DNA from: a virus
Direction: 5' to 3' (one strand)
IMG/VR virus record: IMGVR_UViG_3300047168_000120
Span: 1-64,000 of that record
Length of the DNA: 64,000 bases
In this document: positions 1 to 64,000 of the stretch, one piece after another
How positions within the stretch are numbered: position 1 is the stretch's first letter
Layout: each line of letters starts with the position of its first letter
The notes under the pieces: model-generated
What the model saw: the letters and a program-made list of their open reading frames with translations, nothing else
What the model was told of the DNA's origin: nothing
The model's database searches: none
Made by a program: the position numbers and the translations under genes

Positions 1-2
1 TG

Positions 3-1817
3 CGGCGCACGCAGGCGATGATTAACCAGTCGATCCAGGAGATCGACAGCGCGGAAATCCTGCCCAGCCAGCAGATCCGGGACGCCCGCCAGGGCTCCCG
101 CCTGGTCCAGGGTCAGATCATGGGCCAACTCTCATGCCTGACTTATACCTCTATTTTCGCGAACCTGTTTCGCAACAGCTTTGTGAGTGGCGTGACCACG
201 GCCGGGCTGTCCGACAGCGTCGTCACCGTTTCATCGACTGCCGTTACAATCGGTTCGGCGTCTTCGAACTTTCTGACGCTCGGCTTCAAAGTCGGCGATG
301 GCATTTCGCTGGCTGGCTGCTCCGGCGCCCCGGCCGCGAATAATGGCGTCAATTTGCTGGTGACAGCGGTGACGGCGACCCTTCTTACCTGCGCGCCCCC
401 GCCGAACGGAAGCATTGTCGCTTATTCGTCTGGCCAGACCGGCGTTATCATATCGGTATCGGGCGCGAAGCTGACGGTCGCGAAAAGCTTTGCAAGCGCG
501 ACGACAACATCGCTCAGCTTCGAGAGCTGGTTTTCCGACATCAGCGTATCAGAGCTTGCGACCGGCTGCCGGATCAGCTCGATTGGCATTCAGGTTCCGC
601 CGTCTGGCTTCGTGACGACGACGATCAGTTTTACCGGGCAAAAGCTCGCTCAGAACAATACGCAGCAGCTTACGTCGCCGGCGGCCACGACCTCGACCAC
701 GAGCCTCACCGCAACCCAGGGCTTCTTGATGTTGTTTGGCGCGCCGGTGGCTTACATCACTGGATTCAACATTCAGATCGCGGCTTCGTCCGATACGCCG
801 GCAGTGCTCGGAACGCCTTACACGCCTGATATTTTTCGAGGAAATTTGAGTGGTTCTGGATCCTTCACAGCTTTGTTTGCTGGTGACGCGATCACATCCG
901 CGTTCCTGAACGAGACCGAGTTTCAGATTCAAATTTTCATGACTGACAGCAGCCTTCCAACCGCTGAATTTGTCAGCATATTCCTGCCGCGGGTAAAAAT
1001 CTTTACCGACAACAAGAATGACAATGATCGCCAAATCACGCGGTCCGTCAATTTCCGGTGCCTTGAGCAAGATATTCTGGGAGGTACCGGCACCGCCTAT
1101 GACGACACCACGATCACGATTCAAGATTCGCTTTACCAAACCAACAGCTTGTCGTTTGTTTCTGTGCCAGGAAGTGCCACCACTGGCAGCGCATCCCTAA
1201 CGATCACCGGTACCGTTTCGCCAGCATCGACCGCCGTGGTTATCGGTCTTTCCAGCAGCAATACGGCGCAGCCTGGGACGTTCCCGTACGGCGCAACGGT
1301 GACCGGGAATAATTGGACTGTAACTATCACGCCGCCCACTGTGGGCACATTCTATGCCTGGGGAGTCTCAGCGACGTCCGCTGTCGCAGTAAGTTCGGCG
1401 ATTACAATTTCAGCGGGCAGTTCAGCCCTGACCTGGACGATGATCAGTAGCAGCCCGACCGGCGCGGTCACGGCGATGATCAATTACAGCGGGCAGACCG
1501 GCATGAGCACCGTCATGACGCACGGATCATCCTATACCCCCGATGTACAAATGACGGTTGCTGGTGGTTCGTCGATCACCGCGACGGGATCGCAGTGCTG
1601 GTTCGACACGAGTGCGAGCAACACCAATCCAGCCGCGGGGACTGTGGTGTCTGGCACGCTGCAGAGCTGCGTCGGCACGCCAGGAGGGTCCATTGCGCTT
1701 TACAACGCCGGCACCGCGCCGGCCGCCGGCACCTATTATTTCAAGCAGTTGATCGTCGCGACAGGCACAAACGCCGGCAACTACATCTTCTCCTCCCAGG
1801 CGATCACGGTGAGCTGA
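3..1817 (+). CDS. Major tail tube protein paralogue with C-terminal Ig-like extension (5' partial)
   Basis: The reading frame is open from base 3, and its first codons match the interior of the next gene, so the true start lies before the window. The core (to about base 1130) parallels the gene at 1900-3150 almost domain for domain; the first 40 residues are nearly identical. After the shared motif ending in IQDSL this copy continues for about 220 residues of Ser/Thr/Ala/Gly-rich beta-type sequence, consistent with one or two bacterial Ig-like domains exposed on a tail tube. The tail-tube call rests on position just before the tail chaperones and tape measure, as in lambda-like phages. Which copy forms the tube, or whether they mix, cannot be told from sequence. 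Confidence 0.7.
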   Translation, partial: RRTQAMINQSIQEIDSAEILPSQQIRDARQGSRLVQGQIMGQLSCLTYTSIFANLFRNSFVSGVTTAGLSDSVVTVSSTAVTIGSASSNFLTLGFKVGDGISLAGCSGAPAANNGVNLLVTAVTATLLTCAPPPNGSIVAYSSGQTGVIISVSGAKLTVAKSFASATTTSLSFESWFSDISVSELATGCRISSIGIQVPPSGFVTTTISFTGQKLAQNNTQQLTSPAATTSTTSLTATQGFLMLFGAPVAYITGFNIQIAASSDTPAVLGTPYTPDIFRGNLSGSGSFTALFAGDAITSAFLNETEFQIQIFMTDSSLPTAEFVSIFLPRVKIFTDNKNDNDRQITRSVNFRCLEQDILGGTGTAYDDTTITIQDSLYQTNSLSFVSVPGSATTGSASLTITGTVSPASTAVVIGLSSSNTAQPGTFPYGATVTGNNWTVTITPPTVGTFYAWGVSATSAVAVSSAITISAGSSALTWTMISSSPTGAVTAMINYSGQTGMSTVMTHGSSYTPDVQMTVAGGSSITATGSQCWFDTSASNTNPAAGTVVSGTLQSCVGTPGGSIALYNAGTAPAAGTYYFKQLIVATGTNAGNYIFSSQAITVS

Positions 1818-1843
1818 TGCCAGGGCAGTCCCTTAAGCAGCGC

Positions 1844-1853
1844 GGGCGACCAA
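1844..1853 (+). promoter_or_regulatory. Late intergenic element GGCGACCA
   Basis: GGGCGACCAA lies 47 nt before the ATG of the second tail tube gene. Matching elements precede five other late genes (3248, 10343, 17780, 55548, 62349), always on the + strand. Role unknown; late promoter, regulator site or mRNA leader motif are possible. Confidence 0.45.
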
Positions 1854-1899
1854 TGGCATCCACGGTTAGGCTTGAACAGGCATATCGAAAGGTCCTGCA

Positions 1900-3150
1900 A
1901 TGACGATCCCGACTATTGCACGTGGCGTAGCCAAAACCCTGGCATTTTTGCCTGAGACGACGTTTGGCACGGTGGGGACCGGCACGGCGCAGACGCTGCG
2001 GCGCACGCAGGCGATGATTAACCAGTCGATCCAGGAGATCGACAGCGCGGAAATCCTGCCCAGCCAGCAGATCCGGGACGCCCGCCAGGGCTCCCGCCTG
2101 GTCCAGGGTCAGATCATGGGCCAGCTGTCGTGCCTGACTTATGAAAAAATCTTCGCCAATCTGTTCCGTAACAGCTTCGCCTCGGGCGTGACGCGCACGA
2201 TGACCGATAGCGCCGTGACGGTGACCGGTACCGGAGCCGGCGCAGTCGTCACGATCAGCTCCGCCGCCTCAAACTTCCTTACCGTTGGGTTCAAGGTGGG
2301 CGACACGGTCACCCTCACGGGAAGCACCGGCGCCGCGACCGGAAACAATGCCGTGAATCTGCTGCTAACAGCAGTCACCGCGACCCTGTTAACGGCGGTT
2401 GTCCCTTCTGCCGGCGCGTCGATGACAGCATATGCATCGGGCCAAGCTTCCGTCACGGTGAGCGTGGTCGGCAAAAAGCTCATCATGCCCAGCAGCTATG
2501 CCACGGCCACCATCGGGTCCTTCAGTTTTGAAAGCTGGTATTCCGACATCAGCGTGTCAGAGTTGGCGACGGGTTGCCGCATCACGTCGATTGGGCTTCA
2601 GGTTCCGGCATCGGGCTTTGTCACCACGACGATTGGCTTTACCGGGCAGCAATTGAGCCAGTTCACGGTTCAGCAGCTGACCTCGCCGGCGGCAACGACT
2701 TCGACCACGAGCCTCACCGCGACCCAGGGGCTGCTTCTGCTTTTTGGCGCGCCGGTTGCCTATATCACCGGGTTCAACTTACAGATTTCAGCGGCCGCGG
2801 ATGCGCCGGCCGTTGTCGGCAGCCCTTACACGCCGAACATTTTCCTCGGCACCCTATCGGGCGCCGGCTCGATGACGGCGCTGTTCGCATCGGACGGCAT
2901 AACGTCGGCATTTCTGAACGAAACGGAATTCCAAATCGAGCTGTATCTGACTGACAGCAACGCGGCGAATGCCAATTTTATCAACGTCTTCCTGCCGCGC
3001 GTGAAGATCTTCTCGGACAATAAGAACGATACCGACAAGGAAATCACGCGGTCAATGAACTTCAAATGCCTGGAGCAGGATCTGCTCGGTGGCACCGGCC
3101 TTGCGTACGACGACACGACCGTCACGATCCAGGATAGCCTGGCGGTCTGA
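1900..3150 (+). CDS. Major tail tube protein
   Basis: 416 residues. The ATG follows an AAAGG ribosome site. Composition is beta-rich with many Thr, Ser, Gly and Ala, as expected of a tube subunit. It is a tandem duplicate of the preceding gene but lacks the Ig-like tail and ends right after the IQDSL motif, so this is the minimal tube form. A long GC hairpin follows the stop, then the tail chaperones. The function is inferred from order and from general similarity to siphovirus tube proteins. Confidence 0.72.
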   Translation: MTIPTIARGVAKTLAFLPETTFGTVGTGTAQTLRRTQAMINQSIQEIDSAEILPSQQIRDARQGSRLVQGQIMGQLSCLTYEKIFANLFRNSFASGVTRTMTDSAVTVTGTGAGAVVTISSAASNFLTVGFKVGDTVTLTGSTGAATGNNAVNLLLTAVTATLLTAVVPSAGASMTAYASGQASVTVSVVGKKLIMPSSYATATIGSFSFESWYSDISVSELATGCRITSIGLQVPASGFVTTTIGFTGQQLSQFTVQQLTSPAATTSTTSLTATQGLLLLFGAPVAYITGFNLQISAAADAPAVVGSPYTPNIFLGTLSGAGSMTALFASDGITSAFLNETEFQIELYLTDSNAANANFINVFLPRVKIFSDNKNDTDKEITRSMNFKCLEQDLLGGTGLAYDDTTVTIQDSLAV

Positions 3151-3207
3151 TCTCACCGCTGGCGGTTGACTCGTCGGCGGTTGAGCGCCCGCTGGCCGGC
3201 GGGATGA

Positions 3208-3242
3208 GACGGCCCCGCCTGGGCAGCGGGGCCGTCGTCGTT
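3208..3242 (+). terminator. GC hairpin after tail tube gene
   Basis: An 11-bp perfect stem (3208-3218 with 3226-3236) and a 7-nt loop, followed by a short T-containing stretch. It could reduce read-through from the abundant tube transcript. The weak T-tract makes full termination uncertain. Confidence 0.55.
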
Positions 3243-3247
3243 TGAGG

Positions 3248-3258
3248 GGGCGACCAAG
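3248..3258 (+). promoter_or_regulatory. Late intergenic element GGCGACCA
   Basis: GGGCGACCAAG lies 12 nt after the hairpin and about 48 nt before the tail chaperone ATG. This is the same layout as at 55548, which also follows a terminator. Confidence 0.45.
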
Positions 3259-3304
3259 AGGTCCGGAAATCGCGCTGCCCAACTTTTCCTTGAAAGGACT
3301 GCCC

Positions 3305-3721
3305 ATGACTTTCGATCTTACCCAACTGGATACGCGCACGAAATCGGCGGCCGGCGTCCCGATGACGATCATCAACCCCAAGACCGGCGGCCCCGTGCTC
3401 GATAGTGATGGCAACCCGGTCACGATCACTTTGCGCGGCCGGAACAGCCAGGAGCACAAAAACGTTTTCCGCGTCATCCAGGATCGGCGCCTGGATCGCG
3501 CGGCGCGCGGCGTGCGTCTCACCGAAGATGAGCAGCGCCAGGAAGAAGCGGAATTTCTCACGGCGTTAACCGTTGATTGGACCTTCACCGAGCTGGACGG
3601 ACAGCCATTTCCTCCGACAGCCGAAAACTTTCGGAAATTCTGGATCGATGAGCGGTTCACCTGGATTCTCGAACAGGCGACGCGCTTTGCCGCGAATGAC
3701 GGCAATTTTTTGGCGACCTGA
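3305..3721 (+). CDS. Tail assembly chaperone, frame-0 product (lambda G-like)
   Basis: 138 residues. The ATG at 3305 follows AAAGGA. An in-frame start at 3242 is less likely because it has no ribosome site and its extension is unlike a protein start. Size, acidic composition and position between tail tube and tape measure match tail assembly chaperones that coat the tape measure during tail assembly. The last codons AAT TTT TTG contain the heptamer T-TTT-TTG, a recognised -1 slippery sequence, and the downstream -1 frame continues without a stop to 4068. The gene therefore probably gives a short protein and a longer frameshifted one, as lambda G and GT do. Confidence 0.8.
   Translation: MTFDLTQLDTRTKSAAGVPMTIINPKTGGPVLDSDGNPVTITLRGRNSQEHKNVFRVIQDRRLDRAARGVRLTEDEQRQEEAEFLTALTVDWTFTELDGQPFPPTAENFRKFWIDERFTWILEQATRFAANDGNFLAT
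3706..3712 (+). other. Programmed -1 ribosomal frameshift site
   Basis: Heptamer T TTT TTG, nine nt before the frame-0 stop. Slipping back one base joins the frame-0 protein to an open frame that runs on through the 3769-4068 region. Confidence 0.75.
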
Positions 3722-4068
3722 TCCCGCGCCTTCTGTGGTTTGCCGAGCGCGAATTTCGCCTCGGCAAGATGCAGGAGGACGGCCACACTTTACGCGCTCA
3801 TTTCGCGGCGGTGCAGCGCATGACGGGTCGGCGTCATCCGGAAGACCGGCCCGCGTGCGACCTTCCGGCGTGCATCTCCTATCTCTGGACGTATTTTTGC
3901 GATGTGTCGGCCGGCCGGCCGTTCAGCCAGGTCGGCGCGCTTCCCATACCCGCGATCGAATTCAGGGCCTGGGAAGAAATCAACGAGATCAAGCTGCAAC
4001 GCTGGGAGCTTGGCGCGCTGCGTCAGCTCGACGCGGTTTATTTGAAGGTTTTGGCGTCCAAGGAATAA
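3709..4068 (+). CDS. Tail assembly chaperone, -1 frame extension (lambda T-like)
   Basis: After the slip the frame reads FGDLIPRLLWFAEREF and continues into about 100 residues ending four bases before the tape measure ATG. An internal ATG at 3769 exists but has no clear ribosome site, and the sequence upstream of it in this frame looks like good protein. Expression by frameshifting from the 3305 gene is therefore preferred. The fused product would be about 254 residues. Family knowledge: the T-like domain recruits tube subunits to the chaperone-coated tape measure. Confidence 0.72.
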   Translation, partial: FGDLIPRLLWFAEREFRLGKMQEDGHTLRAHFAAVQRMTGRRHPEDRPACDLPACISYLWTYFCDVSAGRPFSQVGALPIPAIEFRAWEEINEIKLQRWELGALRQLDAVYLKVLASKE

Positions 4069-4072
4069 ATCA

Positions 4073-7000
4073 ATGACAGATGTGGCATCGCTTTCCTTTC
4101 AGATCGACACGTCGCAGGTGCCACCGGCCGTCGATCAGCTAAACAAGCTGACCGAGGCGTCTGATAAGGTCCGTGGATCGACGCGATTCCTGGTTTCCAG
4201 CTTTGGGGACAGCTCCGAGGCACTCATGCAGCTGGCGTCGACGGGACGCGCCAGCTTGGCATCTTTCGTCCAGATTTCCGAGAATTTGGACACGATCACC
4301 AGCCGTTTGTCGGCGCTGCGGATCGCCGCGGCCGACACGATTGGTACACTAGCTGGTCAGGGGCTTACGTCGGCCCTAACCACATTCCAGCAGCAGTTCG
4401 ACGCCATGAGCACGTTGTTTGGCACGTCGGCCGCCCAGCTCGAGGCGTTCAACAAGCAGGCGACCTACCTGGGCATGAACTCCTATCAGGTGACCTCCGC
4501 CCTGCAGCGCATCACGGAAGCAATGCAGAACATGACGCCGGCCGGCCAGGCGATCCGTGGCCTGTTGAACATGGAAGGCATCAGCACGTCGCAGAATGCC
4601 GGCCAAATCCTGCAGCAGGTGGTGCAATATGCCTCGTCGCACCAGCAGTCGCAGCAGGCGTATAATACCCTGCAAGCGATAACCGGCCCAATCGATCCTG
4701 CCACCTATGCCGCGCTGATGAATCAGCCGTATCGCACAATTGCGCAACGTAGACAGGAATTTATTGGGCAGACGCTTGACGTGCAAGGATCGCAGGCGGC
4801 CCAAATTGGGACGGAACTTGAATTTCGAAACCAGTACAATCGAGATGCGTACAGCGATGAAGCCGGATATCTTCGCTACGCGGTCAGGAACGACAGAACT
4901 GCGGGTTCGCGCGATTCATTGATCCAAATCATTCAGCGTCAAATAGATGCTGACAAAAAATCAGGTTCATTGAACGTACCTCAAGAACAGGAAATTCTAG
5001 CAACGCTTCAAGGGGCGCAGCCAGGCTCTCCGAACGCGATCTCAGCTGAAGCTCAGTTCGCGATTATGAATCCGAACAATCCGTTTTCGCGCAGCGCTTT
5101 AACACCATATGCCAACCAAGAATTGGCAGGCAATCCGATGACGGGTTTGCCAGCGTGGTGGCAGCGCTTTACGGACAAAGGATACCAGGCCGACAATCAA
5201 AACTATATCGCAGCCGCCTATGATCGGGCGCGCGGAAATGTGGACCCTGGATTTTTGGGGATTCCGGGGGCATTCAAAGATTTCGCGCTGAACACCGATG
5301 AGCTCACAGATATTTACGCGAACCGCCTTGGCCTATTTCACTTTCCTGACTCATCAAGCGACGATCCGGTCAGGCATCGCGGCCGGAACGGCGTGACTTA
5401 CTACACAGATCCATCGCTTTCTTCTGCTTTTGGCGCACCGAAATTACCAATAACCGGCGATACCGATAAGCCTTTTGGCAGCGCGGATCGCCTGCAGCAG
5501 GACCAATCCGACGCGGCAATTGCTCAGCAATTCGGCTATGGCGGCTTTTCCCAAGAGTTAGCGGCGCAGTCCAACGTCATCAATCTACAGTCTTCAGGCC
5601 CAAACAGTTACGGCGTGCAGCTCGGACGCCTGTTCGGCCAGCCGGAAGGCACCGCGATCCTCAACCAGCAAATTGGCGCGCAGCAGTTCATTGCCGGCAA
5701 TGCCGCAAGGCCGGGCTTTGACCAGCTTCAACAACTCGACGCTGCGGGCTTTGTCGCCGATCAAGGGATCGGCACGGAAAAGGCCCAGGCACTTGTGCAA
5801 TACGCACAGAGCCTGGGCCTTGATCCTGGTCGCTGGCTTACAGGCGGCGCCGGTGGCGCGCCGTTGACGAGCCAACAGGTGATGGCCGGTAGTGGGCCGC
5901 CCGGCGCGGCGCTGACGCCGGGGCAACAGGCAGCTTTCCAGAATATCTGGTCTCAGACCTTGTCCAACACCGCCGCTGGGCAAGCCTCCCTGTTTCAGAA
6001 CCAGCAGCAACAGGCTCAAGCCACGCTCGGCGCGGCTGGATCTGCGGCCGGTGCCGGCGATTATCAGGCGCAAGCAGCAGGGATACAGGCCTTCTACGAA
6101 TCCATGCAAAAGACCGGCGATGCCTCGATCGCTGCCAAAGCGAGAATCGACGCCTATACGATGGCGCTGGAGGCGCAGCAGGCCACTGCGGAACGCGCCA
6201 CCAAGCAGCTCCAGGAACAGAACGACCAGCAGGACAAATCGCTTGCTGCCACCGGCTCGGCGCTCTCGGGCGGCGCGCCTGGCGCCTACGGCGCGGCTTC
6301 GGCCGAAAACGACATCCTTGCGCAGATGGCACAGTTTCGGAGTGATTATCCGAAAGGCGATGCCAACGCCCATGAGACGCAGATTCGTCGCCAGCAGCAG
6401 GACAACCTGATCGCCAGCGCGCAGGATGCCCAGGCGCAGGCGCAGACCCAGATGTTTTCGTCGCAAGCGACACTCGCTACCTTTGGCCAGGGAAGCGACG
6501 CGCGCAATCGCGCCCAGACCGAGCTGGACTTTGCCGCGCAGCTGCAAACCGCGACAGGCGACACCAAAACCGCCCTCGAAAATGCGATCGACAGCATTGT
6601 CCAGTTCAAGGATCGCCTCGATGACACGAACCGATCCCTGGATGATCTCCAGGGCGCGCTTAGCGGTTATACTCAGGGCGGCGCATATGATGCTGCCATG
6701 AGTGCGCCCCCTGGTCAGCAGGATGCCGTTATGGCGGCATATCGAGCAAAGGCTGGCGTGCTTAGCTCAACAGATCCTTTTGCCATGCTGCCGCCGGCCG
6801 GAAAGGCGGCAATGGCGCCTTTCATGCCGCAGATCGATTCTTCCGTTCAGCATGCTGGCCTGCCTCCGTCGGCAGCCTCTTTCATTGGTGCAGATGCGTA
6901 TTTGGAAAGCTCTGGCGACCCTACAAACCGCAACGGTCAAGCCGTCGGACTTGGTCAATTTGAGCCGACAACCGCTCAAGCATACCGCCTCATGGGGAAG

Positions 7001-8764
7001 GGATACGATTATCGCACAGATCCCGGCAAGTCCATCGACGCGATGGTGTCCTATTACAAGGATCTGATGACCAATTCTGGCGGAAGCTGGTCAAATCCGT
7101 CTGACAGGCTGAAGGTTTCCGCAGATTATGGGACAATCCCACATAGCTTAGGCTCAGGAGATGTAGCCGCAGGCGGCGCGGTCTATGGGGTGACCGAAGG
7201 CCAAAAATACCAAGCCCAGCAAATGTCCTTTGCCTCCCAATCCCAGGAGGCGCAGCTCAATGCAGAGTTGCCATTCTTAAGGTTGGGTCAGACAGGATAT
7301 GCCAGCTTGGCCGGGGCGTCCGTCGTGAACCCCAACACGCCTGATCCCGAAAAGCAGGCGACACTTTTGGCTCAGCAGGTAGCGGCCATTGATCAGCTTG
7401 CGCGTGCCGCGGCGAGCCTGGCTGCGGATACCTCGATCAAAACCAGTGATGCACAGACATTGGCGACGGCCTATGTTCAGGGGCCGGACGCTGCCGTGGC
7501 GGCGAATGCGCAAGTCCAAGCCGACGCCGCAAAGCGTCAACTCGGATCAGCATACAATCCCAACACGTACCAAAATGATCTGGACGCTGCCGCTGCACAG
7601 GCGAATCAGTCGGCCGCCCAGACCATTGAGGAAAGCAACATCTCGAATTCAGTGGCCATGCAACGCCTGCAGAATAACCGCATCGTCAATCCCTATCAGC
7701 GCATTGCGGCGAACGAGCAATACACGCCCGAGCAAATCGACCAGATGGTTCCGATCTCCAAAGATATGTCGGAATCTGCCAAAGCGACTGCGCAGGCAAT
7801 GCGGGATCAACTCGAGGCCACCAGACAGACGGCCGCGCAGCTCGATGTCGTCACCGCCAAGCAGCAAGAAGTCTCGCAAGGGATGGGCCAGATCGGTTCC
7901 GAGGTCGAAGGCACCCTCGGAAATCTGGTATTCTCCTATCAGCATGGCCCCGGCGCCGGCCGGTACGCGCAGCAGCAGGTTTCCAACCTGTTGGGGCAGG
8001 CTGGGCGCTCCCTTTTCAATACCGTGATCGGCAATCCGATCAGCGACTTTGTGCAGGGCAACCTGAGCAACGCTGTGAACTATCTGACCGGGAACGAGCC
8101 TACGACTGCTCCTGGATCGGGGCAGTCTGGAACCGACACAGGAACAGGCGGTGGCACGTCTGGATCGTCCCGAACTCTGGGTGGCATCGGCAGCATGCTC
8201 GGCAGCACGGGCGAAAACATGCTTCTCACTGACGGCCTGAAATCACTCGGGGCCTATCTTTTTAGCTCGCCTGCCGTATTCAGCACATCGGCATTGATTG
8301 CGCACCAGGGTGCAACCCTTGGCGCCGACGCGGCATTGTCATCGTCGCCAGGGCTTCTTTCTGAACTCGGGACTTTTTTCTCGAGCATCTTCGCCACCGG
8401 CGGCGCCGTCTCCAAGGGCGTCCGCATACCGTTCGCCGCCGGCGACGTTTTCACGGATCCCACATCCATGCCAATGGCGCTTCTTGGCGAAGCTGGGCCG
8501 GAGGCGATTATGCCGCTGCGCCGAGGCGCGGACGGAAAGCTTGGGGTTGCCGCGCCGGGCGGCGCAGTTGGCGGGGGCGGCACAACCTTCACGATCAATG
8601 CGCCGATCACTGTAGGCTCGAACGCGCTCGGGTCAGGCGGTCAGATGAGCCCGGCTCAGCAGCGAAGCCTGCAGCGCCAATTCCACCAAACCCTGAAAAG
8701 CGCAACCCAGTCCGTGATCGCCGAGCAAAGCCGGCCTGGCGGCATGGTCCAGCCGCAGAGCTGA
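4073..8764 (+). CDS. Tail tape measure protein with embedded lytic transglycosylase-like domain
   Basis: 1563 residues, the largest uninterrupted tail gene, starting four bases after the chaperone stop. Long Gln/Ala-rich helical stretches dominate. Around residues 935-1010 there is an SLT-type lysozyme-like segment with YLESSGD (candidate catalytic Glu945) followed by GLGQFEP, fitting local peptidoglycan cleavage during DNA entry. The C-terminus has the LLGEAGPEAIMPL motif common to tape measure proteins of lambda-like and GTA-like tails. Protein length sets tail length in this family; about 1560 residues suggests a long tail. Confidence 0.9.
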   Translation: MTDVASLSFQIDTSQVPPAVDQLNKLTEASDKVRGSTRFLVSSFGDSSEALMQLASTGRASLASFVQISENLDTITSRLSALRIAAADTIGTLAGQGLTSALTTFQQQFDAMSTLFGTSAAQLEAFNKQATYLGMNSYQVTSALQRITEAMQNMTPAGQAIRGLLNMEGISTSQNAGQILQQVVQYASSHQQSQQAYNTLQAITGPIDPATYAALMNQPYRTIAQRRQEFIGQTLDVQGSQAAQIGTELEFRNQYNRDAYSDEAGYLRYAVRNDRTAGSRDSLIQIIQRQIDADKKSGSLNVPQEQEILATLQGAQPGSPNAISAEAQFAIMNPNNPFSRSALTPYANQELAGNPMTGLPAWWQRFTDKGYQADNQNYIAAAYDRARGNVDPGFLGIPGAFKDFALNTDELTDIYANRLGLFHFPDSSSDDPVRHRGRNGVTYYTDPSLSSAFGAPKLPITGDTDKPFGSADRLQQDQSDAAIAQQFGYGGFSQELAAQSNVINLQSSGPNSYGVQLGRLFGQPEGTAILNQQIGAQQFIAGNAARPGFDQLQQLDAAGFVADQGIGTEKAQALVQYAQSLGLDPGRWLTGGAGGAPLTSQQVMAGSGPPGAALTPGQQAAFQNIWSQTLSNTAAGQASLFQNQQQQAQATLGAAGSAAGAGDYQAQAAGIQAFYESMQKTGDASIAAKARIDAYTMALEAQQATAERATKQLQEQNDQQDKSLAATGSALSGGAPGAYGAASAENDILAQMAQFRSDYPKGDANAHETQIRRQQQDNLIASAQDAQAQAQTQMFSSQATLATFGQGSDARNRAQTELDFAAQLQTATGDTKTALENAIDSIVQFKDRLDDTNRSLDDLQGALSGYTQGGAYDAAMSAPPGQQDAVMAAYRAKAGVLSSTDPFAMLPPAGKAAMAPFMPQIDSSVQHAGLPPSAASFIGADAYLESSGDPTNRNGQAVGLGQFEPTTAQAYRLMGKGYDYRTDPGKSIDAMVSYYKDLMTNSGGSWSNPSDRLKVSADYGTIPHSLGSGDVAAGGAVYGVTEGQKYQAQQMSFASQSQEAQLNAELPFLRLGQTGYASLAGASVVNPNTPDPEKQATLLAQQVAAIDQLARAAASLAADTSIKTSDAQTLATAYVQGPDAAVAANAQVQADAAKRQLGSAYNPNTYQNDLDAAAAQANQSAAQTIEESNISNSVAMQRLQNNRIVNPYQRIAANEQYTPEQIDQMVPISKDMSESAKATAQAMRDQLEATRQTAAQLDVVTAKQQEVSQGMGQIGSEVEGTLGNLVFSYQHGPGAGRYAQQQVSNLLGQAGRSLFNTVIGNPISDFVQGNLSNAVNYLTGNEPTTAPGSGQSGTDTGTGGGTSGSSRTLGGIGSMLGSTGENMLLTDGLKSLGAYLFSSPAVFSTSALIAHQGATLGADAALSSSPGLLSELGTFFSSIFATGGAVSKGVRIPFAAGDVFTDPTSMPMALLGEAGPEAIMPLRRGADGKLGVAAPGGAVGGGGTTFTINAPITVGSNALGSGGQMSPAQQRSLQRQFHQTLKSATQSVIAEQSRPGGMVQPQS

Positions 8765-8767
8765 TCG

Positions 8768-9106
8768 ATGACTTATCCGACATTCGCGCCGCCGTTCCCT
8801 CCGCTGGAGCCTATCGAGGAAACACGGACGCTCAGATTGATCAATGCCACGTTTGGGGACGGCTATGCGCAAAGGACTGTCGACGGCTCGGAGCCGGAAT
8901 CATCAGCGGTTCAGCTAACGTTTGAACCGTTATCGATCTCGCAATTACAGTCGATCGTGAGTTTTTTGAGGTCTAACGCGGGATCGCCGATAACATACGC
9001 CCTTCCAACTGATGGCGTCTCACGCGATTGGGTCGCGACCATGTGGACGCCCACCAGGAACGAAACCAGCTATAGCTTACAGATCACGTTGGCACCGGCT
9101 CCATGA
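8768..9106 (+). CDS. Minor tail protein, lambda M-like (first copy)
   Basis: 112 residues, starting four bases after the tape measure stop. The FGDGYAQR motif and the size fit the lambda gpM family of tail-tip proteins. It overlaps the next gene by an ATGA, so the two are probably translationally coupled. The next gene is a diverged duplicate. Confidence 0.7.
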   Translation: MTYPTFAPPFPPLEPIEETRTLRLINATFGDGYAQRTVDGSEPESSAVQLTFEPLSISQLQSIVSFLRSNAGSPITYALPTDGVSRDWVATMWTPTRNETSYSLQITLAPAP

Positions 9107-9447
9107 CATATCCGTCTTTTTACCCTCCCAAAAATCCGCAATATCCGCTGGACATTACGAACCAGCCAAGGTTGATTCAGTCGCAATTGGGGCCAGGAGA
9201 TTCGGCGTATAGCCCTGACGGCATCAACGTTACCCTACTTTCCACGACGCTGAAATTTGAGCCGCTGGCGCAGGCCGAGTACAATGCGATCGACACGTTT
9301 TTCACCACGTATATTGGTCAGCCGTTTTTTTACACGCTGCCGGATGAAGCGACGCCGCGGTTGTGGTTGGCGTCGAGCCGCGTTAGGCGGGCAAAGGCCA
9401 CGACCTGGGGATATGAAGTATCGATTTCTGAGCAGCCAATCATTTAA
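9103..9447 (+). CDS. Minor tail protein, lambda M-like (second copy)
   Basis: 114 residues. It starts MTYPSFYPP against MTYPTFAPP in the preceding protein and keeps the same layout: a mid-protein FEPL motif and a C-terminal strand. A tandem duplication of the M-like gene is inferred. The ATG overlaps the stop of the first copy. Function is by family and position in tail-tip assembly. Confidence 0.62.
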   Translation: MTYPSFYPPKNPQYPLDITNQPRLIQSQLGPGDSAYSPDGINVTLLSTTLKFEPLAQAEYNAIDTFFTTYIGQPFFYTLPDEATPRLWLASSRVRRAKATTWGYEVSISEQPII

Positions 9448-9457
9448 GGCTGGCGAC

Positions 9458-9784
9458 TTATTGTTGAACGCAGATAGCCGATTGCAGTTCGAGAAACATT
9501 TGGCTCACCCCTATATAATCAATCCGGGCAGCTTCGGATTGGCCGGGAAGGTGATACATATCGTAATCAAATGTGTCGCGTGATTTGAGAAGCATATCAG
9601 AAGCTTTGGCCATCAAGGTTTGCCATCCGTCCTGGCAATCTTGCTCGGTTGAAAAAGACCTCCAGATAAAACCGGGCGCCCCGTTGTCGACCAAAATCCA
9701 CTCGCCTTTTTGTATCACTTGCTGAGCATTTGCGACAGCCGGAGCAAAAAACAAAAGGGCTAAAATCAGCCTGAATTTGAGCAA
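9458..9784 (-). CDS. Small exported protein of a cargo island
   Basis: About 108 residues, read opposite to the tail genes. The chosen start is a TTG at 9784 preceded by GGAG; another TTG at 9808 is possible but less well placed. The N-terminus LKFRLILALLFFAPAVANA is a typical Sec signal peptide with an ANA cleavage site. The mature part is acidic and aromatic with two Cys that could pair. No family recognised. With the adjacent ribbon-helix-helix gene it forms a reversed, AT-rich cassette inside the tail operon, typical of genes expressed from a prophage (lysogenic conversion). Confidence 0.65.
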   Translation of the reverse strand: MLKFRLILALLFFAPAVANAQQVIQKGEWILVDNGAPGFIWRSFSTEQDCQDGWQTLMAKASDMLLKSRDTFDYDMYHLPGQSEAARIDYIGVSQMFLELQSAICVQQ

Positions 9785-9810
9785 TTCGATCTCCGCATTC
9801 GAGTGCAAAC

Positions 9811-9828
9811 CACATTCTAATGTTATTT
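9811..9828. promoter_or_regulatory. Weak match to the phage operator palindrome
   Basis: ACCACATTCTAATGTTAT fits the operator consensus in 5 of 7 arm positions and lies just upstream of the exported protein gene. It may be chance. Confidence 0.2.
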
Positions 9829-10011
9829 TTTGGAGGTTTGCAACCTTTTGGTGAGTGCTGTTGGTGATGCCTGCAACCCGATTTCGATGAGCCGGCGGAT
9901 GGCTTCGGCACGTGATGGTAGGTCGTCCTGCATTCGGCGCCAGTCATCCACTCGCTTCAGGAACCCTTCCGTGGTCCGCATCTGGAAGAGCTTATCGTTC
10001 TTTAAAACCAT
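9823..10011 (-). CDS. Ribbon-helix-helix DNA-binding protein
   Basis: 62 residues with ATG start. The pattern FQMRTTEGFLKRVDDWR, then SRAEAIRRLIEIG, is a beta strand followed by two helices as in Arc/CopG-type repressors. The upstream AT-rich region holds perfect TGTAAT/ATTACA repeats that suit such a dimer, so self-regulation is likely. Bases 9957-9997 of this gene occur again, identically, in the Tad2-like gene near the window end. Confidence 0.72.
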   Translation of the reverse strand: MVLKNDKLFQMRTTEGFLKRVDDWRRMQDDLPSRAEAIRRLIEIGLQASPTALTKRLQTSKK

Positions 10012-10018
10012 GCAAGGT

Positions 10019-10058
10019 TGTAATAAATGTATTACATAAAATAAATCATTCGTGTAAT
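10019..10058. promoter_or_regulatory. TGTAAT inverted repeats, candidate operator of the RHH protein
   Basis: TGTAAT (10019-10024) and ATTACA (10031-10036) form a perfect 6-bp inverted repeat with a 6-nt spacer. A further TGTAAT lies near 10053. They sit immediately upstream of the ribbon-helix-helix start. Confidence 0.5.
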
Positions 10059-10108
10059 GACATGCATGTGCCAGTCTTTAGGGGCGAAGATTCACCGGGG
10101 TCACAGCT

Positions 10109-10282
10109 ATGCAGGGTGATAAAAAGAATAAACATAAAGAAAATAGCGATATCATAGAAAATTTTTCTATTATTGACATTAAAGAATTGTCATTCTTTTG
10201 GGAAACAGCGAGCGATAAAGCGGCGTTTGCGCTGGTATTTCCATCGCTCATAGAGAAGCCAATACGTCCTTCCAGAGTTTAA
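10109..10282 (+). CDS. Small acidic/Lys-rich hypothetical protein of the cargo island
   Basis: 57 residues, begins MQGDKKNKHKEN and ends SRV. The AT-rich base composition matches the rest of the island and differs from the flanking tail genes. GGGG eight bases before the ATG is the only ribosome-site candidate. It is divergent from the RHH gene. No family recognised; could be spurious. Confidence 0.42.
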   Translation: MQGDKKNKHKENSDIIENFSIIDIKELSFFWETASDKAAFALVFPSLIEKPIRPSRV

Positions 10283-10342
10283 GTCGGGCAATTCTGGTCA
10301 CCATTTGAGCCCGGAACCAAGACAAAAAGGGAGATCTAAAGC

Positions 10343-10351
10343 GGCGACCAA
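10343..10351 (+). promoter_or_regulatory. Late intergenic element GGCGACCA
   Basis: GGCGACCAA lies 33 nt before the L-like gene, downstream of the cargo island, and might restart late expression after it. Confidence 0.4.
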
Positions 10352-10360
10352 CGGTTGCGA

Positions 10361-10377
10361 GGCTCCTTTAAGGAGCC
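10361..10377 (+). promoter_or_regulatory. Palindrome containing the Shine-Dalgarno of the L-like gene
   Basis: GGCTCCTT and AAGGAGCC form a near-perfect palindrome. The 3' arm carries AAGGAG, placed 7-12 nt before the ATG at 10384, so pairing would hide the ribosome site. Confidence 0.35.
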
Positions 10378-10383
10378 CGCCCC

Positions 10384-11133
10384 ATGAGTGAATCCACCAA
10401 CCTGAATCTTCAGGGAAACGTCCAGTCCCTGAATCCGTCCCCCAGCATCGAGCTCTATTCGCTCGATACCTCACCGATCACAGCCGTCAACGGCGTTCCT
10501 GGCACGGGCGCCGTGTATAACTGGACGCCAGGCAATATAGGAGCCGCCCCGCTGTTTTTCGGCGGCGTCTCCTATAGTCCACTGCCGATCGAGTTCACTG
10601 ACATGAAAACCAGCGGCCAGGGCACAGTGGCCGCGCCGGTGATCTCAATTTCGTCGCTCGGTGGCCTGGTTGGCGCGCTGGTGGCATCTTTCGCCGACCT
10701 GGTCGGCGCCAAGGTCACCCGGATACGCACCTTCGCAAATTGCCTGGACGGCGCGGTCGACGCGGACCCTACAGCCTTCATCGGGCCTGACATTTTCTAC
10801 GTCGACAGGAAAAGTCATCACGACAAAAACTATGTCGAATTCACCCTGGCAATTTCTTACGATCAGCAAGGAAAAGTCTTTCCCGGCAGGCAGGTTCTCT
10901 CTGATGCCTGCACGCGCACTTACCGGTTCTGGAATGTGGCCACGAGCGCTTTCATCCAGGGAACGTGCCCCTACACCGGCGCAAATTATTTCGATACCTC
11001 TGGAAATTCCACGACCGATCCGACTCAGGATTTCTGCTCCAAGCAGCTGAATTCGGGTTGCTTGCTGCGTTTTCAGAATGATTCTCTGCCGACATATGCC
11101 TTTCCCGGTGCGTCGTTGACGGGAATTGGCTGA
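10384..11133 (+). CDS. Minor tail protein L-like (Fe-S tail tip protein)
   Basis: 249 residues. The C-terminal half has four spaced cysteines (SDACTR, GTCPYTG, QDFCSK, NSGC) in the order seen in lambda gpL, where they bind an iron-sulphur cluster and the protein joins the tail tip. The N-terminus has the ELYSLD strand and FTDMKTSGQG typical of the family. It overlaps the K-like gene (TGATG), matching the lambda order L-K-I-J. Confidence 0.85.
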   Translation: MSESTNLNLQGNVQSLNPSPSIELYSLDTSPITAVNGVPGTGAVYNWTPGNIGAAPLFFGGVSYSPLPIEFTDMKTSGQGTVAAPVISISSLGGLVGALVASFADLVGAKVTRIRTFANCLDGAVDADPTAFIGPDIFYVDRKSHHDKNYVEFTLAISYDQQGKVFPGRQVLSDACTRTYRFWNVATSAFIQGTCPYTGANYFDTSGNSTTDPTQDFCSKQLNSGCLLRFQNDSLPTYAFPGASLTGIG

Positions 11134-11888
11134 TGGTAAATCTTCCCCCATTCGTGACGCCGGCCGACATCGGCAAAATCCAGCAACACGCGTTGGACCA
11201 ATACCCGAAGGAATGTTGCGGCGCGATCACACCAGACGGCTACGTCCCGCTCGTCAACAAGCATCCGGTGCCCGACAGGGCCTTCGACTGCCGGGACGCT
11301 TGCAATGAACTCCTCGCGGCCGGGAAGCTGCTGGCGGTCGTGCATAGCCACCCCGGCGGCCCAATGGGGCCGAGCTCGTGGGATATGCGGCAACAGGTGG
11401 CCATGGACATCCCATGGGGTCTGGTCATCACGGACGGCAACCGTGTCAGCATCCCGTTTTTCTGGGGCGACACTCTTGAAATCCCGCCACTTGAAAGGCG
11501 GCCGTTTCGACACGGTCCAAGCGGGTCGGACGGCGCGGGCGACTGCTACGCGCTGATCCGCGATTGGTATCGCTTGGAGCGGCAAATCACCCTGCCGGTC
11601 GGTTTCAGGGATGATTCCTGGTGGTCGGGCGGGGAAGAGGGCGCCAATCTCTACATGACCGAATTTGGGAAGGCCGGCTTCGTTGATCTCGGCCGCTCTG
11701 AAGGCCTTCGGGATCCGCACGTTGGCGATGTGTTCCTTGTCCGTATCCGATCAAAGGTACCAAATCACGGCGGCGTTTACGTCGGTAACGGCAATATTCT
11801 TCACCACCCGGCCCAATGCCTATCGATCCACAAGCCGCTCGGCGAATGGGTCAAGCTCATCACCAATTGGCTTCGTTACACTGGATGA
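11133..11888 (+). CDS. Tail tip assembly protein K-like (JAMM plus NlpC/P60)
   Basis: 251 residues with two enzyme-like domains. The first has HSHPGGPMGPSSWD, the H-x-H-x7-S-x2-D signature of JAMM/MPN metallopeptidases. The second has a Cys in GDCYALIRDWY and a His in HGGVYVG, as in NlpC/P60 peptidoglycan hydrolases. This is the architecture of lambda gpK. It probably works in tail-tip maturation or cell-wall opening. Confidence 0.88.
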   Translation: MVNLPPFVTPADIGKIQQHALDQYPKECCGAITPDGYVPLVNKHPVPDRAFDCRDACNELLAAGKLLAVVHSHPGGPMGPSSWDMRQQVAMDIPWGLVITDGNRVSIPFFWGDTLEIPPLERRPFRHGPSGSDGAGDCYALIRDWYRLERQITLPVGFRDDSWWSGGEEGANLYMTEFGKAGFVDLGRSEGLRDPHVGDVFLVRIRSKVPNHGGVYVGNGNILHHPAQCLSIHKPLGEWVKLITNWLRYTG

Positions 11889-14800
11889 ACGCGATCATTC
11901 CCCGCGATACGGTGATGAAAACGTGCGAGATTCATCTGCACGGAAAGCTCCGCACCCATTTTGGTGAAAGCGTGGTCGTTCCAGGTTCGACCGTATCATC
12001 AGCGATCAGGAACATGCTGATTGTACGGCCGGAAATCCGCTTTGTGCTGGAGGAAGGTGAATACCGGGTTGTTCGCGGAAGCCTGGATGGAGGCATCGAC
12101 CTTGATGCGTCGATGCTTCACATGCAGATCGGCCCGGCGCGTCAAATTCACCTCTTTCCGGTCGCGGCCGGCGGAGGCGGGGGCGGCGGTAACGGTGGAA
12201 CCTTAAAGACCGTTCTAGGCGCGATCATTATCGTTGCGGCTGTGGCTCTGGCAATCGCGGAGCCGTATTTGATACCAGCCGAAGTATCTGCTTTTTCCTA
12301 TTTCTCAGCGGTGGGAACTGTTGCTTTAATCGGTGCCTCTCTTCTGCTTTCGGGCATTTCGCGCCTAATCTCGCCGCAGCCAGGCCTCGGCCAATCCTAC
12401 CTTCTGAACGGCAACCTCAACACAAGCGGTCAGGGCACGCCTGTGCCCCTCGTTTATGGCCGCACGCGGGTCGGATCATTGGTTGTCGCGAGCTCTTACT
12501 CGGCGGAGGATTATAACACCAGCACGTCCGATTTCCATGGTGCGGCACCATTTTGGAATTCAACAGGAGGCTATTCCGGCGCGCTTGATGCCTTTGACTC
12601 CGGAAATCCGCTCCCGTCCGGCGCGCAAGGAAAGGGCGGCGGCGGTAAAAGTGGCGGCGGCGGTATTGAAGCTCCGAACACACTGGAAAGCAAATCGGTC
12701 GTCAGAATTATCGACATCCTCACGGAAGGACCAATGGGAGGGCTGGTCAACGGCCCTCAATCGATATTTTTCAACAATACGCCCCTGATGAATTCCGATG
12801 GAACCTGGAACTTCCGAGGAGTTACTTGGTACGTTTTATACGGAACGCCTGATCAGGTGGCGATTCCTGGTTATCCATCAGCCACAGAGACTGTGAGCGT
12901 AAACGAGCAGGTGCTGTACGGCACGCCGGTAATTCTTGATCTCGAAAGCACCACCGCGACATCCACGCGGATCACCATTGAGCTGCCAGGATTGTACGCC
13001 ACGAACACCCAAAATGGCGATATCAATCCGTCTTATCTTGGTCTCGAAATATATTGCGCTCCCGTCATAGGAACTACGACGGGAACTTATTCTTTAGCAG
13101 TAACTGATATTATCAGCGGGAAATGTACGAGCCCGTATCAACGTAGTTATGTTTTTGCGCTTCCAGGCGCCGGTTCCGGTACGACATCTTGGAGCGTCAA
13201 GATCGTCAAGACAACGCCGGAGAGCGCTGTTTCAACCACGATAAACCAGCTCTATTGGTTCGCTTACGATTTGATCACGGATCATCAGATCGCTTATTCA
13301 GATTCCGCAGGTATCGCGCTCGAAATCGACTCAGAAGCTTTTGGCTCGACGCTTCCGGCGCGAAGCTATTTGATCGATGGCATTATCGTTGAAGTGCCAG
13401 CAAACTATAATGCGACGACCCGGACATATGCATCGACCGGCCCTGGCACGAGCGGCGGATCCTGGGATTATGTGACGTTTCAGGCCGAGACGACCTCTAA
13501 TCCAGCCTGGTGCTTCTACGACTTCATAAAGAGCGCGCGGTACGGCCTCGGCCTGCCGGCTGCTCAATTGGAGACGGCGGCTCTGCAGCTCTATCAGATA
13601 TCTCAATATTGCGACGGTCTGGTGACGACGGGGGGAAGCGGCACAGAACCGCGCTATGAGCTCAATGGCGTGTTCAACCAGCGCGCCAGCGCCTTCCAGC
13701 TGATGCAGGCGATTGCCGCGACGTTCCGGGGTCAAGCCTATTGGGCGGGCGGCCAGGTCTGCGTGACGGCAGACATGCCGCAAAACCCGGTCAAAATTTA
13801 CACCGCGGCGAATGTCATAAATGGCAATTTCGTCTATGAGGGAACCTCCCTCAAAACGCGGCACACGACTGCGAACGTTCATTTTACGGACCCTAATAAC
13901 CAGTACCTTCCCGGTGTCGAGCCGGTTGAATTGCCGCAGCAAGTCGCGCAGCGCGGCATTTTCGCGTCTGATATCGTTGGTTTCGGGGTCACCTCGCGCG
14001 GCCTGGCACACCGGCTCGGCAACTGGCTCCTTTATACCGAGAATTTCCAGACTGAAACTGTCACCTTCTCGGTAAGCTGGGATAGCGCCGGCGTGGCGCC
14101 TGGCAATCTGATCCTGATCGCGGATAGCAATATTGCGGGCATCAGGATGGGCGGCAGGCTAAGGTCTAATTCGACGACAACCCAGCTGGCGCTCGACATG
14201 CCTTTCACGCCAGTATCCGGTCAAAGTTATACCGCGACTGTCGTTCTCGAGGACGGAACACTTGCGGAAAGTGTAACGGTTTCGAGCTTCACGAACACAA
14301 ACGTGTCGTCGGTTCCTTATATCCTCAGCGAGGATTTTCTGGCAGAGACGGCGATTTCTTCGCCTCTAATCAGCCTCTCACGTTCAACGTCGGCAACATA
14401 TATAAATTCTTCTGGTGGCGTTTCTACCGCGGCGGCTAATGTTGCCCGGTTTGATTATGCCAATGGATCTCCGGGACTTCTCCTGGAACAGGCCGCCACC
14501 AATCTTTGTCCTAATTCGAACTTGATCTCGAATGCTTTTACATATCCTGGAATTGTCGCCAATTCAGGCGTCGCCCCCGATGGAACGACTACGGCAACTA
14601 AGATAACGTCAAATGGAGGCGGCGTCAGGACTCAATATGCTGTGGGAGCGACATTACCGAATACCTATACGCAGTCGATTTGGGTTAAGGGTGCGACCGC
14701 GAGCACGCAGTCGTTTTATTTTTCATACAACAATTCCGGTGGAAGTCAGGTCGCGGCGCCAACCAACGTCAGCATAACGACGAGCTGGCAGCGAATTGTT

Positions 14801-17026
14801 CTACCACCTGTTTCAGTGCCATCCGGTGCCACTGATCTCATGATCCAGATAAACACTGCGGGGACATCAGTGTTTTATCTTTGGGGAGCACAATGCGAGC
14901 TCGGCAGCGTCGCGACATCAACAATTTTGACATCTGGCTCCTCTGTAACGCGCGCTGCCGATACTCTTTACGCCAACCTGACCCAGTCTGTCGCGAGCGG
15001 AACTCTTATTGCCGAAGCGATCGCCCCTGGCGGAACGTCAGGAGCGGCATACGGCGCGCTGAGCCTGCATAACGGGTTGGCACCGGTCGACAATGTTTCC
15101 ATGTCTTTTGCCGCTAATGGCGTGACTTCCGGAAGCATTGAGGCGAGCGGGGTTACTTCCTCTCTTAGTTCCAGCACGATTACGCCAGGAGCGAGTGTGC
15201 GCGAAGCTATCAGCTGGGGATTTACTGGCCTCATCCAGCAAGCCATCAACGGCACGTTTCTCGATGGCATTACGACGTCGTCTGTGTCTGTAAATCTTAA
15301 CCAAATCACGGTTACTGCACAGAATCCTTTTTACCTGAATCGCATAGTTTTATATCCCTATGCCAGGGTGGGCGCAGATCTTGCAGCTATCAGCCTTCCC
15401 TCATTCGATCCGAATAGCGAAGCGCAGGTTGGCGCGTCGTACACAATTGCCAATCTCGCTACACCTCTCCCGTCTCCCCCGCTCGATCAGGCCGTGTTTA
15501 TTCTGCAAGACGCGAATTCGCCGCCGACGGAATGGCAGGTCTCTGGCATAACCGAAAAAGAGCGCGGCATCTTTGAGATCGTCGCCGTCAGCTATAATCC
15601 GAATAAATTCTCACTGGTCGAGACGCTTCAGACGCTGAACATCCCGGTTTTCAGCACGGTACCGTCTCAGCTTATTTCCGCGCTGCCGGCGCCGACCAAT
15701 GTGACGGCGATTACGACTCTGGCGGGTCAGGGCGTGACGACGATCGTGCGCACGACGGTGTCGTGGACCGTGCCGCAGGACAGCAGGATCGTGCAGTATC
15801 AGGTGTCGGTGGTGAACGCCGAGGGAACCACCGTCGCGGTTCTCACGCCGACCGGAGCTTCGGTGGTGATCGATAACCTGACGCCGGATACATATTACTT
15901 TGCGGTGCGATCTCTCGGAACCAATGGCTCCACGAGCTCCTGGGCGTACTCGTCCTCTTTCGTCATTTCCGGAACTTCCAACAATACGCCGCCGGCGCCG
16001 ACCGGCCTGACTGCCGTGGGAGGCAACAGATCGGTCTATCTGCAATGGGTGGCTTCAACGCAGAGGGATGTTCAGTATAATAATGTCTGGAGGTCGTCGA
16101 CCTCCGTAGCGCCGCACCAATCCGGATCAATCGCCGCGCTGATCGGCACCACATCAGGAACAGCCTATCTCGATGGCGACAGTCAGACCCTGACGCCGGG
16201 AACATTCTGGTATTATTGGGTTGAGGCGGTGACATCAACCGCTGTCGTGGGCGCTCTTAGCGCGGATGTCGAAGTCGAAATCGGCTACATTTTGGGTTCT
16301 GACATTGGCAACGGCGCGATTGCCACGATCAATGCCTTTGCTGCTCAATTTCAGCCGATTGGCGTTTGGACCGGCACTTCCCTTCCCGCCAATCCGGCAG
16401 CGGCCGGCGGCGCGACGACAATCGTTTGGCAGAGCAATTTCACGGTTTATACCTGGAACACTACCAGCAGCGCCTGGCAGACAGGCGTGACACCGAATTT
16501 GCTGACGGCCGGAACTTTGAACGCCGGTGTTGTTCTCGGGTCTTTGGCGAATTTTGGTACGGTGCAAATCACCAATGCTCAGATCGAAAATGCGACGATC
16601 ACAGGGACGTTGATCGCGGCTCATGCAATCACGCAGACGAGTGAACTGACTTTATCTACTCAAACTTTCACTTTAGATGATGTTTCTGCTTCAGGAAGCC
16701 TTTCGATTACGGTTCCATCTGACGCATATGTGCTTCTTTTTGTTACAGCTTACGGTTTGGCCTTGAGCTCTGGAGGTGATGGATACGTTGCCGATGGTCT
16801 TGTAGCGTCAGTCGCCCGTGGCGGCACGACTATTTGTAATGTGGTATTAAGCGGATCTCCTTCATTTATTGACCCTGTATTTTTGGGTGAAACAGTGACG
16901 TCCTATGATGGTCCGGGCTCCGGCACCTATTCTTATGAGCTGAGTGTAAACTTTTATTCAGGTGCAAGTCCTGCGGAGGGGCAGCAGTTTTATGCGTCTT
17001 TGGTGGCGATGGTGGTCACAAAATGA
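11885..17026 (+). CDS. Fused tail assembly (I-like) and host-specificity (J-like) protein
   Basis: 1713 residues from the ATG at 11885, which overlaps the K-like stop. Upstream in-frame codons lie inside the K-like gene. The first 180 residues look like lambda gpI: a ubiquitin-like start, a Gly-rich stretch, then two hydrophobic segments near residues 115-175. The rest is J-like, with GTPVPLVYGRTRVGS, the long tip domain, and fibronectin-like repeats around 15680-16250. Between about 14350 and 15400 there is a beta-rich insertion with FDYANGSPGLLLEQAATNL, resembling the carbohydrate-binding-like modules common in phage fibres; it interrupts the J fold. The C-terminus is fibre-like and probably contacts the receptor. 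Confidence 0.85.
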   Translation: MNAIIPRDTVMKTCEIHLHGKLRTHFGESVVVPGSTVSSAIRNMLIVRPEIRFVLEEGEYRVVRGSLDGGIDLDASMLHMQIGPARQIHLFPVAAGGGGGGGNGGTLKTVLGAIIIVAAVALAIAEPYLIPAEVSAFSYFSAVGTVALIGASLLLSGISRLISPQPGLGQSYLLNGNLNTSGQGTPVPLVYGRTRVGSLVVASSYSAEDYNTSTSDFHGAAPFWNSTGGYSGALDAFDSGNPLPSGAQGKGGGGKSGGGGIEAPNTLESKSVVRIIDILTEGPMGGLVNGPQSIFFNNTPLMNSDGTWNFRGVTWYVLYGTPDQVAIPGYPSATETVSVNEQVLYGTPVILDLESTTATSTRITIELPGLYATNTQNGDINPSYLGLEIYCAPVIGTTTGTYSLAVTDIISGKCTSPYQRSYVFALPGAGSGTTSWSVKIVKTTPESAVSTTINQLYWFAYDLITDHQIAYSDSAGIALEIDSEAFGSTLPARSYLIDGIIVEVPANYNATTRTYASTGPGTSGGSWDYVTFQAETTSNPAWCFYDFIKSARYGLGLPAAQLETAALQLYQISQYCDGLVTTGGSGTEPRYELNGVFNQRASAFQLMQAIAATFRGQAYWAGGQVCVTADMPQNPVKIYTAANVINGNFVYEGTSLKTRHTTANVHFTDPNNQYLPGVEPVELPQQVAQRGIFASDIVGFGVTSRGLAHRLGNWLLYTENFQTETVTFSVSWDSAGVAPGNLILIADSNIAGIRMGGRLRSNSTTTQLALDMPFTPVSGQSYTATVVLEDGTLAESVTVSSFTNTNVSSVPYILSEDFLAETAISSPLISLSRSTSATYINSSGGVSTAAANVARFDYANGSPGLLLEQAATNLCPNSNLISNAFTYPGIVANSGVAPDGTTTATKITSNGGGVRTQYAVGATLPNTYTQSIWVKGATASTQSFYFSYNNSGGSQVAAPTNVSITTSWQRIVLPPVSVPSGATDLMIQINTAGTSVFYLWGAQCELGSVATSTILTSGSSVTRAADTLYANLTQSVASGTLIAEAIAPGGTSGAAYGALSLHNGLAPVDNVSMSFAANGVTSGSIEASGVTSSLSSSTITPGASVREAISWGFTGLIQQAINGTFLDGITTSSVSVNLNQITVTAQNPFYLNRIVLYPYARVGADLAAISLPSFDPNSEAQVGASYTIANLATPLPSPPLDQAVFILQDANSPPTEWQVSGITEKERGIFEIVAVSYNPNKFSLVETLQTLNIPVFSTVPSQLISALPAPTNVTAITTLAGQGVTTIVRTTVSWTVPQDSRIVQYQVSVVNAEGTTVAVLTPTGASVVIDNLTPDTYYFAVRSLGTNGSTSSWAYSSSFVISGTSNNTPPAPTGLTAVGGNRSVYLQWVASTQRDVQYNNVWRSSTSVAPHQSGSIAALIGTTSGTAYLDGDSQTLTPGTFWYYWVEAVTSTAVVGALSADVEVEIGYILGSDIGNGAIATINAFAAQFQPIGVWTGTSLPANPAAAGGATTIVWQSNFTVYTWNTTSSAWQTGVTPNLLTAGTLNAGVVLGSLANFGTVQITNAQIENATITGTLIAAHAITQTSELTLSTQTFTLDDVSASGSLSITVPSDAYVLLFVTAYGLALSSGGDGYVADGLVASVARGGTTICNVVLSGSPSFIDPVFLGETVTSYDGPGSGTYSYELSVNFYSGASPAEGQQFYASLVAMVVTK

Positions 17027-17448
17027 TAGTTTTTGCGGCTTACGATAGCACTGGCGCCATTAAATATTTCGTGACCGTAAACGATCAGGATAGTGCGCAA
17101 CAAACAGGGCCGGCTGGAGGAGGGATTGTTGCGCTGGAGGAGCCTCCGGCTGATCTCCGTGCTTTTGCATCTGAGAATTATGTTGCGAGCGGAGCCGTCG
17201 CGTCGCGTTCAGCGATGAGCTTGGTTTTGAGCAAAACAAGTTTCACGGCCAACGGAACGGACGAAGTGACTATTACCGGCATACCAGCCGGCGCCAGCGC
17301 GCGGATATACGGCGCCGTATCGGCCGGCCCGGAGACCATAACCGATGGGGAGCTCGTCATCACCAGCACACACGCCGGCGCGATCACTGTCAGCATTTCG
17401 CTGCGGCCCTCGCACCAGGATTGGAGCACAACGATCAATGCGACTTGA
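17023..17448 (+). CDS. Tail-fibre-associated protein, Ig-like
   Basis: 141 residues, overlapping the J-like stop by ATGA. The N-terminal 60 residues resemble short phage tail accessory proteins. The C-terminal part (LSKTSFTANGTDEVTITGIP) is a beta-sandwich of the kind fused to tail proteins. A structural role at the tail tip is inferred from position; no exact family recognised. Confidence 0.55.
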   Translation: MIVFAAYDSTGAIKYFVTVNDQDSAQQTGPAGGGIVALEEPPADLRAFASENYVASGAVASRSAMSLVLSKTSFTANGTDEVTITGIPAGASARIYGAVSAGPETITDGELVITSTHAGAITVSISLRPSHQDWSTTINAT

Positions 17449-17737
17449 CCTTGGAATGTCGCTGGAGGAACACCGCCGGGCGACGATTGGACGCGTTTCA
17501 GCCGCGGCTCGGGCTGCTCATGCAGCGCATGAAGATGCCGGCGGCTACCCTATGGCTGTCGCGAGCCACCTTAGTCTGCTGTCGGGTCACCCTGAACGGG
17601 CTGGCGCCCAAGCATCGATGGAGACTCACCTCGCTATCAATGCCGCCCGGATGGCTGCGATTGAGGCCATCCGGGCGGCTCCAGATGCCGCCGCTGTCCG
17701 CAACATCCTCGAAAATTTCGGCCCAAGTACCGAGTAG
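17438..17737 (+). CDS. Small helical hypothetical protein of the tail-fibre operon
   Basis: 99 residues. The ATG at 17438 overlaps the preceding gene by 11 bases; a second ATG at 17456 after GGA is possible. Ala/Arg-rich, helical, Met-containing. No family recognised. Position suggests a late product. Confidence 0.5.
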   Translation: MRLDLGMSLEEHRRATIGRVSAAARAAHAAHEDAGGYPMAVASHLSLLSGHPERAGAQASMETHLAINAARMAAIEAIRAAPDAAAVRNILENFGPSTE

Positions 17738-17779
17738 CTATTCGTTTTCTGCATAGCTTCTTGTCCGCACCTTTGCCTA

Positions 17780-17787
17780 GGCGACCA
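17780..17787 (+). promoter_or_regulatory. Late intergenic element GGCGACCA
   Basis: GGCGACCA followed by GCAA, 44 nt before the ATG of the next gene. It is the most diverged of the six copies. Confidence 0.35.
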
Positions 17788-17830
17788 GCAACCTTGAATT
17801 GTCTGGTCCACCGAAGCGTGGGGGTGAGAT

Positions 17831-18247
17831 ATGGACGCAATTCTGGAGTCTAGCCTTCTGACCGCCCTGGGCCCGATCGGTTTAGCCGCGATGGCTTTGG
17901 CGGCCTGCTATTTCATTTGGCAGCGTCAGAATGATCAGTTCAACGAATTCGGAAAGCGGGTCGATCAGGTTCTCAATATGCTGTCCGAACAGATCAAGGA
18001 AACCGACAAAAAAGCTGTTGAAGCGGCGGATGAAGTGGATAATTGCCGCACTGAAAACAGCGCCGCCATCGCCGCGCTTGCCGCGACAAATGCGCAGTTT
18101 CAGATCCATATTTCTGAGAGCAGGCCGACCCGCGATGAAATCAACCAGTCGATTGCCCGCGTCGTAGACGCAATGAAGGACGTCGTTGCGCCTCTTCGGG
18201 AAGATATTAAGTTTCTCAAGGATAACCTCGTGAGCAAAAGGTCATAA
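17831..18247 (+). CDS. Membrane-anchored coiled-coil protein of the lysis region
   Basis: 138 residues with a strong GGGGTGAG ribosome site. One transmembrane helix near residues 15-31, then a long Gln/Glu/Lys-rich coiled coil. The layout (N-in anchor and periplasmic coiled coil) resembles i-spanins and some holin accessory proteins, and the next gene is endolysin-like. Family membership is not certain. Confidence 0.55.
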   Translation: MDAILESSLLTALGPIGLAAMALAACYFIWQRQNDQFNEFGKRVDQVLNMLSEQIKETDKKAVEAADEVDNCRTENSAAIAALAATNAQFQIHISESRPTRDEINQSIARVVDAMKDVVAPLREDIKFLKDNLVSKRS

Positions 18248-18250
18248 CGA

Positions 18251-18817
18251 ATGGTTGACCGCGGCATCCGCAATAATAATCCGGGCAACCTGGACCTAGG
18301 CATCGAATGGGATGGCTTGGCGCCCGTGCAGACCGATCCCCGCTTCTGCGTCTTTATCACGCCGGAATACGGCATCCGGGCACTCATCATTGTACTGCTG
18401 AACTATCAAACGAAGTACGGGCTTCGCACCATTCGGAGCATGATTACGCGGTGGGCTCCTCCTAATGAGAACGACACGGAGGCGTATATCAAATTCGTGG
18501 CCGGCCGGGTCGGGGTGTCGCCAGATACGGTGATCGACCTGCACGATGTTCATTTGTGCAAGCCGATGGTCATGGCGATCATCGCGCAAGAAAACAGTAA
18601 TTTTGCGTACCAGGATTCGGTTTTGACGGGTGCCTTGGCTCTGGCGGGGTTGGCGCAGGCCGCTCCGGTATCCCCAACCCCTTCCATCCCTGCGGCCGCT
18701 CCCGTCGTCCCTGCGCCGACGGTTCCGCCAGTCTCCGCCGCCGAAGAAACCATACCTGGCCCAATTCCTATCCCCATAGAAGGAGCCTCCGATGCCCCCG
18801 GAAGCCAAGAATCCTGA
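18251..18817 (+). CDS. P5-type virion protein / lysozyme-like endolysin
   Basis: 188 residues. The pattern RGIRNNNPGNLDLG, TPEYGIRALIIVLLNYQ, TRWAPPNENDTEAYI is that of the widespread structural protein P5 family, a lysozyme-superfamily transglycosylase used in phage entry or lysis. The last 60 residues are a Pro/Ala/Val-rich low-complexity tail. It starts four bases after the membrane gene, so the pair is probably one lysis unit. Confidence 0.75.
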   Translation: MVDRGIRNNNPGNLDLGIEWDGLAPVQTDPRFCVFITPEYGIRALIIVLLNYQTKYGLRTIRSMITRWAPPNENDTEAYIKFVAGRVGVSPDTVIDLHDVHLCKPMVMAIIAQENSNFAYQDSVLTGALALAGLAQAAPVSPTPSIPAAAPVVPAPTVPPVSAAEETIPGPIPIPIEGASDAPGSQES

Positions 18818-19463
18818 CGAACCCGAGCAGCCGGGCGACGCGCCGCAGCTCGATCCCCACACCAAGAGCATCGTTGAGGCTTGGAATTACCTCGTGCCTC
18901 GGCTGGACAAGGTGCAGGCGCTCGTGGCCGCCGGCTGGCTGCACGCGGAGCCACAGGAATGCCTGATCGATACCCTGATCCGTGAGATCACGCTGCTGCG
19001 GGCCGAGCGCCTGGCGCCGGCCGTGATCCCGGACCTCAGCGCCATCATCCTGGGTGCGTTCATGTCGATGTGCATGACGCTGCGGGCGAATTTGAACGAT
19101 CCAGCCAAGTCGATCCAGCAGCACCGCTACGCCGCCTTCGAACAAGCGATCGCGGGCGTGCTTCCGACCTTTGTTGGCCGCGGGCGCGTAGAGGCTTTCT
19201 CCGCAATGAAGGCGATCATCGAGTTGGACATCAAGGATGCGGAGCGCGTGATCGGCATTCTGAAAAGCCAGGAAGTGGTGCAATCCCCCTTCGTCGCGAA
19301 GCGCATCCAGTTCCTGGAGACCAACATCGGATTCTTGCGCAGCGCCGAGGAGATGGTCGTGGGCTTGATGACGGGCGGACTGACGCCGGAACAGGCGCTG
19401 GCTAAATCAAAGTCCGCGCGGGCTCACCTGGCCGAAGCACCGGCGGCGAACGCGATAAACTAA
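18792..19463 (+). CDS. Hypothetical late protein, helical
   Basis: 223 residues, ATG after AAGGAG, overlapping the preceding gene by 26 bases. Mostly alpha-helical, with no signal peptide and no cysteine motif; one hydrophobic stretch (LSAIILGAFMSMCM) near residue 80. Last gene of the late + strand block before the tRNAs. No family recognised. Confidence 0.6.
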   Translation: MPPEAKNPDEPEQPGDAPQLDPHTKSIVEAWNYLVPRLDKVQALVAAGWLHAEPQECLIDTLIREITLLRAERLAPAVIPDLSAIILGAFMSMCMTLRANLNDPAKSIQQHRYAAFEQAIAGVLPTFVGRGRVEAFSAMKAIIELDIKDAERVIGILKSQEVVQSPFVAKRIQFLETNIGFLRSAEEMVVGLMTGGLTPEQALAKSKSARAHLAEAPAANAIN

Positions 19464-19466
19464 AAT

Positions 19467-19556
19467 TGGCGGAAGGGGTGGGATTTGAACCCACGGTACC
19501 CAAAGGTACGGCAGTTTTCAGGACTGCTGCCATAAACCGGACTCGGCCACCCTTCC
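19467..19556 (-). tRNA. tRNA-Ser (UGA)
   Basis: A complete 90-nt class II tRNA with CCA encoded. The 7-bp acceptor stem GGAAGGG/CCCTTCC is perfect. The anticodon stem GCAGT/ACTGC closes a CCTGAAA loop (anticodon TGA). A long variable arm and a T-loop GGTTCAAATCC are present. The same isoacceptor appears to be the integration target fragment at 20801-20845. Confidence 0.93.
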
Positions 19557-19698
19557 TAGCAAGTAAGGGCGTTACGATCGGTCAGATCTGGAACATGCGC
19601 CCTGAATGATGTTCGCCTGCATCTCTTCCAGAGAAACAGGTTTTCTGCCGGGAACATGCAAAGCGCCTCGCAGCCTGCTTACTGCTGTTCCGGAGACT

Positions 19699-19774
19699 TG
19701 GTGCCGGCGGGGTAGAATCGAACTCCCGACCTTCAACTTACAAGGGTGCTGCACTGCCACTGTGCTACGCCGGC
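19699..19774 (-). tRNA. tRNA-Thr (UGU), slightly irregular
   Basis: 76 nt including CCA. The acceptor stem GCCGGCG/CGCCGGC and a D-arm with 4-bp GCAC/GTGC stem are good. The anticodon loop CTTGTAA gives UGU. The anticodon and T stems each contain a mismatch and there is one extra C near the 3' acceptor strand, so the gene may be decaying or unusually folded. Confidence 0.78.
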
Positions 19775-20193
19775 GCATGGTCAAGCGCCTGTCGTCGTTC
19801 GGGTGGTGAAAGTGCGGGGCAGCATGGGAGCGCTGATAGCCCGGCGCCGAGCGGCGCGCAAGGAAAAAGCCGCCGGGTTGCCCCCGGGAGCTCGTTGTGG
19901 ATGGTTTCGGTGATGATTTGGACGGGACCGCCGTAAGCTACTGCCCGGATATGTGTGGCACGTCCGCCGGATCTGGCTTTGGTTTGCGCGCGCCGGGCCC
20001 CGACAATTTAATGTCAAAATCTGACATTATTATGCGTTTTTCCGACCTTCATTCGCCCGCGGCATAGTATCTCTACGGATGCCAAAACCTTGGCAGAGCC
20101 TCCTTCGTGTCCATCCGTTGCTGCGCGCGTTCGCCTTAGCCTTCACCTTTGTCCGCTGGCGCATCGTAGGCCGGCCGCGCCGCCAAGCCGGTT
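19775..20193. other. Gap between tRNA-Thr and the small - strand gene
   Basis: No convincing gene. It contains a GC-rich stretch and one perfect palindrome (20009-20029, listed separately). Confidence 0.5.
20009..20029. promoter_or_regulatory. Perfect palindrome TAATGTCA-N5-TGACATTA
   Basis: Two perfect 8-bp arms in an AT-rich pocket of a GC-rich region. It does not match the AACACAT operator and may bind a different regulator. No matching regulator can be named. Confidence 0.4.
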
Positions 20194-20376
20194 TTAGGCA
20201 TCTTGAAGCTCACCATCGACGGTATCGTTTCCGTCATCGTCGATAAATTGCTCCGCGATAAGCGACATCGACTTCGCCCATGAAGGAACTTTTTGGTGTT
20301 CGCTGGGATGCGCACTCCTGAGGCCGCAGTCCAAATAGAGCTTGTACCAAATCTCTCGCTCATCAGGATCCAACAA
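20194..20376 (-). CDS. Small acidic hypothetical protein
   Basis: 60 residues from a TTG start with GGAGG 5-9 nt upstream. Begins LDPDEREIWYKLY and ends acidic (DDDGNDTVDG). A - strand promoter with an operator palindrome lies about 260 bp upstream (20636-20655), which supports expression. No family recognised. Confidence 0.5.
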   Translation of the reverse strand: MLDPDEREIWYKLYLDCGLRSAHPSEHQKVPSWAKSMSLIAEQFIDDDGNDTVDGELQDA

Positions 20377-20635
20377 GCAGAACCTCCAGTGTGGGCCGAT
20401 TATCTCCTACGGCCCTTCCCAGCCTTGAAACTTTGCGGGGTACTGGGCTTCTGCTCCCCCTTCGCGCCCTTGACCGACCCCAGCTCCTAACGACGCCCTT
20501 GGCAGCTTCATGCGTCGCAATACCTCAGGTTAGGTGCAATACCAGCATGTGCGCACATGCCCCTGGCTGCTTGTATCCAGCTCGAAATTCCGTCCGTCCG
20601 GCGGCTTCCCAACTATCAACCGGCTGAGGGTTAAT

Positions 20636-20655
20636 AAACACATCTTATTGTGTTT
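20636..20655 (-). promoter_or_regulatory. - strand promoter with operator palindrome in its spacer
   Basis: On the - strand: -35 TTGACT, a 17-nt spacer carrying AAACACAATAAGATGTG, and -10 TTTATT. A further half-site AACACATT lies at 20660-20667. Same architecture as nine other phage promoters here. Confidence 0.65.
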
Positions 20656-20800
20656 AGTCAACACATTTTGAGCACATTCCACATCAGCACTGTGGTCGAA
20701 TCTGTGGACTGTCGCGCGTTTTTAACCGCGCTTATCGCGCAAAAAACACATCAAAATGGTGATTAAGCTGTTGATTTTATTGATTTGGAAACACATGCGT

Positions 20801-20845
20801 CGCGGTTTTCAAGACCGCTGCCTTAAACCACTCGGCCACCTCTCC
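20801..20845 (-). other. Candidate attP: 5' half of a tRNA-Ser(UGA)
   Basis: The - strand reads GGAGAGGTGGCCGAG, a D-arm, and an anticodon stem-loop CGGTCTTGAAAACCG (anticodon TGA), then diverges; there is no variable arm, T-arm or acceptor 3' strand. It lies 35 bp past the integrase stop. A tRNA fragment next to int is the usual sign of a tRNA attachment site. Carrying the 5' rather than 3' half is unusual. Confidence 0.7.
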
Positions 20846-20879
20846 ACTCAAGAAATCCGCTGTATTTACCAGCGTCTTT

Positions 20880-21995
20880 CTATTTTCTAACCCGGCGCTC
20901 CGAACTCGTTATTTTCTTCTGTGGTCGAATTTGTGGACTGTCCGAAAACACATCAGAATTGCCGAATCTGGCCGCTTCCTGCTCCTTCTCCGTCAGGTAA
21001 TCAAGGTAGATCTCGGTCGTCTTCACAGAGGTGTGGCCCAGGTGCTTCGACAGCCGATAGATATTGCCGCCGTGTTTCAGCCACCGGATCGCGAACATGT
21101 GCCGCAGGTCATGCAACCGGAAGCGACGGAATTCTACCTTTTCCCGCTGCGCTACGGCGACGCAGCGCCGCATGACATTGCCGAAATCGGAGGAAAAATT
21201 GTCGTATGTCTTGCCGCTCCGGTTGGCGATGAAATAGCCGTTCCTGGTATGGGCCGCTGCCCGGATGATCCCGCCGGCGTCGCCGCCTGGCGTGCGCCAG
21301 GGGAGTGTTCTGGGCCGGTCAGTCTTGGTCCTGGCCAGCAGCAGCTGCTCGCGCTCATGATCGATCTCGGCCAGCTCCAGCGTGACGGCCTCATCCAGCC
21401 TCATGCCGGTCTGCTCCAGCAGCCTGCACATCTCGGCCATGGGAGGCGGCAGCGCTTCGAGAACGCGCTGGTAATCGGCCTCCCGGACCAGCTTAATCGG
21501 GTCGCGCCGTTCCCGGATGATTTTCCGGTCGAACCTGGCCGCGGCGTTCTCCGTGATCCAGCCCCAGGATGCGCAGGCCGACAGCAGCCCCGACAGCGCG
21601 GTGATGTCGCGCCGCAGCGTCGCATTCGTCACCGCGCCGGCCCGGCTGGAGACGTAATCCGCAATCATCTTCCCGTCGATCTGGTCGACGGTCGCGTTGC
21701 CCATCAGCTTCTCCAGCATAGAGATGCTGGTCAAATAGCGGCGTACAACTTGTGGCTTATAGGCCTTGTTTAATACTTCGGCTTCCCAGCGGATGACGGC
21801 TGCTTTGAAACTCGGTGCGGCCGGTTTTGCACTATAGGCGGCTTTTTGCAGCCTGCTTTCCCATTCGTCATAGCGCGTTTTCGCTTCCCGAGCATCACCC
21901 GTGCGTAGGCTTCGTCGATAGCGGCGGCCGGCAATAACGACACGTCCGTACCAAATGCCATCCCTCTTATCGAGATTTTGCTGCTTTCTGGGCAT
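20880..21995 (-). CDS. int: Tyrosine-recombinase integrase
   Basis: 371 residues from ATG at 21995, preceded by GGAG; the longer in-frame start lies inside the excisionase. N-terminal Arm-type DNA-binding region, SAM-like core binding domain, then a catalytic domain with TGMRLDEA (Arg), RTKTDRP (Lys), HDLRH (His/Arg), HLGHTSVKT (His) and the nucleophile Tyr in TEIYLDYL. All catalytic residues are present. The gene reads toward the tRNA-Ser attP fragment. The C-terminal 40 residues are polar and unconserved-looking. Confidence 0.93.
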   Translation of the reverse strand: MPRKQQNLDKRDGIWYGRVVIAGRRYRRSLRTGDAREAKTRYDEWESRLQKAAYSAKPAAPSFKAAVIRWEAEVLNKAYKPQVVRRYLTSISMLEKLMGNATVDQIDGKMIADYVSSRAGAVTNATLRRDITALSGLLSACASWGWITENAAARFDRKIIRERRDPIKLVREADYQRVLEALPPPMAEMCRLLEQTGMRLDEAVTLELAEIDHEREQLLLARTKTDRPRTLPWRTPGGDAGGIIRAAAHTRNGYFIANRSGKTYDNFSSDFGNVMRRCVAVAQREKVEFRRFRLHDLRHMFAIRWLKHGGNIYRLSKHLGHTSVKTTEIYLDYLTEKEQEAARFGNSDVFSDSPQIRPQKKITSSERRVRK

Positions 21996-22174
21996 CGGCG
22001 CTCCTTCGATTTCAGCCAATTTGTTAACATGGCCTTATCGAATGTCCACAGCCGGCCGATCTGGATGGCGCCCGGGATCTGGCCGGCGCGGGCCATTTCC
22101 TGGACCCGGCGGGCCGAATGGGTGATCATCGCCGCCACCTCGGCGGTCGATAGGCGTGCCGCGTGCTCGCTCAC
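21770..22174 (-). CDS. xis: Excisionase-like HTH protein overlapping integrase
   Basis: 134 residues from a GTG that overlaps the preceding stop (GTGA). Residues 7-55 (LSTAEVAAMI, RRVQEMARAGQIPGA, GRLWTFDKAML) form an AlpA/MerR-type winged helix as in phage excisionases. The remaining roughly 78 residues run inside the integrase gene in another frame with no stop, so the two genes overlap by about 226 bases. Whether the basic, Ser/Pro-rich tail (PPIVQNRPHRVSKQP) matters is unknown. Confidence 0.75.
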   Translation of the reverse strand: MSEHAARLSTAEVAAMITHSARRVQEMARAGQIPGAIQIGRLWTFDKAMLTNWLKSKERRCPESSKISIRGMAFGTDVSLLPAAAIDEAYARVMLGKRKRAMTNGKAGCKKPPIVQNRPHRVSKQPSSAGKPKY

Positions 22175-22344
22175 GCTGGCCAGCAGTAGAATGCCTGGCG
22201 CTGGCGGCGCTCTGCCTCCAGCTCGGGCGCTCGATCATATTTGGCCTGGCAGCCAACCGCCCAGCAAAGCTCTTTTATGCCGCCCAGCACGACGAGCCCC
22301 GTATCGCAGCAGAGGGCGCAGTCAGGCTGCTTTTTTCCAGGCAT
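22171..22344 (-). CDS. Small Cys-rich protein, zinc-knuckle-like
   Basis: 57 residues, beginning MPGKKQPDCALCC. The ATG is followed by a CALCCDTG and a CWAVGC pair, suggesting a four-Cys zinc site. It overlaps the ASCH gene end upstream and the excisionase start downstream (GTGA), so it is embedded in a coupled chain. Function unknown. Confidence 0.6.
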   Translation of the reverse strand: MPGKKQPDCALCCDTGLVVLGGIKELCWAVGCQAKYDRAPELEAERRQRQAFYCWPA

Positions 22345-22999
22345 CGACATGCTCTCTTTCGGTGTCGAAGGTGATTCTTGCGACATATGGGTTCTCGGCC
22401 CAGCTCTCAGCCCCGTTGATTTTGATCCACAAGCGCTCATAGGCGCGCCGCGGATCGACACGCCATTCCTCCCACGGCCAACCGAAATCATCGGTTCCAG
22501 GATTTCCGTCACGGTCAGGAATGCCCCATTTGACCAGGTTGCCGTCCTTCGTGATGGCTTTAAGCCCCTCGGCGATCGCATCCTGCTTGGTAATGCAATG
22601 CAGCCGCTCGTAACGCACGCTGTTGACATGCTGCGTAAACCGGGACAGGTTTCGCGGCAAAAACATGGCTGGCAGGATCGACCGCTTCCATGGCCATGTA
22701 TCGCATGCGGGTTCCCCGTCCACCAAATAAACGCCACGGTCGCCTACCTTCTGAAGAGCTTCCTTAACCCAAAGTCGCATGCCGACCTCCCAGCGAAGCG
22801 GAATTATTGCTTCGCACCCGGTCTGAAGGCAGATCGTGGTCACGTCACCATTTACCGGGTCGATCTCGATATCGTTCAGATCAGGTGATGCCCATTTCGG
22901 CAGTTTTATCCGCCGGCGGGTTTGCGTCTTCCGGCCCTCGATGAGCGCTTGCATCATCGGCGGTCCATAGGAAATCGGCAGGTTGAATTCCAAGCTCAT
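22322..22999 (-). CDS. ASCH-domain-like phage protein
   Basis: 225 residues. The opening PMMQALIEGRKTQTRR and the later WVKEALQKV and YERLHCITKQDAIAEG motifs match the ASCH-like proteins frequent in phage early regions, predicted to bind RNA or modified nucleotides. Ends by overlapping the small Cys-rich gene. Exact substrate unknown. Confidence 0.7.
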   Translation of the reverse strand: MSLEFNLPISYGPPMMQALIEGRKTQTRRRIKLPKWASPDLNDIEIDPVNGDVTTICLQTGCEAIIPLRWEVGMRLWVKEALQKVGDRGVYLVDGEPACDTWPWKRSILPAMFLPRNLSRFTQHVNSVRYERLHCITKQDAIAEGLKAITKDGNLVKWGIPDRDGNPGTDDFGWPWEEWRVDPRRAYERLWIKINGAESWAENPYVARITFDTEREHVDAWKKAA

Positions 23000-23703
23000 G
23001 CCTTTTCTTCCCCAGGCCCAGCACGAAACTTTGTTTCCCGCGGCGAGGCGCCAAACAGGGATGCCAAATCTTCGAATGTCATTTTGCCCATGATGCGGCC
23101 GGCCACTGGATCGACTTTATCGGCTTCGAATGAATATCCCTCGAATAGCTGCAGCGCGGCGGCCGTCTTATCAACCTCCGCCACGCATTGGAGAATATTT
23201 GCGTTCATCGTGCGAATATCATCGGCAAAAATCATCGCGATAATATCGTCGGAACCGTCTTTTTTGAACCTGGCGCCAAGATCAATCATGAAATCGCGAC
23301 GAGCCTCGATACTGGCGATCTGTGCTTTTACCTGGTCACTGTGGTCAACCAAGTTATTTTTTGCCAAAGCCAGTATATCGTAGGTCAACGGGCCTCGCGG
23401 CGGGTTAGATTCCTGCGCCTTATTCCGCGCGATCTGGGTAGCATTCAGGATCGCGGTCTTGATCCTCATCACGCACTCACTGCGGTTGTTGTCCGGTTCG
23501 GTTTCCGTTGCTTCGCCGGTGGCGTCATATCGCGCCCGGCGATCCTCATCCATCAGGATGTCGTGAGCCAGTTTAATCTCAGAAAACTTCGCCCGGTCGC
23601 CGCCTTTATCTGGATGATGAGTTTTCGCCATAGCGCGATAAGCAGAGCGCACAGCCTCTTTTGAGCAATCCGACCCCAGACCCAAAACCTCGTAGGGATT
23701 CAT
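22996..23703 (-). CDS. DnaJ-domain protein
   Basis: 235 residues from ATG at 23703 (GAGG upstream). Residues 1-65 are a J-domain: NPYEVLGLG, then the HPD motif in HHPDKGG, then helices ending ARYDATG. No Gly/Phe or zinc-finger regions, so it is a J-domain adaptor with its own helical C-terminal part. It probably recruits host DnaK to a phage process. ATGA overlap with the ASCH gene below; the gene above abuts. Confidence 0.85.
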   Translation of the reverse strand: MNPYEVLGLGSDCSKEAVRSAYRAMAKTHHPDKGGDRAKFSEIKLAHDILMDEDRRARYDATGEATETEPDNNRSECVMRIKTAILNATQIARNKAQESNPPRGPLTYDILALAKNNLVDHSDQVKAQIASIEARRDFMIDLGARFKKDGSDDIIAMIFADDIRTMNANILQCVAEVDKTAAALQLFEGYSFEADKVDPVAGRIMGKMTFEDLASLFGASPRETKFRAGPGEEKA

Positions 23704-23993
23704 CTTGCCTCGCATGCATCTAGCGCCTGGCGAGCGCGTTCCATCACGTAAGGATCGTCCAGCGCCGAACTCGCGTCGCCGCGATAGTCTAGGATCTCCT
23801 CCAAGGCCGCTTTGAGCCTGGGAGCTGCAATGGCCAACCGGCAATCCGCTTCCCGATCCGACGGCATGGCAAAATCGTAGAAACCGTTGGCCTTCCCGCC
23901 CATGCAGAGAAGCCACCTCCCGACCATCGACCAGGTCATCGTCCATGGCTCTTTGGAGAGCGGGATTTGCTCAGGCAAAAGGGAGGTTCTCAT
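23700..23993 (-). CDS. Hypothetical early protein
   Basis: 97 residues starting MRTSLLPEQIPLS; the ATG overlaps the HNH stop (ATGA). The central WLLCMGGKANGFYDFAMPSDREADCRLAIAAP and a helical C-terminus resemble short phage early proteins of unknown function. The longer in-frame start is inside the HNH gene. Confidence 0.65.
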   Translation of the reverse strand: MRTSLLPEQIPLSKEPWTMTWSMVGRWLLCMGGKANGFYDFAMPSDREADCRLAIAAPRLKAALEEILDYRGDASSALDDPYVMERARQALDACEAR

Positions 23994-24523
23994 GCTGCGG
24001 TCCTCTCTACAGGTGGTGATACGCCGCGGCACCGCAGGATCATCTTGATTTTCTGCGGTGCGCTTAGGCAGCCGGCCTGTTTATTGTGCTCTTCGCAGGC
24101 GATCATCATATTGGCCAGGTTGTCTGGTCCCTGCTGCGTCAAAGCGACAAAATGCTCAACCGTCATTTCATCAATCTGAAGGTCACGGTCGCAGTAGATA
24201 CACCTTGGACCGTCACGCCTGATCAGTGCGTGAATAACCTGATACCTCCGGGTATTCCGATCAGTCGCCGGCACTGCGCGCCATGGCCGCTTTTCCGCGA
24301 ACGCCCCAAGAGCCTCATAGGCGGCCGGGTTTATCGAAGAAATCATCTGCTTCTGATTCTTATGGATCAGGCCAATCTGCGTCGGTGTCGTGAATCTCAG
24401 GACCTCATAAGCGTTGCTTGGAGCCATAATTTCCGACCCGTTTTCGCGCAGCCATGTCTTGAATTTCTTTTCGTTCGCCCGGTAAAATTCGCGCGGATTG
24501 CGCCGAAAACTTTCAATGCTCAT
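23990..24523 (-). CDS. HNH endonuclease-like protein
   Basis: 177 residues. A C-terminal HNH fold is visible: CIYCDRDL, then TVEHFVAL with the conserved His, then NLANMMIACEEHNKQ with the Asn and His. The zinc Cys of the second knuckle pair is a single Cys here. ATG at 24523 overlaps the stop of the upstream gene. Could be a homing-type or a packaging/host-DNA nuclease; location in the early region favours an accessory nuclease. Confidence 0.78.
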   Translation of the reverse strand: MSIESFRRNPREFYRANEKKFKTWLRENGSEIMAPSNAYEVLRFTTPTQIGLIHKNQKQMISSINPAAYEALGAFAEKRPWRAVPATDRNTRRYQVIHALIRRDGPRCIYCDRDLQIDEMTVEHFVALTQQGPDNLANMMIACEEHNKQAGCLSAPQKIKMILRCRGVSPPVERTAA

Positions 24524-24786
24524 GCGCAAAGCCTTTCATCGCGTCGGAGATCCGCCAGCGTGGCAGCTTTATCGACTTCGATTTCGTTCTGCTCATCGAC
24601 GAGCATGTCGATCAGGCGTGGCTCGGGCGCGAGATATTCGTCGATCATTGAAGCCGCATCAGACGGCCCGAATCCCTTCAGATAGATTTCAGGCTCATCA
24701 AGCGCAGACAGCTTCTCGAAAGCCTCTTTCAAAATTGTTTGGACTTTGGCGTAGATTTCCAGATCGCTATCGAACGAATTGGCCAT
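24520..24786 (-). CDS. Small acidic hypothetical protein
   Basis: 88 residues, AGGAG ribosome site, ATG start. Rich in Asp/Glu and helical. Coupled to the HNH gene by ATGA overlap. No family recognised. Confidence 0.65.
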   Translation of the reverse strand: MANSFDSDLEIYAKVQTILKEAFEKLSALDEPEIYLKGFGPSDAASMIDEYLAPEPRLIDMLVDEQNEIEVDKAATLADLRRDERLCA

Positions 24787-24800
24787 TAGAACACTCCTAT

Positions 24801-24956
24801 TTAGATAAAAATTTCGAGAAAAGAGAAGAACCCCAAAAGAGGAATTAGAGACTCAGATGCCTTTCCTTCCGCCCAATTCAGAAACGATGGCAGCAAGAAA
24901 AATGCGAACAGATTGATCGCGACAACAAGCTGCAGAGCCGACGGATCGGAATTCAC
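24801..24956 (-). CDS. Small two-segment membrane protein
   Basis: 51 residues from a GTG overlapping the stop of the zinc-ribbon gene (GTGA). Two hydrophobic stretches (ALQLVVAINLFAFFLLP and LIPLLGFFSFLEIFI) flank a short polar loop. Coupled start and composition support a real gene. Function unknown; early small membrane proteins can act in superinfection exclusion. Confidence 0.6.
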   Translation of the reverse strand: MNSDPSALQLVVAINLFAFFLLPSFLNWAEGKASESLIPLLGFFSFLEIFI

Positions 24957-25330
24957 GCCGCGCGCCGATGCGTCATGGGCAGATTCTCGTATTGCTTCAG
25001 GACATCCGGAATGTCCGCCAGCAGCGGCGCCGGGTCAGAAAGAGCATGCTCCATCTCATTGAGATGCCGGTCCTCAATCCCCAGGCGCTCAGCGCAGGCA
25101 GCCAGCCCTTCATGCTGTGCGATGCGCCAGGTGCGATGGGTAGCGCCGATCTTCGCCCAAAGTTCATGCGCCAAGTCGATCTCGCCGGCGCCCTTGCAGC
25201 GCGGGCACGTGATCGTGGCCACGCCACTCCCGATCTGCCGGCCGTCGCGTACGAGTGGGGTGTCGGCTTGTGTGCGGACCATGGCCGTCGTGAAGCCATT
25301 GCCGCCGCAGCTTTCGCATATGGTACTCAT
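24953..25330 (-). CDS. Zinc-ribbon early protein
   Basis: 125 residues. Two Cys pairs, CESCGGNGF and CPRCKGAGE, follow the CxxCxGxG spacing of DnaJ zinc fingers. The C-terminal half is helical. Given the J-domain gene 1.3 kb away in the same chain, a split DnaJ-like pair is conceivable but unproven. The ATG overlaps the preceding stop. Confidence 0.7.
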   Translation of the reverse strand: MSTICESCGGNGFTTAMVRTQADTPLVRDGRQIGSGVATITCPRCKGAGEIDLAHELWAKIGATHRTWRIAQHEGLAACAERLGIEDRHLNEMEHALSDPAPLLADIPDVLKQYENLPMTHRRAA

Positions 25331-25893
25331 GTTGGTTCCGGCAATTTGGAGCGAACGTTCTGAAAAGCATCAGTAACCGCGTCCATGGCTATCGATTTAC
25401 GGATGCCCCCTTCAAGCCCAGTAAAGAATGAGTCCCAGCGTGCAATTGTCTTGCGAGCTTCTGCCACAACCATGGCCGCGACCACTTCTTGATTCGCCCG
25501 GACGCGTTTCTCCAAGGACGTGACACGATCCGGATGGACAAAGCCTACCGATAGCTCGATTTTAAATTTGGCCGTTATGGGATCAGTGGCAGACTGCTTA
25601 AAACGAAAAAAACCGGCTTCGATCATCTGATCAACTAGCTCATGTGCCATGCTTCTCCGGACGGCAGACATGAAACCAGGATCATCACCGTAGGAATCGT
25701 ATGCTCGCATTTCGCTAAAAACTTCCAACCGCTCCTCAGGAACCATGACGCATTGCGGGCAAGGAAGTTTCCGTGTCGAAATCGATTTTGAAACCGCGCC
25801 TAATGAATTTTTGGCGTGGCTAAATGTAACCGGTGGGTAAACCGGCATCAGCACGACGCGCTCACCACGGCAGATATCGCAATAAGGCTTCAT
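25327..25893 (-). CDS. Hypothetical early protein with Cys pairs
   Basis: 188 residues from ATG at 25893, which overlaps the stop upstream. CDICRGE and CPQC near residues 5 and 40 may hold zinc. The remainder is helical. The longer frame start lies in the upstream gene. No family recognised. Confidence 0.65.
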   Translation of the reverse strand: MKPYCDICRGERVVLMPVYPPVTFSHAKNSLGAVSKSISTRKLPCPQCVMVPEERLEVFSEMRAYDSYGDDPGFMSAVRRSMAHELVDQMIEAGFFRFKQSATDPITAKFKIELSVGFVHPDRVTSLEKRVRANQEVVAAMVVAEARKTIARWDSFFTGLEGGIRKSIAMDAVTDAFQNVRSKLPEPT

Positions 25894-26075
25894 GCCGCGC
25901 CATCCAGGCACCGGCCGCATTGTTCCTGCTGGCCCCGCGGTATGAAAGTTTCCCCGCAACGGCATGCCTTAACCTCCCGGCCTGCCAAAGACGCCACGAT
26001 TTGTTCATCGGTCGTCAGTTCCGCCTTCGGCAGGCCTCTCAGTAACTCTGCAACAGTTTCGTGGTGCCTGTTCAC
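25890..26075 (-). CDS. Small zinc-ribbon protein
   Basis: 61 residues from a GTG that overlaps the stop upstream (GTGA). KACRCGETF and QCGRC give a four-Cys ribbon. Helical N-terminus. Probably an early regulator or adaptor; unknown. Confidence 0.6.
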   Translation of the reverse strand: MNRHHETVAELLRGLPKAELTTDEQIVASLAGREVKACRCGETFIPRGQQEQCGRCLDGAA

Positions 26076-26365
26076 GCCGCCGGCCCCTCGCTGTCGCATG
26101 GGATATCCAGGGCGATCTGCTGGCCGCGCGGGCGCGGGATAAAGGCGGCTATATTCTCGCCTTCGAATACCTCCCGCGAATCAATCGCGGCGCGCTTACC
26201 CGTCGCCAGGATCGTCACCTCTTTCTGGAAGACCCGGCCAAACATCTCACGCTCACCGGTGATGCTGACCGGGCCGATGGCACGCACCCAGCCTGGCACC
26301 GGCTCGGGATAGATGCGCGAGATCACAATGGCCGCAGGCGCGTCCGCTTCAGGCGCCGCGATCAC
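26072..26365 (-). CDS. Hypothetical early protein
   Basis: 97 residues, GTG start overlapping the DUF2303 stop (GTGA). A beta-rich middle (VVISRIYPEPVPGWV-like) and no Cys. No family recognised. Confidence 0.6.
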   Translation of the reverse strand: MIAAPEADAPAAIVISRIYPEPVPGWVRAIGPVSITGEREMFGRVFQKEVTILATGKRAAIDSREVFEGENIAAFIPRPRGQQIALDIPCDSEGPAA

Positions 26366-27387
26366 GGCGCCACGCCGGGCGGCTCGCTGCTGTAGAACAG
26401 CGGAACGCCAGTGCCTTCCTGGATCGTGTCACAACCCTCGGCGAACGCATGCTCCAGCGATGCCTCGATACCCTGGAGGCTGATGATCCAGTTCACGCCG
26501 GCGCCGACCTTCCGGTAGCGCAGGCGGCACAGAAGCAGGTATGGCGCATCGTTTTGGAAGACTGGGATCGCCAGAAGAAACGCGGTCGGAACGCGCAACT
26601 CAGTTAGCGTCGGATTCCCGCCGCCCAAGTGTTCCTGCTCATAGGTGATGACTTGCTCGCCGGTGTCGGTATTGATGGCTTGGCGCACATTCTCAGTGGA
26701 CCGAATCTCCATACCGCGGGCCGTCTCCAGCAGTCTCGCAGGCGTCCCGACATGCAGGTTCAACCGTTCGATCAGCATCTTCACTTTCTCAGGAATGACT
26801 GTCGTACCAGGATCCGCGATGTCCCGGATATTGTCTTCCAGGAAATGGGCCAGATCGGCCTGGGTCTGCGGCTTGTCGTTCGACGCCGTCCATGTCCTCC
26901 ATTGCCGCGAAAGCGGAAACGCATAGGAACACCGGAAATCGCCCCATTGCGCCGAGGTTGTCTTAGCCTTAGCCGGGCCGCCAACACTGCCCTTCGCCGG
27001 TGACGAATCCGCGTCTCCGCCTTCAAGGGCCGCCTCGGCGTCCAGCGCGTCCTCGGTCGGCTCGTGGTAATTCAGGATCGCCGTGACTTTGCGGTTCGCC
27101 GTGTCGGCAAAGATCGCGGTCTGGCCATCCACGACGTAGCGATTGACGTAATCGACCAGGCTGCGCGGCGACAGCATCGTGAGGTGGCCCTTGCGGCGCC
27201 GCGGGGTCGCAAGCCGCGCCAAGACCTTCTCGGTAATATCCGTGGTGGTAATACCGTCCGGCACGCTGAGAAAAAAATGCAACGGTGCTTTGGAAGGATG
27301 AAAATCTTCCACGTTGCCAATATCTACGCCAGCCATTTTATGGCCAACATCAATTAGGCCTTTGATCGCCTCGGAAAAATCGGTCAT
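26362..27387 (-). CDS. DUF2303-family protein
   Basis: 341 residues with ATG start. Motifs LVDYVNRY, AILNYHE, RQWRTW, FLEDNIRDIA and the C-terminal FLLAIPVFQND match the DUF2303 family, regularly found beside RecT or similar annealing proteins in phages and prophages. No biochemical function is established for the family. A Pro/Ala linker near residue 130 separates two parts. Confidence 0.85.
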   Translation of the reverse strand: MTDFSEAIKGLIDVGHKMAGVDIGNVEDFHPSKAPLHFFLSVPDGITTTDITEKVLARLATPRRRKGHLTMLSPRSLVDYVNRYVVDGQTAIFADTANRKVTAILNYHEPTEDALDAEAALEGGDADSSPAKGSVGGPAKAKTTSAQWGDFRCSYAFPLSRQWRTWTASNDKPQTQADLAHFLEDNIRDIADPGTTVIPEKVKMLIERLNLHVGTPARLLETARGMEIRSTENVRQAINTDTGEQVITYEQEHLGGGNPTLTELRVPTAFLLAIPVFQNDAPYLLLCRLRYRKVGAGVNWIISLQGIEASLEHAFAEGCDTIQEGTGVPLFYSSEPPGVAP

Positions 27388-27396
27388 CTGAATTGG

Positions 27397-27762
27397 TTAC
27401 TCCACATTGCGAAGGGGTTGAGACTGCTCGCCGGCGACGCGCAGCGGCAGATCGGGTTGTTTGTCGTCCTGCCGCGATAGGAAGCGGCCCGCATGGACGA
27501 ACATGAGCGTGCGGCGCCGCGTCTTGGCTGGCTGCTTGATCTTGTAGGATCCGCTCACTTCGACGACGCCGCGATCCGCCGTCAGCGAAATGGTGACCGT
27601 GACATCGACTTTGCGCTTGGCGCCGCGATCGATGGCTTCCTGCAGGTCTCGCACCACATTTTCGAGGTCATTCGAAAGGTCGGAATTGAGCTCTCCGTCC
27701 TCCAACCTGCCCAATAAGGTGTTGAAATTCTTGATGGCGAAGGCTTCTGGACTGATGCTCAT
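27397..27762 (-). CDS. Hypothetical early protein upstream of DUF2303
   Basis: 121 residues; ATG after GGAAAGGAT. An N-terminal helix (NFNTLLGRLEDGELNSDLS) followed by a beta-rich section VDVTVTISLTADRGVVEVSG. First gene after the repressed promoter at 27787, so it leads the operon running to the integrase. No family recognised. Confidence 0.68.
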   Translation of the reverse strand: MSISPEAFAIKNFNTLLGRLEDGELNSDLSNDLENVVRDLQEAIDRGAKRKVDVTVTISLTADRGVVEVSGSYKIKQPAKTRRRTLMFVHAGRFLSRQDDKQPDLPLRVAGEQSQPLRNVE

Positions 27763-27780
27763 TTGTTATCCTTTCCGGGC

Positions 27781-27814
27781 CTTAGAAAAACACATTAAGA
27801 TGTGTTTTGCAAGC
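27781..27814 (-). promoter_or_regulatory. - strand promoter with near-perfect operator
   Basis: Reads TTGCAA, a 17-nt spacer AACACATCTTAATGTGT, then TTTTCT, about 20 nt before the ATG at 27762. The palindrome core with its flanks spans 22 bp (27787-27808). The stretch from -35 to -10 is identical to the + strand promoter at 47959-47987. Confidence 0.72.
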
Positions 27815-27829
27815 ACGAAAACCGGAACT

Positions 27830-28222
27830 TTAGCGGCGATGCAGCGTATTTATTTCGACGCGCCGTGTGGCTTCCAGCGACCGGATGGCTTCGAACCGGG
27901 CTTGCGCTGCCTCATATTTGACGCGTGCCAGGTTCGCGTCCCGCCGCGCGTCCGCCGCGGCATAGAGGTGGTTCAGATAGTCCTCGCTGCCCTTTGCGAT
28001 ATCCTCTGATTCCTTGCGGGTCAGGTCAGGCTGCTCCCGGCGGATCGCATTGGTGAGCTGCGCCAGGACGGCGCCGGTCGTGCGCTCCAGAAGGTCAGCA
28101 GCGTGCTTTTTGTGCGCCCACGCGGTTCCGTGAACGTCGATATCATGCGCGATCGCCGCCGGGTCGAGCTCCCCGGCGGCGTTATGCGTTTTTGCATTTG
28201 GATCCCAGAAATCGCTCCCCAT
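27830..28222 (-). CDS. Hypothetical coiled-coil protein downstream of RecT
   Basis: 130 residues; the ATG overlaps the RecT stop (TGATG). Starts MGSDFWDPNAK; the rest is a basic, helical, Ala/Arg/Glu-rich segment. Last gene of the recombination operon before the next promoter. No family recognised. Confidence 0.65.
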   Translation of the reverse strand: MGSDFWDPNAKTHNAAGELDPAAIAHDIDVHGTAWAHKKHAADLLERTTGAVLAQLTNAIRREQPDLTRKESEDIAKGSEDYLNHLYAAADARRDANLARVKYEAAQARFEAIRSLEATRRVEINTLHRR

Positions 28223-29769
28223 CAGCCGGGGGCCGGAATCCCGAGGGCCTGCGACCTGGCGCTGATTTCCTTATAGGCCAGGATTTTCGGTTTGGTCAGC
28301 ATACCATTCAAGACTTCCTGATTGACCCGGCGCCATTCAGCCATCTGCTCAGGCGTTTTGATTTCGGCGAGGGCCTGCCGGAATGTGGTGATAATCTCGG
28401 CCTCATTGGTGCGGCCGGTCGGCAGCTCTACCACCTTCGCTTCCCATTTATCACTGCGCGACGCTTCAGCGCCCTGATTGTCATCGGAGGCATGCTGCGC
28501 CTGCCCTTGGCCGCCATAGCCAAGGGCGGCCATGATTTTGGTCGTGTCCGGATCTTCCATCGCGGTCAGGATGTGGTCGGAATTGTGCTCGTTATAGGCA
28601 TTGATCATATCGGGAGGCACGTCCCGGAAATGGTCCGCGAATTCCTTGGCCCAATCGACGATGTTGATCGCGTCGAGCAAAACTTCACCATCGGCCGATA
28701 TCAGTTGAAAGGTCTGCCGATCTTCCTCGTCGGGAAAGCGATCCTTCGGCGGTTCGTGCTGAGAGGAAGGGTCCCGCGCCGGCGCGGTCGTCCGGGCCGA
28801 CTCATGCTTCGCCGGCGCTTTGGCGCCCTGCTGCGCATTGCCAGACGCCTGAGAGGCCGGATTTTTGGATGCGACCTTCTCGGCCTGCACGTCGACCACC
28901 GGCGGCTTGAACCCAAAATCGTGCAGCGTGGCGCCTGGCGAATAGGTCAATTCCCGGTTGCCAAGACGCAAATCGCCGGCCGCGCCGCCATAGCTAAGCC
29001 GCCCGGCTTCCGCCAGATTATCGATGTAGGCCGCATGATAAAGCTGCTCGCTGGACTTCGGCAAATCCTTGAGAAGTTGCTTCATGATCGTTTTGCGGGC
29101 CATGGCATATTCAAATTTGACCCAGACGCATTTGTCCCAAATGTAGGACATTTTATCGCGCATCGAGTAGGCGAATTTATACGCTTCGGAGTCGTTCCGG
29201 ATTTCGAGAATATCCGCATAATCCCAATAGACAAATGCCTGACCCCCGCCTTTCAGTTTGGCATGGCAATACGCCTTCTCCGGCGTCCGGCCGCGCCGCG
29301 AGCCTCGGGAGATGTGCTTCAGATGGGCATCAGAGCCATATTCCGCCTCGAAAAGGTCGCCCTCATAAACCACGTCGGCGTGAATGCTTTCCAGCGTGTC
29401 GGCGCGGTAGGCCAGCGTGAGCATGCCCTGATAGCCAATCTGCGGGTCAAGGGTGACCTTTTCATTGGCCTTCCCCTTGTTTTTAATCCGGGGAATAATC
29501 CAGGCATGCCCAAACGGCGTGTTCGGCCGTAGCCCAAGCTCAGCCAGGTCGAGCGCGCACCGGATCAGCTCCCACAGGTCCGCCAGCTTGAACAGCTCGT
29601 CTTCGCGCGTCAGGTTGCGGATCGTGGCCAAATACTGGACGGCATCAAGGCGGTCCCCAAGCGCATTCTGGAACCGTTTGATGACTTCGGGATGATCAAC
29701 CGCCTCGTCGAGCGATTTGATTTCCTTGAGCGGCTTGTATTGATGCAGGCGTGGGATGGCTTCGGACAT
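28222..29769 (-). CDS. recT: RecT-family single-strand annealing protein
   Basis: 515 residues. Residues 1-290 hold the RecT signature: LGDRLDAVQYLATIRN, LGLRPNTPFGHAWIIPR, GYQGMLTLAYR, and the later ARKTIMKQLLKDLPKS. The C-terminal 220 residues are an Ala/Gln/Glu linker and a helical tail not seen in short RecT proteins. It would pair complementary strands in phage recombination. No RecE-type exonuclease is adjacent; the VRR-NUC protein at 42393 is the only obvious nuclease partner. Confidence 0.9.
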   Translation of the reverse strand: MSEAIPRLHQYKPLKEIKSLDEAVDHPEVIKRFQNALGDRLDAVQYLATIRNLTREDELFKLADLWELIRCALDLAELGLRPNTPFGHAWIIPRIKNKGKANEKVTLDPQIGYQGMLTLAYRADTLESIHADVVYEGDLFEAEYGSDAHLKHISRGSRRGRTPEKAYCHAKLKGGGQAFVYWDYADILEIRNDSEAYKFAYSMRDKMSYIWDKCVWVKFEYAMARKTIMKQLLKDLPKSSEQLYHAAYIDNLAEAGRLSYGGAAGDLRLGNRELTYSPGATLHDFGFKPPVVDVQAEKVASKNPASQASGNAQQGAKAPAKHESARTTAPARDPSSQHEPPKDRFPDEEDRQTFQLISADGEVLLDAINIVDWAKEFADHFRDVPPDMINAYNEHNSDHILTAMEDPDTTKIMAALGYGGQGQAQHASDDNQGAEASRSDKWEAKVVELPTGRTNEAEIITTFRQALAEIKTPEQMAEWRRVNQEVLNGMLTKPKILAYKEISARSQALGIPAPG

Positions 29770-29772
29770 GGA

Positions 29773-30573
29773 TCAGCTCCGGATCGTGGTTTTGTAGTCT
29801 TCAGAGATCTTGAGGCCGGGAATCGCGTCGATCCGGTTCTTGCCGTTGATTGCGGCCTTCACCTTGGACTCGTTGATCATCAGCCACTCCCGCGGCACCA
29901 GGTCGATGTTTTCGACCTCGAAGACGTACCGGATTGACCCGGACGACATGGAATAATTGCCACGAACCTGAGAAAATGCGGCGATGGGCGCGCCGGCGAC
30001 GCGGGCCGCCTGTTTGGCCTCTTCCGCCACGATCTCAGCCTGGTCCAGCATGTCGGCGCTCTCGGTCTGGATCGCGACCGCAGCCAGGCGGTCAGCGGCC
30101 ACCTTGGCGGCGGCGGCCTGCTCCTGCGCCAGCTTGCGCGCCGCTTCCGCCTTGTCCCGGGTAAACTTGGAAATTTTGGCCTCGATCGTTTTGACGGCTT
30201 TATCGAGGGGATCGTGGATGCCGAGGAAAAAGGCCTGCACCGCCTTGTCGGCCTGGAAAAACGGCGCTTTCACGATGACCCGGGTGTTTTCGACCAGCTT
30301 TGCCTGCGCCTTGATCTGGGCGCCCACGTCCGTTACGGCCGCCGCGTCGGCATCGGTTAGAATGCCGTCGGGATGATCGAGCCAAAAGTTGTCGCTCATC
30401 TCGATAAGGCGGTCCTTGCGCGTCAGCAGGGATTCATGCTCGACGCCAAGCAAATAGCGAAGACCTTCTGGGTCGAGCAGCTCAGCCCAGTTGGTTTGCG
30501 TCGCGCCCACATTATGGCCGATGGGGGCGGCGTTTTCCGAGTTGTTTTCAATACTTTGCAGGCGCAGTGACAT
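29773..30573 (-). CDS. Hypothetical coiled-coil early protein of the recT operon
   Basis: 266 residues, starting four bases upstream of recT in transcription order. Central long coiled coil (KAEAARKLAQEQAAAAKVAADRL) and a C-terminal segment VPREWLMINESKVKAAINGK. Proteins of this shape often neighbour RecT-type genes. Function unknown. Confidence 0.65.
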   Translation of the reverse strand: MSLRLQSIENNSENAAPIGHNVGATQTNWAELLDPEGLRYLLGVEHESLLTRKDRLIEMSDNFWLDHPDGILTDADAAAVTDVGAQIKAQAKLVENTRVIVKAPFFQADKAVQAFFLGIHDPLDKAVKTIEAKISKFTRDKAEAARKLAQEQAAAAKVAADRLAAVAIQTESADMLDQAEIVAEEAKQAARVAGAPIAAFSQVRGNYSMSSGSIRYVFEVENIDLVPREWLMINESKVKAAINGKNRIDAIPGLKISEDYKTTIRS

Positions 30574-30576
30574 GAT

Positions 30577-30918
30577 TTAACTCCAAACTGGTTGCATTTT
30601 TGTGAGGTCGACCGGCTGACGGGGATTAGCCGCGGGATGAGTCGGATCGTTCTTTTCGGCCCATGCTTTCAGCGCCAGGGCATGGTCGAACACTTCCTGG
30701 CTGACCATCTGGCCGCTTTCCCAAATCCGGACGATGGAACGGGATGCGAGGGGATCTTCTACCCTGGGTCCCTCCTCCACCCCGTTGATCTCGGCGCGCC
30801 ACCAACCGTTCTCCAGGATGATCCGGGCGGGCACGCGCTGCCCCTTTCGGACCAGGCGCAGCATGAAAATCCCGGGTTGCGGGGGCGATAGAATGTCGTG
30901 GGTATGTTCTTTCGGCAT
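30577..30918 (-). CDS. Hypothetical early protein, first gene of the recT operon
   Basis: 113 residues. Begins MPKEHTHDILSPPQ; a beta-strand core (FMLRLVRKGQRVPARIILENGWW) then a helix. It sits about 50 nt after the promoter at 30971. No family recognised. Confidence 0.62.
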   Translation of the reverse strand: MPKEHTHDILSPPQPGIFMLRLVRKGQRVPARIILENGWWRAEINGVEEGPRVEDPLASRSIVRIWESGQMVSQEVFDHALALKAWAEKNDPTHPAANPRQPVDLTKMQPVWS

Positions 30919-30935
30919 GCTAAACTATGGTCCTA

Positions 30936-30996
30936 AAAACACATTCGAGCCATTGCTCAGTGCGTTAAATGACACATTAAAATGTGGTTTACAAGT
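30936..30996 (-). promoter_or_regulatory. - strand promoter with operator plus a half-site
   Basis: TTGTAA, 17-nt spacer ACCACATTTTAATGTGT, then CATTTA. A second half-site AAAACACATTC at 30936-30946 lies between promoter and gene. Confidence 0.65.
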
Positions 30997-31009
30997 AAAA
31001 AGATGGCAA

Positions 31010-31042
31010 TGAAAAACCCCCGAGGCCGAAGCCCCGGGGGTT
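31010..31042 (-). terminator. Rho-independent terminator with UUCG loop
   Basis: On the - strand a 12-bp stem (AACCCCCGGGGC with GCCTCGGGGGTT, one G-T pair) closes a TTCG loop and is followed by TTTTTC. It ends the small-gene operon running from 39.1 kb. Confidence 0.85.
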
Positions 31043-31090
31043 GATAGCTGCCGCAAATGCGGCGACGGCAGGAATTGCTCGGTGTATGCC

Positions 31091-31333
31091 TTACAATTTG
31101 GTGTGCGGGACCAGCGACTGATTCAGCAGGGCGGCCAAGCGCTCCTGGCGCTCAGCATGGCGCACACCTTCCGCCTCAGCGGCCGGTATGCCCTTGTTGA
31201 TCAGATCGGCAATCGCGGTCGCCATAAACGAGTTGTCGCACATGGCGATCGCCTCGCCGTTGCGGTTCTGCACGATAGCTCCATTTGCCGTAACGGGCGT
31301 TTGAACCGTCGCGATGACGTCTAAATAGCTCAT
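31091..31333 (-). CDS. Small early protein
   Basis: 80 residues, ATG after TGAGGAGAAAAAC. Starts MSYLDVIATVQTPV; a mid segment NRNGEAIAMCDNSFMATAIAD. Last gene of the cassette-separated cluster, before the UUCG terminator. No family recognised. Confidence 0.68.
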   Translation of the reverse strand: MSYLDVIATVQTPVTANGAIVQNRNGEAIAMCDNSFMATAIADLINKGIPAAEAEGVRHAERQERLAALLNQSLVPHTKL

Positions 31334-31385
31334 GTTTTTCTCCTCAATGCCGGCTCATATGCCGGTGACCGCCTAGGCGGTTTCG
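31334..31385 (-). repeat. Intergenic two-hairpin/SD cassette 1
   Basis: Stem 1 ACCGCCTAGGCGGT overlaps the stop of the upstream gene (codons Glu-Thr-Ala-stop). Stem 2 ACCGGCATATGAGCCGGC. Then TGAGGAGAAAAACATG. Confidence 0.75.
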
Positions 31386-31660
31386 CGCCGTTCGTAGGCT
31401 GGAAGGCCTTGGAGGCGCCGGTGCGTTTGATCCCGGAACGCAAATACAGCGTTCAGAGCGGCGTAGGAATCATCTTCTGCCTCAGGTACACCGGGAACCA
31501 GTAAGACGCCAGGCTCATAACCGTGCCTGGCACCTGCCTCGACGACCTCCCGCAGTTTGCTTTCGTTCGGCCACGCGGCGATCAGAAGCATGCCCTTTGG
31601 AATGCTCCGAGCGTTCGTGAACGTAATCAGGCCATTTCTATCGACATACGCTCTTGCCAT
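31373..31660 (-). CDS. Small early protein ending in ETA
   Basis: 95 residues from the ATG after GAGGAGAAAAAC. A longer in-frame reading begins within the hairpin cassette and is rejected. Starts MARAYVDRNGLITF. The last codons (Glu-Thr-Ala-stop) form the 5' arm of the cassette stem. No family recognised. Confidence 0.66.
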   Translation of the reverse strand: MARAYVDRNGLITFTNARSIPKGMLLIAAWPNESKLREVVEAGARHGYEPGVLLVPGVPEAEDDSYAALNAVFAFRDQTHRRLQGLPAYERRETA

Positions 31661-31712
31661 GTTTTTCTCCTCATAGCGCCACAATGGCGCCAACCCCGAA
31701 GGGTTTCAAATA
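31661..31712 (-). repeat. Intergenic two-hairpin/SD cassette 2
   Basis: Stem 1 AACCCTTCGGGGTT just after a stop. Stem 2 GCGCCATTGTGGCGC. Then TGAGGAGAAAAACATG. Confidence 0.75.
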
Positions 31713-32353
31713 ACCGAATCGAGTATCCGGGCCGAAAGCACGGATATCTCGTAGGCTTCCTTCCAAGACCACACCTTCACGAAGGTGATCGGATAGGTGA
31801 CCATCTTACCATCGACAACGTGGACGACATCGATATGGGCATAATAGCCCTCGTTACCGCCACGTACCGGATAGCAGGCCGGCCAGCATCGGCCCTTTTC
31901 GCCGAGCGACTGCCAGCAGGGCCAAATATCATCCTTTGTGAGTTGAGAGTGACCCCACCTGCGATCTCTCCGATAAAAATTATCGGAGTCGCCAATGTGT
32001 GGAATGCCAGCATTACGCAATGCGATTTCAAGTTCCCTTAGAACGTCATCGATCTTGCGATTCTCCCAATCTATACATTCCCTCTTGGCAGATAGATCGA
32101 CATTGACATGTGGCTCAAATCCAGGCTTGGTCAGGAGCAGCTCCATCCAGTCATCCGACATGTTGGTAAATTGCTCCTGCCAGCCCTTGGCCATAGCCAT
32201 GGCTTCGATCGATGGGCGCAGATCCTGCAGAACGATGTCCTTGATGGGCTCGTCCGACGAGGACATGCGCTGCCATATGCGGCCCGCGGCAAAGCCGTGC
32301 GCATAGGAAGGCGATTGATCGGGAAAGGCAAAACTAAGTTGATATTCGGGCAT
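31706..32353 (-). CDS. Early protein, unknown
   Basis: 215 residues from the ATG after the cassette SD. Starts MPEYQLSFAFPDQ. Mixed alpha/beta with Trp- and Cys-containing DDIWPCWQSLGEKGRCWPAC in the middle. The largest small-cluster protein besides DUF932. No family recognised. Confidence 0.66.
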   Translation of the reverse strand: MPEYQLSFAFPDQSPSYAHGFAAGRIWQRMSSSDEPIKDIVLQDLRPSIEAMAMAKGWQEQFTNMSDDWMELLLTKPGFEPHVNVDLSAKRECIDWENRKIDDVLRELEIALRNAGIPHIGDSDNFYRRDRRWGHSQLTKDDIWPCWQSLGEKGRCWPACYPVRGGNEGYYAHIDVVHVVDGKMVTYPITFVKVWSWKEAYEISVLSARILDSVI

Positions 32354-32402
32354 GTTTTTTCTCCTCATGCTGCGGAATACAGCGACCGCGCTAAGCGGTT
32401 TC
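32354..32402 (-). repeat. Intergenic two-hairpin/SD cassette 3
   Basis: Stem 1 ACCGCTTAGCGCGGT with the stop codon inside. Stem 2 GCTGTATTCCGCAGC. SD TGAGGAGAAAAAAC. Confidence 0.75.
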
Positions 32403-32783
32403 GGGGGTTGATCCGTGATCGGTTTCCCCTGCATCAAACAGCGCCTCCACACACTGATCGGAGAGTGCTTTGAGCTCCGCCCAATCTTCGTCATTTCCTC
32501 CATGCTGGCGCTGCTCGATTTCGTGGTCGATAATTGCCATACAGCGTTTCAGAAGTTCTGGGATCGCATTTTTGTGGGGTATTTCTTCGGTCTTTGTTTC
32601 ACCCCCGCAGTCGTCGCAATAAGCATGGTCATGGACTGATTCCAGTTCCCATTGTTGGGTTTCCAGGTTCCATGAAGCCCACGCATCTCGCTTGACATTT
32701 GGGCTTCGGCAAGACGAACAGACCACGTCGACAGGGTGAGGTATCCTCGTTTTGTCAACGTAAGGCGTGTTTGCGTAAGTCAT
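32391..32783 (-). CDS. Zinc-ribbon-like early protein ending in ETA
   Basis: 130 residues, ATG after GGAGAAACAT. CSSCRSPN and CDDCGGE are two Cys pairs about 33 residues apart, a likely zinc site. Acidic helical C-terminus. Ends Glu-Thr-Ala inside stem 1 of the cassette. No family recognised. Confidence 0.68.
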   Translation of the reverse strand: MTYANTPYVDKTRIPHPVDVVCSSCRSPNVKRDAWASWNLETQQWELESVHDHAYCDDCGGETKTEEIPHKNAIPELLKRCMAIIDHEIEQRQHGGNDEDWAELKALSDQCVEALFDAGETDHGSTPETA

Positions 32784-32832
32784 ATGTTTCTCCTCACGCC
32801 GGCGGGATGCCGGCGACCCCGCAAGGGGTTTC
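32784..32832 (-). repeat. Intergenic two-hairpin/SD cassette 4
   Basis: Stem 1 AACCCCTTGCGGGGT. Stem 2 CGCCGGCATCCCGCCGGCG. SD TGAGGAGAAAC. Here stem 1 lies wholly after the stop of the upstream gene. Confidence 0.72.
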
Positions 32833-32841
32833 GGTGGCCGG

Positions 32842-33417
32842 TTAGGCCGCGCCTTCCTTTTCGAGCCTCTTATCGAGGTCGCTGGTATCAGGAAGATCGA
32901 TGAAGTCCTTAATCGAATAGACGTGTACGAGCTCACTGCCATAGCGGCTCGCATTACCCTCGGGTTTTTCGACAATGTCGTAAAATTCGAGAGTTTCATC
33001 GTCCAGGTTCAAAATATAGCCGTATTCGCACCAGCTTTTCGGCTCAATGCCGAAGTTGCCGTCCAGGAAGACGCCGGCGTCTAGGCGTTGGAGGATCGAC
33101 CCTTGATGTTTCCGGCACAGGCAATACCAATCCTTGGTCGACTGTTTGGAAACGCTCAGATCGACGGCGCCCAGTTGTTGCATTTTGCGGATATCGCCAT
33201 CCGAAGGCGTGGAGTCTTGTGCAATCAGGCGCGCTGTACGCGCCTTTTGCTTCAGTTCGCCAATTACGTCTTCGTAAACGCGATTCTTGAAACGCTCCTG
33301 AAGCTCGGCCAATATCTCGGCGCCAACGCCGCTGGGGTAGCCGTCGAACTGATTGTACGAAAGCTTGTCGGCCTGGTCGATGCGAATACCGCATACTGAT
33401 CTTGTACCAATTTTCAT
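32842..33417 (-). CDS. Early protein, unknown
   Basis: 191 residues, ATG after TAGGAGA. Starts MKIGTRSVCGIRIDQADKLS, with a CLCRKHQG segment and WCEYGYILNLDDETLEFYD. The fold looks alpha/beta; similar proteins occur in phage small-gene clusters. No function known. Confidence 0.66.
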   Translation of the reverse strand: MKIGTRSVCGIRIDQADKLSYNQFDGYPSGVGAEILAELQERFKNRVYEDVIGELKQKARTARLIAQDSTPSDGDIRKMQQLGAVDLSVSKQSTKDWYCLCRKHQGSILQRLDAGVFLDGNFGIEPKSWCEYGYILNLDDETLEFYDIVEKPEGNASRYGSELVHVYSIKDFIDLPDTSDLDKRLEKEGAA

Positions 33418-33475
33418 TCTCCTAATTAAAGTTTTCAAAAGCAGCTGTCTGCTGCAACCCCGGAAGGGGTTTCAG
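33418..33475 (-). repeat. Intergenic two-hairpin/SD cassette 5
   Basis: Stem 1 AACCCCTTCCGGGGTT. Stem 2 GCAGCAGACAGCTGC. The SD region differs (TTAGGAGA). Confidence 0.7.
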
Positions 33476-33717
33476 GTGTCGGGCAGGTCGGATTGCTCAC
33501 ACCGGACGACAAGTTCTTCGGTTCCGACGGCGTCCATGTATTCGAAATACCGGTCGATCGCCTCGGAATCATCCTTGGGAATCGGGCCTTCGACACCTTC
33601 TGGCCCCCAATTCGCGCGCGCATAGGCTGCGAGCTGGGATGTCAGGCCGGCCTCTGTTTTGTCCGAATAGGCGTTATACCCGTGGACGTGCCGCACTACG
33701 GCAACCCAAATTTTCAT
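33472..33717 (-). CDS. Small early protein
   Basis: 81 residues, ATG after GAGGAGAAA. Starts MKIWVAVVRHVHGYNAYSD; acidic C-terminal half. Resembles short phage proteins with an N-terminal strand-helix. No function known. Confidence 0.66.
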   Translation of the reverse strand: MKIWVAVVRHVHGYNAYSDKTEAGLTSQLAAYARANWGPEGVEGPIPKDDSEAIDRYFEYMDAVGTEELVVRCEQSDLPDT

Positions 33718-33835
33718 GTTTTCTCCTCTTCATTGGCGGCGCTGATGCCGCCGACCCGCGCGAGCGGGTTGCAGACAGTGTACTCAATGGCCGGTGAACC
33801 GGCCGACCGCATTAAGCGGTTTCGCTGGGCGTCCC
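33718..33835 (-). repeat. Double two-hairpin cassette 6
   Basis: Two consecutive copies: ACCGCTTAATGCGGT plus GGCCGGTTCACCGGCC, then AACCCGCTCGCGCGGGT plus GGCGGCATCAGCGCCGCC and an SD. It looks like a cassette whose gene has been lost. Confidence 0.7.
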
Positions 33836-34108
33836 AAAGATCATTTCTGCGTCACGCTCATATTCCTGAACGGCCTTTTTCGCCGATGCTTCAAGAAATT
33901 CCCGCTGGCCTGGCTGTTCGATTGGATCCGATATTTGCTCGACTTGAATCATAAGCCCTTTTCCCAGGAATTCCTCGGGCGTTTGGGAATCGTATTCGTT
34001 CTCAAGGAACCCTACGAACCGGTTGAGGGCAGAATAAACCATCATGGCGAGAATCACGTATTTTCGCTCATTGGCGGTTTGGACCTTTGGATCGTCTGAA
34101 TTTTCCAT
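33812..34108 (-). CDS. Small early protein ending in ETA
   Basis: 98 residues. The ATG follows the cassette SD; a TTG 33 nt upstream would translate the hairpin and is rejected. Acidic, helical (VILAMMVYSALNRFVGFLE). Ends Glu-Thr-Ala in stem 1 of the next cassette. No family recognised. Confidence 0.66.
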   Translation of the reverse strand: MENSDDPKVQTANERKYVILAMMVYSALNRFVGFLENEYDSQTPEEFLGKGLMIQVEQISDPIEQPGQREFLEASAKKAVQEYERDAEMIFGTPSETA

Positions 34109-34160
34109 GTTTTTCTCCTCATGGCGCCACAATGACGCCAACCGCCTTTCAGGCGGTTTC
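34109..34160 (-). repeat. Intergenic two-hairpin/SD cassette 7
   Basis: Stem 1 ACCGCCTGAAAGGCGGT. Stem 2 GGCGTCATTGTGGCGCC (one imperfect pair). Then TGAGGAGAAAAACATG. Confidence 0.75.
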
Positions 34161-34182
34161 CTCAGAACGCATCACGCGCGCA

Positions 34183-34392
34183 TCAGATTTCCGACGGGAT
34201 GATCTTGATGAGCAAATAGGACGGTTCTTCATCCGCGTTGCCCTGCTGCTCATCAAGATCAGCGCCAAGGGTGTCTTCCAGTTCCTCGGGGATATTGTCG
34301 AACAATTTGCGGGCCTGTTTGCGGGTGATTACCGTACCGCTCCAGTTATCGGGCTGAGCGGCCGGCCAGGTATCTAAAATATCGTCTGGCAT
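34183..34392 (-). CDS. Small acidic early protein
   Basis: 69 residues, ATG after GGAGAAAGAT. Very acidic middle (EELEDTLGADLDEQQGNADEE). No family recognised. Confidence 0.63.
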   Translation of the reverse strand: MPDDILDTWPAAQPDNWSGTVITRKQARKLFDNIPEELEDTLGADLDEQQGNADEEPSYLLIKIIPSEI

Positions 34393-34455
34393 ATCTTTCT
34401 CCTCATGCTGCGGAATTGCAGCGACACACCGCCCCTTTGGGGGCGGCGGTTTCCT
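34393..34455 (-). repeat. Intergenic two-hairpin/SD cassette 8
   Basis: Stem 1 is extended (ACCGCCGCCCC with GGGGCGGT). Stem 2 GCTGCAATTCCGCAGC. SD TGAGGAGAAAG. Confidence 0.72.
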
Positions 34456-35654
34456 TAGAACGCGTTACGCGCCGCTTTATCCATGACCTTGGCGCCGATC
34501 CGTTCGAGATCGAGGCGGCGGTCCTGGTGCTCAATGGTGCGAGCGACGGCGGTAATGCCCTGGCAGAAATCCCAGGCGCTGGTGGCAGGATGACCTTCCT
34601 CGCGTTCCACGGTATCCAGGATCTTCCGGCTTTGAACCTTTGAAAAATCCAGGGTCTTGAGAAACGCCATGCGGTCATCGTCGTCACGCGCGACTTTGGC
34701 TTCCTTGGCAGCGGTAATGCCGGCGATGAGCTTGTTGGGCTCACTGAGGGCATAACGCTTCAGGGCGGGTTCCGCGTCGCGTGCAAAGCGATCCGGCGCG
34801 AAACGCGTGTGGTTGATCTTCATGGTGTCAAACCCTTCGACACCCCAGAGATTGCGGTTCATGCAAACGCCGCGCAGCATGAAAGTAGCGATGCCGAGCG
34901 ACCTGCTGCCCACCTCAGAGTTCCAGGCATAGAAGCCGCGGAACACGTAATCGGGATCGCCGTTATCCAGCTTACCGATTTCGATGGGATGCGTGTCGTC
35001 AACCAGGAAAAGAAACACGTCGCGATCCGATGCATACAGCGTCGTACTCTCGGTCGTGGGCGAAACGTACGGATTGTACGTCTGTTTCGCCCAGTCAATC
35101 TGCCCCGGGATTTTCCAGCAGGTATCACCCGTCCCGTCGCCGGCGATGCGTTGCACCGCTTCGCCGAGCGTATGGTCCATGATCCGGCCGTAGCCGTCGC
35201 TGGTGAAGGCCCGTGCGTGGCGCGATTTGTCGTTCCAATAAAGCATGGAATTGAGATCGCGCTTCACGGTCAGGTCATCCATCAGATTGACCGCCGTGAG
35301 AAAGGCCGGCTTTTCACGCAGATACGAAGCAGGTGCGCCCGCGAGCGAGCACATCTGGCCGAATACATGGTGGGTAAGACCCAGCGGCTCACCACCATCG
35401 GGCGGCGCCAGGAACAGATTTCGTGTGTCTTCCTTGCTTGCGACAAGGCGCAGATCGCGGGCATCGATGACATCTTCCTTCATCCCGACGGAGCGGGCTT
35501 CGAGAGAGGCCATGAGCGCGGAAATGCTCGTGAACCGCTGGTCGGCCGGCCGCGAAAACCATTCCTGGCTGACGCGGCTGTTGTTAGAGCCACGCGTCGC
35601 ATCGATGCGGCGCTCCCCGACCACCGGGGTATTGTCAATGATGTGTGTATCCAT
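34455..35654 (-). CDS. DUF932-family protein
   Basis: 399 residues, ATG after AAGGAG. Motifs FGQMCSLAGAPASYLR, LNSMLYWNDKSRHARAFTSDGYGRI and GIATFMLRGVCMNRNLWG identify the DUF932 family of phage and plasmid early proteins. The family has no firmly established activity; roles near DNA repair or replication are suspected. It has its own repressed promoter about 90 bp upstream. Confidence 0.85.
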   Translation of the reverse strand: MDTHIIDNTPVVGERRIDATRGSNNSRVSQEWFSRPADQRFTSISALMASLEARSVGMKEDVIDARDLRLVASKEDTRNLFLAPPDGGEPLGLTHHVFGQMCSLAGAPASYLREKPAFLTAVNLMDDLTVKRDLNSMLYWNDKSRHARAFTSDGYGRIMDHTLGEAVQRIAGDGTGDTCWKIPGQIDWAKQTYNPYVSPTTESTTLYASDRDVFLFLVDDTHPIEIGKLDNGDPDYVFRGFYAWNSEVGSRSLGIATFMLRGVCMNRNLWGVEGFDTMKINHTRFAPDRFARDAEPALKRYALSEPNKLIAGITAAKEAKVARDDDDRMAFLKTLDFSKVQSRKILDTVEREEGHPATSAWDFCQGITAVARTIEHQDRRLDLERIGAKVMDKAARNAF

Positions 35655-35738
35655 TCTTCGATTCTCCTTTTCAGTTGCAGCGTCGCGCCTCGCGGAATTG
35701 CGAAAGCGTTATCTGCGGACCCCGGAGGGTTTCGGGAG
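35655..35738 (-). repeat. Cassette 9, diverged
   Basis: GAAACCCTCCGGGGT stem followed by several short complementary blocks and AAGGAGAATCG before the DUF932 start. Confidence 0.55.
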
Positions 35739-35743
35739 GTATT

Positions 35744-35760
35744 ACACACTAATATGTGTT
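35744..35760 (-). promoter_or_regulatory. Operator palindrome with - strand promoter
   Basis: ACACACTAATATGTGT, with TTCCAA as a poorer -35 on the - strand and TAATAC as the -10. It would drive DUF932 and the genes below it. Confidence 0.55.
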
Positions 35761-35810
35761 TTTTGGAAGAAAAGTAAAGAATAAAAATGTGTTTCTGAAA
35801 TGATTTTCCA

Positions 35811-35850
35811 GCCAGCGAAATGCTGGCAACCGGCCGGAGCCGGTTTCATC
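35811..35850 (-). repeat. Two-hairpin cassette 10 without SD
   Basis: Stem 1 AACCGGCTCCGGCCGGTT. Stem 2 GCCAGCATTTCGCTGGC. It is followed by the operator at 35744 instead of a gene start. Confidence 0.65.
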
Positions 35851-36445
35851 TTTCTACGTGCTTGAGCACCTTGCGCTGAATTTCATTGGCGAGGCCAAAA
35901 TAGGTCAGCCGCATCATGGGGTCGCTCAGCATGCTTTCCGCTTCCGCTTCCGCGGGGAATTTGGACCCCACGGAATCCAAAACCGCTTTGTTTTCCGGGT
36001 TAGCCCGGAACATTGCGGTTTTGGTGGCCCAGATGTAGAGCTCTGCCATGTGCTCGCTAAGAGGTGCTTCCAGGGAAGCCTCATACATCACCATGGCGAA
36101 TTCAGTCGGACCGACTGGAAGTTCGGTCAGGGCGAGCGCCCATTTCAGGCGATCAGCGACGATGAAGTGTTTGAACTGCTCGTTTTGCGTCAGTGGATGA
36201 TGCTGGAGCTCGCGCGTGCGGCTATGGCAGATGATAGGTCCGCCAACGAATTTAATCCGATAGCCAGCGATCTTCAGACGATGAATTCCGGCGCCAAGCG
36301 ATAGCATCGCGGCGATAAGCTGCCCGCTCATGCCAATCAGCGCCAGAGGCTCCAGCCTTTGATAGAGGCTTTCAGCCACGGATTTTTCGTCTGGAAAATT
36401 AGTCCGAGCCGCATCATCCATGATGTTCAAAATGTTCTGGTCCAT
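35846..36445 (-). CDS. Early protein, unknown
   Basis: 199 residues, ATG after GAGGAGAAAAAC. Helical; TQNEQFKHFIVADRLKWALAL and LYIWATKTAMFRA are the best-defined helices. No family recognised. Confidence 0.66.
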   Translation of the reverse strand: MDQNILNIMDDAARTNFPDEKSVAESLYQRLEPLALIGMSGQLIAAMLSLGAGIHRLKIAGYRIKFVGGPIICHSRTRELQHHPLTQNEQFKHFIVADRLKWALALTELPVGPTEFAMVMYEASLEAPLSEHMAELYIWATKTAMFRANPENKAVLDSVGSKFPAEAEAESMLSDPMMRLTYFGLANEIQRKVLKHVER

Positions 36446-36497
36446 GTTTTTCTCCTCAATACCGGCAGGGATGCCGGCAACCCCAAAGGGGTTTCAG
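36446..36497 (-). repeat. Intergenic two-hairpin/SD cassette 11
   Basis: Stem 1 AACCCCTTTGGGGTT directly after a TGA. Stem 2 GCCGGCATCCCTGCCGGT. Then TGAGGAGAAAAACATG. Confidence 0.75.
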
Positions 36498-36844
36498 GAA
36501 GCGCGGATCAGCCGGCTCACGGCCAGGATGCCATTCTCATCACGTTCAGCGCCTTGATAGGGGCTGGTTGCCGGGTAAACGATATCGGTCCTGTCCGGGC
36601 AAAGTTTTGCCGCGGCAAGAGCCGCTATCTGGCTCACGATGAGATAGGTTTTTGGCCGGGAATCCGGCAGGTTCTGGATGCCGATTGTGCGGCTTGGCGC
36701 GTGGATCGTAACGCCATCCTCTGAAGTGACGGCTGGCCCCATGCGCGTTTTTATTCGCACCGGGGGACCATCAGGTTCAATGATCCTCACGCATCCGTCG
36801 CATTTCAGCGATATGACGTGGGGTGTTAAATTCAAGATTTTCAT
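36494..36844 (-). CDS. Early protein with MKILNLTPH start
   Basis: 116 residues from ATG at 36844. The opening MKILNLTPHVISL and the SQIAALAAAKLCPDRTDIVYPATSP segment recur in phage early proteins of unknown function. The SD is weak (GAGAACCCCC). Confidence 0.68.
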   Translation of the reverse strand: MKILNLTPHVISLKCDGCVRIIEPDGPPVRIKTRMGPAVTSEDGVTIHAPSRTIGIQNLPDSRPKTYLIVSQIAALAAAKLCPDRTDIVYPATSPYQGAERDENGILAVSRLIRAS

Positions 36845-36896
36845 GGGGGTTCTCAAACCGGCGGGATGCCGGCAACCGGCCGGGCCGGTTTCAGAA
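36845..36896 (-). repeat. Two-hairpin cassette 12
   Basis: Stem 1 AACCGGCCCGGCCGGTT. Stem 2 CCGGCATCCCGCCGG. The SD region is diverged (TTTGAGAACC). Confidence 0.72.
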
Positions 36897-37211
36897 GGTA
36901 GGACGGGCTTTTTTGCGGGCCACCAGATGTTTTAAAGACCTTATTTTCCCGATGGGATATGTGCGGGTCATTGATTTCAACGTCGATCCGAAGCGGCGCT
37001 CCAACTTCACCTCAATGAAGCTATTTTTAGCCAGCTTGCAGAAAGCGAAATCGCCACCTTTTTCCTTTAAAAGCTCCGAAACAAATGTTTCGATGTTCGC
37101 AGCGCGTTTGCGCTTGCACCGAGACATGTCTGCAGTCAATGACATCTGGCAAAGAGTGCCGTCATAAATTGGACCGATCATATGACCGTGCAAAGTGGTT
37201 GAAATTCTCAT
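36891..37211 (-). CDS. Small basic early protein
   Basis: 106 residues from the ATG after GAGGAGAAAAAC; an upstream ATG inside the hairpin is rejected. Lys/Arg-rich with three Cys. No family recognised. Confidence 0.63.
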   Translation of the reverse strand: MRISTTLHGHMIGPIYDGTLCQMSLTADMSRCKRKRAANIETFVSELLKEKGGDFAFCKLAKNSFIEVKLERRFGSTLKSMTRTYPIGKIRSLKHLVARKKARPTF

Positions 37212-37264
37212 GTTTTTCTCCTCATGGCGCCACAATGGCGCCAACCGGCTGTGCCGGTTTCAAT
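37212..37264 (-). repeat. Intergenic two-hairpin/SD cassette 13 (type example)
   Basis: Perfect stem 1 AACCGGCACAGCCGGTT, perfect stem 2 GGCGCCATTGTGGCGCC, then TGAGGAGAAAAACATG. Clearest copy of the set. Confidence 0.8.
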
Positions 37265-37754
37265 CAAGCAGGTGCTTCACCTGCCCATCGATCAGACTGT
37301 GAACCAACTCCTCAGATAGATCGTCCAGGATCGCCTGAGACAGATCTTGAACCTCAAGAAAACGCAACTCGCCAACGCGATCCGCGATATCTCTATTGGC
37401 CCATCGTTCACATATATTTTCGATCAAGCTTCCATCTGAATGGAGATTGGCACTTCGAAAGAGTTCCTCTTTCGAGGTTGCTACGATCTCTGACCAGGCC
37501 GCTCTGATTTGTGGGTTTTTCCAGTGTTTTTTTTCGATGAGCAGGACGATTTCACTATCGGTAGGAACAACAGGCGTCGGGATTTTTTTATGAACGCGGT
37601 GGCCGAGGTAGTGAAGCATCGCGAACGTTACTTCGATATCCTCGCCAACCGCCAAACCGGCGTAGTTTTCCAGGTTTTCATCTTCATTGCTGAAATAATC
37701 CCAGCATGCTGTTCCGGCATCCTTTTCAGGAGTTTCGAAAATTGTGAAGTTCAT
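37260..37754 (-). CDS. Acidic early protein
   Basis: 164 residues, ATG after ATGAGGAAAAC. Acidic helical protein with CWDYFSNEDENLENYAGL at the start. No family recognised. Confidence 0.66.
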   Translation of the reverse strand: MNFTIFETPEKDAGTACWDYFSNEDENLENYAGLAVGEDIEVTFAMLHYLGHRVHKKIPTPVVPTDSEIVLLIEKKHWKNPQIRAAWSEIVATSKEELFRSANLHSDGSLIENICERWANRDIADRVGELRFLEVQDLSQAILDDLSEELVHSLIDGQVKHLLD

Positions 37755-37805
37755 GTTTTCCTCATGCTCACCGGGGATATCCGGCGGCGACCGCCTTTCA
37801 GACGG
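37755..37805 (-). repeat. Two-hairpin cassette 14 with a G-T compensated stem
   Basis: Stem 1 ACCGTCTGAAAGGCGGT keeps its pairing through a T-G pair, and the stop TGA is in the loop. Stem 2 is CCGCCGGATATCCCCGG, imperfect. Confidence 0.7.
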
Positions 37806-38055
37806 TTTCTGGAAATGTCCAGTTGTAGGGCGGCTCGTCTATGAAGACGGCAGCCCTGGCTTCTTCTGAGCCGTTTCGATTCGAGGCTGCGATCTTCAGT
37901 ATAGAATAGTCGCTGTAACCCGCCAGCATCCGAACCACATTCCACCAGGATTCTGGATCGTAGCAAAGCCGGGCGATTTCCCGCGGGGTCATCTGCAGGG
38001 ATGAATTATCCTCGAATTTCACGGCAAGATAATCTTCTTGTCTTGCGCGTGGCAT
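37798..38055 (-). CDS. Small early protein ending in ETV
   Basis: 85 residues from the ATG after GGCGGAGAAAAAAC. The segment LQMTPREIARLCYDPESWWNVVRMLAGY suggests a helical core. It ends Glu-Thr-Val-stop inside stem 1. No family recognised. Confidence 0.64.
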   Translation of the reverse strand: MPRARQEDYLAVKFEDNSSLQMTPREIARLCYDPESWWNVVRMLAGYSDYSILKIAASNRNGSEEARAAVFIDEPPYNWTFPETV

Positions 38056-38104
38056 GTTTTTTCTCCGCCGGCGGGATGCCGGCAACCGCCTTCAGGCGGT
38101 TTCT
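38056..38104 (-). repeat. Intergenic two-hairpin/SD cassette 15
   Basis: Perfect stem 1 AACCGCCTGAAGGCGGTT with the stop inside. Stem 2 GCCGGCATCCCGCCGGC. SD GGAGAAAAAAC. Confidence 0.78.
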
Positions 38105-38331
38105 TTTTGGCGAGTAGGTATATGGAATGCATCAGCCGGTTCAACACATCTCTCAATGTTGCCTTCCGGCGCCAGCTCGTAGATATAAATCTGGAACAGT
38201 CCAATACCCAGCTCGCCATTGTGAGCCTGCGTGATAAAGACATCACGCGCAGCCTTGGCTTTTTCCAGGCTCGGATACTGACCGAATATATGAAGGTCAT
38301 CTCCTCGCCAAACCTGGACTTGGTGTTTCAT
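38092..38331 (-). CDS. Small early protein ending in ETA
   Basis: 79 residues, start after TGAGGAGAAACATGTC. Begins MKHQVQVWRGDDLHIFGQY; contains SLEKAKAARDVF. Ends Glu-Thr-Ala in stem 1. No family recognised. Confidence 0.65.
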   Translation of the reverse strand: MKHQVQVWRGDDLHIFGQYPSLEKAKAARDVFITQAHNGELGIGLFQIYIYELAPEGNIERCVEPADAFHIPTRQKETA

Positions 38332-38393
38332 GACATGTTTCTCCTCAATGCGGCGAATGCCGCGAATACCAGACGTTCCCGCCTGGTATTTTC
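38332..38393 (-). repeat. Intergenic two-hairpin/SD cassette 16
   Basis: Stem 1 AATACCAG paired with CTGGTATT. Stem 2 CGCGGCATTCGCCGC. SD TGAGGAGAAAC. The stem 1 sequence is quite different from the others but pairs perfectly. Confidence 0.72.
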
Positions 38394-38528
38394 CTAAAGG
38401 CCGAGCAGTTTCACGATCAGGAAGATCGTGATGCCGACGGCCAAAGCGTCGCCGACGCGCCCAATAAACGAAAGAATGATGGCGACTGCGATCAGCGTTC
38501 CGAAGAACTCACCGATGAGTGTCAGCAT
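38394..38528 (-). CDS. Small two-helix membrane protein
   Basis: 44 residues, ATG after GGTGGAAG, overlapping the preceding gene by 20 bases. Two membrane helices (LIGEFFGTLIAVAIILSFIG and ALAVGITIFLIVKLLGL) joined by RVGD. Fits a small early membrane protein; function unknown. Confidence 0.62.
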   Translation of the reverse strand: MLTLIGEFFGTLIAVAIILSFIGRVGDALAVGITIFLIVKLLGL

Positions 38529-38706
38529 CTTCCACCGTTTTGATTTGGACGGCGCCGCGCGCCGCTTGTTGAATGGCCAGCGGTTCGCTCATGTTGAAGC
38601 GCTTGCCGCCGGAGAAGTACCAGCACTTGGTTCGACCCGTGCTGGAGTATTTTCGGAACACCGTGATTACGGATTTTCCGGGTTCGGTGTTTTCCACATT
38701 GCTCAC
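38509..38706 (-). CDS. Small early protein
   Basis: 65 residues from a GTG overlapping the previous stop (GTGA). Contains VFRKYSSTGRTKCWYFSGGKRFNMSE. No family recognised. Confidence 0.6.
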   Translation of the reverse strand: MSNVENTEPGKSVITVFRKYSSTGRTKCWYFSGGKRFNMSEPLAIQQAARGAVQIKTVEDADTHR

Positions 38707-39131
38707 GCTGCGACCAGGCTCAGATTTGTGTCTGATTTCTGGACCCAGAGCGGATATCGCTGGAATTTCAGGCCGCGCAGGCTGATCGGAGCGTCCAGCA
38801 ACGTGATGCTGTCGGAATCGATCTCCCCGGCGCGCGCCGGCGGTTCGCCGGCGGCCGTGGACAGGGCGATAAAATATCGCGTCCCGTCCGGCCGGAAGGT
38901 CTGACCATTGCAGCGCACAAGAAGCGCTTCATGGTCTTCGGCCCGGTGATGACCATAAATCACCAATTCCAGCTTCCCGGTCGGAAATTCGTAGCTTGGC
39001 CCCACCCGATAGGCATGGGTCAACGTTTTGCAATACAGATCGACGAAAGCCGGCTTGAACCGGCGCAGCAGATATTTCCGCGTTTTGGGCGGGATATCGA
39101 CTGCAATTCGCACAAAGGATGTGTTTGTCAT
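38703..39131 (-). CDS. First gene of the leftward cassette operon, unknown
   Basis: 142 residues, AAGGAG site 8 nt before the ATG. Beta-rich: YEFPTGKLELVIYGHHRAEDHEALLVRC. It lies directly under the repressed promoter at 39204-39224. No family recognised. Confidence 0.64.
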   Translation of the reverse strand: MTNTSFVRIAVDIPPKTRKYLLRRFKPAFVDLYCKTLTHAYRVGPSYEFPTGKLELVIYGHHRAEDHEALLVRCNGQTFRPDGTRYFIALSTAAGEPPARAGEIDSDSITLLDAPISLRGLKFQRYPLWVQKSDTNLSLVAA

Positions 39132-39173
39132 TCGACTAACTCCTTATTTTTATGGCATTATTGCCTATCGATA

Positions 39174-39224
39174 TATAATGATTCCGGTTCCAAAATCAAG
39201 ATAAAAACACATTTTAATGTGGTT
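39174..39224. promoter_or_regulatory. Divergent early control region with operator
   Basis: On the - strand: TTGCTA, 17-nt spacer ACCACATTAAAATGTGT, then TTTTAT, for the leftward small-gene operon. On the + strand a consensus -10 TATAAT (39174-39179) could start the helicase transcript, with the operator just downstream. Confidence 0.62.
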
Positions 39225-39271
39225 AGCAATGTGCCATAAACCCGCCACCACAACGAAAAAGGATGCCGATA

Positions 39272-40717
39272 ATGCCTGTTGACCAGCCCCTGCTCGGTCT
39301 TTCGATGAGAATTCCACCCGCCAATGTCCAGGCCGAGCAATCTCTCCTCGGCGCTATATTGGCCAACAACAAAGCGTTCGACCGGGTTGGCCATTTTCTG
39401 AGGCCGGAGCATTTTGCTGACCCATTCCATGGCAGGCTCTTTGGCGAGATCAGCCGGTTGATCCTTGAGGGCAAGGTCGCTGATCCAATAACCCTGCGCC
39501 CCTGGTTCCAGGCACAGCCTGACTGGGACGAGATGCCAGGCGGAGCGGCCTATATGGCGCAGCTGCTATCCGCGATGGTCGGCATCATCAATGCCGCCGA
39601 TTATGGGCGATCGATCCAGGATTCCTGGGCGAAGCGGCAAATCATCGACCGCGCAGAGCTGATGGTGGAAATGGCGTTTTCCGAAAATATGCGGGCCGAG
39701 GACATCGTGAACACCACCGTCACGGCGCTGGAAAGCACCATGCTGCTGCACGGCGATGTGGTAGAGGTCAGCCTCCAGGCAGCCTCAGAGCTGGTTTTCA
39801 ACACAATGAGCGACGCGATGGGGGGAAAGACGTCCCCAATTTTCTCGACTGGCATCGCAGACCTGGACGCCATCCTGGGCGGCGGCCTTAAGCTACGGCA
39901 CCTGAACATCCTCGGTGGCCGGCCGGGCCACGGCAAGAGCGCGCTGGCGCGGCAGGTCCTACTCTTCATAGCGCAGGAATACAAAATGCCCGTCCATGTC
40001 ATTTCGTTGGAAATGACGGCCGAGGATCAGGCCGCGTGCGCGCTCGGGACGTATGCCGGGATCTCCGCTGACCGAATCGAACAGGGGCGCCTAAGCACGG
40101 CGGAAGCCATGCGCGTCTTTGATGCCAAGAAAGGGTTCGCTGATCTCAGGGTATTTTTCGATGACCGCCCGCGGTTGAATCTCGACCAGATCAGAATGGG
40201 AATCCGTCAATTCAGACGAAAATACGTCAAGAAAAATGAGCCTTTCCTTGTGGTTATCGATCACATGCACCTGATTTCCTTGAACAGCCGCACCGTGAAG
40301 GGCGGCCTCGGCCTGGTCTTCGCAATCGGCGAGAATGCGAACGGTCTGAAGGAGCTGGCGAAGGACGAAAATTGCAGCGTTCTGGCGCTGGCGCAGTTGA
40401 GCCGCAACAAAGAGGGATCGGAGGACAAGGTGCCAACCCTCGGAGATTTAAAGAATTCTGGCGATATAGAGGCTGCGGCTGACAAGGTGTTCTTCACGCA
40501 TCGCCCAGAACTTCACCTGCATAAATCGAAGCCCAGCCGGAAGCCGAATGAGAGCGATTCAGAGTATGCGGCGCGCGAGATCGCTTACCAGGCGCTCGTG
40601 GAGCAGGAAGCCGGCGTCGTGCATCTTGTCAGCGCAAAGGTGCGCCAGGGCCGCACCGGTGCCATTCAGATGCGCTTTGACGGCGAGACGACGGCCTTTT
40701 TGAGCCTGCATCAATGA
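39272..40717 (+). CDS. dnaB: Replicative DNA helicase, DnaB-like
   Basis: 481 residues from the ATG eight bases after AAGGA; the ATG nine bases earlier lies on top of that site. N-terminal helical domain (EQSLLGAILANN, YGRSIQDSWAKRQIID) and a RecA-type C-terminal domain: Walker A GGRPGHGKSA, a Walker B-type FLVVIDHMHLI, and AQLSRNKE. Complete in length. It probably unwinds phage DNA with the next gene as origin/loader factor (ATGA overlap). Confidence 0.92.
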   Translation: MPVDQPLLGLSMRIPPANVQAEQSLLGAILANNKAFDRVGHFLRPEHFADPFHGRLFGEISRLILEGKVADPITLRPWFQAQPDWDEMPGGAAYMAQLLSAMVGIINAADYGRSIQDSWAKRQIIDRAELMVEMAFSENMRAEDIVNTTVTALESTMLLHGDVVEVSLQAASELVFNTMSDAMGGKTSPIFSTGIADLDAILGGGLKLRHLNILGGRPGHGKSALARQVLLFIAQEYKMPVHVISLEMTAEDQAACALGTYAGISADRIEQGRLSTAEAMRVFDAKKGFADLRVFFDDRPRLNLDQIRMGIRQFRRKYVKKNEPFLVVIDHMHLISLNSRTVKGGLGLVFAIGENANGLKELAKDENCSVLALAQLSRNKEGSEDKVPTLGDLKNSGDIEAAADKVFFTHRPELHLHKSKPSRKPNESDSEYAAREIAYQALVEQEAGVVHLVSAKVRQGRTGAIQMRFDGETTAFLSLHQ

Positions 40718-41862
40718 GCGACCGCGAGACACCATGGTTCAAATTTTACCCCTCTGATTGGCAGGCAGATACCAACCTTGGAACCTGCAGTCTCGGGGCC
40801 CGCGGGCTGTGGATGGAGCTCTTATCCATCATGCACAAGTCGGAAAGATACGGTTTTTTGCTCATTTCTGACTCAAAACCGAGCATAAAACAGCTCGCTT
40901 TTGTGTGCAGAACTGAGCCAAAAAATGTCGAAAAATATCTCCAAGAATTGCGCAAATTTGGGGTTTTGTCTGAAACAGCCGATGGAATAATATTCTCCCG
41001 CCGAATGGTAAAGGATCGGGAGGGAAGCTCCATTTTGTCTGATGCCGGGTCGACCGGTGGCAACCCTAACATTCGGCGCGGAACCGTACGAAAAGACCTT
41101 CGAAAACGCTCCTACAGACGCTCAGACGCACCGGCAAAAACGAAAAGAATATTTGAAAAAACAGAAGGTTGTTGCATATGGTGCGGCGTCCATCTCGATG
41201 AAAATGGCGAAGGTCAAAACGCCTTCCAGATCGACTATATAAAGCCGGTTTGCGACGGCGGTAATCACGATGAAAGCAACCTGGTTCCCTCATGCGGGGA
41301 CTGCAAAAATTCGCGGTCAATTGGAAAAAATTTCTATAAAAAGCCATTTAGGCCGGAGTGGCGGATATACGTTCCGACCGATTCCGACGTTAACGTCGGA
41401 CGCGATTCCGACACTAAGCCCGACCATAAGCCCCATATACCAGAGACCAGAGACCAGAAAGAAAGAGTTCCGATTCCTTCGGAATCGGCGCCGGCGCTGC
41501 CGGCGCTCCCTGGGGTGATCATCGATGTGCGCACCCAGCTTTTCCGGGACGGCCTGGAAATCCTGCGGCGCCTCACCGGCAAATCGGAGGGCGCCTGCCG
41601 GACTTTCCTGGGCAAGCTGCTCAGGGAGGCCGGCGACGACTGCGAGCTGGCGCTGCGCAAGCTGCGCGAGGCGGCCGAAACGCCTCCAGCCGACCCGGGA
41701 GCTTGGCTCATGGCCGCGGTCAAAAAAGGTTCGGTTCCGAAAAAAAGCGCAAAAACCGAGGCGATGGAAAAAATTTCCGCGAGGCTTGACGCGGGTGGCA
41801 AAAACACACAAAGATGTGTTTTGACCATCGACGGCGAAGCGGAGCGGGAACTGGATGTTTAA
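40714..41862 (+). CDS. Phage replication protein with inserted HNH-like zinc domain
   Basis: 382 residues. Residues 1-110 are a winged-helix region (WFKFYPSDWQADTNLGTCSLGARGLWMELL) of the DUF1376-like replication proteins. Residues about 140-215 form an HNH-like zinc module: CIWCGVHL, FQIDYIKPVCDGGNHDESNLVPSC, GDCKNSR. In active HNH enzymes the DY position is normally DH, so the catalytic His appears replaced. The C-terminal 120 residues are helical. An operator palindrome lies inside the gene near its end. Confidence 0.78.
   Translation: MSDRETPWFKFYPSDWQADTNLGTCSLGARGLWMELLSIMHKSERYGFLLISDSKPSIKQLAFVCRTEPKNVEKYLQELRKFGVLSETADGIIFSRRMVKDREGSSILSDAGSTGGNPNIRRGTVRKDLRKRSYRRSDAPAKTKRIFEKTEGCCIWCGVHLDENGEGQNAFQIDYIKPVCDGGNHDESNLVPSCGDCKNSRSIGKNFYKKPFRPEWRIYVPTDSDVNVGRDSDTKPDHKPHIPETRDQKERVPIPSESAPALPALPGVIIDVRTQLFRDGLEILRRLTGKSEGACRTFLGKLLREAGDDCELALRKLREAAETPPADPGAWLMAAVKKGSVPKKSAKTEAMEKISARLDAGGKNTQRCVLTIDGEAERELDV
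41801..41822. promoter_or_regulatory. Intragenic operator palindrome
   Basis: AACACACAAAGATGTGTT with matching flanks, inside codons of the replication protein, 33 bp before the next ATG. No TTGNNN -35 precedes it on either strand. Confidence 0.6.
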
Positions 41863-42406
41863 GGTTTTGGAACGGATTGGAATCAATATCAGCCACCCGG
41901 CTGCGCAATCCCTGAATTACCTCAAATCCACCGACATCGCCATGTTTCCCCCCTCACCGCGGCGCCTGGCCGATTGCGGGTTTTTGATGAACCTGCTGAT
42001 GGTTTATTTTTCCGGGATCACGCTGGCCGAGGCCACGGATTGGTTCGGCAGCGTCGTTGCCGGCACCAAAACCGGGTCGCTGGATGCGACCGAGATCGAG
42101 GCGCGGTGGAACGCGTTCGCGTTCAGCGTCGAGGGCAAGCCGAAATGCCTGTTCGACGACGCCTTGAAGCGCGAGGTCCTGTTGAAGTTTTCCTGGCTTC
42201 CGACGGCCGCCGAGGTCTGGGCTTTGGTGGAACCGGAATATGCTGAATTTCAGTCTGTATTGCTGCATTTGAACAAGATTTTGGGGCGCCCTTTCCGTGC
42301 AGCCCTTCCCTCCTTCGCCGAGATCGAAGAGCACGGATGGGCCATCGACCCGGCCGCAAAGCCTGCGATCGTATCAGTCCCGATTCGGGCGCTCAGCCAG
42401 GCTTAA
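41855..42406 (+). CDS. Hypothetical replication-region protein
   Basis: 183 residues, overlapping the replication gene by eight bases. Position after helicase and initiator suggests a loader or accessory role, but no AAA+ motif is present. Helical, with LPTAAEVWALVEPEYAEF and PSFAEIEEHGWAIDP. The end overlaps the convergent nuclease gene by 14 bases. Confidence 0.6.
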   Translation: MFKVLERIGINISHPAAQSLNYLKSTDIAMFPPSPRRLADCGFLMNLLMVYFSGITLAEATDWFGSVVAGTKTGSLDATEIEARWNAFAFSVEGKPKCLFDDALKREVLLKFSWLPTAAEVWALVEPEYAEFQSVLLHLNKILGRPFRAALPSFAEIEEHGWAIDPAAKPAIVSVPIRALSQA

Positions 42407-42929
42407 AGCCGGCCGGCAGCCCATACAGCCGCGGGAACGGGAGCGCCTTTACCGGCACCTGGCGGCTCCGTAATACGGCATCGAAATCCTCAATCGAATA
42501 AACGACCACGTGAAGATGGGCCAGGCGAACAGCAGCGTCCCGGAATATGCGTTGCGGGCGTGATAATCGCCCTGCCTTTCGGTCCGGCGTCAGTCCCGGT
42601 ATTCCGGCCAGCTCCGGGACCTTCACTTCGATCAGCGTCGTAGCAGCGCCATCGGTGAGTAGGATCAGGTCGACAGCCCCCGGCAGAACGCCCTGCCCGG
42701 CCGGCACCAGGAAAGCCTCGTCTGGCTTGAATCTCTCTACCTCAGCATCCTTTTTCCTCTTACGGCCAGTCAACATGCTGGCCGTGGAAGGGTCCCTCTT
42801 CTCGCCATTCGGCACCGCGAAAAGAATGGCGTCGCCTGGCCGCACCACGGCGGCGAAATAGGCGACGATCGAGGCCTGGAGGTCTCGCTCGGGATGCGCC
42901 CTTGGAGAGGTCAGCTTGAAGGGTTTCAT
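42393..42929 (-). CDS. VRR-NUC nuclease
   Basis: 178 residues. The core VPNGEKRD, GVLPGAVDLILL, TTLIEVKVP fits a PD-(D/E)xK site (Asp in GAVDL, Glu-x-Lys in IEVKV), and LSRPQRIFRDAAVRLAHLHVVVYS completes the VRR-NUC domain. Such nucleases cut branched DNA in phages. It is the likely nuclease for recombination with RecT. Convergent with the replication operon. Confidence 0.85.
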   Translation of the reverse strand: MKPFKLTSPRAHPERDLQASIVAYFAAVVRPGDAILFAVPNGEKRDPSTASMLTGRKRKKDAEVERFKPDEAFLVPAGQGVLPGAVDLILLTDGAATTLIEVKVPELAGIPGLTPDRKAGRLSRPQRIFRDAAVRLAHLHVVVYSIEDFDAVLRSRQVPVKALPFPRLYGLPAGFKPG

Positions 42930-42961
42930 ACGGGGCGACCACCTGGGGTCGTGCCGATTTT

Positions 42962-42995
42962 CCTCAATAAACTTCTGGTTTTATTGAGGGTTTTT
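42962..42995 (+). terminator. Hairpin with T-tract
   Basis: CCTCAATAAA pairs with TTTATTGAGG around an 8-nt loop, followed by GTTTTTC on the + strand. It probably stops rightward transcripts that run past the replication genes. Confidence 0.6.
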
Positions 42996-43068
42996 CGCTG
43001 TAACGAATGTGTGAAATTCCGTTCATATTTTAGACAATAACATTGCAAAGAAGGTATTTTAACGCCTA

Positions 43069-43383
43069 TTAAGAATTCGCAACACATTTTGGTGTTACTT
43101 TTGGTATGTCTTTTGAGGTGGAACTTATGTGCGGCTCTGCGTTCTGGTTCAGGTCTTTTTTCGGAGCGGCGCGGAGTTTAACCCCAGGGTTTTTTTCAAG
43201 GTAATCCAATGTTTTCTGAACGGCGCGCAACGTGGTTATCGATGGCTCCCAGCCTGGCTTTAACATGCCTTGCAGCGTGTTCGGGTGCAGCCCAGATTTT
43301 ATGGCGATTCCTCGAATCGGTTGGCCGCTTCCCTTTACCTGCTTCACGACATGGACGATCAGCTTATCGATATCTTGCGTCAT
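43069..43383 (-). CDS. Cro-like HTH protein
   Basis: 104 residues from ATG at 43383. IRGIAIKSGLHPNTLQGMLKPGWEPSITTLRAVQKTLDYL is a clear helix-turn-helix. The C-terminal tail is polar. Divergent from the repressor and preceded by a promoter with an operator palindrome, as for cro. The predicted transcription start is at or next to the ATG, so the mRNA may be leaderless. A further operator-like palindrome lies in its last codons. Confidence 0.75.
   Translation of the reverse strand: MTQDIDKLIVHVVKQVKGSGQPIRGIAIKSGLHPNTLQGMLKPGWEPSITTLRAVQKTLDYLEKNPGVKLRAAPKKDLNQNAEPHISSTSKDIPKVTPKCVANS
43081..43096. promoter_or_regulatory. Intragenic operator-like palindrome
   Basis: AACACATTTTGGTGTT within the 3' end of the Cro-like gene. 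No promoter boxes around it. Confidence 0.45.
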
Positions 43384-43390
43384 CGCGCGA

Positions 43391-43419
43391 ATCAAAACAC
43401 ATTAGGTTGTGTTTTTCAA
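43391..43419 (-). promoter_or_regulatory. Promoter and operator of the Cro-like gene
   Basis: - strand TTGAAA, 17-nt spacer AACACAACCTAATGTGT, TTTGAT. The palindrome core with flanks spans 43394-43415. Confidence 0.7.
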
Positions 43420-43437
43420 TAGTTTTGCCTTCAAATT

Positions 43438-43456
43438 CACAACATAATGGTGTGTC
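43438..43456 (+). promoter_or_regulatory. Second operator and -10 of the repressor gene
   Basis: Imperfect palindrome CACAACATAATGGTGTG covering a -10-like CATAAT and the first codons of the repressor. Self-repression or self-activation by the bound repressor is likely. Confidence 0.5.
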
Positions 43457-44157
43457 GCGTGTCTGATGTCGAGTCGTCCGCTGAAAAGCGCCGTGTGGCC
43501 CTCAAAAAGGTCCTCAATGAGCGCGGCATCAATCCAACTGACCTTGCCAGCATGTGCGGGTGGGGCACGCCCAACGTGATCTATAATTTCTTTGCGGGCC
43601 GCACCACCCAGCTCTCAACTCAAAAATATGAGGAAATCTGTAAGGCTCTGCCAGGCATTACGGTTTCTGATCTTACGGGCGGCACTGTAAAAAAAACCGC
43701 GCCTCAGGTTCTGGTGAAAACAGAGTGCCGGGCCGGTTATTTGAGGGACACGTTCTCGCTGCCGGCCTCTAAAATTCGCGAGCTTCCATTGCCTGTGGAT
43801 GACGCTGCTCGCGTCGCCGGCGCTTATGCCGCTGTCGTGCGCCATCCGGGCGCCGAATCGATCTATCCGGAAGGGTCCTTACTGCTTTGCATCCCGGTCG
43901 ACAGGTTTGAAGGCGAAATTACAAGGGGTCGCCGTCTCCTCGTGGAGCGTCTTGTGGACACCAAATTGGAAGTCACGGTACGCGAGGTTCAGGAAGACGC
44001 AGAAGGCCGATTCTGGCTCTCCCAAAGGTCCACTGACCCGAGGTTTTCCGACGCTGTAAAATTGCCGCAGCAGATTTCAGGAAAACCGTGGCGCGAGAAG
44101 GGGGAGAAGTATGCGATTGCCGGCATCGTGATCGGCGCATTCGTCCCCGAACAATAG
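43447..44157 (+). CDS. Phage repressor, S24/LexA-like fold without catalytic dyad
   Basis: 236 residues from the ATG at 43447; a GTG at 43459 is also possible because the predicted -10 overlaps the first ATG. Residues 20-75 form a helix-turn-helix (NPTDLASMCGWGTPNVIYNFFAGRTTQ). The C-terminal domain resembles S24 repressors (ESIYPEGSLLLC, RRLLVERLV), but where the nucleophile Ser and the Lys are expected there are Gly and Arg, so self-cleavage looks impossible. It sits back-to-back with the Cro-like gene between two operators and is the best candidate to bind the AACACAT palindromes. A bidirectional terminator follows. Confidence 0.8.
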   Translation: MVCRVSDVESSAEKRRVALKKVLNERGINPTDLASMCGWGTPNVIYNFFAGRTTQLSTQKYEEICKALPGITVSDLTGGTVKKTAPQVLVKTECRAGYLRDTFSLPASKIRELPLPVDDAARVAGAYAAVVRHPGAESIYPEGSLLLCIPVDRFEGEITRGRRLLVERLVDTKLEVTVREVQEDAEGRFWLSQRSTDPRFSDAVKLPQQISGKPWREKGEKYAIAGIVIGAFVPEQ

Positions 44158-44161
44158 GCAC

Positions 44162-44198
44162 AAAAAACCCCCGAAGCCGTAACTTCGGGGGTTTTTTT
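44162..44198. terminator. Bidirectional rho-independent terminator
   Basis: 11-bp stem AACCCCCGAAG / CTTCGGGGGTT, 6-nt loop, A-tract before and T-tract after. It serves the repressor and the convergent membrane gene. Confidence 0.88.
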
Positions 44199-44502
44199 AA
44201 GACGCAAGCGCCATTTCTACGCCGGGCAGGAAGGCGACGCCTTGCGCGTTCACCAGGATTGGTTTCGGCGGGGCGGCGAACCAACCCGAGACCGTATCAC
44301 CAACCCAGCTGCACGCGTCGCTGGCGACGTCGTACACAGCCTGGCAAGCTGGCTTGCCGTACTCGTAGACAACGATCACGGCGGCGGCATTCACCGCGGC
44401 TGCGGTAACGACCGCGCCGGCGATCAGCACGTTCTTCGCGGCAGCGCTGGCAACCGCCTCGGCAGCGATTTGCGATGCGGTGTCCAAAAGACGATCGATC
44501 AT
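44197..44502 (-). CDS. Small membrane protein, Ala/Val-rich
   Basis: 101 residues from ATG at 44502, preceded by AAGGAGAAAATCA; longer in-frame starts lie in the hairpin leader. A long hydrophobic stretch (NVLIAGAVVTAAAVNAAAVIVVYEYG) indicates one membrane helix. Function unknown; possibly a prophage membrane protein, as the operon is under operator control. Confidence 0.62.
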   Translation of the reverse strand: MIDRLLDTASQIAAEAVASAAAKNVLIAGAVVTAAAVNAAAVIVVYEYGKPACQAVYDVASDACSWVGDTVSGWFAAPPKPILVNAQGVAFLPGVEMALAS

Positions 44503-44814
44503 TGATTTTCTCCTTGTTTTGATAGCCAGAGGATTCTGGCGGACGACCGGGGAATAAAGTCCCGGCCGGCTTCGGCACGAAATAGGCGTCTCTCCAGGAG
44601 AGCTCGACACTCAGAATTTTCGATTTTGGTAGAAGATAATTGAGCTCGATCCTGGATCGACCTGTTTATCAAACTGGAATTGCTTCCAGTGACCCCGTAG
44701 GGGTTGCAAACAAAGGATTAACATAACTTATATGGTAGTAGACCATTGAAATTCAAGGTTTTTATTGTTTTCAGGAATATTTTTGGGAATATTTTGCGTC
44801 GATTTTGTCAGTTT
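44503..44814 (-). repeat. Two-hairpin leaders, apparently without an intact gene
   Basis: Contains AACCCCTACGGGGT plus CTGGAAGCAATTCCAG, and GGGACTTTATTCCCC plus CCAGAATCCTCTGG, then AAGGAGAAAATCAATG. The first pair precedes no recognisable start; a 25-codon reading frame is the only candidate. Looks like a cassette whose gene decayed. Confidence 0.55.
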
Positions 44815-45072
44815 TTACGCATCTTTTTCGGCGAGGTCCAAGGCAAGAATATCATCAGCGAGAGCCATTTTGGCGGTCACGATGCGGCCGCCGAATCCGA
44901 CAACGTCGGCGATCTCAGCCAGGCGCCTGGTAATCTTCCTGTGTTCCCTGCCGGCTGATGCTGCGTTGGGATCTCCGGCTCGCACGATCCTTGCAAGATC
45001 GGTCTGTTTGGCACGGTAGGAATCGATGAGAATTATCGCTTCCTCTCGCGTAATTTCCAAATATTTTGGCAT
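44815..45072 (-). CDS. Small helical hypothetical protein
   Basis: 85 residues from ATG at 45072 (a GTG five codons upstream is an alternative; neither has a strong SD). Starts MPKYLEITREEAIILIDSY; helical, Ala/Arg-rich. No family recognised. Confidence 0.58.
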   Translation of the reverse strand: MPKYLEITREEAIILIDSYRAKQTDLARIVRAGDPNAASAGREHRKITRRLAEIADVVGFGGRIVTAKMALADDILALDLAEKDA

Positions 45073-45124
45073 TATCGATTTAATCACGCTGGATATTGTC
45101 CAGCAACCCCCGCAGGGGTTTCGT

Positions 45125-45886
45125 TTAGGCCGCCTTGCTCTTGCCCGGCATTTCTGCCGGTGGCGGCGCCGCGAGATCGGGGCGCTTCAGGTGATACGCC
45201 AGCCAGTTCGGATGGCTAAAGGAGCGAGGCCTGCTCATGGGCATGAGAAGCCCTACGGCATCCACGTTCCCGAAGCTGGTCCGGAAATGGGCTGGCCCAC
45301 TATTGTCGCAGATTTCGATGTTGATACCGGCTCCTTTTGTCTCGCCCAGGATCTCCGCGAATTGACCGATGCGCTGCAGCAGCGAGGAGCTAAACACCGC
45401 CCCGCTCCGCTCTTCACCGATCTTCTTGAAGAGCCTCGAGAAGTCAGGAAACGTCCCGTCGATCGCGGCATTGCGGCCGATCTGCTCACAATTTGGGCTA
45501 TCCCATTCCAACTCAGCCACTTCCTGAGCCGTAAGCTTCGTGCCGGCATGGAACGCCAACCTGAATTCAGGTGCCGTTTCCTTACCGTGTTGCTCGTAGC
45601 GCAGCCATTTGGACGTGAAGTTTTTGGACTTCGACTCCTTTGCCTTGATCTCGGCCGCGAATTCCTTGATGCGCCAGATCTGCGACGCCCCGGCGCAATG
45701 CGCGTCCGGGTCGTAGACGGACACCAGGAGGTGACCATCGGTGGCCGTCATAACCGCGCCACCTTCCTCATGCGGCTGGATGTAAATGCCGCCCAAGTAA
45801 TAGCGCGTTTCCTCGGTCGACACGATTTTCATCAGCGCCTGCATGTGGCGCGGTCGAACGACAGCGATTGAATTTTGATTGGTCAT
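45125..45886 (-). CDS. DNA sliding-clamp-like protein
   Basis: 253 residues from ATG at 45886 after AAAGGGAATTTT. YYLGGIYIQPHEEGGAVMTATDGHLLVSVYD is the LxGIxI...ATDGxRL pattern of bacterial DnaN domains, and the C-terminal SFGNVDAVGLLMPMSRP resembles the end of a clamp. Length allows about two of the three clamp domains. It may replace or compete with the host clamp. The leader contains three hairpins. Confidence 0.7.
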   Translation of the reverse strand: MTNQNSIAVVRPRHMQALMKIVSTEETRYYLGGIYIQPHEEGGAVMTATDGHLLVSVYDPDAHCAGASQIWRIKEFAAEIKAKESKSKNFTSKWLRYEQHGKETAPEFRLAFHAGTKLTAQEVAELEWDSPNCEQIGRNAAIDGTFPDFSRLFKKIGEERSGAVFSSSLLQRIGQFAEILGETKGAGINIEICDNSGPAHFRTSFGNVDAVGLLMPMSRPRSFSHPNWLAYHLKRPDLAAPPPAEMPGKSKAA

Positions 45887-46012
45887 AAAATTCCCTTTCG
45901 GCCCCCAGAGTGGGGGGCTGATCACCCTGCCGGTTGATCCGGCAGGAAGGGAGGGTGGCGCCGGCGCGCGGCCGGCGCCGATCTAGCGCTTATGGTTTTA
46001 GGGTCTCAGGGA
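45887..46012 (-). repeat. Three-hairpin leader of the clamp-like gene
   Basis: On the - strand: GGCGCCGGC with GCCGGCGCC, CCTGCCGG with CCGGCAGG, and CCCCC with GGGGG, then AAAGGGAATTTTATG. It extends the hairpin-leader theme of the 31-38 kb cluster. Confidence 0.6.
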
Positions 46013-46027
46013 GCGCTGGGCGCTAGA

Positions 46028-46267
46028 TTAGGCGGCGAGCTCGAAGCGGCGCTCCGCCGCGGCGCGGGCGGCATAGGTTTGCACGATCCCGTTTTGGTCT
46101 AGTGACGAGCCATCAAGATAGACGCGGACCCAAGCCCGGCCGTCTTCCGTCTCGAAAGTATCCCGGGTCGCCGGTTCATCGACAAGCATCTCCGGCGCTG
46201 CTTCACCAGCGACGTCGGGTGCCCAAATACCTGCGTTGTTGTCGCGAACGCACTGTGCGATGCACAC
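46028..46267 (-). CDS. Small early protein under a repressed promoter
   Basis: 79 residues from a GTG at 46267 eight bases after GGAG; a GTG at 46303 would overlap the operator and is less likely. FETEDGRAWVRVYLDGSSLDQNGIVQTY is a beta-rich core. No family recognised. Confidence 0.6.
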   Translation of the reverse strand: MCIAQCVRDNNAGIWAPDVAGEAAPEMLVDEPATRDTFETEDGRAWVRVYLDGSSLDQNGIVQTYAARAAAERRFELAA

Positions 46268-46298
46268 GGCTGAATCTCCGAATAATATTCTTCTGCGT

Positions 46299-46319
46299 AA
46301 CACATTTATGTGTGTTTTT
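46299..46319 (-). promoter_or_regulatory. - strand promoter with operator
   Basis: TTGCAA, spacer AAACACACATAAATGTG, TTACGC. It drives 46028-46267. Confidence 0.6.
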
Positions 46320-46322
46320 GCA

Positions 46323-46360
46323 AGAAAAAACCCCGCTTCTTCGCAGAAACGGGGATTTTT
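46323..46360 (-). terminator. Rho-independent terminator
   Basis: - strand CCCCG / CGGGG stem with a loop of about 14 nt and TTTTTTC tail, right after the stop of the small membrane gene. Confidence 0.75.
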
Positions 46361-46534
46361 TTATCGGATCATCCGCGCAACCATGCCGAAACCAAGACTG
46401 GAAGCCGCAAGATAAACGACCGTTCCGCCGGTTTGAAACATGAAGGATGCGTGGATCAGACCATAGGCCCATATGGCGGCACCGGTGCAAAGTCCGATTC
46501 CGAATAGACCGCTCAATGCGATTTGCTTCAGCAT
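46361..46534 (-). CDS. Small membrane protein
   Basis: 57 residues, ATG after AAAGGGATAAAC. Two hydrophobic segments (ALSGLFGIGLCTGAAIWAYG and VVYLAASSLGFGMVAR) with a Gly-rich interface. Closed by a terminator, so a complete gene. Function unknown. Confidence 0.62.
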   Translation of the reverse strand: MLKQIALSGLFGIGLCTGAAIWAYGLIHASFMFQTGGTVVYLAASSLGFGMVARMIR

Positions 46535-46630
46535 GTTTATCCCTTTCTGCCCATGTGTGTGGACTGATTTTCACCCCGAGCTGTGCCCGGGAAGGGTTGG
46601 CCGGGACGCTGTTAAACGTCCCGGCCTGGA
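46535..46630 (-). repeat. Hairpin leader with stop codon in stem loop
   Basis: GGCCGGGACG pairs with CGTCCCGGCC around a loop holding the TAA of the upstream gene; a second stem CCCGGGCACAGCTCGGG follows, then an SD. Same plan as the 31-38 kb cassettes. Confidence 0.62.
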
Positions 46631-46911
46631 TTGGCGTACATTTCCTGTAGTGCCAGCTGTTGAGAAGCGGCACTCAGAATTCCGTATGCGCCGCCGGCGC
46701 TCAGAATGATCGCGCCAGGCGGTACTTCGGCGCGTGGCAGATCGTTGATTCGATCAAGGAACCGCCAGCACTGCTCCTGAGCAGCGCACAGCTGGAACGC
46801 TGCGCGGCGCTGCACGATCAGCCCTTCGTAAAGCACTGGCTCGCTGAGCCAGGCCAACATGGCGGTATCCTCTTCTGAGTCGTCCGGAGCCGCGAGGATT
46901 TGATCCTTCAT
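46612..46911 (-). CDS. Small early protein
   Basis: 99 residues, ATG after ACGGAGAACGCT; the longer frame start lies in the operator. Starts MKDQILAAPDDSEEDTAML; central helix RRAAFQLCAAQEQCWRFL; Gly-rich C-terminal part. No family recognised. Confidence 0.62.
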   Translation of the reverse strand: MKDQILAAPDDSEEDTAMLAWLSEPVLYEGLIVQRRAAFQLCAAQEQCWRFLDRINDLPRAEVPPGAIILSAGGAYGILSAASQQLALQEMYANPGRDV

Positions 46912-46930
46912 AGCGTTCTCCGTTAAGTTG

Positions 46931-46958
46931 TTGAAACACATAAGAATGTGTGTCATTC
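46931..46958. promoter_or_regulatory. Operator with + strand promoter
   Basis: + strand TTGAAA, spacer CACATAAGAATGTGTGT, CATTCT. The palindrome AAACACATAAGAATGTGTGT also covers the leader of the divergent 46612-46911 gene. It may serve the terminase operon. Confidence 0.55.
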
Positions 46959-47035
46959 TCGTACTCAGAATATGGGTCTTATTTGATTTATTTCAATACT
47001 TTGCGGGAACAAAATAACCCATGGCGTCAAGTTGA

Positions 47036-47950
47036 ATGGCCACAAAAAAGAAATCGCGGAATGCTCTCAATGTGGAAGCTGCGATGCAGCGCTTGTGGGC
47101 GGAAATCCGAGAGGAATTTGAGACCACCGATATAGGGCTGCGCGCCCTGGCGAAGAAATACGGGATCAAGAGCCATGCTACGATCAAGCGCCGCGTCGAC
47201 AGCGAAAACTGGCGCCGCGACGTTCCCTCGGTAGCGGCTCATATCGCGACCCAAAACGTCCTGCAGAGCCTGGAAAATGAACCGGCGCTGGGTGGTTCGC
47301 AAGGCGGTTCATCCCCGCCGGTTGAGCAACCACCAGAATCTCAGAATCATGCAGAAAAAATCGGAGAAACTGTAAAATCGGAAGTGGTTGAAAAGGGTGG
47401 TTCGCAAGGCGGTTCCTCGCCACCCTTCAAACCGACTTCCCTGGCCATTTCGGAGCAGGTTGGCGCCATCAGGGCGGCCCGGCGAATGGCCACGGCGCAG
47501 GAGCAGCAGTTGCTGCGCGAAATCGAGCTCGCCAACGCGACGATTGGCATTTCCGCCAGCATGATCCAGATGCTGAACACGGCGATCACCACTGAGGACC
47601 CCGCCGAGGCCACGAAAATTATATCCAGGTTCAAGGCGCTCGGCGGCAAGATGGAAAGCTTCAGTAGCTTGCTCAAAGCCGCATTGGCGGGTGTCGAAAA
47701 GGGCGTGGCGATGCGGCGTAAGGCCCTCGGCATGGAACCCCGCGGCGGCATTCCTGCGCCAGGCGCCGGCGCCGCTGGGCAGGCAGAGCTGCCGGAGCAG
47801 GTTCAGCAGATGCTCCCTGCCCTTTCCACTGAGCAGCTCATGGAGCTGCGCCGCACGGCGGCGATGCTCAACGAGAAAATGCGCTTGGCGCAGCCTCAGG
47901 CCCATATTACGATTGACGCAGAAATTGCAGAAGCGGCAATAAACTCGTAA
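47036..47950 (+). CDS. terS: Terminase small subunit-like protein
   Basis: 304 residues. N-terminal helix-turn-helix (TTDIGLRALAKKYGIKSHATIKRRVDSENWRRDV) as in DNA-recognising small terminases, then a linker with two copies of GGSQGGSSPP encoded by near-identical DNA, a helical oligomerisation region, and a Gly/Ala/Pro C-terminal part. First gene of the packaging block, 5.5 kb before the large subunit. The call rests on the HTH-plus-helix design and position. Confidence 0.7.
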   Translation: MATKKKSRNALNVEAAMQRLWAEIREEFETTDIGLRALAKKYGIKSHATIKRRVDSENWRRDVPSVAAHIATQNVLQSLENEPALGGSQGGSSPPVEQPPESQNHAEKIGETVKSEVVEKGGSQGGSSPPFKPTSLAISEQVGAIRAARRMATAQEQQLLREIELANATIGISASMIQMLNTAITTEDPAEATKIISRFKALGGKMESFSSLLKAALAGVEKGVAMRRKALGMEPRGGIPAPGAGAAGQAELPEQVQQMLPALSTEQLMELRRTAAMLNEKMRLAQPQAHITIDAEIAEAAINS

Positions 47951-47958
47951 ATTTCCGG

Positions 47959-47987
47959 TTGCAAAACACATCTTAATGTGTTTTTCT
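47959..47987 (+). promoter_or_regulatory. + strand promoter with near-perfect operator
   Basis: TTGCAA, spacer AACACATCTTAATGTGT, TTTTCT. The same sequence as the - strand promoter at 27781. Predicted transcription start coincides with the ATG at 47995, so the mRNA would be leaderless. Confidence 0.72.
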
Positions 47988-47994
47988 TTTCCAC

Positions 47995-48552
47995 ATGGCG
48001 ACAGAAACACATACCGCTGGAAGAATTCAATATCTCCCGCCGCGCGCGCCGAGTGAGCGCCAGAGCCTGCGGGAATTCGTCGACAAAATCGCTTCACGCT
48101 GCGAGACGCCGGAGGGCGCCGAAACGCTGGCGATGGAAGAATTGCTGCTCAAGCCAGACTTGGCGGATGAAGCCATGCGTCTTGGTCTGCGCCAGATGAT
48201 CGGCGAAATGCGTACCAGGTTGCGGACTTCTATGGTGAAGGCCAGGCGGGGGGAATGGCGCGCGGAAAAAAATGCGCCGCGCGGCTTCGCCGGCGCCGCG
48301 GCGGCCCGGGCATCCTTCTATAACTGGCCCCTACCGAATTCGGCGGTCGTTCTAGGCGATGCGACTGTCGCGGACCTAGAGGCCGCGGCGGCTTTCCATG
48401 ATGTTCACCGGGACGCGCACGCCAGCCGCGGGGGCGCCTACCGGCAGATCGCCGCGCTTCTGACGCGAGCCACCTCGAACCAAGATGTTCCGGTACGGAA
48501 AATCGTTGCCGAAGGCGAGTTGGCGCGCATTTTGGCTGGAACCCCCGCTTGA
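47995..48552 (+). CDS. Hypothetical protein of the packaging region
   Basis: 185 residues. The ATG lies about eight bases after the -10 of the operator promoter, with no SD. Alpha-helical, Arg/Ala-rich; LRQMIGEMRTRLRTSMVKARRGEWRAE may bind nucleic acid. No family recognised. Confidence 0.62.
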   Translation: MATETHTAGRIQYLPPRAPSERQSLREFVDKIASRCETPEGAETLAMEELLLKPDLADEAMRLGLRQMIGEMRTRLRTSMVKARRGEWRAEKNAPRGFAGAAAARASFYNWPLPNSAVVLGDATVADLEAAAAFHDVHRDAHASRGGAYRQIAALLTRATSNQDVPVRKIVAEGELARILAGTPA

Positions 48553-48949
48553 ATCCGGTCCAAAAGGCCGGGCTGCCGGCCGTTACGCGCTTGCTACCCA
48601 AAATGCCGGTGCCGGCAGCAAACCAACGCCGGCTTCGGCCGGCCCGCGCGGCCCGTTATAGTTTGCCATCCGATAGCAAGATGCCGCGCGGTTTAAATTC
48701 GGCCCGTTCTCATTCATTCCCGGCCTGTGTTTTAGTGATGCCCCAGGAGATCGAGCCGGGGGAATGCGAGGGGTCGAGCCTGCGGCCGAAAAGGGAGTGT
48801 TTTCCCCAAGCTGCAATGCCGCAGGTATTTTTCAGCTCAGCGGGCCATCAAATCGACGACAACCGCAGATGCCTTGCCACACTGCGCTGCGGGGGCGCGG
48901 CCAACACCCAGGCGCCTTCCATCAGCATCGCGCCGCGCCCCGTTTTTTT
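48553..48949 (+). ncRNA. Structured region, candidate RNA upstream of the IS110-like gene
   Basis: About 400 nt without a convincing gene. Stems visible: 48566-48571/48576-48581; a perfect GCCGGC-TTCG-GCCGGC hairpin (48628-48643); 48779-48786/48818-48825 with an inner GGGA/TCCC; and a final 10-bp stem followed by seven Ts. An open frame across it (TTG start, Arg/Pro/Ser-rich) has no SD and no protein-like character. Could be a long leader, an attenuator or a separate RNA. Confidence 0.42.
48892..48949 (+). terminator. Rho-independent terminator or attenuator before the IS110-like gene
   Basis: GGGGCGCGGC (48892-48901) pairs with GCCGCGCCCC (48932-48941) around a 30-nt loop, followed by GTTTTTTT. 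It ends 21 nt before the ATG at 48971. Confidence 0.7.
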
Positions 48950-48970
48950 CCCAGCCCAAGGATCCATGAA

Positions 48971-50434
48971 ATGAACCCACCATACGATTCCGGCCTTGCG
49001 CCGGGTGACGCCGCGGCCGGCCATGGTCTAATTGATAACCAGCAGAGCCCTGCAGGCCGCGGCAAACCTCTTCCGCCGCGGCGCTCCGGTGCCAAAGCGG
49101 TGCGCGGCCCGCGAAAAGGAGAAACCCAAAGGAGATCTGCCGCGCAGAATTCCGCATCAGATCCGACGCCCGATTCCGGCTCGCAACCCGCAATGAGAAT
49201 GGCGCCGGATCTGGCTGCTGCCGGCCATAAACAATCTGAAGCCCCAGGGTTTCGCGCCGGCAGCAGCAAACCTATGTCTCCCGGTGCCAGGGTTGAAGCG
49301 AAATCCGATGGCTTACTGCGCCGGGACGACGAGGGTGCCGCCCAGCATTTACTTGCTCACCAACTAGCAGATGGCGGCGCCCCACCCATTAAGCGCCGCG
49401 GCCGCCCGCCCGGTGCCGCGAAATCCGCCAGAAATGGCGGCGAGGCCACCCCTCAAGAGCATGCAGCCCAAAATGGTCATGGCGGCCTCGAAGATTCCGG
49501 CGCCTGCGCCGGCGAGGAGGTTGGCCAAGATCATGACGAAAACCAATATCTAATAGCCGGCCTCCCCGAGCTTTTGACCGTCGATCGCGCTTCCCGCGCC
49601 CAGAAGCGCGCGCTTGCGGTGCGGATCGCCGCAATGGACCTGCCGACGGTGATTGACGGGCTGGTCAGCCTGCACCGAGAGCACCGGGCCTTGCAGCGCG
49701 CCGTGGGCGATATGACGCGGCGCATCAAGGCGGACGAGAAATGGGCGGCCCATGCGCGCCATGTACGCGATGGCATCGAAATCCCGGCGGGTAAGATGGC
49801 CGTCCCGAACGATGACGACGCAGCGTTCATCAAGACGCTGCGACACCGCCTTTATACGGGGCGTGCCGCTCTGGAGGCGCTGCGCAAGCAGGTGCAGGCC
49901 GAGCAGCTCATGCTGGTGACCCGCCTGCCGGTCTATGACTGGGCACTTAGCATTCGTGGCTTCGGGCTGGCCAGCCTGGCGGCCATCGTGGGCGAAGCCG
50001 GCGATATAGGGAAATACGGCAATCCGGCGAAATTCTGGAAGCGGATGGGCTTGGCCGTGATCGACGGCGAGCGGCAGCGCAAGGTTGCCGGAAATCCCGA
50101 GCTTGCGGAGCGGCATGGCTTCCGGCCGCAGCGCCGCGCCGAGGTGCATGTGATCGGGGAAAACCTAATCCGGCAGAAAAGCCCCGGCTACTACGAGCTG
50201 TATGTCGCGCGCAAGGAATACGAGCAGACCCGGCCGGACCCGGTGCCGTATTTGATCGTCGCGCACAAGCGGGCGCTTCGCTATGTCGAGAAGCGGCTGC
50301 TGAAGAAACTCTGGTCGGCCTGGCGCGTCGGTACGGGCGTCGCCGGCGCTGAGCCGGAGGGGGCTGAGACCGGAGTGTTGGTGATGCCCAATGAGGACTT
50401 GTCTCAGCCTCAACCAGAAATGAGCCTGTCGTGA
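48971..50434 (+). CDS. Protein with AT-hook and IS110-type C-terminal (Transposase_20-like) domain
   Basis: 487 residues from the ATG after AAGGATCC. Residues 1-200 are disordered, ending in KRRGRPPG, an AT-hook core. Residues about 245-350 are helical. Residues about 375-470 (LSIRGFGLASLAAIVGEAGD, KFWKRMGLAV, YLIVAHKRALRYVEKRLLKKL) resemble the C-terminal domain of IS110/IS116/IS902 transposases. The N-terminal DEDD (RuvC-like) catalytic domain is absent, and no Ser sits where the IS110 nucleophile is expected. A transposase-derived DNA/RNA-binding protein is likelier than a mobile element. Structured sequence flanks the gene on both sides. Confidence 0.65.
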   Translation: MNPPYDSGLAPGDAAAGHGLIDNQQSPAGRGKPLPPRRSGAKAVRGPRKGETQRRSAAQNSASDPTPDSGSQPAMRMAPDLAAAGHKQSEAPGFRAGSSKPMSPGARVEAKSDGLLRRDDEGAAQHLLAHQLADGGAPPIKRRGRPPGAAKSARNGGEATPQEHAAQNGHGGLEDSGACAGEEVGQDHDENQYLIAGLPELLTVDRASRAQKRALAVRIAAMDLPTVIDGLVSLHREHRALQRAVGDMTRRIKADEKWAAHARHVRDGIEIPAGKMAVPNDDDAAFIKTLRHRLYTGRAALEALRKQVQAEQLMLVTRLPVYDWALSIRGFGLASLAAIVGEAGDIGKYGNPAKFWKRMGLAVIDGERQRKVAGNPELAERHGFRPQRRAEVHVIGENLIRQKSPGYYELYVARKEYEQTRPDPVPYLIVAHKRALRYVEKRLLKKLWSAWRVGTGVAGAEPEGAETGVLVMPNEDLSQPQPEMSLS

Positions 50435-50851
50435 CCAAGACGATGCCGCCACCCCATGACAAGGCGTCGCGGCAGGCTCATCCCGGAGCGCCGGCCAAGG
50501 TAGCGGAGTTTTCCTCGTGTACGCTGCCGGCGCTCCGAATCTTTTCGCTGCTCATGGCCAGCTTGGCGTCGAAGCCCTTTGAAGTTTTGCTGCGGGCGGT
50601 GATCGGGAACGCGGCCATTCAAGTCTTGCATCCCAAGACGCGGCTGCCGCGTTCCCACAATTTATCGTTTCCGTGGGCCCAAAATGATTTGCAACCCAGT
50701 CGGGTCGTGCCCATGGATTCGATAAATCAGGCGCTGGCCTTAAATCTATCGTGCCCCAAAAGTGCGAAGCTGGCGCCTGCCCCACCTCCGCGCCGGCATG
50801 CCCATGATAATTGGTTGCCCCGCAAGTCTCTGTGCGCCGGCGCGGAGGTGG
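50420..50851 (+). ncRNA. Structured multi-stem region, candidate non-coding RNA
   Basis: Consecutive helices: 50420-50435/50466-50481 (16 bp, two G-T pairs); 50484-50495/50526-50537 (12 bp); 50605-50615/50646-50656 (11 bp) with an inner GTCTTG/CAAGAC stem; 50660-50667/50720-50727 (8 bp) extended by 50671-50678/50709-50716 (one G-T pair); 50728-50738/50769-50779 (11 bp, two G-T pairs); 50782-50797/50836-50851 (16 bp perfect). Spacers between neighbouring helices are 0-3 nt except for one gap (50538-50604). Repeated G-T pairs point to selection on RNA, not DNA. An open frame through it has a protein-unlike composition. Confidence 0.55.
50782..50851 (+). promoter_or_regulatory. 16-bp stem hiding a Shine-Dalgarno
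   Basis: The 3' arm contains GGAGGTGG, the only ribosome site for the gene at 50860; pairing with the 5' arm CCACCTCC would block it. Confidence 0.5.
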
Positions 50852-50859
50852 CTTTCTGA

Positions 50860-51192
50860 ATGTCCGGGCCAACCACCTCTCCTATCACGCCAAAGATGCG
50901 CGCCGACCGCGTGGAGCGCACCGAGGCGGCCGCGGCGCGGGTAACGGAATGGGCGGTGCGTTTTGCTCGGAACCTGAACACGCAACCGACCTTCGATGAA
51001 TCGGTGCAACAGGCTGCCAACATTCTTGCGGCGATTCAACGCGAAAGAAAATTTAGGGGCGTTGCTGAGGGGAAGATCAGCGATGCGACCTATTTGAGCG
51101 AGCTGACGATGGCATCATGCTGCCTGGCGGCCGCCATGGCTCTGTTAATCCCCAAAAAAACACTGAAGGAACGCAAAAATGCGGCCCGATAA
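50860..51192 (+). CDS. Hypothetical late protein
   Basis: 110 residues. Helical; VERTEAAAARVTEWAVRFARN and SVQQAANILAAIQRERKFRG, then a hydrophobic helix MASCCLAAAMALLIP near the end. Overlaps the sulfotransferase-like gene by 14 bases. Translation is probably controlled by the upstream stem. No family recognised. Confidence 0.62.
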   Translation: MSGPTTSPITPKMRADRVERTEAAAARVTEWAVRFARNLNTQPTFDESVQQAANILAAIQRERKFRGVAEGKISDATYLSELTMASCCLAAAMALLIPKKTLKERKNAAR

Positions 51193-51850
51193 AATCATTT
51201 TAGATGATCCGGAGTTTCGGGCGCCGGCGCCGACCCTGATCGTGGCCGGTCAAGGCAGATGCGGGACTTCCCTGGTCATGCAGATGCTGGCGCGGGCCGG
51301 CGTTGCCGTGACGGGTAACGCGCCCACGTACGAGGTTGTCCCGGAAGAGACGTCTCCTGCTTATTGGCGCGAGAATTTTGGCGGAAAAGCAATCAAAATC
51401 CTTGACCCGCATCTGAAGCGGCCGCCGTTCGGGCTGCAGTATCGCGCGATCTGGCTGGATCGGAACCTCGAGCAACAGGCGCTTTCACAGGTGAAGCTGC
51501 TGAAACAACTTGGATACGACGTACTGACGGATCGCAGGGCGATCAAGCGGCTCGTTAAGCTCAATCGCAAGAACAGAAGTTACGCAGTCAACGTCCTAAG
51601 GAGTCTGGCGGGTCCGGAAAACTGCATAGGCACCACATTCGAGCACCTGATCAATTCCCCGCACCTGGCGGCGAAACAGATCTACGAAAAATTCAAGGAA
51701 TTTGTGCCTGAGCATCCCGGGAAATCAGATGCGGCCGTCATTCTTGAAATGGCTGCTGTGGTGAAGTTTCGGCATGCGGACTGCTACAACGGCCTGTTGG
51801 AGCTTGGATTGCCCGGCTTCAAGGAAAAAATTCTGGAGGCACAATCATGA
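51179..51850 (+). CDS. Sulfotransferase-like P-loop protein
   Basis: 223 residues. LIVAGQGRCGTSLVMQMLARAGV is the 5'-phosphosulfate-binding loop seen in sulfotransferases (GxxRxGTSLL). The rest of the fold, with a helical C-terminal half, is shorter than cellular enzymes, and the C-terminal PAPS-loop residues are not obvious. It may modify a host surface sugar or lipid. It overlaps the CtrA-like gene (ATGA). Confidence 0.65.
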   Translation: MRPDKIILDDPEFRAPAPTLIVAGQGRCGTSLVMQMLARAGVAVTGNAPTYEVVPEETSPAYWRENFGGKAIKILDPHLKRPPFGLQYRAIWLDRNLEQQALSQVKLLKQLGYDVLTDRRAIKRLVKLNRKNRSYAVNVLRSLAGPENCIGTTFEHLINSPHLAAKQIYEKFKEFVPEHPGKSDAAVILEMAAVVKFRHADCYNGLLELGLPGFKEKILEAQS

Positions 51851-52581
51851 AATTTTTGCTGTTTGAACCGCCCGCCAATGTTCCTTCCGCGCAAACCGCG
51901 CTCAGCTTTGAAAAAGACGTTGTTGAAAGATGTACAGACGTTATCGATCTTGTCCACTTCGTTGAGACCTGGCCATATGATGCGATCATCCTGAACGTGC
52001 CGAACTTCCTGCCATACCAGGATCGATTCAAAAAGTTGGCGATATCTGGTGACCATGTCACCTTCGTTCTGAGCGATTTGCTGCCACAGGAAGAGCTTTT
52101 GGTGTTGCGCTCCGGCGGTATTTATCTGAATCGGTACAACATGATTGAGGCTGGACGCGAGTTTCAATCGTTTATGCTTTTGACGGTCCGGAATATTGTG
52201 AATTTGCGTCGCAATGCCGTTCCATCGGTTAAGCATTTCGGCGCCGTGAAAATCGATTTCAATGCGCGCCGCGTATCGGTCAATGAAACCAAGATATGCT
52301 TTACCAAAAAAGAATATCTCATCTTTGAAATGTTGTGCCTTCGCGCAGGCCGTGCGTTCAGTAAAGAGAACATCATCGATCAGATTTATGGAGCGCGCGA
52401 AGATGCGCCAGGTGCGAAGATCGTGGACGTCTTTATCTGCAAAATCAGGAATAAGCTCGAAGAAGCGGGTGCTGGCAAAGTCATTCGGACGATCTGGGGC
52501 ACCGGTTATATTATCGATTTACCAGCGCCGGATGAGGTTGTGGCGGAAGAGTCGCCTCGTCTTCTAGCGGTGGCGACCTAA
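51847..52581 (+). CDS. CtrA-like regulator with degenerate receiver domain
   Basis: 244 residues; ATG after GGAGG. Residues 1-120 have a receiver-like alpha/beta layout, but the phosphate acceptor is Asn50 in DAIILNVPN (CtrA has Asp51 in LILLDLNLP), and the acidic pair near residue 8 is lost. Residues about 125-225 are an OmpR-type winged helix very close to CtrA: FTKKEYLIFEMLCLRAG, SKENIIDQIYGA, KIVDVFICKIRNKLEEA, WGTGYII. It probably binds CtrA-type sites without phosphorylation control. Placed directly before the large terminase. Confidence 0.85.
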   Translation: MKFLLFEPPANVPSAQTALSFEKDVVERCTDVIDLVHFVETWPYDAIILNVPNFLPYQDRFKKLAISGDHVTFVLSDLLPQEELLVLRSGGIYLNRYNMIEAGREFQSFMLLTVRNIVNLRRNAVPSVKHFGAVKIDFNARRVSVNETKICFTKKEYLIFEMLCLRAGRAFSKENIIDQIYGAREDAPGAKIVDVFICKIRNKLEEAGAGKVIRTIWGTGYIIDLPAPDEVVAEESPRLLAVAT

Positions 52582-52600
52582 GCCTTTCAAATTCCGGGGA

Positions 52601-54199
52601 ATGTTTCAGGACGATCTACTTAGCGCCACGAGCATATCCTGGCTGGCGTCTCCATCGGCGCTCATTGAATTAGACCGAGAGCTCGTGCGGCGCGGTGGCC
52701 TGCGCGCCTTCGTGGAACTGGCCTGGCACATCATCGAGCCGGCCGCCACCTTCCGCCCGAATTGGCACATCGATGAGATGTGCATCGAGCTGGAGCGCAT
52801 CGTCGCCGGTCAAAATCGACGCCTGGCCATGGCGATCCCGCCGCGGCACGGCAAGAGCTCTATTCTGGCGGTTTTCTTCCCGGCGTATGTCTGGATCAAG
52901 AACCCGGCGCGCCGCATGATGTTCATCAGCTATGATTTCGATCTCTCGATGCGCGACAGCAAGAGAACGCGAGAGCTGATCAACAGCCAGTGGTTCCAGG
53001 AGCGCTGGGGCCATATTTTCCAGCTCAAGACGGATAACGTCAAAATCCTGGAGACCAATAAGACGGGCTACCGGGAATGCGCTTCTGTCGGCGGCCGCAT
53101 CATGGGTAAGGGTGCTGACATCATCTGCGTGGACGATCCGCACGATACCAAGGACGTGGAATCCGAGGTCAAACGCGCCGTCGTGCTGCTTTATTGGCGC
53201 GAGCGCGTTCAGAGCCGCCTCAACGATCCGAAGACCGGATCCTTTGTCGTGTGCCACCAGCGCGTTGGCGAAAACGACCTGATCGGCGACATTTTGAAGC
53301 GGCAGAAGGGGCAATATGTCTATTTGCGCCTGGCGGTAAAATTCGACCCGAAACATCTGCATAACTGGCCGCGCGATCCGCGCACCGACGCCGGCGAGCT
53401 GCTTTGGGCTGATCATATGCCTCAACCGGTCATCGACGAGTTTGAGACCAATCTGGGTTCCTACGCCTTCGCTGCTCAGTTTCAGCAGCTGCCGGGCCCG
53501 CGCGAAGGCGGCATGTTCAAGGCGCACTGGTTCACGAAGATCAGCAAGAAGGAATTGCCGGGCGACATCGAATATTGCCGCGGCTGGGATTTCGCGGCGA
53601 CGCTGGCGACGATGGTCAAGGCGGACCCGGATTACACGGCCACCGTGCTGATCGGGCACAGCCGCACCACGAAGAAATGGTACATCGCGCATGCGGAACG
53701 CTGGCGCGTGGAGATGGGCGAGGTCGACAGGATCCTGGTTGCCAAGGCGCAAAATGACCCCAAAGGGACCCGTGTGCGGCTTCCCCAGGATCCCGGCGCG
53801 GCCGGGAAAGGCATGGTGCAGCATCACGGCAAGCTGCTTGCGGGTTATTCTTTCATGGCTGAGCCGGTGACCGGTGATAAGGCACAGAACGCAGCGCCGC
53901 TGGCGGGGCAGGCCATGGTCGGGAACGTCATGATGGTTGAGGGGGATTGGAACGACGATTATTTGGCTGAGATGGCAGGATTTCCGACAGCCTCCCATGA
54001 TGACTGGGTCGATGCCTCGAGCCAGGCATACAAAGGGTTCATGAAATCCACCTCAGGCATCATGGATTACTATTCGCGGATGCTCGAGGAAGAGAAGGCC
54101 AAGGCCCTCGACGTGAAGCCGCTGGACGGTTCGACCATCGAGACCACGCAGGATATGGGGAAAGCCTATTCGACGCAGCCCGCATCAAAAACCACATAG
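52601..54199 (+). CDS. terL: Terminase large subunit
   Basis: 532 residues. ATPase motifs: Walker A-type AIPPRHGKSS and Walker B DIICVDDPH. Nuclease domain: GWDFAATL with the first Asp, and later a DDWVDASSQAY motif. It drives DNA packaging at the portal. The ATG follows AATTCCGGGGA. Two operator-like palindromes follow the gene. Confidence 0.92.
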   Translation: MFQDDLLSATSISWLASPSALIELDRELVRRGGLRAFVELAWHIIEPAATFRPNWHIDEMCIELERIVAGQNRRLAMAIPPRHGKSSILAVFFPAYVWIKNPARRMMFISYDFDLSMRDSKRTRELINSQWFQERWGHIFQLKTDNVKILETNKTGYRECASVGGRIMGKGADIICVDDPHDTKDVESEVKRAVVLLYWRERVQSRLNDPKTGSFVVCHQRVGENDLIGDILKRQKGQYVYLRLAVKFDPKHLHNWPRDPRTDAGELLWADHMPQPVIDEFETNLGSYAFAAQFQQLPGPREGGMFKAHWFTKISKKELPGDIEYCRGWDFAATLATMVKADPDYTATVLIGHSRTTKKWYIAHAERWRVEMGEVDRILVAKAQNDPKGTRVRLPQDPGAAGKGMVQHHGKLLAGYSFMAEPVTGDKAQNAAPLAGQAMVGNVMMVEGDWNDDYLAEMAGFPTASHDDWVDASSQAYKGFMKSTSGIMDYYSRMLEEEKAKALDVKPLDGSTIETTQDMGKAYSTQPASKTT

Positions 54200-54250
54200 T
54201 TGTGTGGTACATTCATTGTAGCGGCACATCATGTTGTGTTTGTAGATATA
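54190..54250 (+). promoter_or_regulatory. Two operator palindromes and a promoter upstream of the GcrA-like gene
   Basis: ACCACATAGTTGTGTGGT (54191-54208) overlaps the terminase stop. The second, GGCACATCATGTTGTGTT (54223-54240), follows TTGTAG in the usual -35 position. Confidence 0.5.
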
Positions 54251-54399
54251 CCCCTGCACCATGGGCAGTTTGCTTATGGTAGATCGGGGGATTCAACATA
54301 AGCGCGCGCCTCGACCATGCTGCGGAGACCAAGTCTCGTTCGCTATCTGCTCCAAGGCGCGCGGCAGCGCGGCAGCGACCCCAACCAGTATCAAACGTA

Positions 54400-55086
54400 A
54401 TGCTTATCCTGGTGCCTCCGTCTCTGGACGCTCCAACCGAAGCCCTGCGGCGCTCCAAGCGCGGCCGGCGCATTTCTCGTCGGCCAAGGTTTGATTGGCG
54501 CCTTGCGCAGGGACATTTGCCGCTTCGTCTGCCGGCGAAAACGGTCACCCCATTGATGGAGAAGATATTTTCCCTTTTGAAGCGCCGCGCCGAGGCGCGC
54601 CTGGCGATGCCGACGAACATTGAGATGGGAGAGATGATTGGGGGCCGCGGGCGCCAAAGTATCGCCAAGGCGCTGGATAAACTGGAAGCCCTGCGTCGCA
54701 TCCGCGTTGACACGAAGCGGGGCGCGCGCCGAGTCTATATTCCGTCCCGCGGCGCCATGACAGGCTGGGGTGAGCATCGTCTCGGCCATGCGCCGTTCTG
54801 CACAAATCCCCGTGGCAGCGTATCAGTTGAAAAGCCGCCTGCACCGCAGTCCATAGGTCGTGGCGAAGGATTTAAGATTTTAGGAGTTTCCTACGCGGAT
54901 CAGTATGGCATGCAAGCCGTAATTTTCAGCGGTGAGGCCCCTCCCCCGGCGAGATCCTGCCAGTTTATTGAAGGAGGCGGAGGCTGGTGCAATAAAAAAT
55001 CCATGGCGGGAAAGAGTTGGTGCCAGGATCATTTTGTAATCGTTTTTAGGCCATCTCGCCCCAAAAAGTCGTTCACTTTAACTTGA
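54400..55086 (+). CDS. Winged-helix protein with GcrA-type C-terminal motif
   Basis: 228 residues; the start is uncertain (no strong SD). Residues about 50-125 form a winged helix: KIFSLLKRRAEARLAMPTN, GRQSIAKALDKLEAL, RRVYIPSR. Residues about 185-215 read SCQFIEGGGGWCNKK, MAGKSWCQDHF, close to the C-terminal C..W..FCG..G.PYC..H pattern of GcrA, which binds sigma70 in alphaproteobacteria. It combines a new DNA-binding head with a sigma-contact tail. The middle part is Pro-rich. It is under an operator-containing promoter. Confidence 0.65.
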   Translation: MLILVPPSLDAPTEALRRSKRGRRISRRPRFDWRLAQGHLPLRLPAKTVTPLMEKIFSLLKRRAEARLAMPTNIEMGEMIGGRGRQSIAKALDKLEALRRIRVDTKRGARRVYIPSRGAMTGWGEHRLGHAPFCTNPRGSVSVEKPPAPQSIGRGEGFKILGVSYADQYGMQAVIFSGEAPPPARSCQFIEGGGGWCNKKSMAGKSWCQDHFVIVFRPSRPKKSFTLT

Positions 55087-55504
55087 CTTGAAGTTGAAAT
55101 ATGTATTTTTTTACCCTTTAGGTTTTTCCTGCATTCTCCAACAAAATACGCTTTGCTCGGGCAGTTTAGAATGAAAAAAATACAGGGTGCGGCAAACAGT
55201 AAAATAAATCTCGTCTTCCAGCGTGTTACAGAAAAACTTGTCAACGTCAGACAGAAAAAACGGCCTTTGGTTGAACCATTGACTGGATCGCGTATGCGGT
55301 TTGCCGGGCGCAGTTTTGTCAGGCAGGACGCATTCGGCAATCCGGAGCCTGTGCAGTTTTTTGCCGGCCTCCCCGCCCTATGTGATGCGGCGCCGAAGCA
55401 GCTGGAGCCCCGACAGCGATTTACCGGGCGACCAGCTTCTGTCTAAATTTCTGCGCGATCGCTTGCAAGGAGCGTTCGCAGACAGGCGTTTCCTCCCTGG
55501 ACTT
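55087..55504 (+). other. Mostly non-coding stretch before the head genes
   Basis: AT-rich at the start with a TTGACT promoter-like box at 55084-55089, then a weak reading frame (next entry), ending in a strong terminator. Confidence 0.4.
55171..55446 (+). CDS. Doubtful small basic protein
   Basis: 91 residues, MKKIQGAANSKINLVFQ onward; Arg/Pro-rich, no SD. It could be a leader RNA rather than a gene. Confidence 0.28.
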   Translation: MKKIQGAANSKINLVFQRVTEKLVNVRQKKRPLVEPLTGSRMRFAGRSFVRQDAFGNPEPVQFFAGLPALCDAAPKQLEPRQRFTGRPASV

Positions 55505-55538
55505 GCCGCTCCGTGGCAACGCGGAGCGGCCTTTTTTT
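55505..55538 (+). terminator. Rho-independent terminator
   Basis: GCCGCTCCG (55505-55513) pairs with CGGAGCGGC (55522-55530) around TGGCAACG, then C and seven Ts. Confidence 0.88.
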
Positions 55539-55547
55539 ATGAAAAAC

Positions 55548-55558
55548 GGGCGACCAAA
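55548..55558 (+). promoter_or_regulatory. Late intergenic element GGCGACCA
   Basis: GGGCGACCAAA ten nt after the terminator and 44 nt before the spike-base ATG. Confidence 0.45.
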
Positions 55559-55601
55559 CATCTGCAGTCTGAGCGGTGAAGCATCATGAGGCCGCCAGAA
55601 G

Positions 55602-55910
55602 ATGACGCTACCATTCAACCCGTATTACGACCGCCGCCAGCCCATCGGGCCCGGGCTCAACGGCTTTGCGATCACGCCGAACGACAATATTCCCCTGACG
55701 GCGATCACCAGCAGGATTTATGTCGGGGTCGGCGGCAGCCTGGCGCTGGTGTTGTCCGGTGACCCGAAAAACGGCGTAAGCCCGGCCACCGGCGCGGCGA
55801 CGCAGCCGATCGTGCTCCAGAACGTCCCGAGCGGCGCGATCTTCGAGCTGGCCGTGGCCTACGTGATGGCGACCGGCACGACGGCCAGCGGCATCATAGG
55901 TCTGGTCTAG
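55602..55910 (+). CDS. Spike-base-like small structural protein (Rcc01079 type)
   Basis: 102 residues. FAITPNDNIPLTAITSRIYVGVGGSLALVLSG, QNVPSGAIFELAVAYVMATGTTASGIIGLV follows the RxIYVGxxG...VxNVPxG...ATGTTA pattern of the small GTA spike-base family. In Rhodobacter GTA these carry fibres on the capsid vertices. First gene of the head operon. Confidence 0.65.
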   Translation: MTLPFNPYYDRRQPIGPGLNGFAITPNDNIPLTAITSRIYVGVGGSLALVLSGDPKNGVSPATGAATQPIVLQNVPSGAIFELAVAYVMATGTTASGIIGLV

Positions 55911-55924
55911 GTCTGGCCGCGTAA

Positions 55925-57835
55925 ATGCCGCAGGACAAAGGCGCGCCGAACGGCCCGAAACTTACCCCGGGCGCGGTTCTGAGCGAAATCCCCAAATTCG
56001 TGATCAACCAGGCCATGAGCATGCTTGGTGTGCGCCGGGCGCCGCTGGCGCCGCCGTTGCCGCCCCGGCAAGCCTCGCCCGGGACCGTCCCGCAGCTCTC
56101 GGACCCGAACCAACCCGTGCCTGAGCAATTCCAGGGCGAGCTGAACACCCTGCAGCGCTTCAATAACCGGGTGCGGCGCGAACCGTGGTTCGGGCCATCC
56201 GTCCCGCAGAAGGGCATCGCACCGCGCGGGGACGTGGCGGGCCGCACCAATAACTATCCCGTTGCCTACAACCTTTCCCTTACGCCGCGGCAGTATGAGC
56301 CGGTCAGCTTCAACATGCTGCGCGGCCTATATGAGGGCCTCGACCTGGCCAAGATATGCGTAGCCACGCGCAAAAACCAAATGGCGAAGCTGTCTTTCGA
56401 GATCATGCCCCGGATGGAGCCGGGCCAGAACGTCAGGCGCAAGGATGACCCGCGCTGCAAGATGTTGGAGGATTTCTTGCGCTCCCCCGACCGTATCCAC
56501 TCCTGGGATACTTGGATGCGCATGCTGCTCGAGGAGATGATGGTCATCGACGCGCCGGCCATCTACGTGCGCCGTACGCTGGGCGGCGACGTCTACGCCC
56601 TGGAAATCATCGACGGGGCTACTATCATCCCCCGCATTGACGCGCTCGGCCGCACGCCCGCCCCTCCGGAAGTGGCTTACACCCAAATCCTGCACGGCAT
56701 TCCGGCAGTCAATTACACGACGGACGAGCTGATCTATTTCCCGCGGAACCTCCGCGCCGGCCGGGTCTACGGCAAGAGCGAGATCGAGCAGATCTTGATG
56801 ACGATCCAGATCGCCATCCGCCGCGACATCAACAAGCTGCAGTTCTGGACGGAGGGCAACATCCCTGACGCGCTGATCGGCGTGCCGGCGGACTGGACGC
56901 CGGAACAGATCGACCGCATGCAGCAGATGTTCGATGCCTGGACGACGGATCAGGCAAATCGGCGCAAGGCCTATTTCATCCCGGGCGGCACGTCCTACAA
57001 TCCGACCCGGCCCGCCCAAACGCTCGACCCGCAGCAGGATGAGTGGCTGGCCCGCGTCATTACCTATGCCTTCAACCTGCCCAATCTGCCGCTGGTCGCG
57101 CAGCAAAACCGCGCAACAGCTGAAACAGCGAATGATGCCGGCCTGCGCGAGGGCCTGGCGCCGGTCATAGTCTGGCTCAAAGGCCTCATGGACCTGATCA
57201 TCGAGAAGTATTTCGGCTTCTCCGATATCGAATGGATTATGGACGATTACCGGGAGGAAGACCCGGATCAGCTCTCTGAGCGCCAACTGGCCGAAGTCCG
57301 CACCGGCGCGCTCTCCCTGGACGAATACCGGGCGGAACGTGGCCTGGAAGCCATCGGCATGGGCCCGGCGATTTTTGGCATCGGCCCGCTCGGCATCATG
57401 TTCGTAGAGGATCTGCTCAAGGCGCAGAAGATGGGCCTGATGATGCCGCAGGTCCAAGCGCCGCCCGACGCCGGCATGGGTGGAGCGATGTCGCCGTACG
57501 ATGCCCCAGCTGGGCCCGGCGGTGGGGCCGCAGGTGGCGCCGCGGGAGCGCCAATGCTCGGCGGACCGGGTAATCCCGGCGCCGGAGGCGCTGGCAAGCT
57601 TATCGCCTTCCCGTCGCCAGCCGCAGGGGGCGGCCGCACAATTGCCCGCCCAGCCATGCCAAGTATCGCCAATGCCAGCATGGCGCAGATTTCACCCGCC
57701 CTGCTCTCGGCCGTTGGTCTCACGCCTGACTATAAGAAGGTCGCGCGCCCGGTTGGCAAAACATCGAAGGCAGGCCCTCCTGTGGTGCTCGATACCCTTG
57801 CGCATCACGAAAATCGCTTCAAGAAAAAAGCATGA
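55925..57835 (+). CDS. Portal protein
   Basis: 636 residues. DLAKICVATRKNQMAKLSFEI, the clip/stem region IQIAIRRDINKLQFWTEGNIPDALI, LDPQQDEWLARVITYAFNLPNLPLVAQQNRATAET and FGFSDIEWIMDD are typical of HK97/SPP1-like portals. The C-terminal 130 residues are Gly/Ala/Pro-rich. The portal forms the DNA channel and docks the terminase. Confidence 0.9.
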   Translation: MPQDKGAPNGPKLTPGAVLSEIPKFVINQAMSMLGVRRAPLAPPLPPRQASPGTVPQLSDPNQPVPEQFQGELNTLQRFNNRVRREPWFGPSVPQKGIAPRGDVAGRTNNYPVAYNLSLTPRQYEPVSFNMLRGLYEGLDLAKICVATRKNQMAKLSFEIMPRMEPGQNVRRKDDPRCKMLEDFLRSPDRIHSWDTWMRMLLEEMMVIDAPAIYVRRTLGGDVYALEIIDGATIIPRIDALGRTPAPPEVAYTQILHGIPAVNYTTDELIYFPRNLRAGRVYGKSEIEQILMTIQIAIRRDINKLQFWTEGNIPDALIGVPADWTPEQIDRMQQMFDAWTTDQANRRKAYFIPGGTSYNPTRPAQTLDPQQDEWLARVITYAFNLPNLPLVAQQNRATAETANDAGLREGLAPVIVWLKGLMDLIIEKYFGFSDIEWIMDDYREEDPDQLSERQLAEVRTGALSLDEYRAERGLEAIGMGPAIFGIGPLGIMFVEDLLKAQKMGLMMPQVQAPPDAGMGGAMSPYDAPAGPGGGAAGGAAGAPMLGGPGNPGAGGAGKLIAFPSPAAGGGRTIARPAMPSIANASMAQISPALLSAVGLTPDYKKVARPVGKTSKAGPPVVLDTLAHHENRFKKKA

Positions 57836-57941
57836 AATCCTGCAATATCAACATTAAGAACGCATCGCTTGATTCAGATTGTGAAGCATTCCCGGCGCGC
57901 GCAAAAACCCCAGACTGGTTGAATGAGGACCACCAATCCAG

Positions 57942-59912
57942 ATGAGCTCAACCACCTTCGATGCCTCACACCATCCCCGTGGCGACCATGGCCGGTTCGC
58001 TTCGGCGCGCGGAAGGGCTGCGATCATCAATGCGGTGCCGGCGGTGCGGTATCACACCGGGCCGAGCCTGGGCGCGCCGCGGCTGGCCGAGCGATCACCT
58101 GGCCCGGGGATTGAGCGGCGCAGCCTGACGCGGGGCGAGGCGTGGCAGCGCATCGGCAATAAAATCAATGCTTTGCCGGTGCATTATACGGGCGAGAAGA
58201 CGATGGAACGTCCCGTCGGCACCTATCTGCACCTGACGCTCGATAGCCAGATCCCGAAGACGATGTCCGTGCAGGATCATCAGGCGCGGGTGAAGCGCTT
58301 CATCCAGTTGGCCAAGGACAAGCGCAAGGAGATCATGGATGGCGCCGAGAAAGCGCGCGTCGGCAAGAAGCACGTCTATCTCAAGGCGTCAGAGCCGGCG
58401 AGCGGCGGCGTGGATCGCTGGCGCATGAAGCCGGACAAATATCCGGAAGGCACTTCGAAGGCGACGCTGCACCGGGCGTACAACCATGCCGCGCTGCTGG
58501 CGATGCATGATCGCGGCTTGGCGGATTACGACTTCAAGATGGATGACGCGCTGAAGGACGAGCTGAAGCCGACCGAGCCATTCATTCGATATGCGCGGCA
58601 ACGCCTTAATAATGAAGCAGATATCGCCATGCAGGGTGAGCGCCGGCCATACGTCCAGGCGTTCGGCAAGCCGTTCGCGGATCTGCGCACGGACAAAACC
58701 ACCGGCGAGGTAAGGCGCCGCCTGCGGCCAAACCAGCAGCTGATCAAGGCAGCACCGCGGCTGAAGGCGGCCGGCTTGATGCTGATGCACGGTCCCAGCG
58801 ATTCCCCCAAGATTCTCTTGCTGAAGCGCGCCAGTGGTGGTGATCACCAGGGCGAATGGTGCTTCCCAGGCGGCAAGATCGAGCCCGGCGAGACGCCGCG
58901 CCAGGCCGCAATCCGGGAAACGCGGGAAGAAATCGGCCCGGTTGCGCATGGTCGTCCCCAGATGTGGGCGCGGCGCATCGCCGGCGGGGTGGATTTTACA
59001 ACCTTCGCGGCCCGCGTCCCGACAGCCTATGAGCCGGTGCTGAACGACGAGCATTCCGACTGGAAATGGGCGAGCCCCGATGATCTGCCCAGCCCAATGC
59101 ATCCCGGCTGCGCGGTCGCGATCGACAAGCTCGCGCATCGGTCGAAAGGTATGGTGCTGGGGAAAGCCTCACCTTTCGGCGGGTTTCGTCAGGCGGTACG
59201 CAACGGCATGGCGCGCGCGGCGACGAGCCTGGATTCCGCCTTCGCGCCAGAGGCCGCTTCCCGCAGTGTTTTCGAAAGGGTGAATGGATTATCTGAAAAG
59301 GTGCGGCAATTCACCGGCTCCAAAGCGCCGCACACCACCGGCTTTTCGGCATACACAGCGGGACGCTGGACGGCGAGCAACGCAAGGGCGTTATTCCGCC
59401 AACCGGTTCAAACTGGCAAAAAGTTTGTGAGGCATAGCGCGCAAATCGGTGCTGGTTTCGGGCATGGCATATCTGATGAATTTGGCGGTTCCCCGCGGAC
59501 GCGCCGCGTCGCCGGCCGGATTGGCGCGGCTGTGGGGGCTATCAAATTGCCGGTGGTGGCCGGCGCCATCGCCGCGAAGCCGATCTCGATGGCCTATCAC
59601 GAATTTGGCGGCGGGGCTGACAATCAGCCCAAAAACCAGTCAGCCAAACTCGCAAAGTCTTTTGACGAAACCAAGCATCGGCGCAGCCATACGGGCGAAT
59701 TCATCGCTGGCGCGGCCGCCGTTGCGGGAACGGGGGGCGCTATCGCGGCTGCCCCTGTAGTGGACAGGCACGTCAAAGCGCTGGGCCGGAAACGATATCG
59801 CCGAGACGTTAAAGCGCTGAAAGCGGCCGGCGGCCAGGTAATGTATCGCGGAGCGCCTGCACCCGACCCCAAACCAATCCAAGCCAAATCTAGCCAATAT
59901 CTGCTAAAATGA
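57942..59912 (+). CDS. Head protein with Nudix hydrolase domain
   Basis: 656 residues. Starts with SSTTFDASHHPRGDHGRFAS, a motif seen at the start of portal-adjacent head proteins. A helical region follows. Around residues 285-400 is a Nudix domain with the box GKIEPGETPRQAAIRETREE, containing every catalytic position (G-x5-E-x7-RE-x2-EE). The C-terminal part is Arg/Ala-rich with Gly-rich patches. It overlaps the Mu F-like gene (ATGA). The substrate of the Nudix part is unknown. Confidence 0.75.
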   Translation: MSSTTFDASHHPRGDHGRFASARGRAAIINAVPAVRYHTGPSLGAPRLAERSPGPGIERRSLTRGEAWQRIGNKINALPVHYTGEKTMERPVGTYLHLTLDSQIPKTMSVQDHQARVKRFIQLAKDKRKEIMDGAEKARVGKKHVYLKASEPASGGVDRWRMKPDKYPEGTSKATLHRAYNHAALLAMHDRGLADYDFKMDDALKDELKPTEPFIRYARQRLNNEADIAMQGERRPYVQAFGKPFADLRTDKTTGEVRRRLRPNQQLIKAAPRLKAAGLMLMHGPSDSPKILLLKRASGGDHQGEWCFPGGKIEPGETPRQAAIRETREEIGPVAHGRPQMWARRIAGGVDFTTFAARVPTAYEPVLNDEHSDWKWASPDDLPSPMHPGCAVAIDKLAHRSKGMVLGKASPFGGFRQAVRNGMARAATSLDSAFAPEAASRSVFERVNGLSEKVRQFTGSKAPHTTGFSAYTAGRWTASNARALFRQPVQTGKKFVRHSAQIGAGFGHGISDEFGGSPRTRRVAGRIGAAVGAIKLPVVAGAIAAKPISMAYHEFGGGADNQPKNQSAKLAKSFDETKHRRSHTGEFIAGAAAVAGTGGAIAAAPVVDRHVKALGRKRYRRDVKALKAAGGQVMYRGAPAPDPKPIQAKSSQYLLK

Positions 59913-62344
59913 CGACTGAACTGTCAGCCGCCCAGCTGCAGGAACGGCGCGACGCGGCGCGCGCCAGATGGGCGAAAGCGCGCGAGGCAGCCGCGGCCGC
60001 CGGCGGAGCGATAGCAGGCGGGGCTGCCGGTGCGGCGGGCGCGGAACAAATTGGGAACATCGCTCGGAATCGCCTTGTTCGGCCCGCCCGAGCAGTGCTC
60101 GACCCTCTTCGTTCAGCCATAGAAGATAACAAGCGAAAACAATCGTTTATCGATCAACGCGCACAGAGAGCCAAATCCGGCGTGCGTTCCGATAGCAATT
60201 TTCTTTCTACCGCTCGGCGAGCGTACGAAATAAAGTTTCGCGTTGCGGCCAGGGCGGCCCGCCGTTTGGCGGAACACCAGGCAGTCAATTCCGAGACATA
60301 TTTCGATTCCACCAGCGGGGAAACGGCGCAGGCAACGCTTGACCTGCCGGGTGAGACTCGGCTGCGCGAGGTAGCGGCGGCGGTAGGGGCTGATCAGGCG
60401 CAGCGTTTCCGTGCCGCCGCCGATGATCTCCGCGAAAACGGCCGCAATTCAAGGAAAGTGCCGCGCGCCGGATCGATCCAGTTGCCAAAAAAGGACAGCT
60501 TCAGCAGGACGATCATCGGCAAAGCCGAGCTCAAGCTATCGAGCAAGACCAAGGACTATCTGCGCGAGGTATTCGCGGCTGATGCTGCGCAGCGCGCCGC
60601 CGGCGGCACAGAGTTGTCTCATTTCGACGAGCTGGGCATCAAATCGATCGATCAGCTGCAGCAACGCTTCCGTGAGTTGTCACCGGATGACCGTAAGGGC
60701 TTCGCGCAATATCTGAAGCTGGAAGCCAGCCTGCCGAACATCACCTTGCGCCGCCAGAAAAAGACGGTCGACGTGCAGAATTCCAGCCGCGTCGTTCCGC
60801 CTCATACGACCACGGTACCGGGCTATCCATCCGACAAAACCCGCAAAGCAATGCGGGCCGAACTGCTGGGCGACATCACCGCGCGGCACCGCGAGCTTTC
60901 GGCAGTCCAGCAAGCCCGCGCGGACGCCGAAATCGGCCCGGCACGCGCGCGTGCCCAGACGGCGGCCCGCGCGCTGCGGTGGTTGCGCCCCGGATCAGTG
61001 GCGCGGCGCGGCCTGGTCGGCGCCGGGCTGAGCGCCGGCGTGCTGGCGGGAGCATTCGCCGCGGCGCGGGCTGAGCGCGAGATCGAGCACAGGTTCGTGG
61101 AATCCCCCGATAAGTTGACAAAGTCAGGCCCCGAGTTGACCAACTACCCGTCCTACTTGGCCAACTCGCGCCTCCAGTTGACGAAGGCGGATCAGTCCAC
61201 CGGTGACGAAGACGCTCAAAACCAGGGTGATCCGGCTCAAAAACCGCGCCAGCGCCTCACCACCGCGCATCGCCTGTTGAACGCGGCGCAGGACATTGAG
61301 AACGGCCTTGCCGAAGGCGTGGGGCGCGCATTCGCGTCCTGGAAGGACGCGGCGACACCGGAAGCGATTGCGGATCCCGAGGCGCAGGGTTCGCTGTTCG
61401 ACCAGCTCGATGAGCCGCTCAACGACGGGATGGCGCGGCTGGACGACGCCACAGTCGCCGGCCTGACCGCGCCGACGCGGATTCAGCCGCCGCAGACCGA
61501 GCGCGACACCTCGGAACCAAAGCCGCGGCTGGTAAGTTTCGGCTTCAATCTGCGTTCCCCGGCCACCGAAAAATACGCCAGGCAATACCGCTATTCCCGG
61601 GTGCGGGAGATCACGGACCGGCAGCGCCAGAACATCCGGCAGATCATCATAGCATCGACCCGAAGCGGCGATCCCCCTGCCCTCACCGCGCGCCGCATCC
61701 GCGATGTCATCGGCCTGACAGCCAACCAGGCCGCGATCGTGGCCAATTACCGCGCAGCACTGGAGGCTAATGACCCGCGCGCCGCCACCTATGCGCTGCG
61801 GGATCGCCGCTTCGACAGGACCATCAACGCCGCGATCGAGGCCAAGAAGCCACTGCACGAGCAGGTGATCGACAAACTGGTCGACGCCTATCAGCGCCGC
61901 TTCCTGGCGTACCGCGCCATGACGATCGCGCGCACGGAGAGTCTTCGCGCCGCCAACAACGGCCATGTGCAGGCTGTGACCAAATGGCTGGCGGATCACC
62001 CCGACTATACGGTGGCCAAGACCTGGATATCGACCGAGGACGAGCGCACCCGGCCGGATCACGTGGGGCTGCACCGCCAGACCGTGATCGGGCTGCAGAC
62101 CCCGTTCGTCTGCGATAGCGGCGAGACGATCCGCTGGCCGCATGACCCCTTGGGCGCGGCCAAAGAGGTGATCAATTGCCGCTGTACCTTCATGACGGTG
62201 CTGATCCCGCGCAGTGCGGCGGCGCGGCATGGTCAAGCCGCCTACGGCACGCCGTTCCCGAATTTCTGGTCAGGTCCGCGAGAGCCGTACGACATCGAGA
62301 GTCCGGACGATCTTTTCGGGAATCCCGCGCTGGAACCTGCGTAG
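59909..62344 (+). CDS. Minor head protein, Mu F / SPP1 gp7-like
   Basis: 811 residues. Residues about 1-520 are long Ala/Arg-rich helices with a possible hydrophobic segment near 375-395. Residues about 590-800 contain the Mu F-type domain: RAMTIARTESLRAANNGH, TWISTEDERTRPDHVGLH, INCRCTFMTV. It joins portal and scaffold functions in head assembly; some relatives are ejected. Confidence 0.85.
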   Translation: MTTELSAAQLQERRDAARARWAKAREAAAAAGGAIAGGAAGAAGAEQIGNIARNRLVRPARAVLDPLRSAIEDNKRKQSFIDQRAQRAKSGVRSDSNFLSTARRAYEIKFRVAARAARRLAEHQAVNSETYFDSTSGETAQATLDLPGETRLREVAAAVGADQAQRFRAAADDLRENGRNSRKVPRAGSIQLPKKDSFSRTIIGKAELKLSSKTKDYLREVFAADAAQRAAGGTELSHFDELGIKSIDQLQQRFRELSPDDRKGFAQYLKLEASLPNITLRRQKKTVDVQNSSRVVPPHTTTVPGYPSDKTRKAMRAELLGDITARHRELSAVQQARADAEIGPARARAQTAARALRWLRPGSVARRGLVGAGLSAGVLAGAFAAARAEREIEHRFVESPDKLTKSGPELTNYPSYLANSRLQLTKADQSTGDEDAQNQGDPAQKPRQRLTTAHRLLNAAQDIENGLAEGVGRAFASWKDAATPEAIADPEAQGSLFDQLDEPLNDGMARLDDATVAGLTAPTRIQPPQTERDTSEPKPRLVSFGFNLRSPATEKYARQYRYSRVREITDRQRQNIRQIIIASTRSGDPPALTARRIRDVIGLTANQAAIVANYRAALEANDPRAATYALRDRRFDRTINAAIEAKKPLHEQVIDKLVDAYQRRFLAYRAMTIARTESLRAANNGHVQAVTKWLADHPDYTVAKTWISTEDERTRPDHVGLHRQTVIGLQTPFVCDSGETIRWPHDPLGAAKEVINCRCTFMTVLIPRSAAARHGQAAYGTPFPNFWSGPREPYDIESPDDLFGNPALEPA

Positions 62345-62348
62345 TTTT

Positions 62349-62357
62349 GGCGACCAA
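62349..62357 (+). promoter_or_regulatory. Late intergenic element GGCGACCA
   Basis: GGCGACCAA directly after the head gene stop, 83 nt before the next ATG. Confidence 0.4.
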
Positions 62358-62379
62358 GAGCGGTCACAATAAATTCGCT

Positions 62380-62437
62380 TGCAGCGAAACACATTTTAAT
62401 GTGTTATTGCCCAACCTTAAACACATAGGAGTGTGAA
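62380..62437 (+). promoter_or_regulatory. Operator promoter plus an operator over the Shine-Dalgarno
   Basis: TTGCAG, 17-nt spacer ending in AACACATTTTAATG, TGTTAT. The palindrome AACACATTTTAATGTGTT is 62388-62405. A second site AACACATAGGAGTGTGAA (62420-62437) contains the AGGAG ribosome site of the next gene. Confidence 0.65.
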
Positions 62438-62440
62438 TCT

Positions 62441-62890
62441 ATGCCCCAAGACATTTCGTGGCTCTGGCACCAGGTCGATCCGGCCGTTACCCTTTTCTTG
62501 GCCGGCCTGTTCGGTTTCATCACCAAAGCTGGCAACGCCTTCCTGGTGCAGCACAAGCTAAGCGCGGCCCAGGATGACTTCGACCAGGCGATGGTCCACG
62601 GCGATGCGCTGATTCTGGCCTGGTGGAAATCGCTCGAGGCGCACAATTCGATCGTGACGATCCCGGAGGGTATTCTATCCGACGTCGCCAGCAAGGTTCT
62701 GGCCCTCGCGCCAGCAGCCGAAGCGGTTCTTAAGCTCACGCCCGATACGATTGGTTCGATCCTCCAGGCGAACCTTACGAAATACCTGCACTGGTCGCTG
62801 ACGATGATGACGCCGATGACAGGCATTGCGCCCGCAGCCGCGCCCGCAGCCGCGCCTGCGCCGGCCACTGACGCCCCCGCCGCCACCTAA
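62441..62890 (+). CDS. Membrane-associated protein, possible holin
   Basis: 149 residues, AGGAG 10 nt upstream. One membrane helix (VTLFLAGLFGFITKAGNAFLV), then an amphipathic helical part and an Ala/Pro-rich tail. Small size and a single N-terminal membrane segment are compatible with a holin, but position after the head genes and under a repressed promoter equally fits a lysogeny gene. A terminator follows. Confidence 0.5.
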   Translation: MPQDISWLWHQVDPAVTLFLAGLFGFITKAGNAFLVQHKLSAAQDDFDQAMVHGDALILAWWKSLEAHNSIVTIPEGILSDVASKVLALAPAAEAVLKLTPDTIGSILQANLTKYLHWSLTMMTPMTGIAPAAAPAAAPAPATDAPAAT

Positions 62891-62899
62891 TCCGCAGCC

Positions 62900-62940
62900 G
62901 CCCGGTTCCCGATGTGAAAGTCGGGGCCGGGCCTTTTTTT
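62900..62940 (+). terminator. Rho-independent terminator
   Basis: GCCCGG..CCCGA pairs with TCGGG..CCGGGC around TGTGAAAG, then CTTTTTTT. Confidence 0.85.
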
Positions 62941-62951
62941 GGAGATTCCCC

Positions 62952-63425
62952 ATGAAAACGTCACGTCGCCGCTATCTCATGGCCGCCGCCGCCTTTATGC
63001 CGACCGCCCTGGTTGCGGTGGGCTGCAGCAATACGTCCGCCACAATCCCGGCCAGCCTGGCGAATGCGCAGGCCGAGGCTAACGCCCTCCTGCAAGCCTT
63101 CACCGAGCTGGCGTCGTTCGTGCCCGGCACGCCGGCGATTTCATCGGCCCTGGCGATCGCCAAGGATGCCGTTTCCGTCTTCACCGCCATTCCCGCCGGT
63201 GGCTCATACCTGGCGGCCGCGAAGGACGTCATCGCCGCGCTAAGCCCGCTGATCGCCCTCATTCCTATGGGCGCGCCGACGCTGCTTGCTGTCAATGCCG
63301 GCATTGGGCTGATCACCGCGCTGCTCAACGGTGTGTCCGCCGTTCCCGCGCCGGGCGCCAGCCCATCACTCGGCGCGACCACGAATGTGATCGCAGCGCC
63401 AATCGCCATTCCGGTGATTTCGTAA
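62952..63425 (+). CDS. Predicted lipoprotein with Tat-like signal
   Basis: 157 residues from the ATG after GGAGATTCCCC. The signal region TSRRRYLMAAAAFMPTALVAVGC has twin Arg, a hydrophobic core and a lipobox (AVGC), so export and lipid attachment are likely. The mature part is Ala/Val/Leu-rich with amphipathic helices. Such lipoproteins in phages often serve surface exclusion or lysogenic conversion. No family recognised. Confidence 0.65.
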   Translation: MKTSRRRYLMAAAAFMPTALVAVGCSNTSATIPASLANAQAEANALLQAFTELASFVPGTPAISSALAIAKDAVSVFTAIPAGGSYLAAAKDVIAALSPLIALIPMGAPTLLAVNAGIGLITALLNGVSAVPAPGASPSLGATTNVIAAPIAIPVIS

Positions 63426-63697
63426 TGCGCGGCGGCAGCCCGCGCAGCGCGGCGCTGAGCGCCAGCGCCGTGTTGATCTCGCTCATGGACAGCCTGCCGA
63501 TGGGAGCTCTGCTTCCAATTCGCGCGAGCAGGGGCCATTTCAGCGGCGGCGGCAAGAAATCGATGCTGTCGCCGCGGCGCACATTGCGGCCGATGACGGA
63601 GAAAGAACGCGAATGGATGCGCGGCGGTCTCAAGCCCGGCAGCAGGGAACGCTGCCGACGCGCGCCGAATCATCCCAGCAACCAAAAGGCGGCCTAG
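63425..63697 (+). CDS. Small basic hypothetical protein
   Basis: 90 residues, ATG overlapping the lipoprotein stop (TAATG). Arg/Ser/Gly-rich; it overlaps a possible alternative start of the next gene. It could be a leader rather than a protein. Confidence 0.4.
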   Translation: MRGGSPRSAALSASAVLISLMDSLPMGALLPIRASRGHFSGGGKKSMLSPRRTLRPMTEKEREWMRGGLKPGSRERCRRAPNHPSNQKAA

Positions 63698-63699
63698 CC

Positions 63700-64000
63700 G
63701 TGGATTTCGGCCAGGCTCTCCATTTTCTCCGGAACGGCAAACGCGTCGCGCGCGCAGGCTGGAACGGCCAGAACATGTTCCTTTTGTTGGTGCCGGGCAG
63801 CACGTTCAAGGTGAATCGCCCACCGCTGCTCGGTATTTATCAGGAACCCTTCCGTGGTCCGCATCTGGAAGAGCTTATCGATATGAAGACGGCGCAGGGG
63901 TATGTGGTTCCCTGGCTGGCTTCGCAGTCTGACCTGCTGACGGATGACTGGGTCGAAGTTACCGATGAAACGGCCAAGCCAGAGCCTGCCGCGTCATCGG
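63700..64000 (+). CDS. DUF2829 / Tad2-like protein (3' partial)
   Basis: The GTG at 63700 gives DFGQALHFLRNGKRVARAGW, then MFLLLVPGS, DMKTAQGYVVPWLASQSDLL, TDDWVEV, the full DUF2829 pattern. Tad2 of this family sequesters the Thoeris signal 1''-3' gcADPR, so this is a candidate anti-Thoeris protein. A longer start at 63613 has a GGAGAAAG site but departs from the family N-terminus. Bases 63840-63880 are identical to part of the RHH gene near 9.96 kb. The frame is still open at the window end. Confidence 0.75.
   Translation, partial: MDFGQALHFLRNGKRVARAGWNGQNMFLLLVPGSTFKVNRPPLLGIYQEPFRGPHLEELIDMKTAQGYVVPWLASQSDLLTDDWVEVTDETAKPEPAASS

Follow-up and report, generated by a model that had tools for sequence, protein, structure and literature searches.

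A temperate siphovirus with an attP made from the 5′ half of tRNA-Ser(UGA) and a complete tRNA-Ser(UGA) close by

Introduction

Why would a phage whose attachment site appears to be half of a tRNA-Ser(UGA) gene also carry a complete tRNA-Ser(UGA)? The locus in question lies in a window of 64,000 nt, bases 1-64000 of a 95,520-base IMG/VR virus record that has no end overlap. The original prediction held that the fragment is an attP, that integration would leave the rebuilt host gene behind phage sequence and possibly without its promoter, and that the phage may supply the isoacceptor that its own integration impairs. A search for attL and attR in lysogens was proposed as a check. The idea of compensation has already been published as tRNA-dependent lysogeny for the actinobacteriophages Fionnbharth, LeBron and Gaia, in which a phage tRNA compensates for the tRNA lost on integration; their cores span 8-17 bp and do not rebuild a tRNA (Guerrero-Bustamante and Hatfull 2024, PMC10865867). 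We analysed the attachment region, its integrase and related phages with respect to these claims.

Results

The window contains siphovirus genes for a tape measure protein, a J-like tail fibre, a terminase, a portal, a DnaB-like helicase, a RecT-like protein and a tyrosine integrase. The attP is unbroken and lies between the integrase and the tail genes, showing that the window phage is an episomal temperate siphovirus. Another IMG/VR contig, L006, with 99.995% identity over 20 kb, contains the same region including the tRNAs and the unbroken attP. The two sequences diverge at window position 31041 (L006:979), adjoining a 92% identical repeat at 31086-31284, and this point may be a variable site or an assembly break. 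The early region of the phage also encodes a DnaJ-domain protein (22996-23946, minus strand). A scan of genome contigs for a host or lysogen of the window phage returned only an unrelated integrase (26% identity) in a Lentisphaerae MAG. The features of the attachment region are listed in Table 1.

Table 1. Features of the attachment region, in window coordinates.
Feature	Position	Strand	Evidence and remarks
Complete tRNA-Ser(UGA)	19467-19556	-	ARAGORN; RF00005 51.8 bits, E 3.5e-9; fold z -2.7
Complete tRNA-Thr(UGU)	19699-19774	-	ARAGORN; RF00005 49.4 bits; fold
Terminator-like hairpin, CCGGGGGCAACCCGG + CGGCTTTTTC	19873-19887	-	Hairpin count at chance level; upstream of tRNA-Thr
Weak promoter-like site, TTGACT-17-TTTATT	20633-20661	-	Score 10.2, shuffle p 0.10; no evidence of function
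Putative arm-type site, far side	20690-20713	-	24-bp direct repeat; +107 from loop; holds CACAGATTCGACCACA at 20691-20706
Inferred crossover core, anticodon arm GCGGT-CTTGAAA-ACCGC	20802-20818	-	Sequence; same arm in the 20-nt repeat flanking G001
attP half-gene, 44-nt tRNA-Ser(UGA) 5′ half	20802-20845	-	Exact match to intact tRNA-Ser(UGA) genes; RF00005 sub-threshold
Tyrosine integrase, 379 aa from TTG	20880-22019	-	PF00589 E 5.9e-17; phrog_1 E 9.4e-49; HDLRH and GH...Y conserved
Putative arm-type site, integrase side	20919-20942	-	24-bp direct repeat; -122 from loop; holds CACAAATTCGACCACA at 20920-20935
Small HTH_17 protein	21770-22174	-	PF12728 E 8.2e-8; just upstream of and overlapping int

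The complete tRNA-Ser(UGA), hereafter the spare, has an encoded CCA end and the anticodon arm GCAGT-CCTGAAA-ACTGC. It lies 1,246 nt from the 5′ half, and both have the same orientation, as in the original prediction of a complete gene 1.2 kb from the fragment. It is identical to the host-type tRNA of the related prophage G001 at 71 of 92 aligned positions. An Rfam match to a plastid 3′ UTR over this gene was rejected as a tRNA cross-match. U33 is nearly universal in tRNA anticodon loops. In the loop CCTGAAA of the spare, position 33 is C and not U, and this change may weaken the tRNA. A C33 tRNA-Ser(UGA) occurs in at least 12 other viral contigs (within L030-L079), and U33 is the common form, found at 70 of 80 loci among the matches listed. 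The tRNA-Thr(UGU), absent from the original prediction, sits between the spare and the 5′ half. Its CCA end is encoded and its anticodon stem is poorly paired with mismatches; it may be degraded or of unusual function. A tRNA-Met(CAU) is present at 65773-65845 of the same record, beyond the window. The phage tRNAs adjoin attP and are oriented against the late genes. In the phage, UCA accounts for 11% of Ser codons and ACA for 13% of Thr codons.

The 44-nt half is identical to the first 44 nt of the intact tRNA-Ser(UGA) genes in L007, L009 and L011 and to the host half in L010, and is therefore not a chance resemblance. L007 and L009, which are phage contigs with tRNA sets, and L011 were rejected as att sites because their 44-nt match is an intact tRNA-Ser(UGA). 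Beyond the anticodon arm, the sequence following the half-gene is that of the phage and no longer tRNA. This arm, whose 7-nt loop is at 20807-20813, is a typical att core. The integrase gene is directed towards the half-gene, and 34 nt separate the two. A 24-bp direct repeat lies on either side of the half-gene, at 20690 and 20919, and each copy contains the tandem CACA-N8-CACA. In the whole 95.5-kb record there are only four copies of this tandem, two of them at attP; the other two (28572-28587 and 39218-39233, minus strand) are far from it, and the first of these very closely resembles the arm sequence at attP. In relatives the tandem is found at about -107/+108 (G001, L022) and -94/+107 (L024). 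The arrangement resembles the arm-core-arm layout expected for a lambda-like integrase, and the repeats are probably arm-type sites. The region 20802-20845 is almost certainly the attP of the window phage, as originally proposed, and the adjacent integrase, the flanking repeat and the spaced tandems go beyond the evidence given for that proposal.

The integrase scored 62.4 bits against PF00589, for which the cut-off is 27.1. The catalytic residues R207, H303, R306, H329 and Y338 are conserved with P0002 (R...HxxR...H...Y). The small HTH_17 protein is a possible excisionase on the basis of its domain and position, and an HTH-like ORF is also found upstream of int in L221. The window integrase is 31-32% identical to that of G001, compared with 55-73% for L022, L023 and L024, and with 32% identity the window phage is therefore a distant member of the group. 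The tree of integrases places the window together with L227 and L221, with moderate support (86/93) and on a long branch.

A pattern scan for the 44-nt half retrieved the contig IMGVR_UViG_3300025913_000377 (G001), which holds the tRNA-Ser(UGA) half twice. At one end, a host 5′ half (L010:884-927) is followed by phage DNA, and the ORF before it, in our reading, resembles a bacterial cell-wall hydrolase. At the other end, int is followed by 77 nt, an intact tRNA-Ser(UGA) (L012:14273-14362) and then bacterial amidase and DoxX genes. Between the host and the phage 5′ half, 6 of 44 positions differ and the final 20 nt are the same; these 20 nt form the direct repeat that flanks G001 and include the same anticodon arm as the window core. 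Crossover therefore took place within the anticodon-arm part, so that the rebuilt tRNA uses the phage 5′ half, and the promoter and 5′ half of the host gene are left stranded. Rebuilding away from the promoter, as the original prediction foresaw, is thus seen directly in a related prophage. The attL and attR of the window phage itself are modelled on those of G001; the search for such junctions found them in tRNA-Ser(UGA) for this relative and for no lysogen of the window phage. By analogy, integration of the window phage would very probably restore the tRNA in sequence and displace its promoter.

Promoters were sought by E. coli rules for sigma70-like sites, with p values from shuffled sequences, and these may not be the rules of the window phage's host. 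In the 110 nt before the window half, no sigma70-like promoter was found by these rules (shuffle p 0.92), which is in line with the suggestion that the rebuilt copy may be promoterless. The rebuilt gene would therefore need read-through from int or a promoter invisible to the scan. In G001, L022 and L205, an extended -10 with a weak -35 precedes the half or rebuilt gene within the phage DNA (TTGCAG-16-TATAGT, TTGCAA-16-TAAGAT and TTGCAG-16-TATGAT; shuffle p 0.002, 0.018 and 0.014, respectively). In all three (3/3) the site ends 28 nt before the tRNA start, and this agreement is partly a matter of descent because the integrases are close relatives. L024 has no visible promoter before its half in the same scan either, and it also lacks a spare tRNA. 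In the window, the weak promoter-like site lies on the far side of attP and reads towards tRNA-Thr and tRNA-Ser, and both this site and the terminator-like hairpin are located between attP and the phage tRNAs.

Free 5′-half attPs were found behind related integrases in L022, L205, L024 and L025. The same tRNA-Ser(UGA) anticodon arm is used with opposite halves, the 3′ half in L210, L214, L219, L220 and L224 and the 5′ half in the window, L021, L022, L205 and L024. None of the 5′-half records G001, G007, G009, G010 and G011, which are possibly incomplete, contains an intact spare tRNA-Ser, and no spare tRNA-Ser(UGA) was seen in the 3′-half integrase relatives. The intact tRNA-Ser(UGA) of G017 was rejected as a spare, being read as the rebuilt junction of a 3′-half prophage. 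Because the 5′-half relatives lack a spare, and a promoter-like site precedes the rebuilt gene in three of them, a spare tRNA-Ser(UGA) is not generally needed for 5′-half sites.

L221 and its near-copy L229 show another arrangement. Behind int they have a short anticodon-arm core (ACCGGTCTTGAAAACCG), a complete tRNA-Ser(UGA) and then phage genes such as that for a dNMP kinase (DNMK). The tRNA-Ser(UGA) is their sole tRNA and lies within the att region (L221:5200-5405). Measured from the short core, the arm tandems of L221 lie at -125 and +186, as though the tRNA had entered between the core and the far arm. The loop of the complete tRNA appears to fit the far arm too, and this tRNA could itself be the core. 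L221 and L229 are, judged from this layout, candidates for tRNA-dependent lysogeny outside actinobacteriophages. In the integrase tree, both lineages that have a complete tRNA-Ser(UGA) by their att region branch close to each other, which is suggestive with an effective n of 2.

L208 and L212 were rejected as short-core sites since, on the reverse strand, they are 5′ halves of tRNA-Ser(GCU). These halves, which lie beyond the core within 200 nt after the end of int and are preceded by a TTGAC-like sequence, represent a further 5′-half type with the orientation opposite to int. A tRNA-Thr(CGU) 5′ half with a promoter-like site ahead follows the integrase at L230:3494-3540; this integrase forms a very long branch.

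Discussion

From the integrated relative, the following course of events can be proposed. Recombination by the integrase would take place between attP and the host tRNA-Ser(UGA), at the anticodon loop of the latter. At one junction, the host promoter and host 5′ half would read into phage DNA; at the other, the phage 5′ half and the host 3′ half would together make an intact tRNA, 34 nt downstream of int and off its native promoter. The rebuilt copy would, with less certainty, have no clear promoter of its own and depend on int read-through or an atypical promoter. The phage tRNA-Thr and tRNA-Ser would then be on the side of the host promoter, about 1.0 and 1.25 kb in and in the promoter's orientation, and the spare might secure the supply of the isoacceptor, which is also a less certain step. 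Taken as a whole, the chain from attP through restoration with promoter displacement to a spare kept as insurance has somewhat less than an even chance of being right, and its weight falls on the first parts.

The insurance role as such is a tentative reading of the sequence comparisons. It is favoured because the window half lacks a promoter-like site (p 0.92), in contrast to G001, L022 and L205 (p 0.002-0.018), and because the sister L221/L229 pairs a short core with a complete tRNA-Ser(UGA) in its att region. It is disfavoured because the restoring 44-nt core should make a spare unnecessary, because five related 5′-half records have none, and because a terminator-like hairpin intervenes and the spare has C33. 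In addition, insurance would leave the carriage of tRNA-Thr and tRNA-Met unexplained, and L024 does without both promoter and spare. The compensation in the original prediction thus gained from the sister phage as a possible role; as a necessity it was not supported, given the relatives without a spare, the promoter-like sites in three of them and the restoring core. Other roles of phage tRNAs have been proposed. The 5′-half attP may be real and tRNA-Ser, tRNA-Thr and tRNA-Met ordinary cargo for lytic translation or for replacing host tRNAs cut by nucleases, with a coincidental isoacceptor match and C33 as nuclease evasion; we regard this as a serious alternative, though not a probable one. 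It is in keeping with the absence of a spare from five relatives and with the fact that two of the three tRNAs are unrelated to the target. With three tRNAs and about 40 anticodons, we estimate the likelihood of a chance match at roughly 5-10%. Twelve further viral tRNA-Ser(UGA) genes also have C33, a minority compared with U33, and anticodon-loop changes in phage tRNAs have been proposed as evasion of anticodon nucleases (PMC10264068). However, the sister L221/L229 also has a complete tRNA-Ser(UGA) in its att region and carries no other tRNA, and the tRNAs of the window adjoin attP, running with the displaced host promoter and opposite to the late genes.

In true tRNA-dependent lysogeny, the rebuilt copy would be silent and the phage tRNA-Ser essential in lysogens. 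The cognate isoacceptor, the lack of a visible promoter before the rebuilt gene and the short core of the sister phage would agree with this, but the 44-nt core restores the tRNA where the defining cores have 8-17 bp (PMC10865867), the 44/44 identity to intact genes suggests that the rebuilt tRNA is in use, and int transcription may read through. This makes a silent rebuilt copy quite improbable. Far less credible still is that the 44-nt fragment is a decayed tRNA or chance remnant and no attP. Its RF00005 score is just below threshold and no lysogen of the window phage is at hand, but the integrase is 34 nt away, the arm repeats are at matched distances, and several related phages have the same layout, with one integrated example. 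An exchange of promoters might also be considered, in which control of the rebuilt host tRNA passes to the phage (int) and the displaced host promoter drives the phage tRNA-Ser(UGA), so that UCA decoding in the lysogen depends on the prophage. The window phage would then be an evolutionary intermediate on the way from tRNA restoration to full tRNA-dependent lysogeny, with the core already shortened in L221/L229, and the altered anticodon arm of the spare, in which the loop reads CCTGAAA and not CTTGAAA and the stem also differs, would make the spare unfit as an integrase target. This reading is unlikely, and avoidance of the phage's own integrase, whose core overlap would be CTTGAAA, is speculation as an account of the loop change.

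The preferred reading, restoration with promoter displacement and a spare that may act as insurance, concerns a general point: an element that uses a 5′-half site has to provide for expression of a tRNA that is usually essential. Among the integrase relatives, 5′-half, 3′-half and short-core-plus-spare arrangements are all found for one tRNA-Ser(UGA). This set makes the origin of tRNA-dependent lysogeny from restoring systems, a stated open question, directly testable, and it adds candidates beyond the actinobacteriophages, in which such lysogeny has been shown.

Several known systems share parts of this arrangement. In the canonical 3′-half attP of most tRNA-targeting phages, a tRNA gene likewise serves as attB and is rebuilt, in some with an anticodon-arm core, but the host promoter stays on the rebuilt gene, whereas the 5′ half of the window would not leave it there. 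A review citing Williams 2002 describes the 5′-half situation as seldom encountered in bacteria (PMC8371274). The suicidal pTN3-like integrases of archaea use a 41-bp core that is a tRNA 5′ half, and the rebuilt tRNA is cut off from the original promoter (Cossu 2017, PMC5495485). The window resembles them in the 5′-half core and, going by G001, probably in restoration that displaces the promoter, but their attP is inside int, which is split on integration, whereas the window attP is outside int (int ends at 20880, the half at 20845). G001, L022, L205 and L024 have a related integrase, a tRNA-Ser(UGA) 5′-half site directly downstream of int and similar arm sites; unlike the window, all four lack a spare tRNA, and in G001, L022 and L205 a promoter-like site precedes the half. 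With tRNA-dependent lysogeny the window shares a tyrosine integrase, an attB in a host tRNA gene (inferred from G001 for the window) and a complete phage tRNA of the same isoacceptor. The core of tRNA-dependent lysogeny is short and non-restoring, whereas that of the window is a 44-nt half through the whole anticodon arm, and we do not file it under that heading. In Table 2 of PMC10865867, no tRNA-reconstructing phage carries a cognate tRNA, whereas the window has both a restoring half and a cognate tRNA. It is therefore classed as a 5′-half attP accompanied by a spare cognate tRNA, which blends, in an unusual manner, two known ways of sparing the host tRNA. The window phage is best described as a hybrid of, or an intermediate between, 5′-half restoration and tRNA-dependent lysogeny, in which the role of the spare is plausible and unproven.
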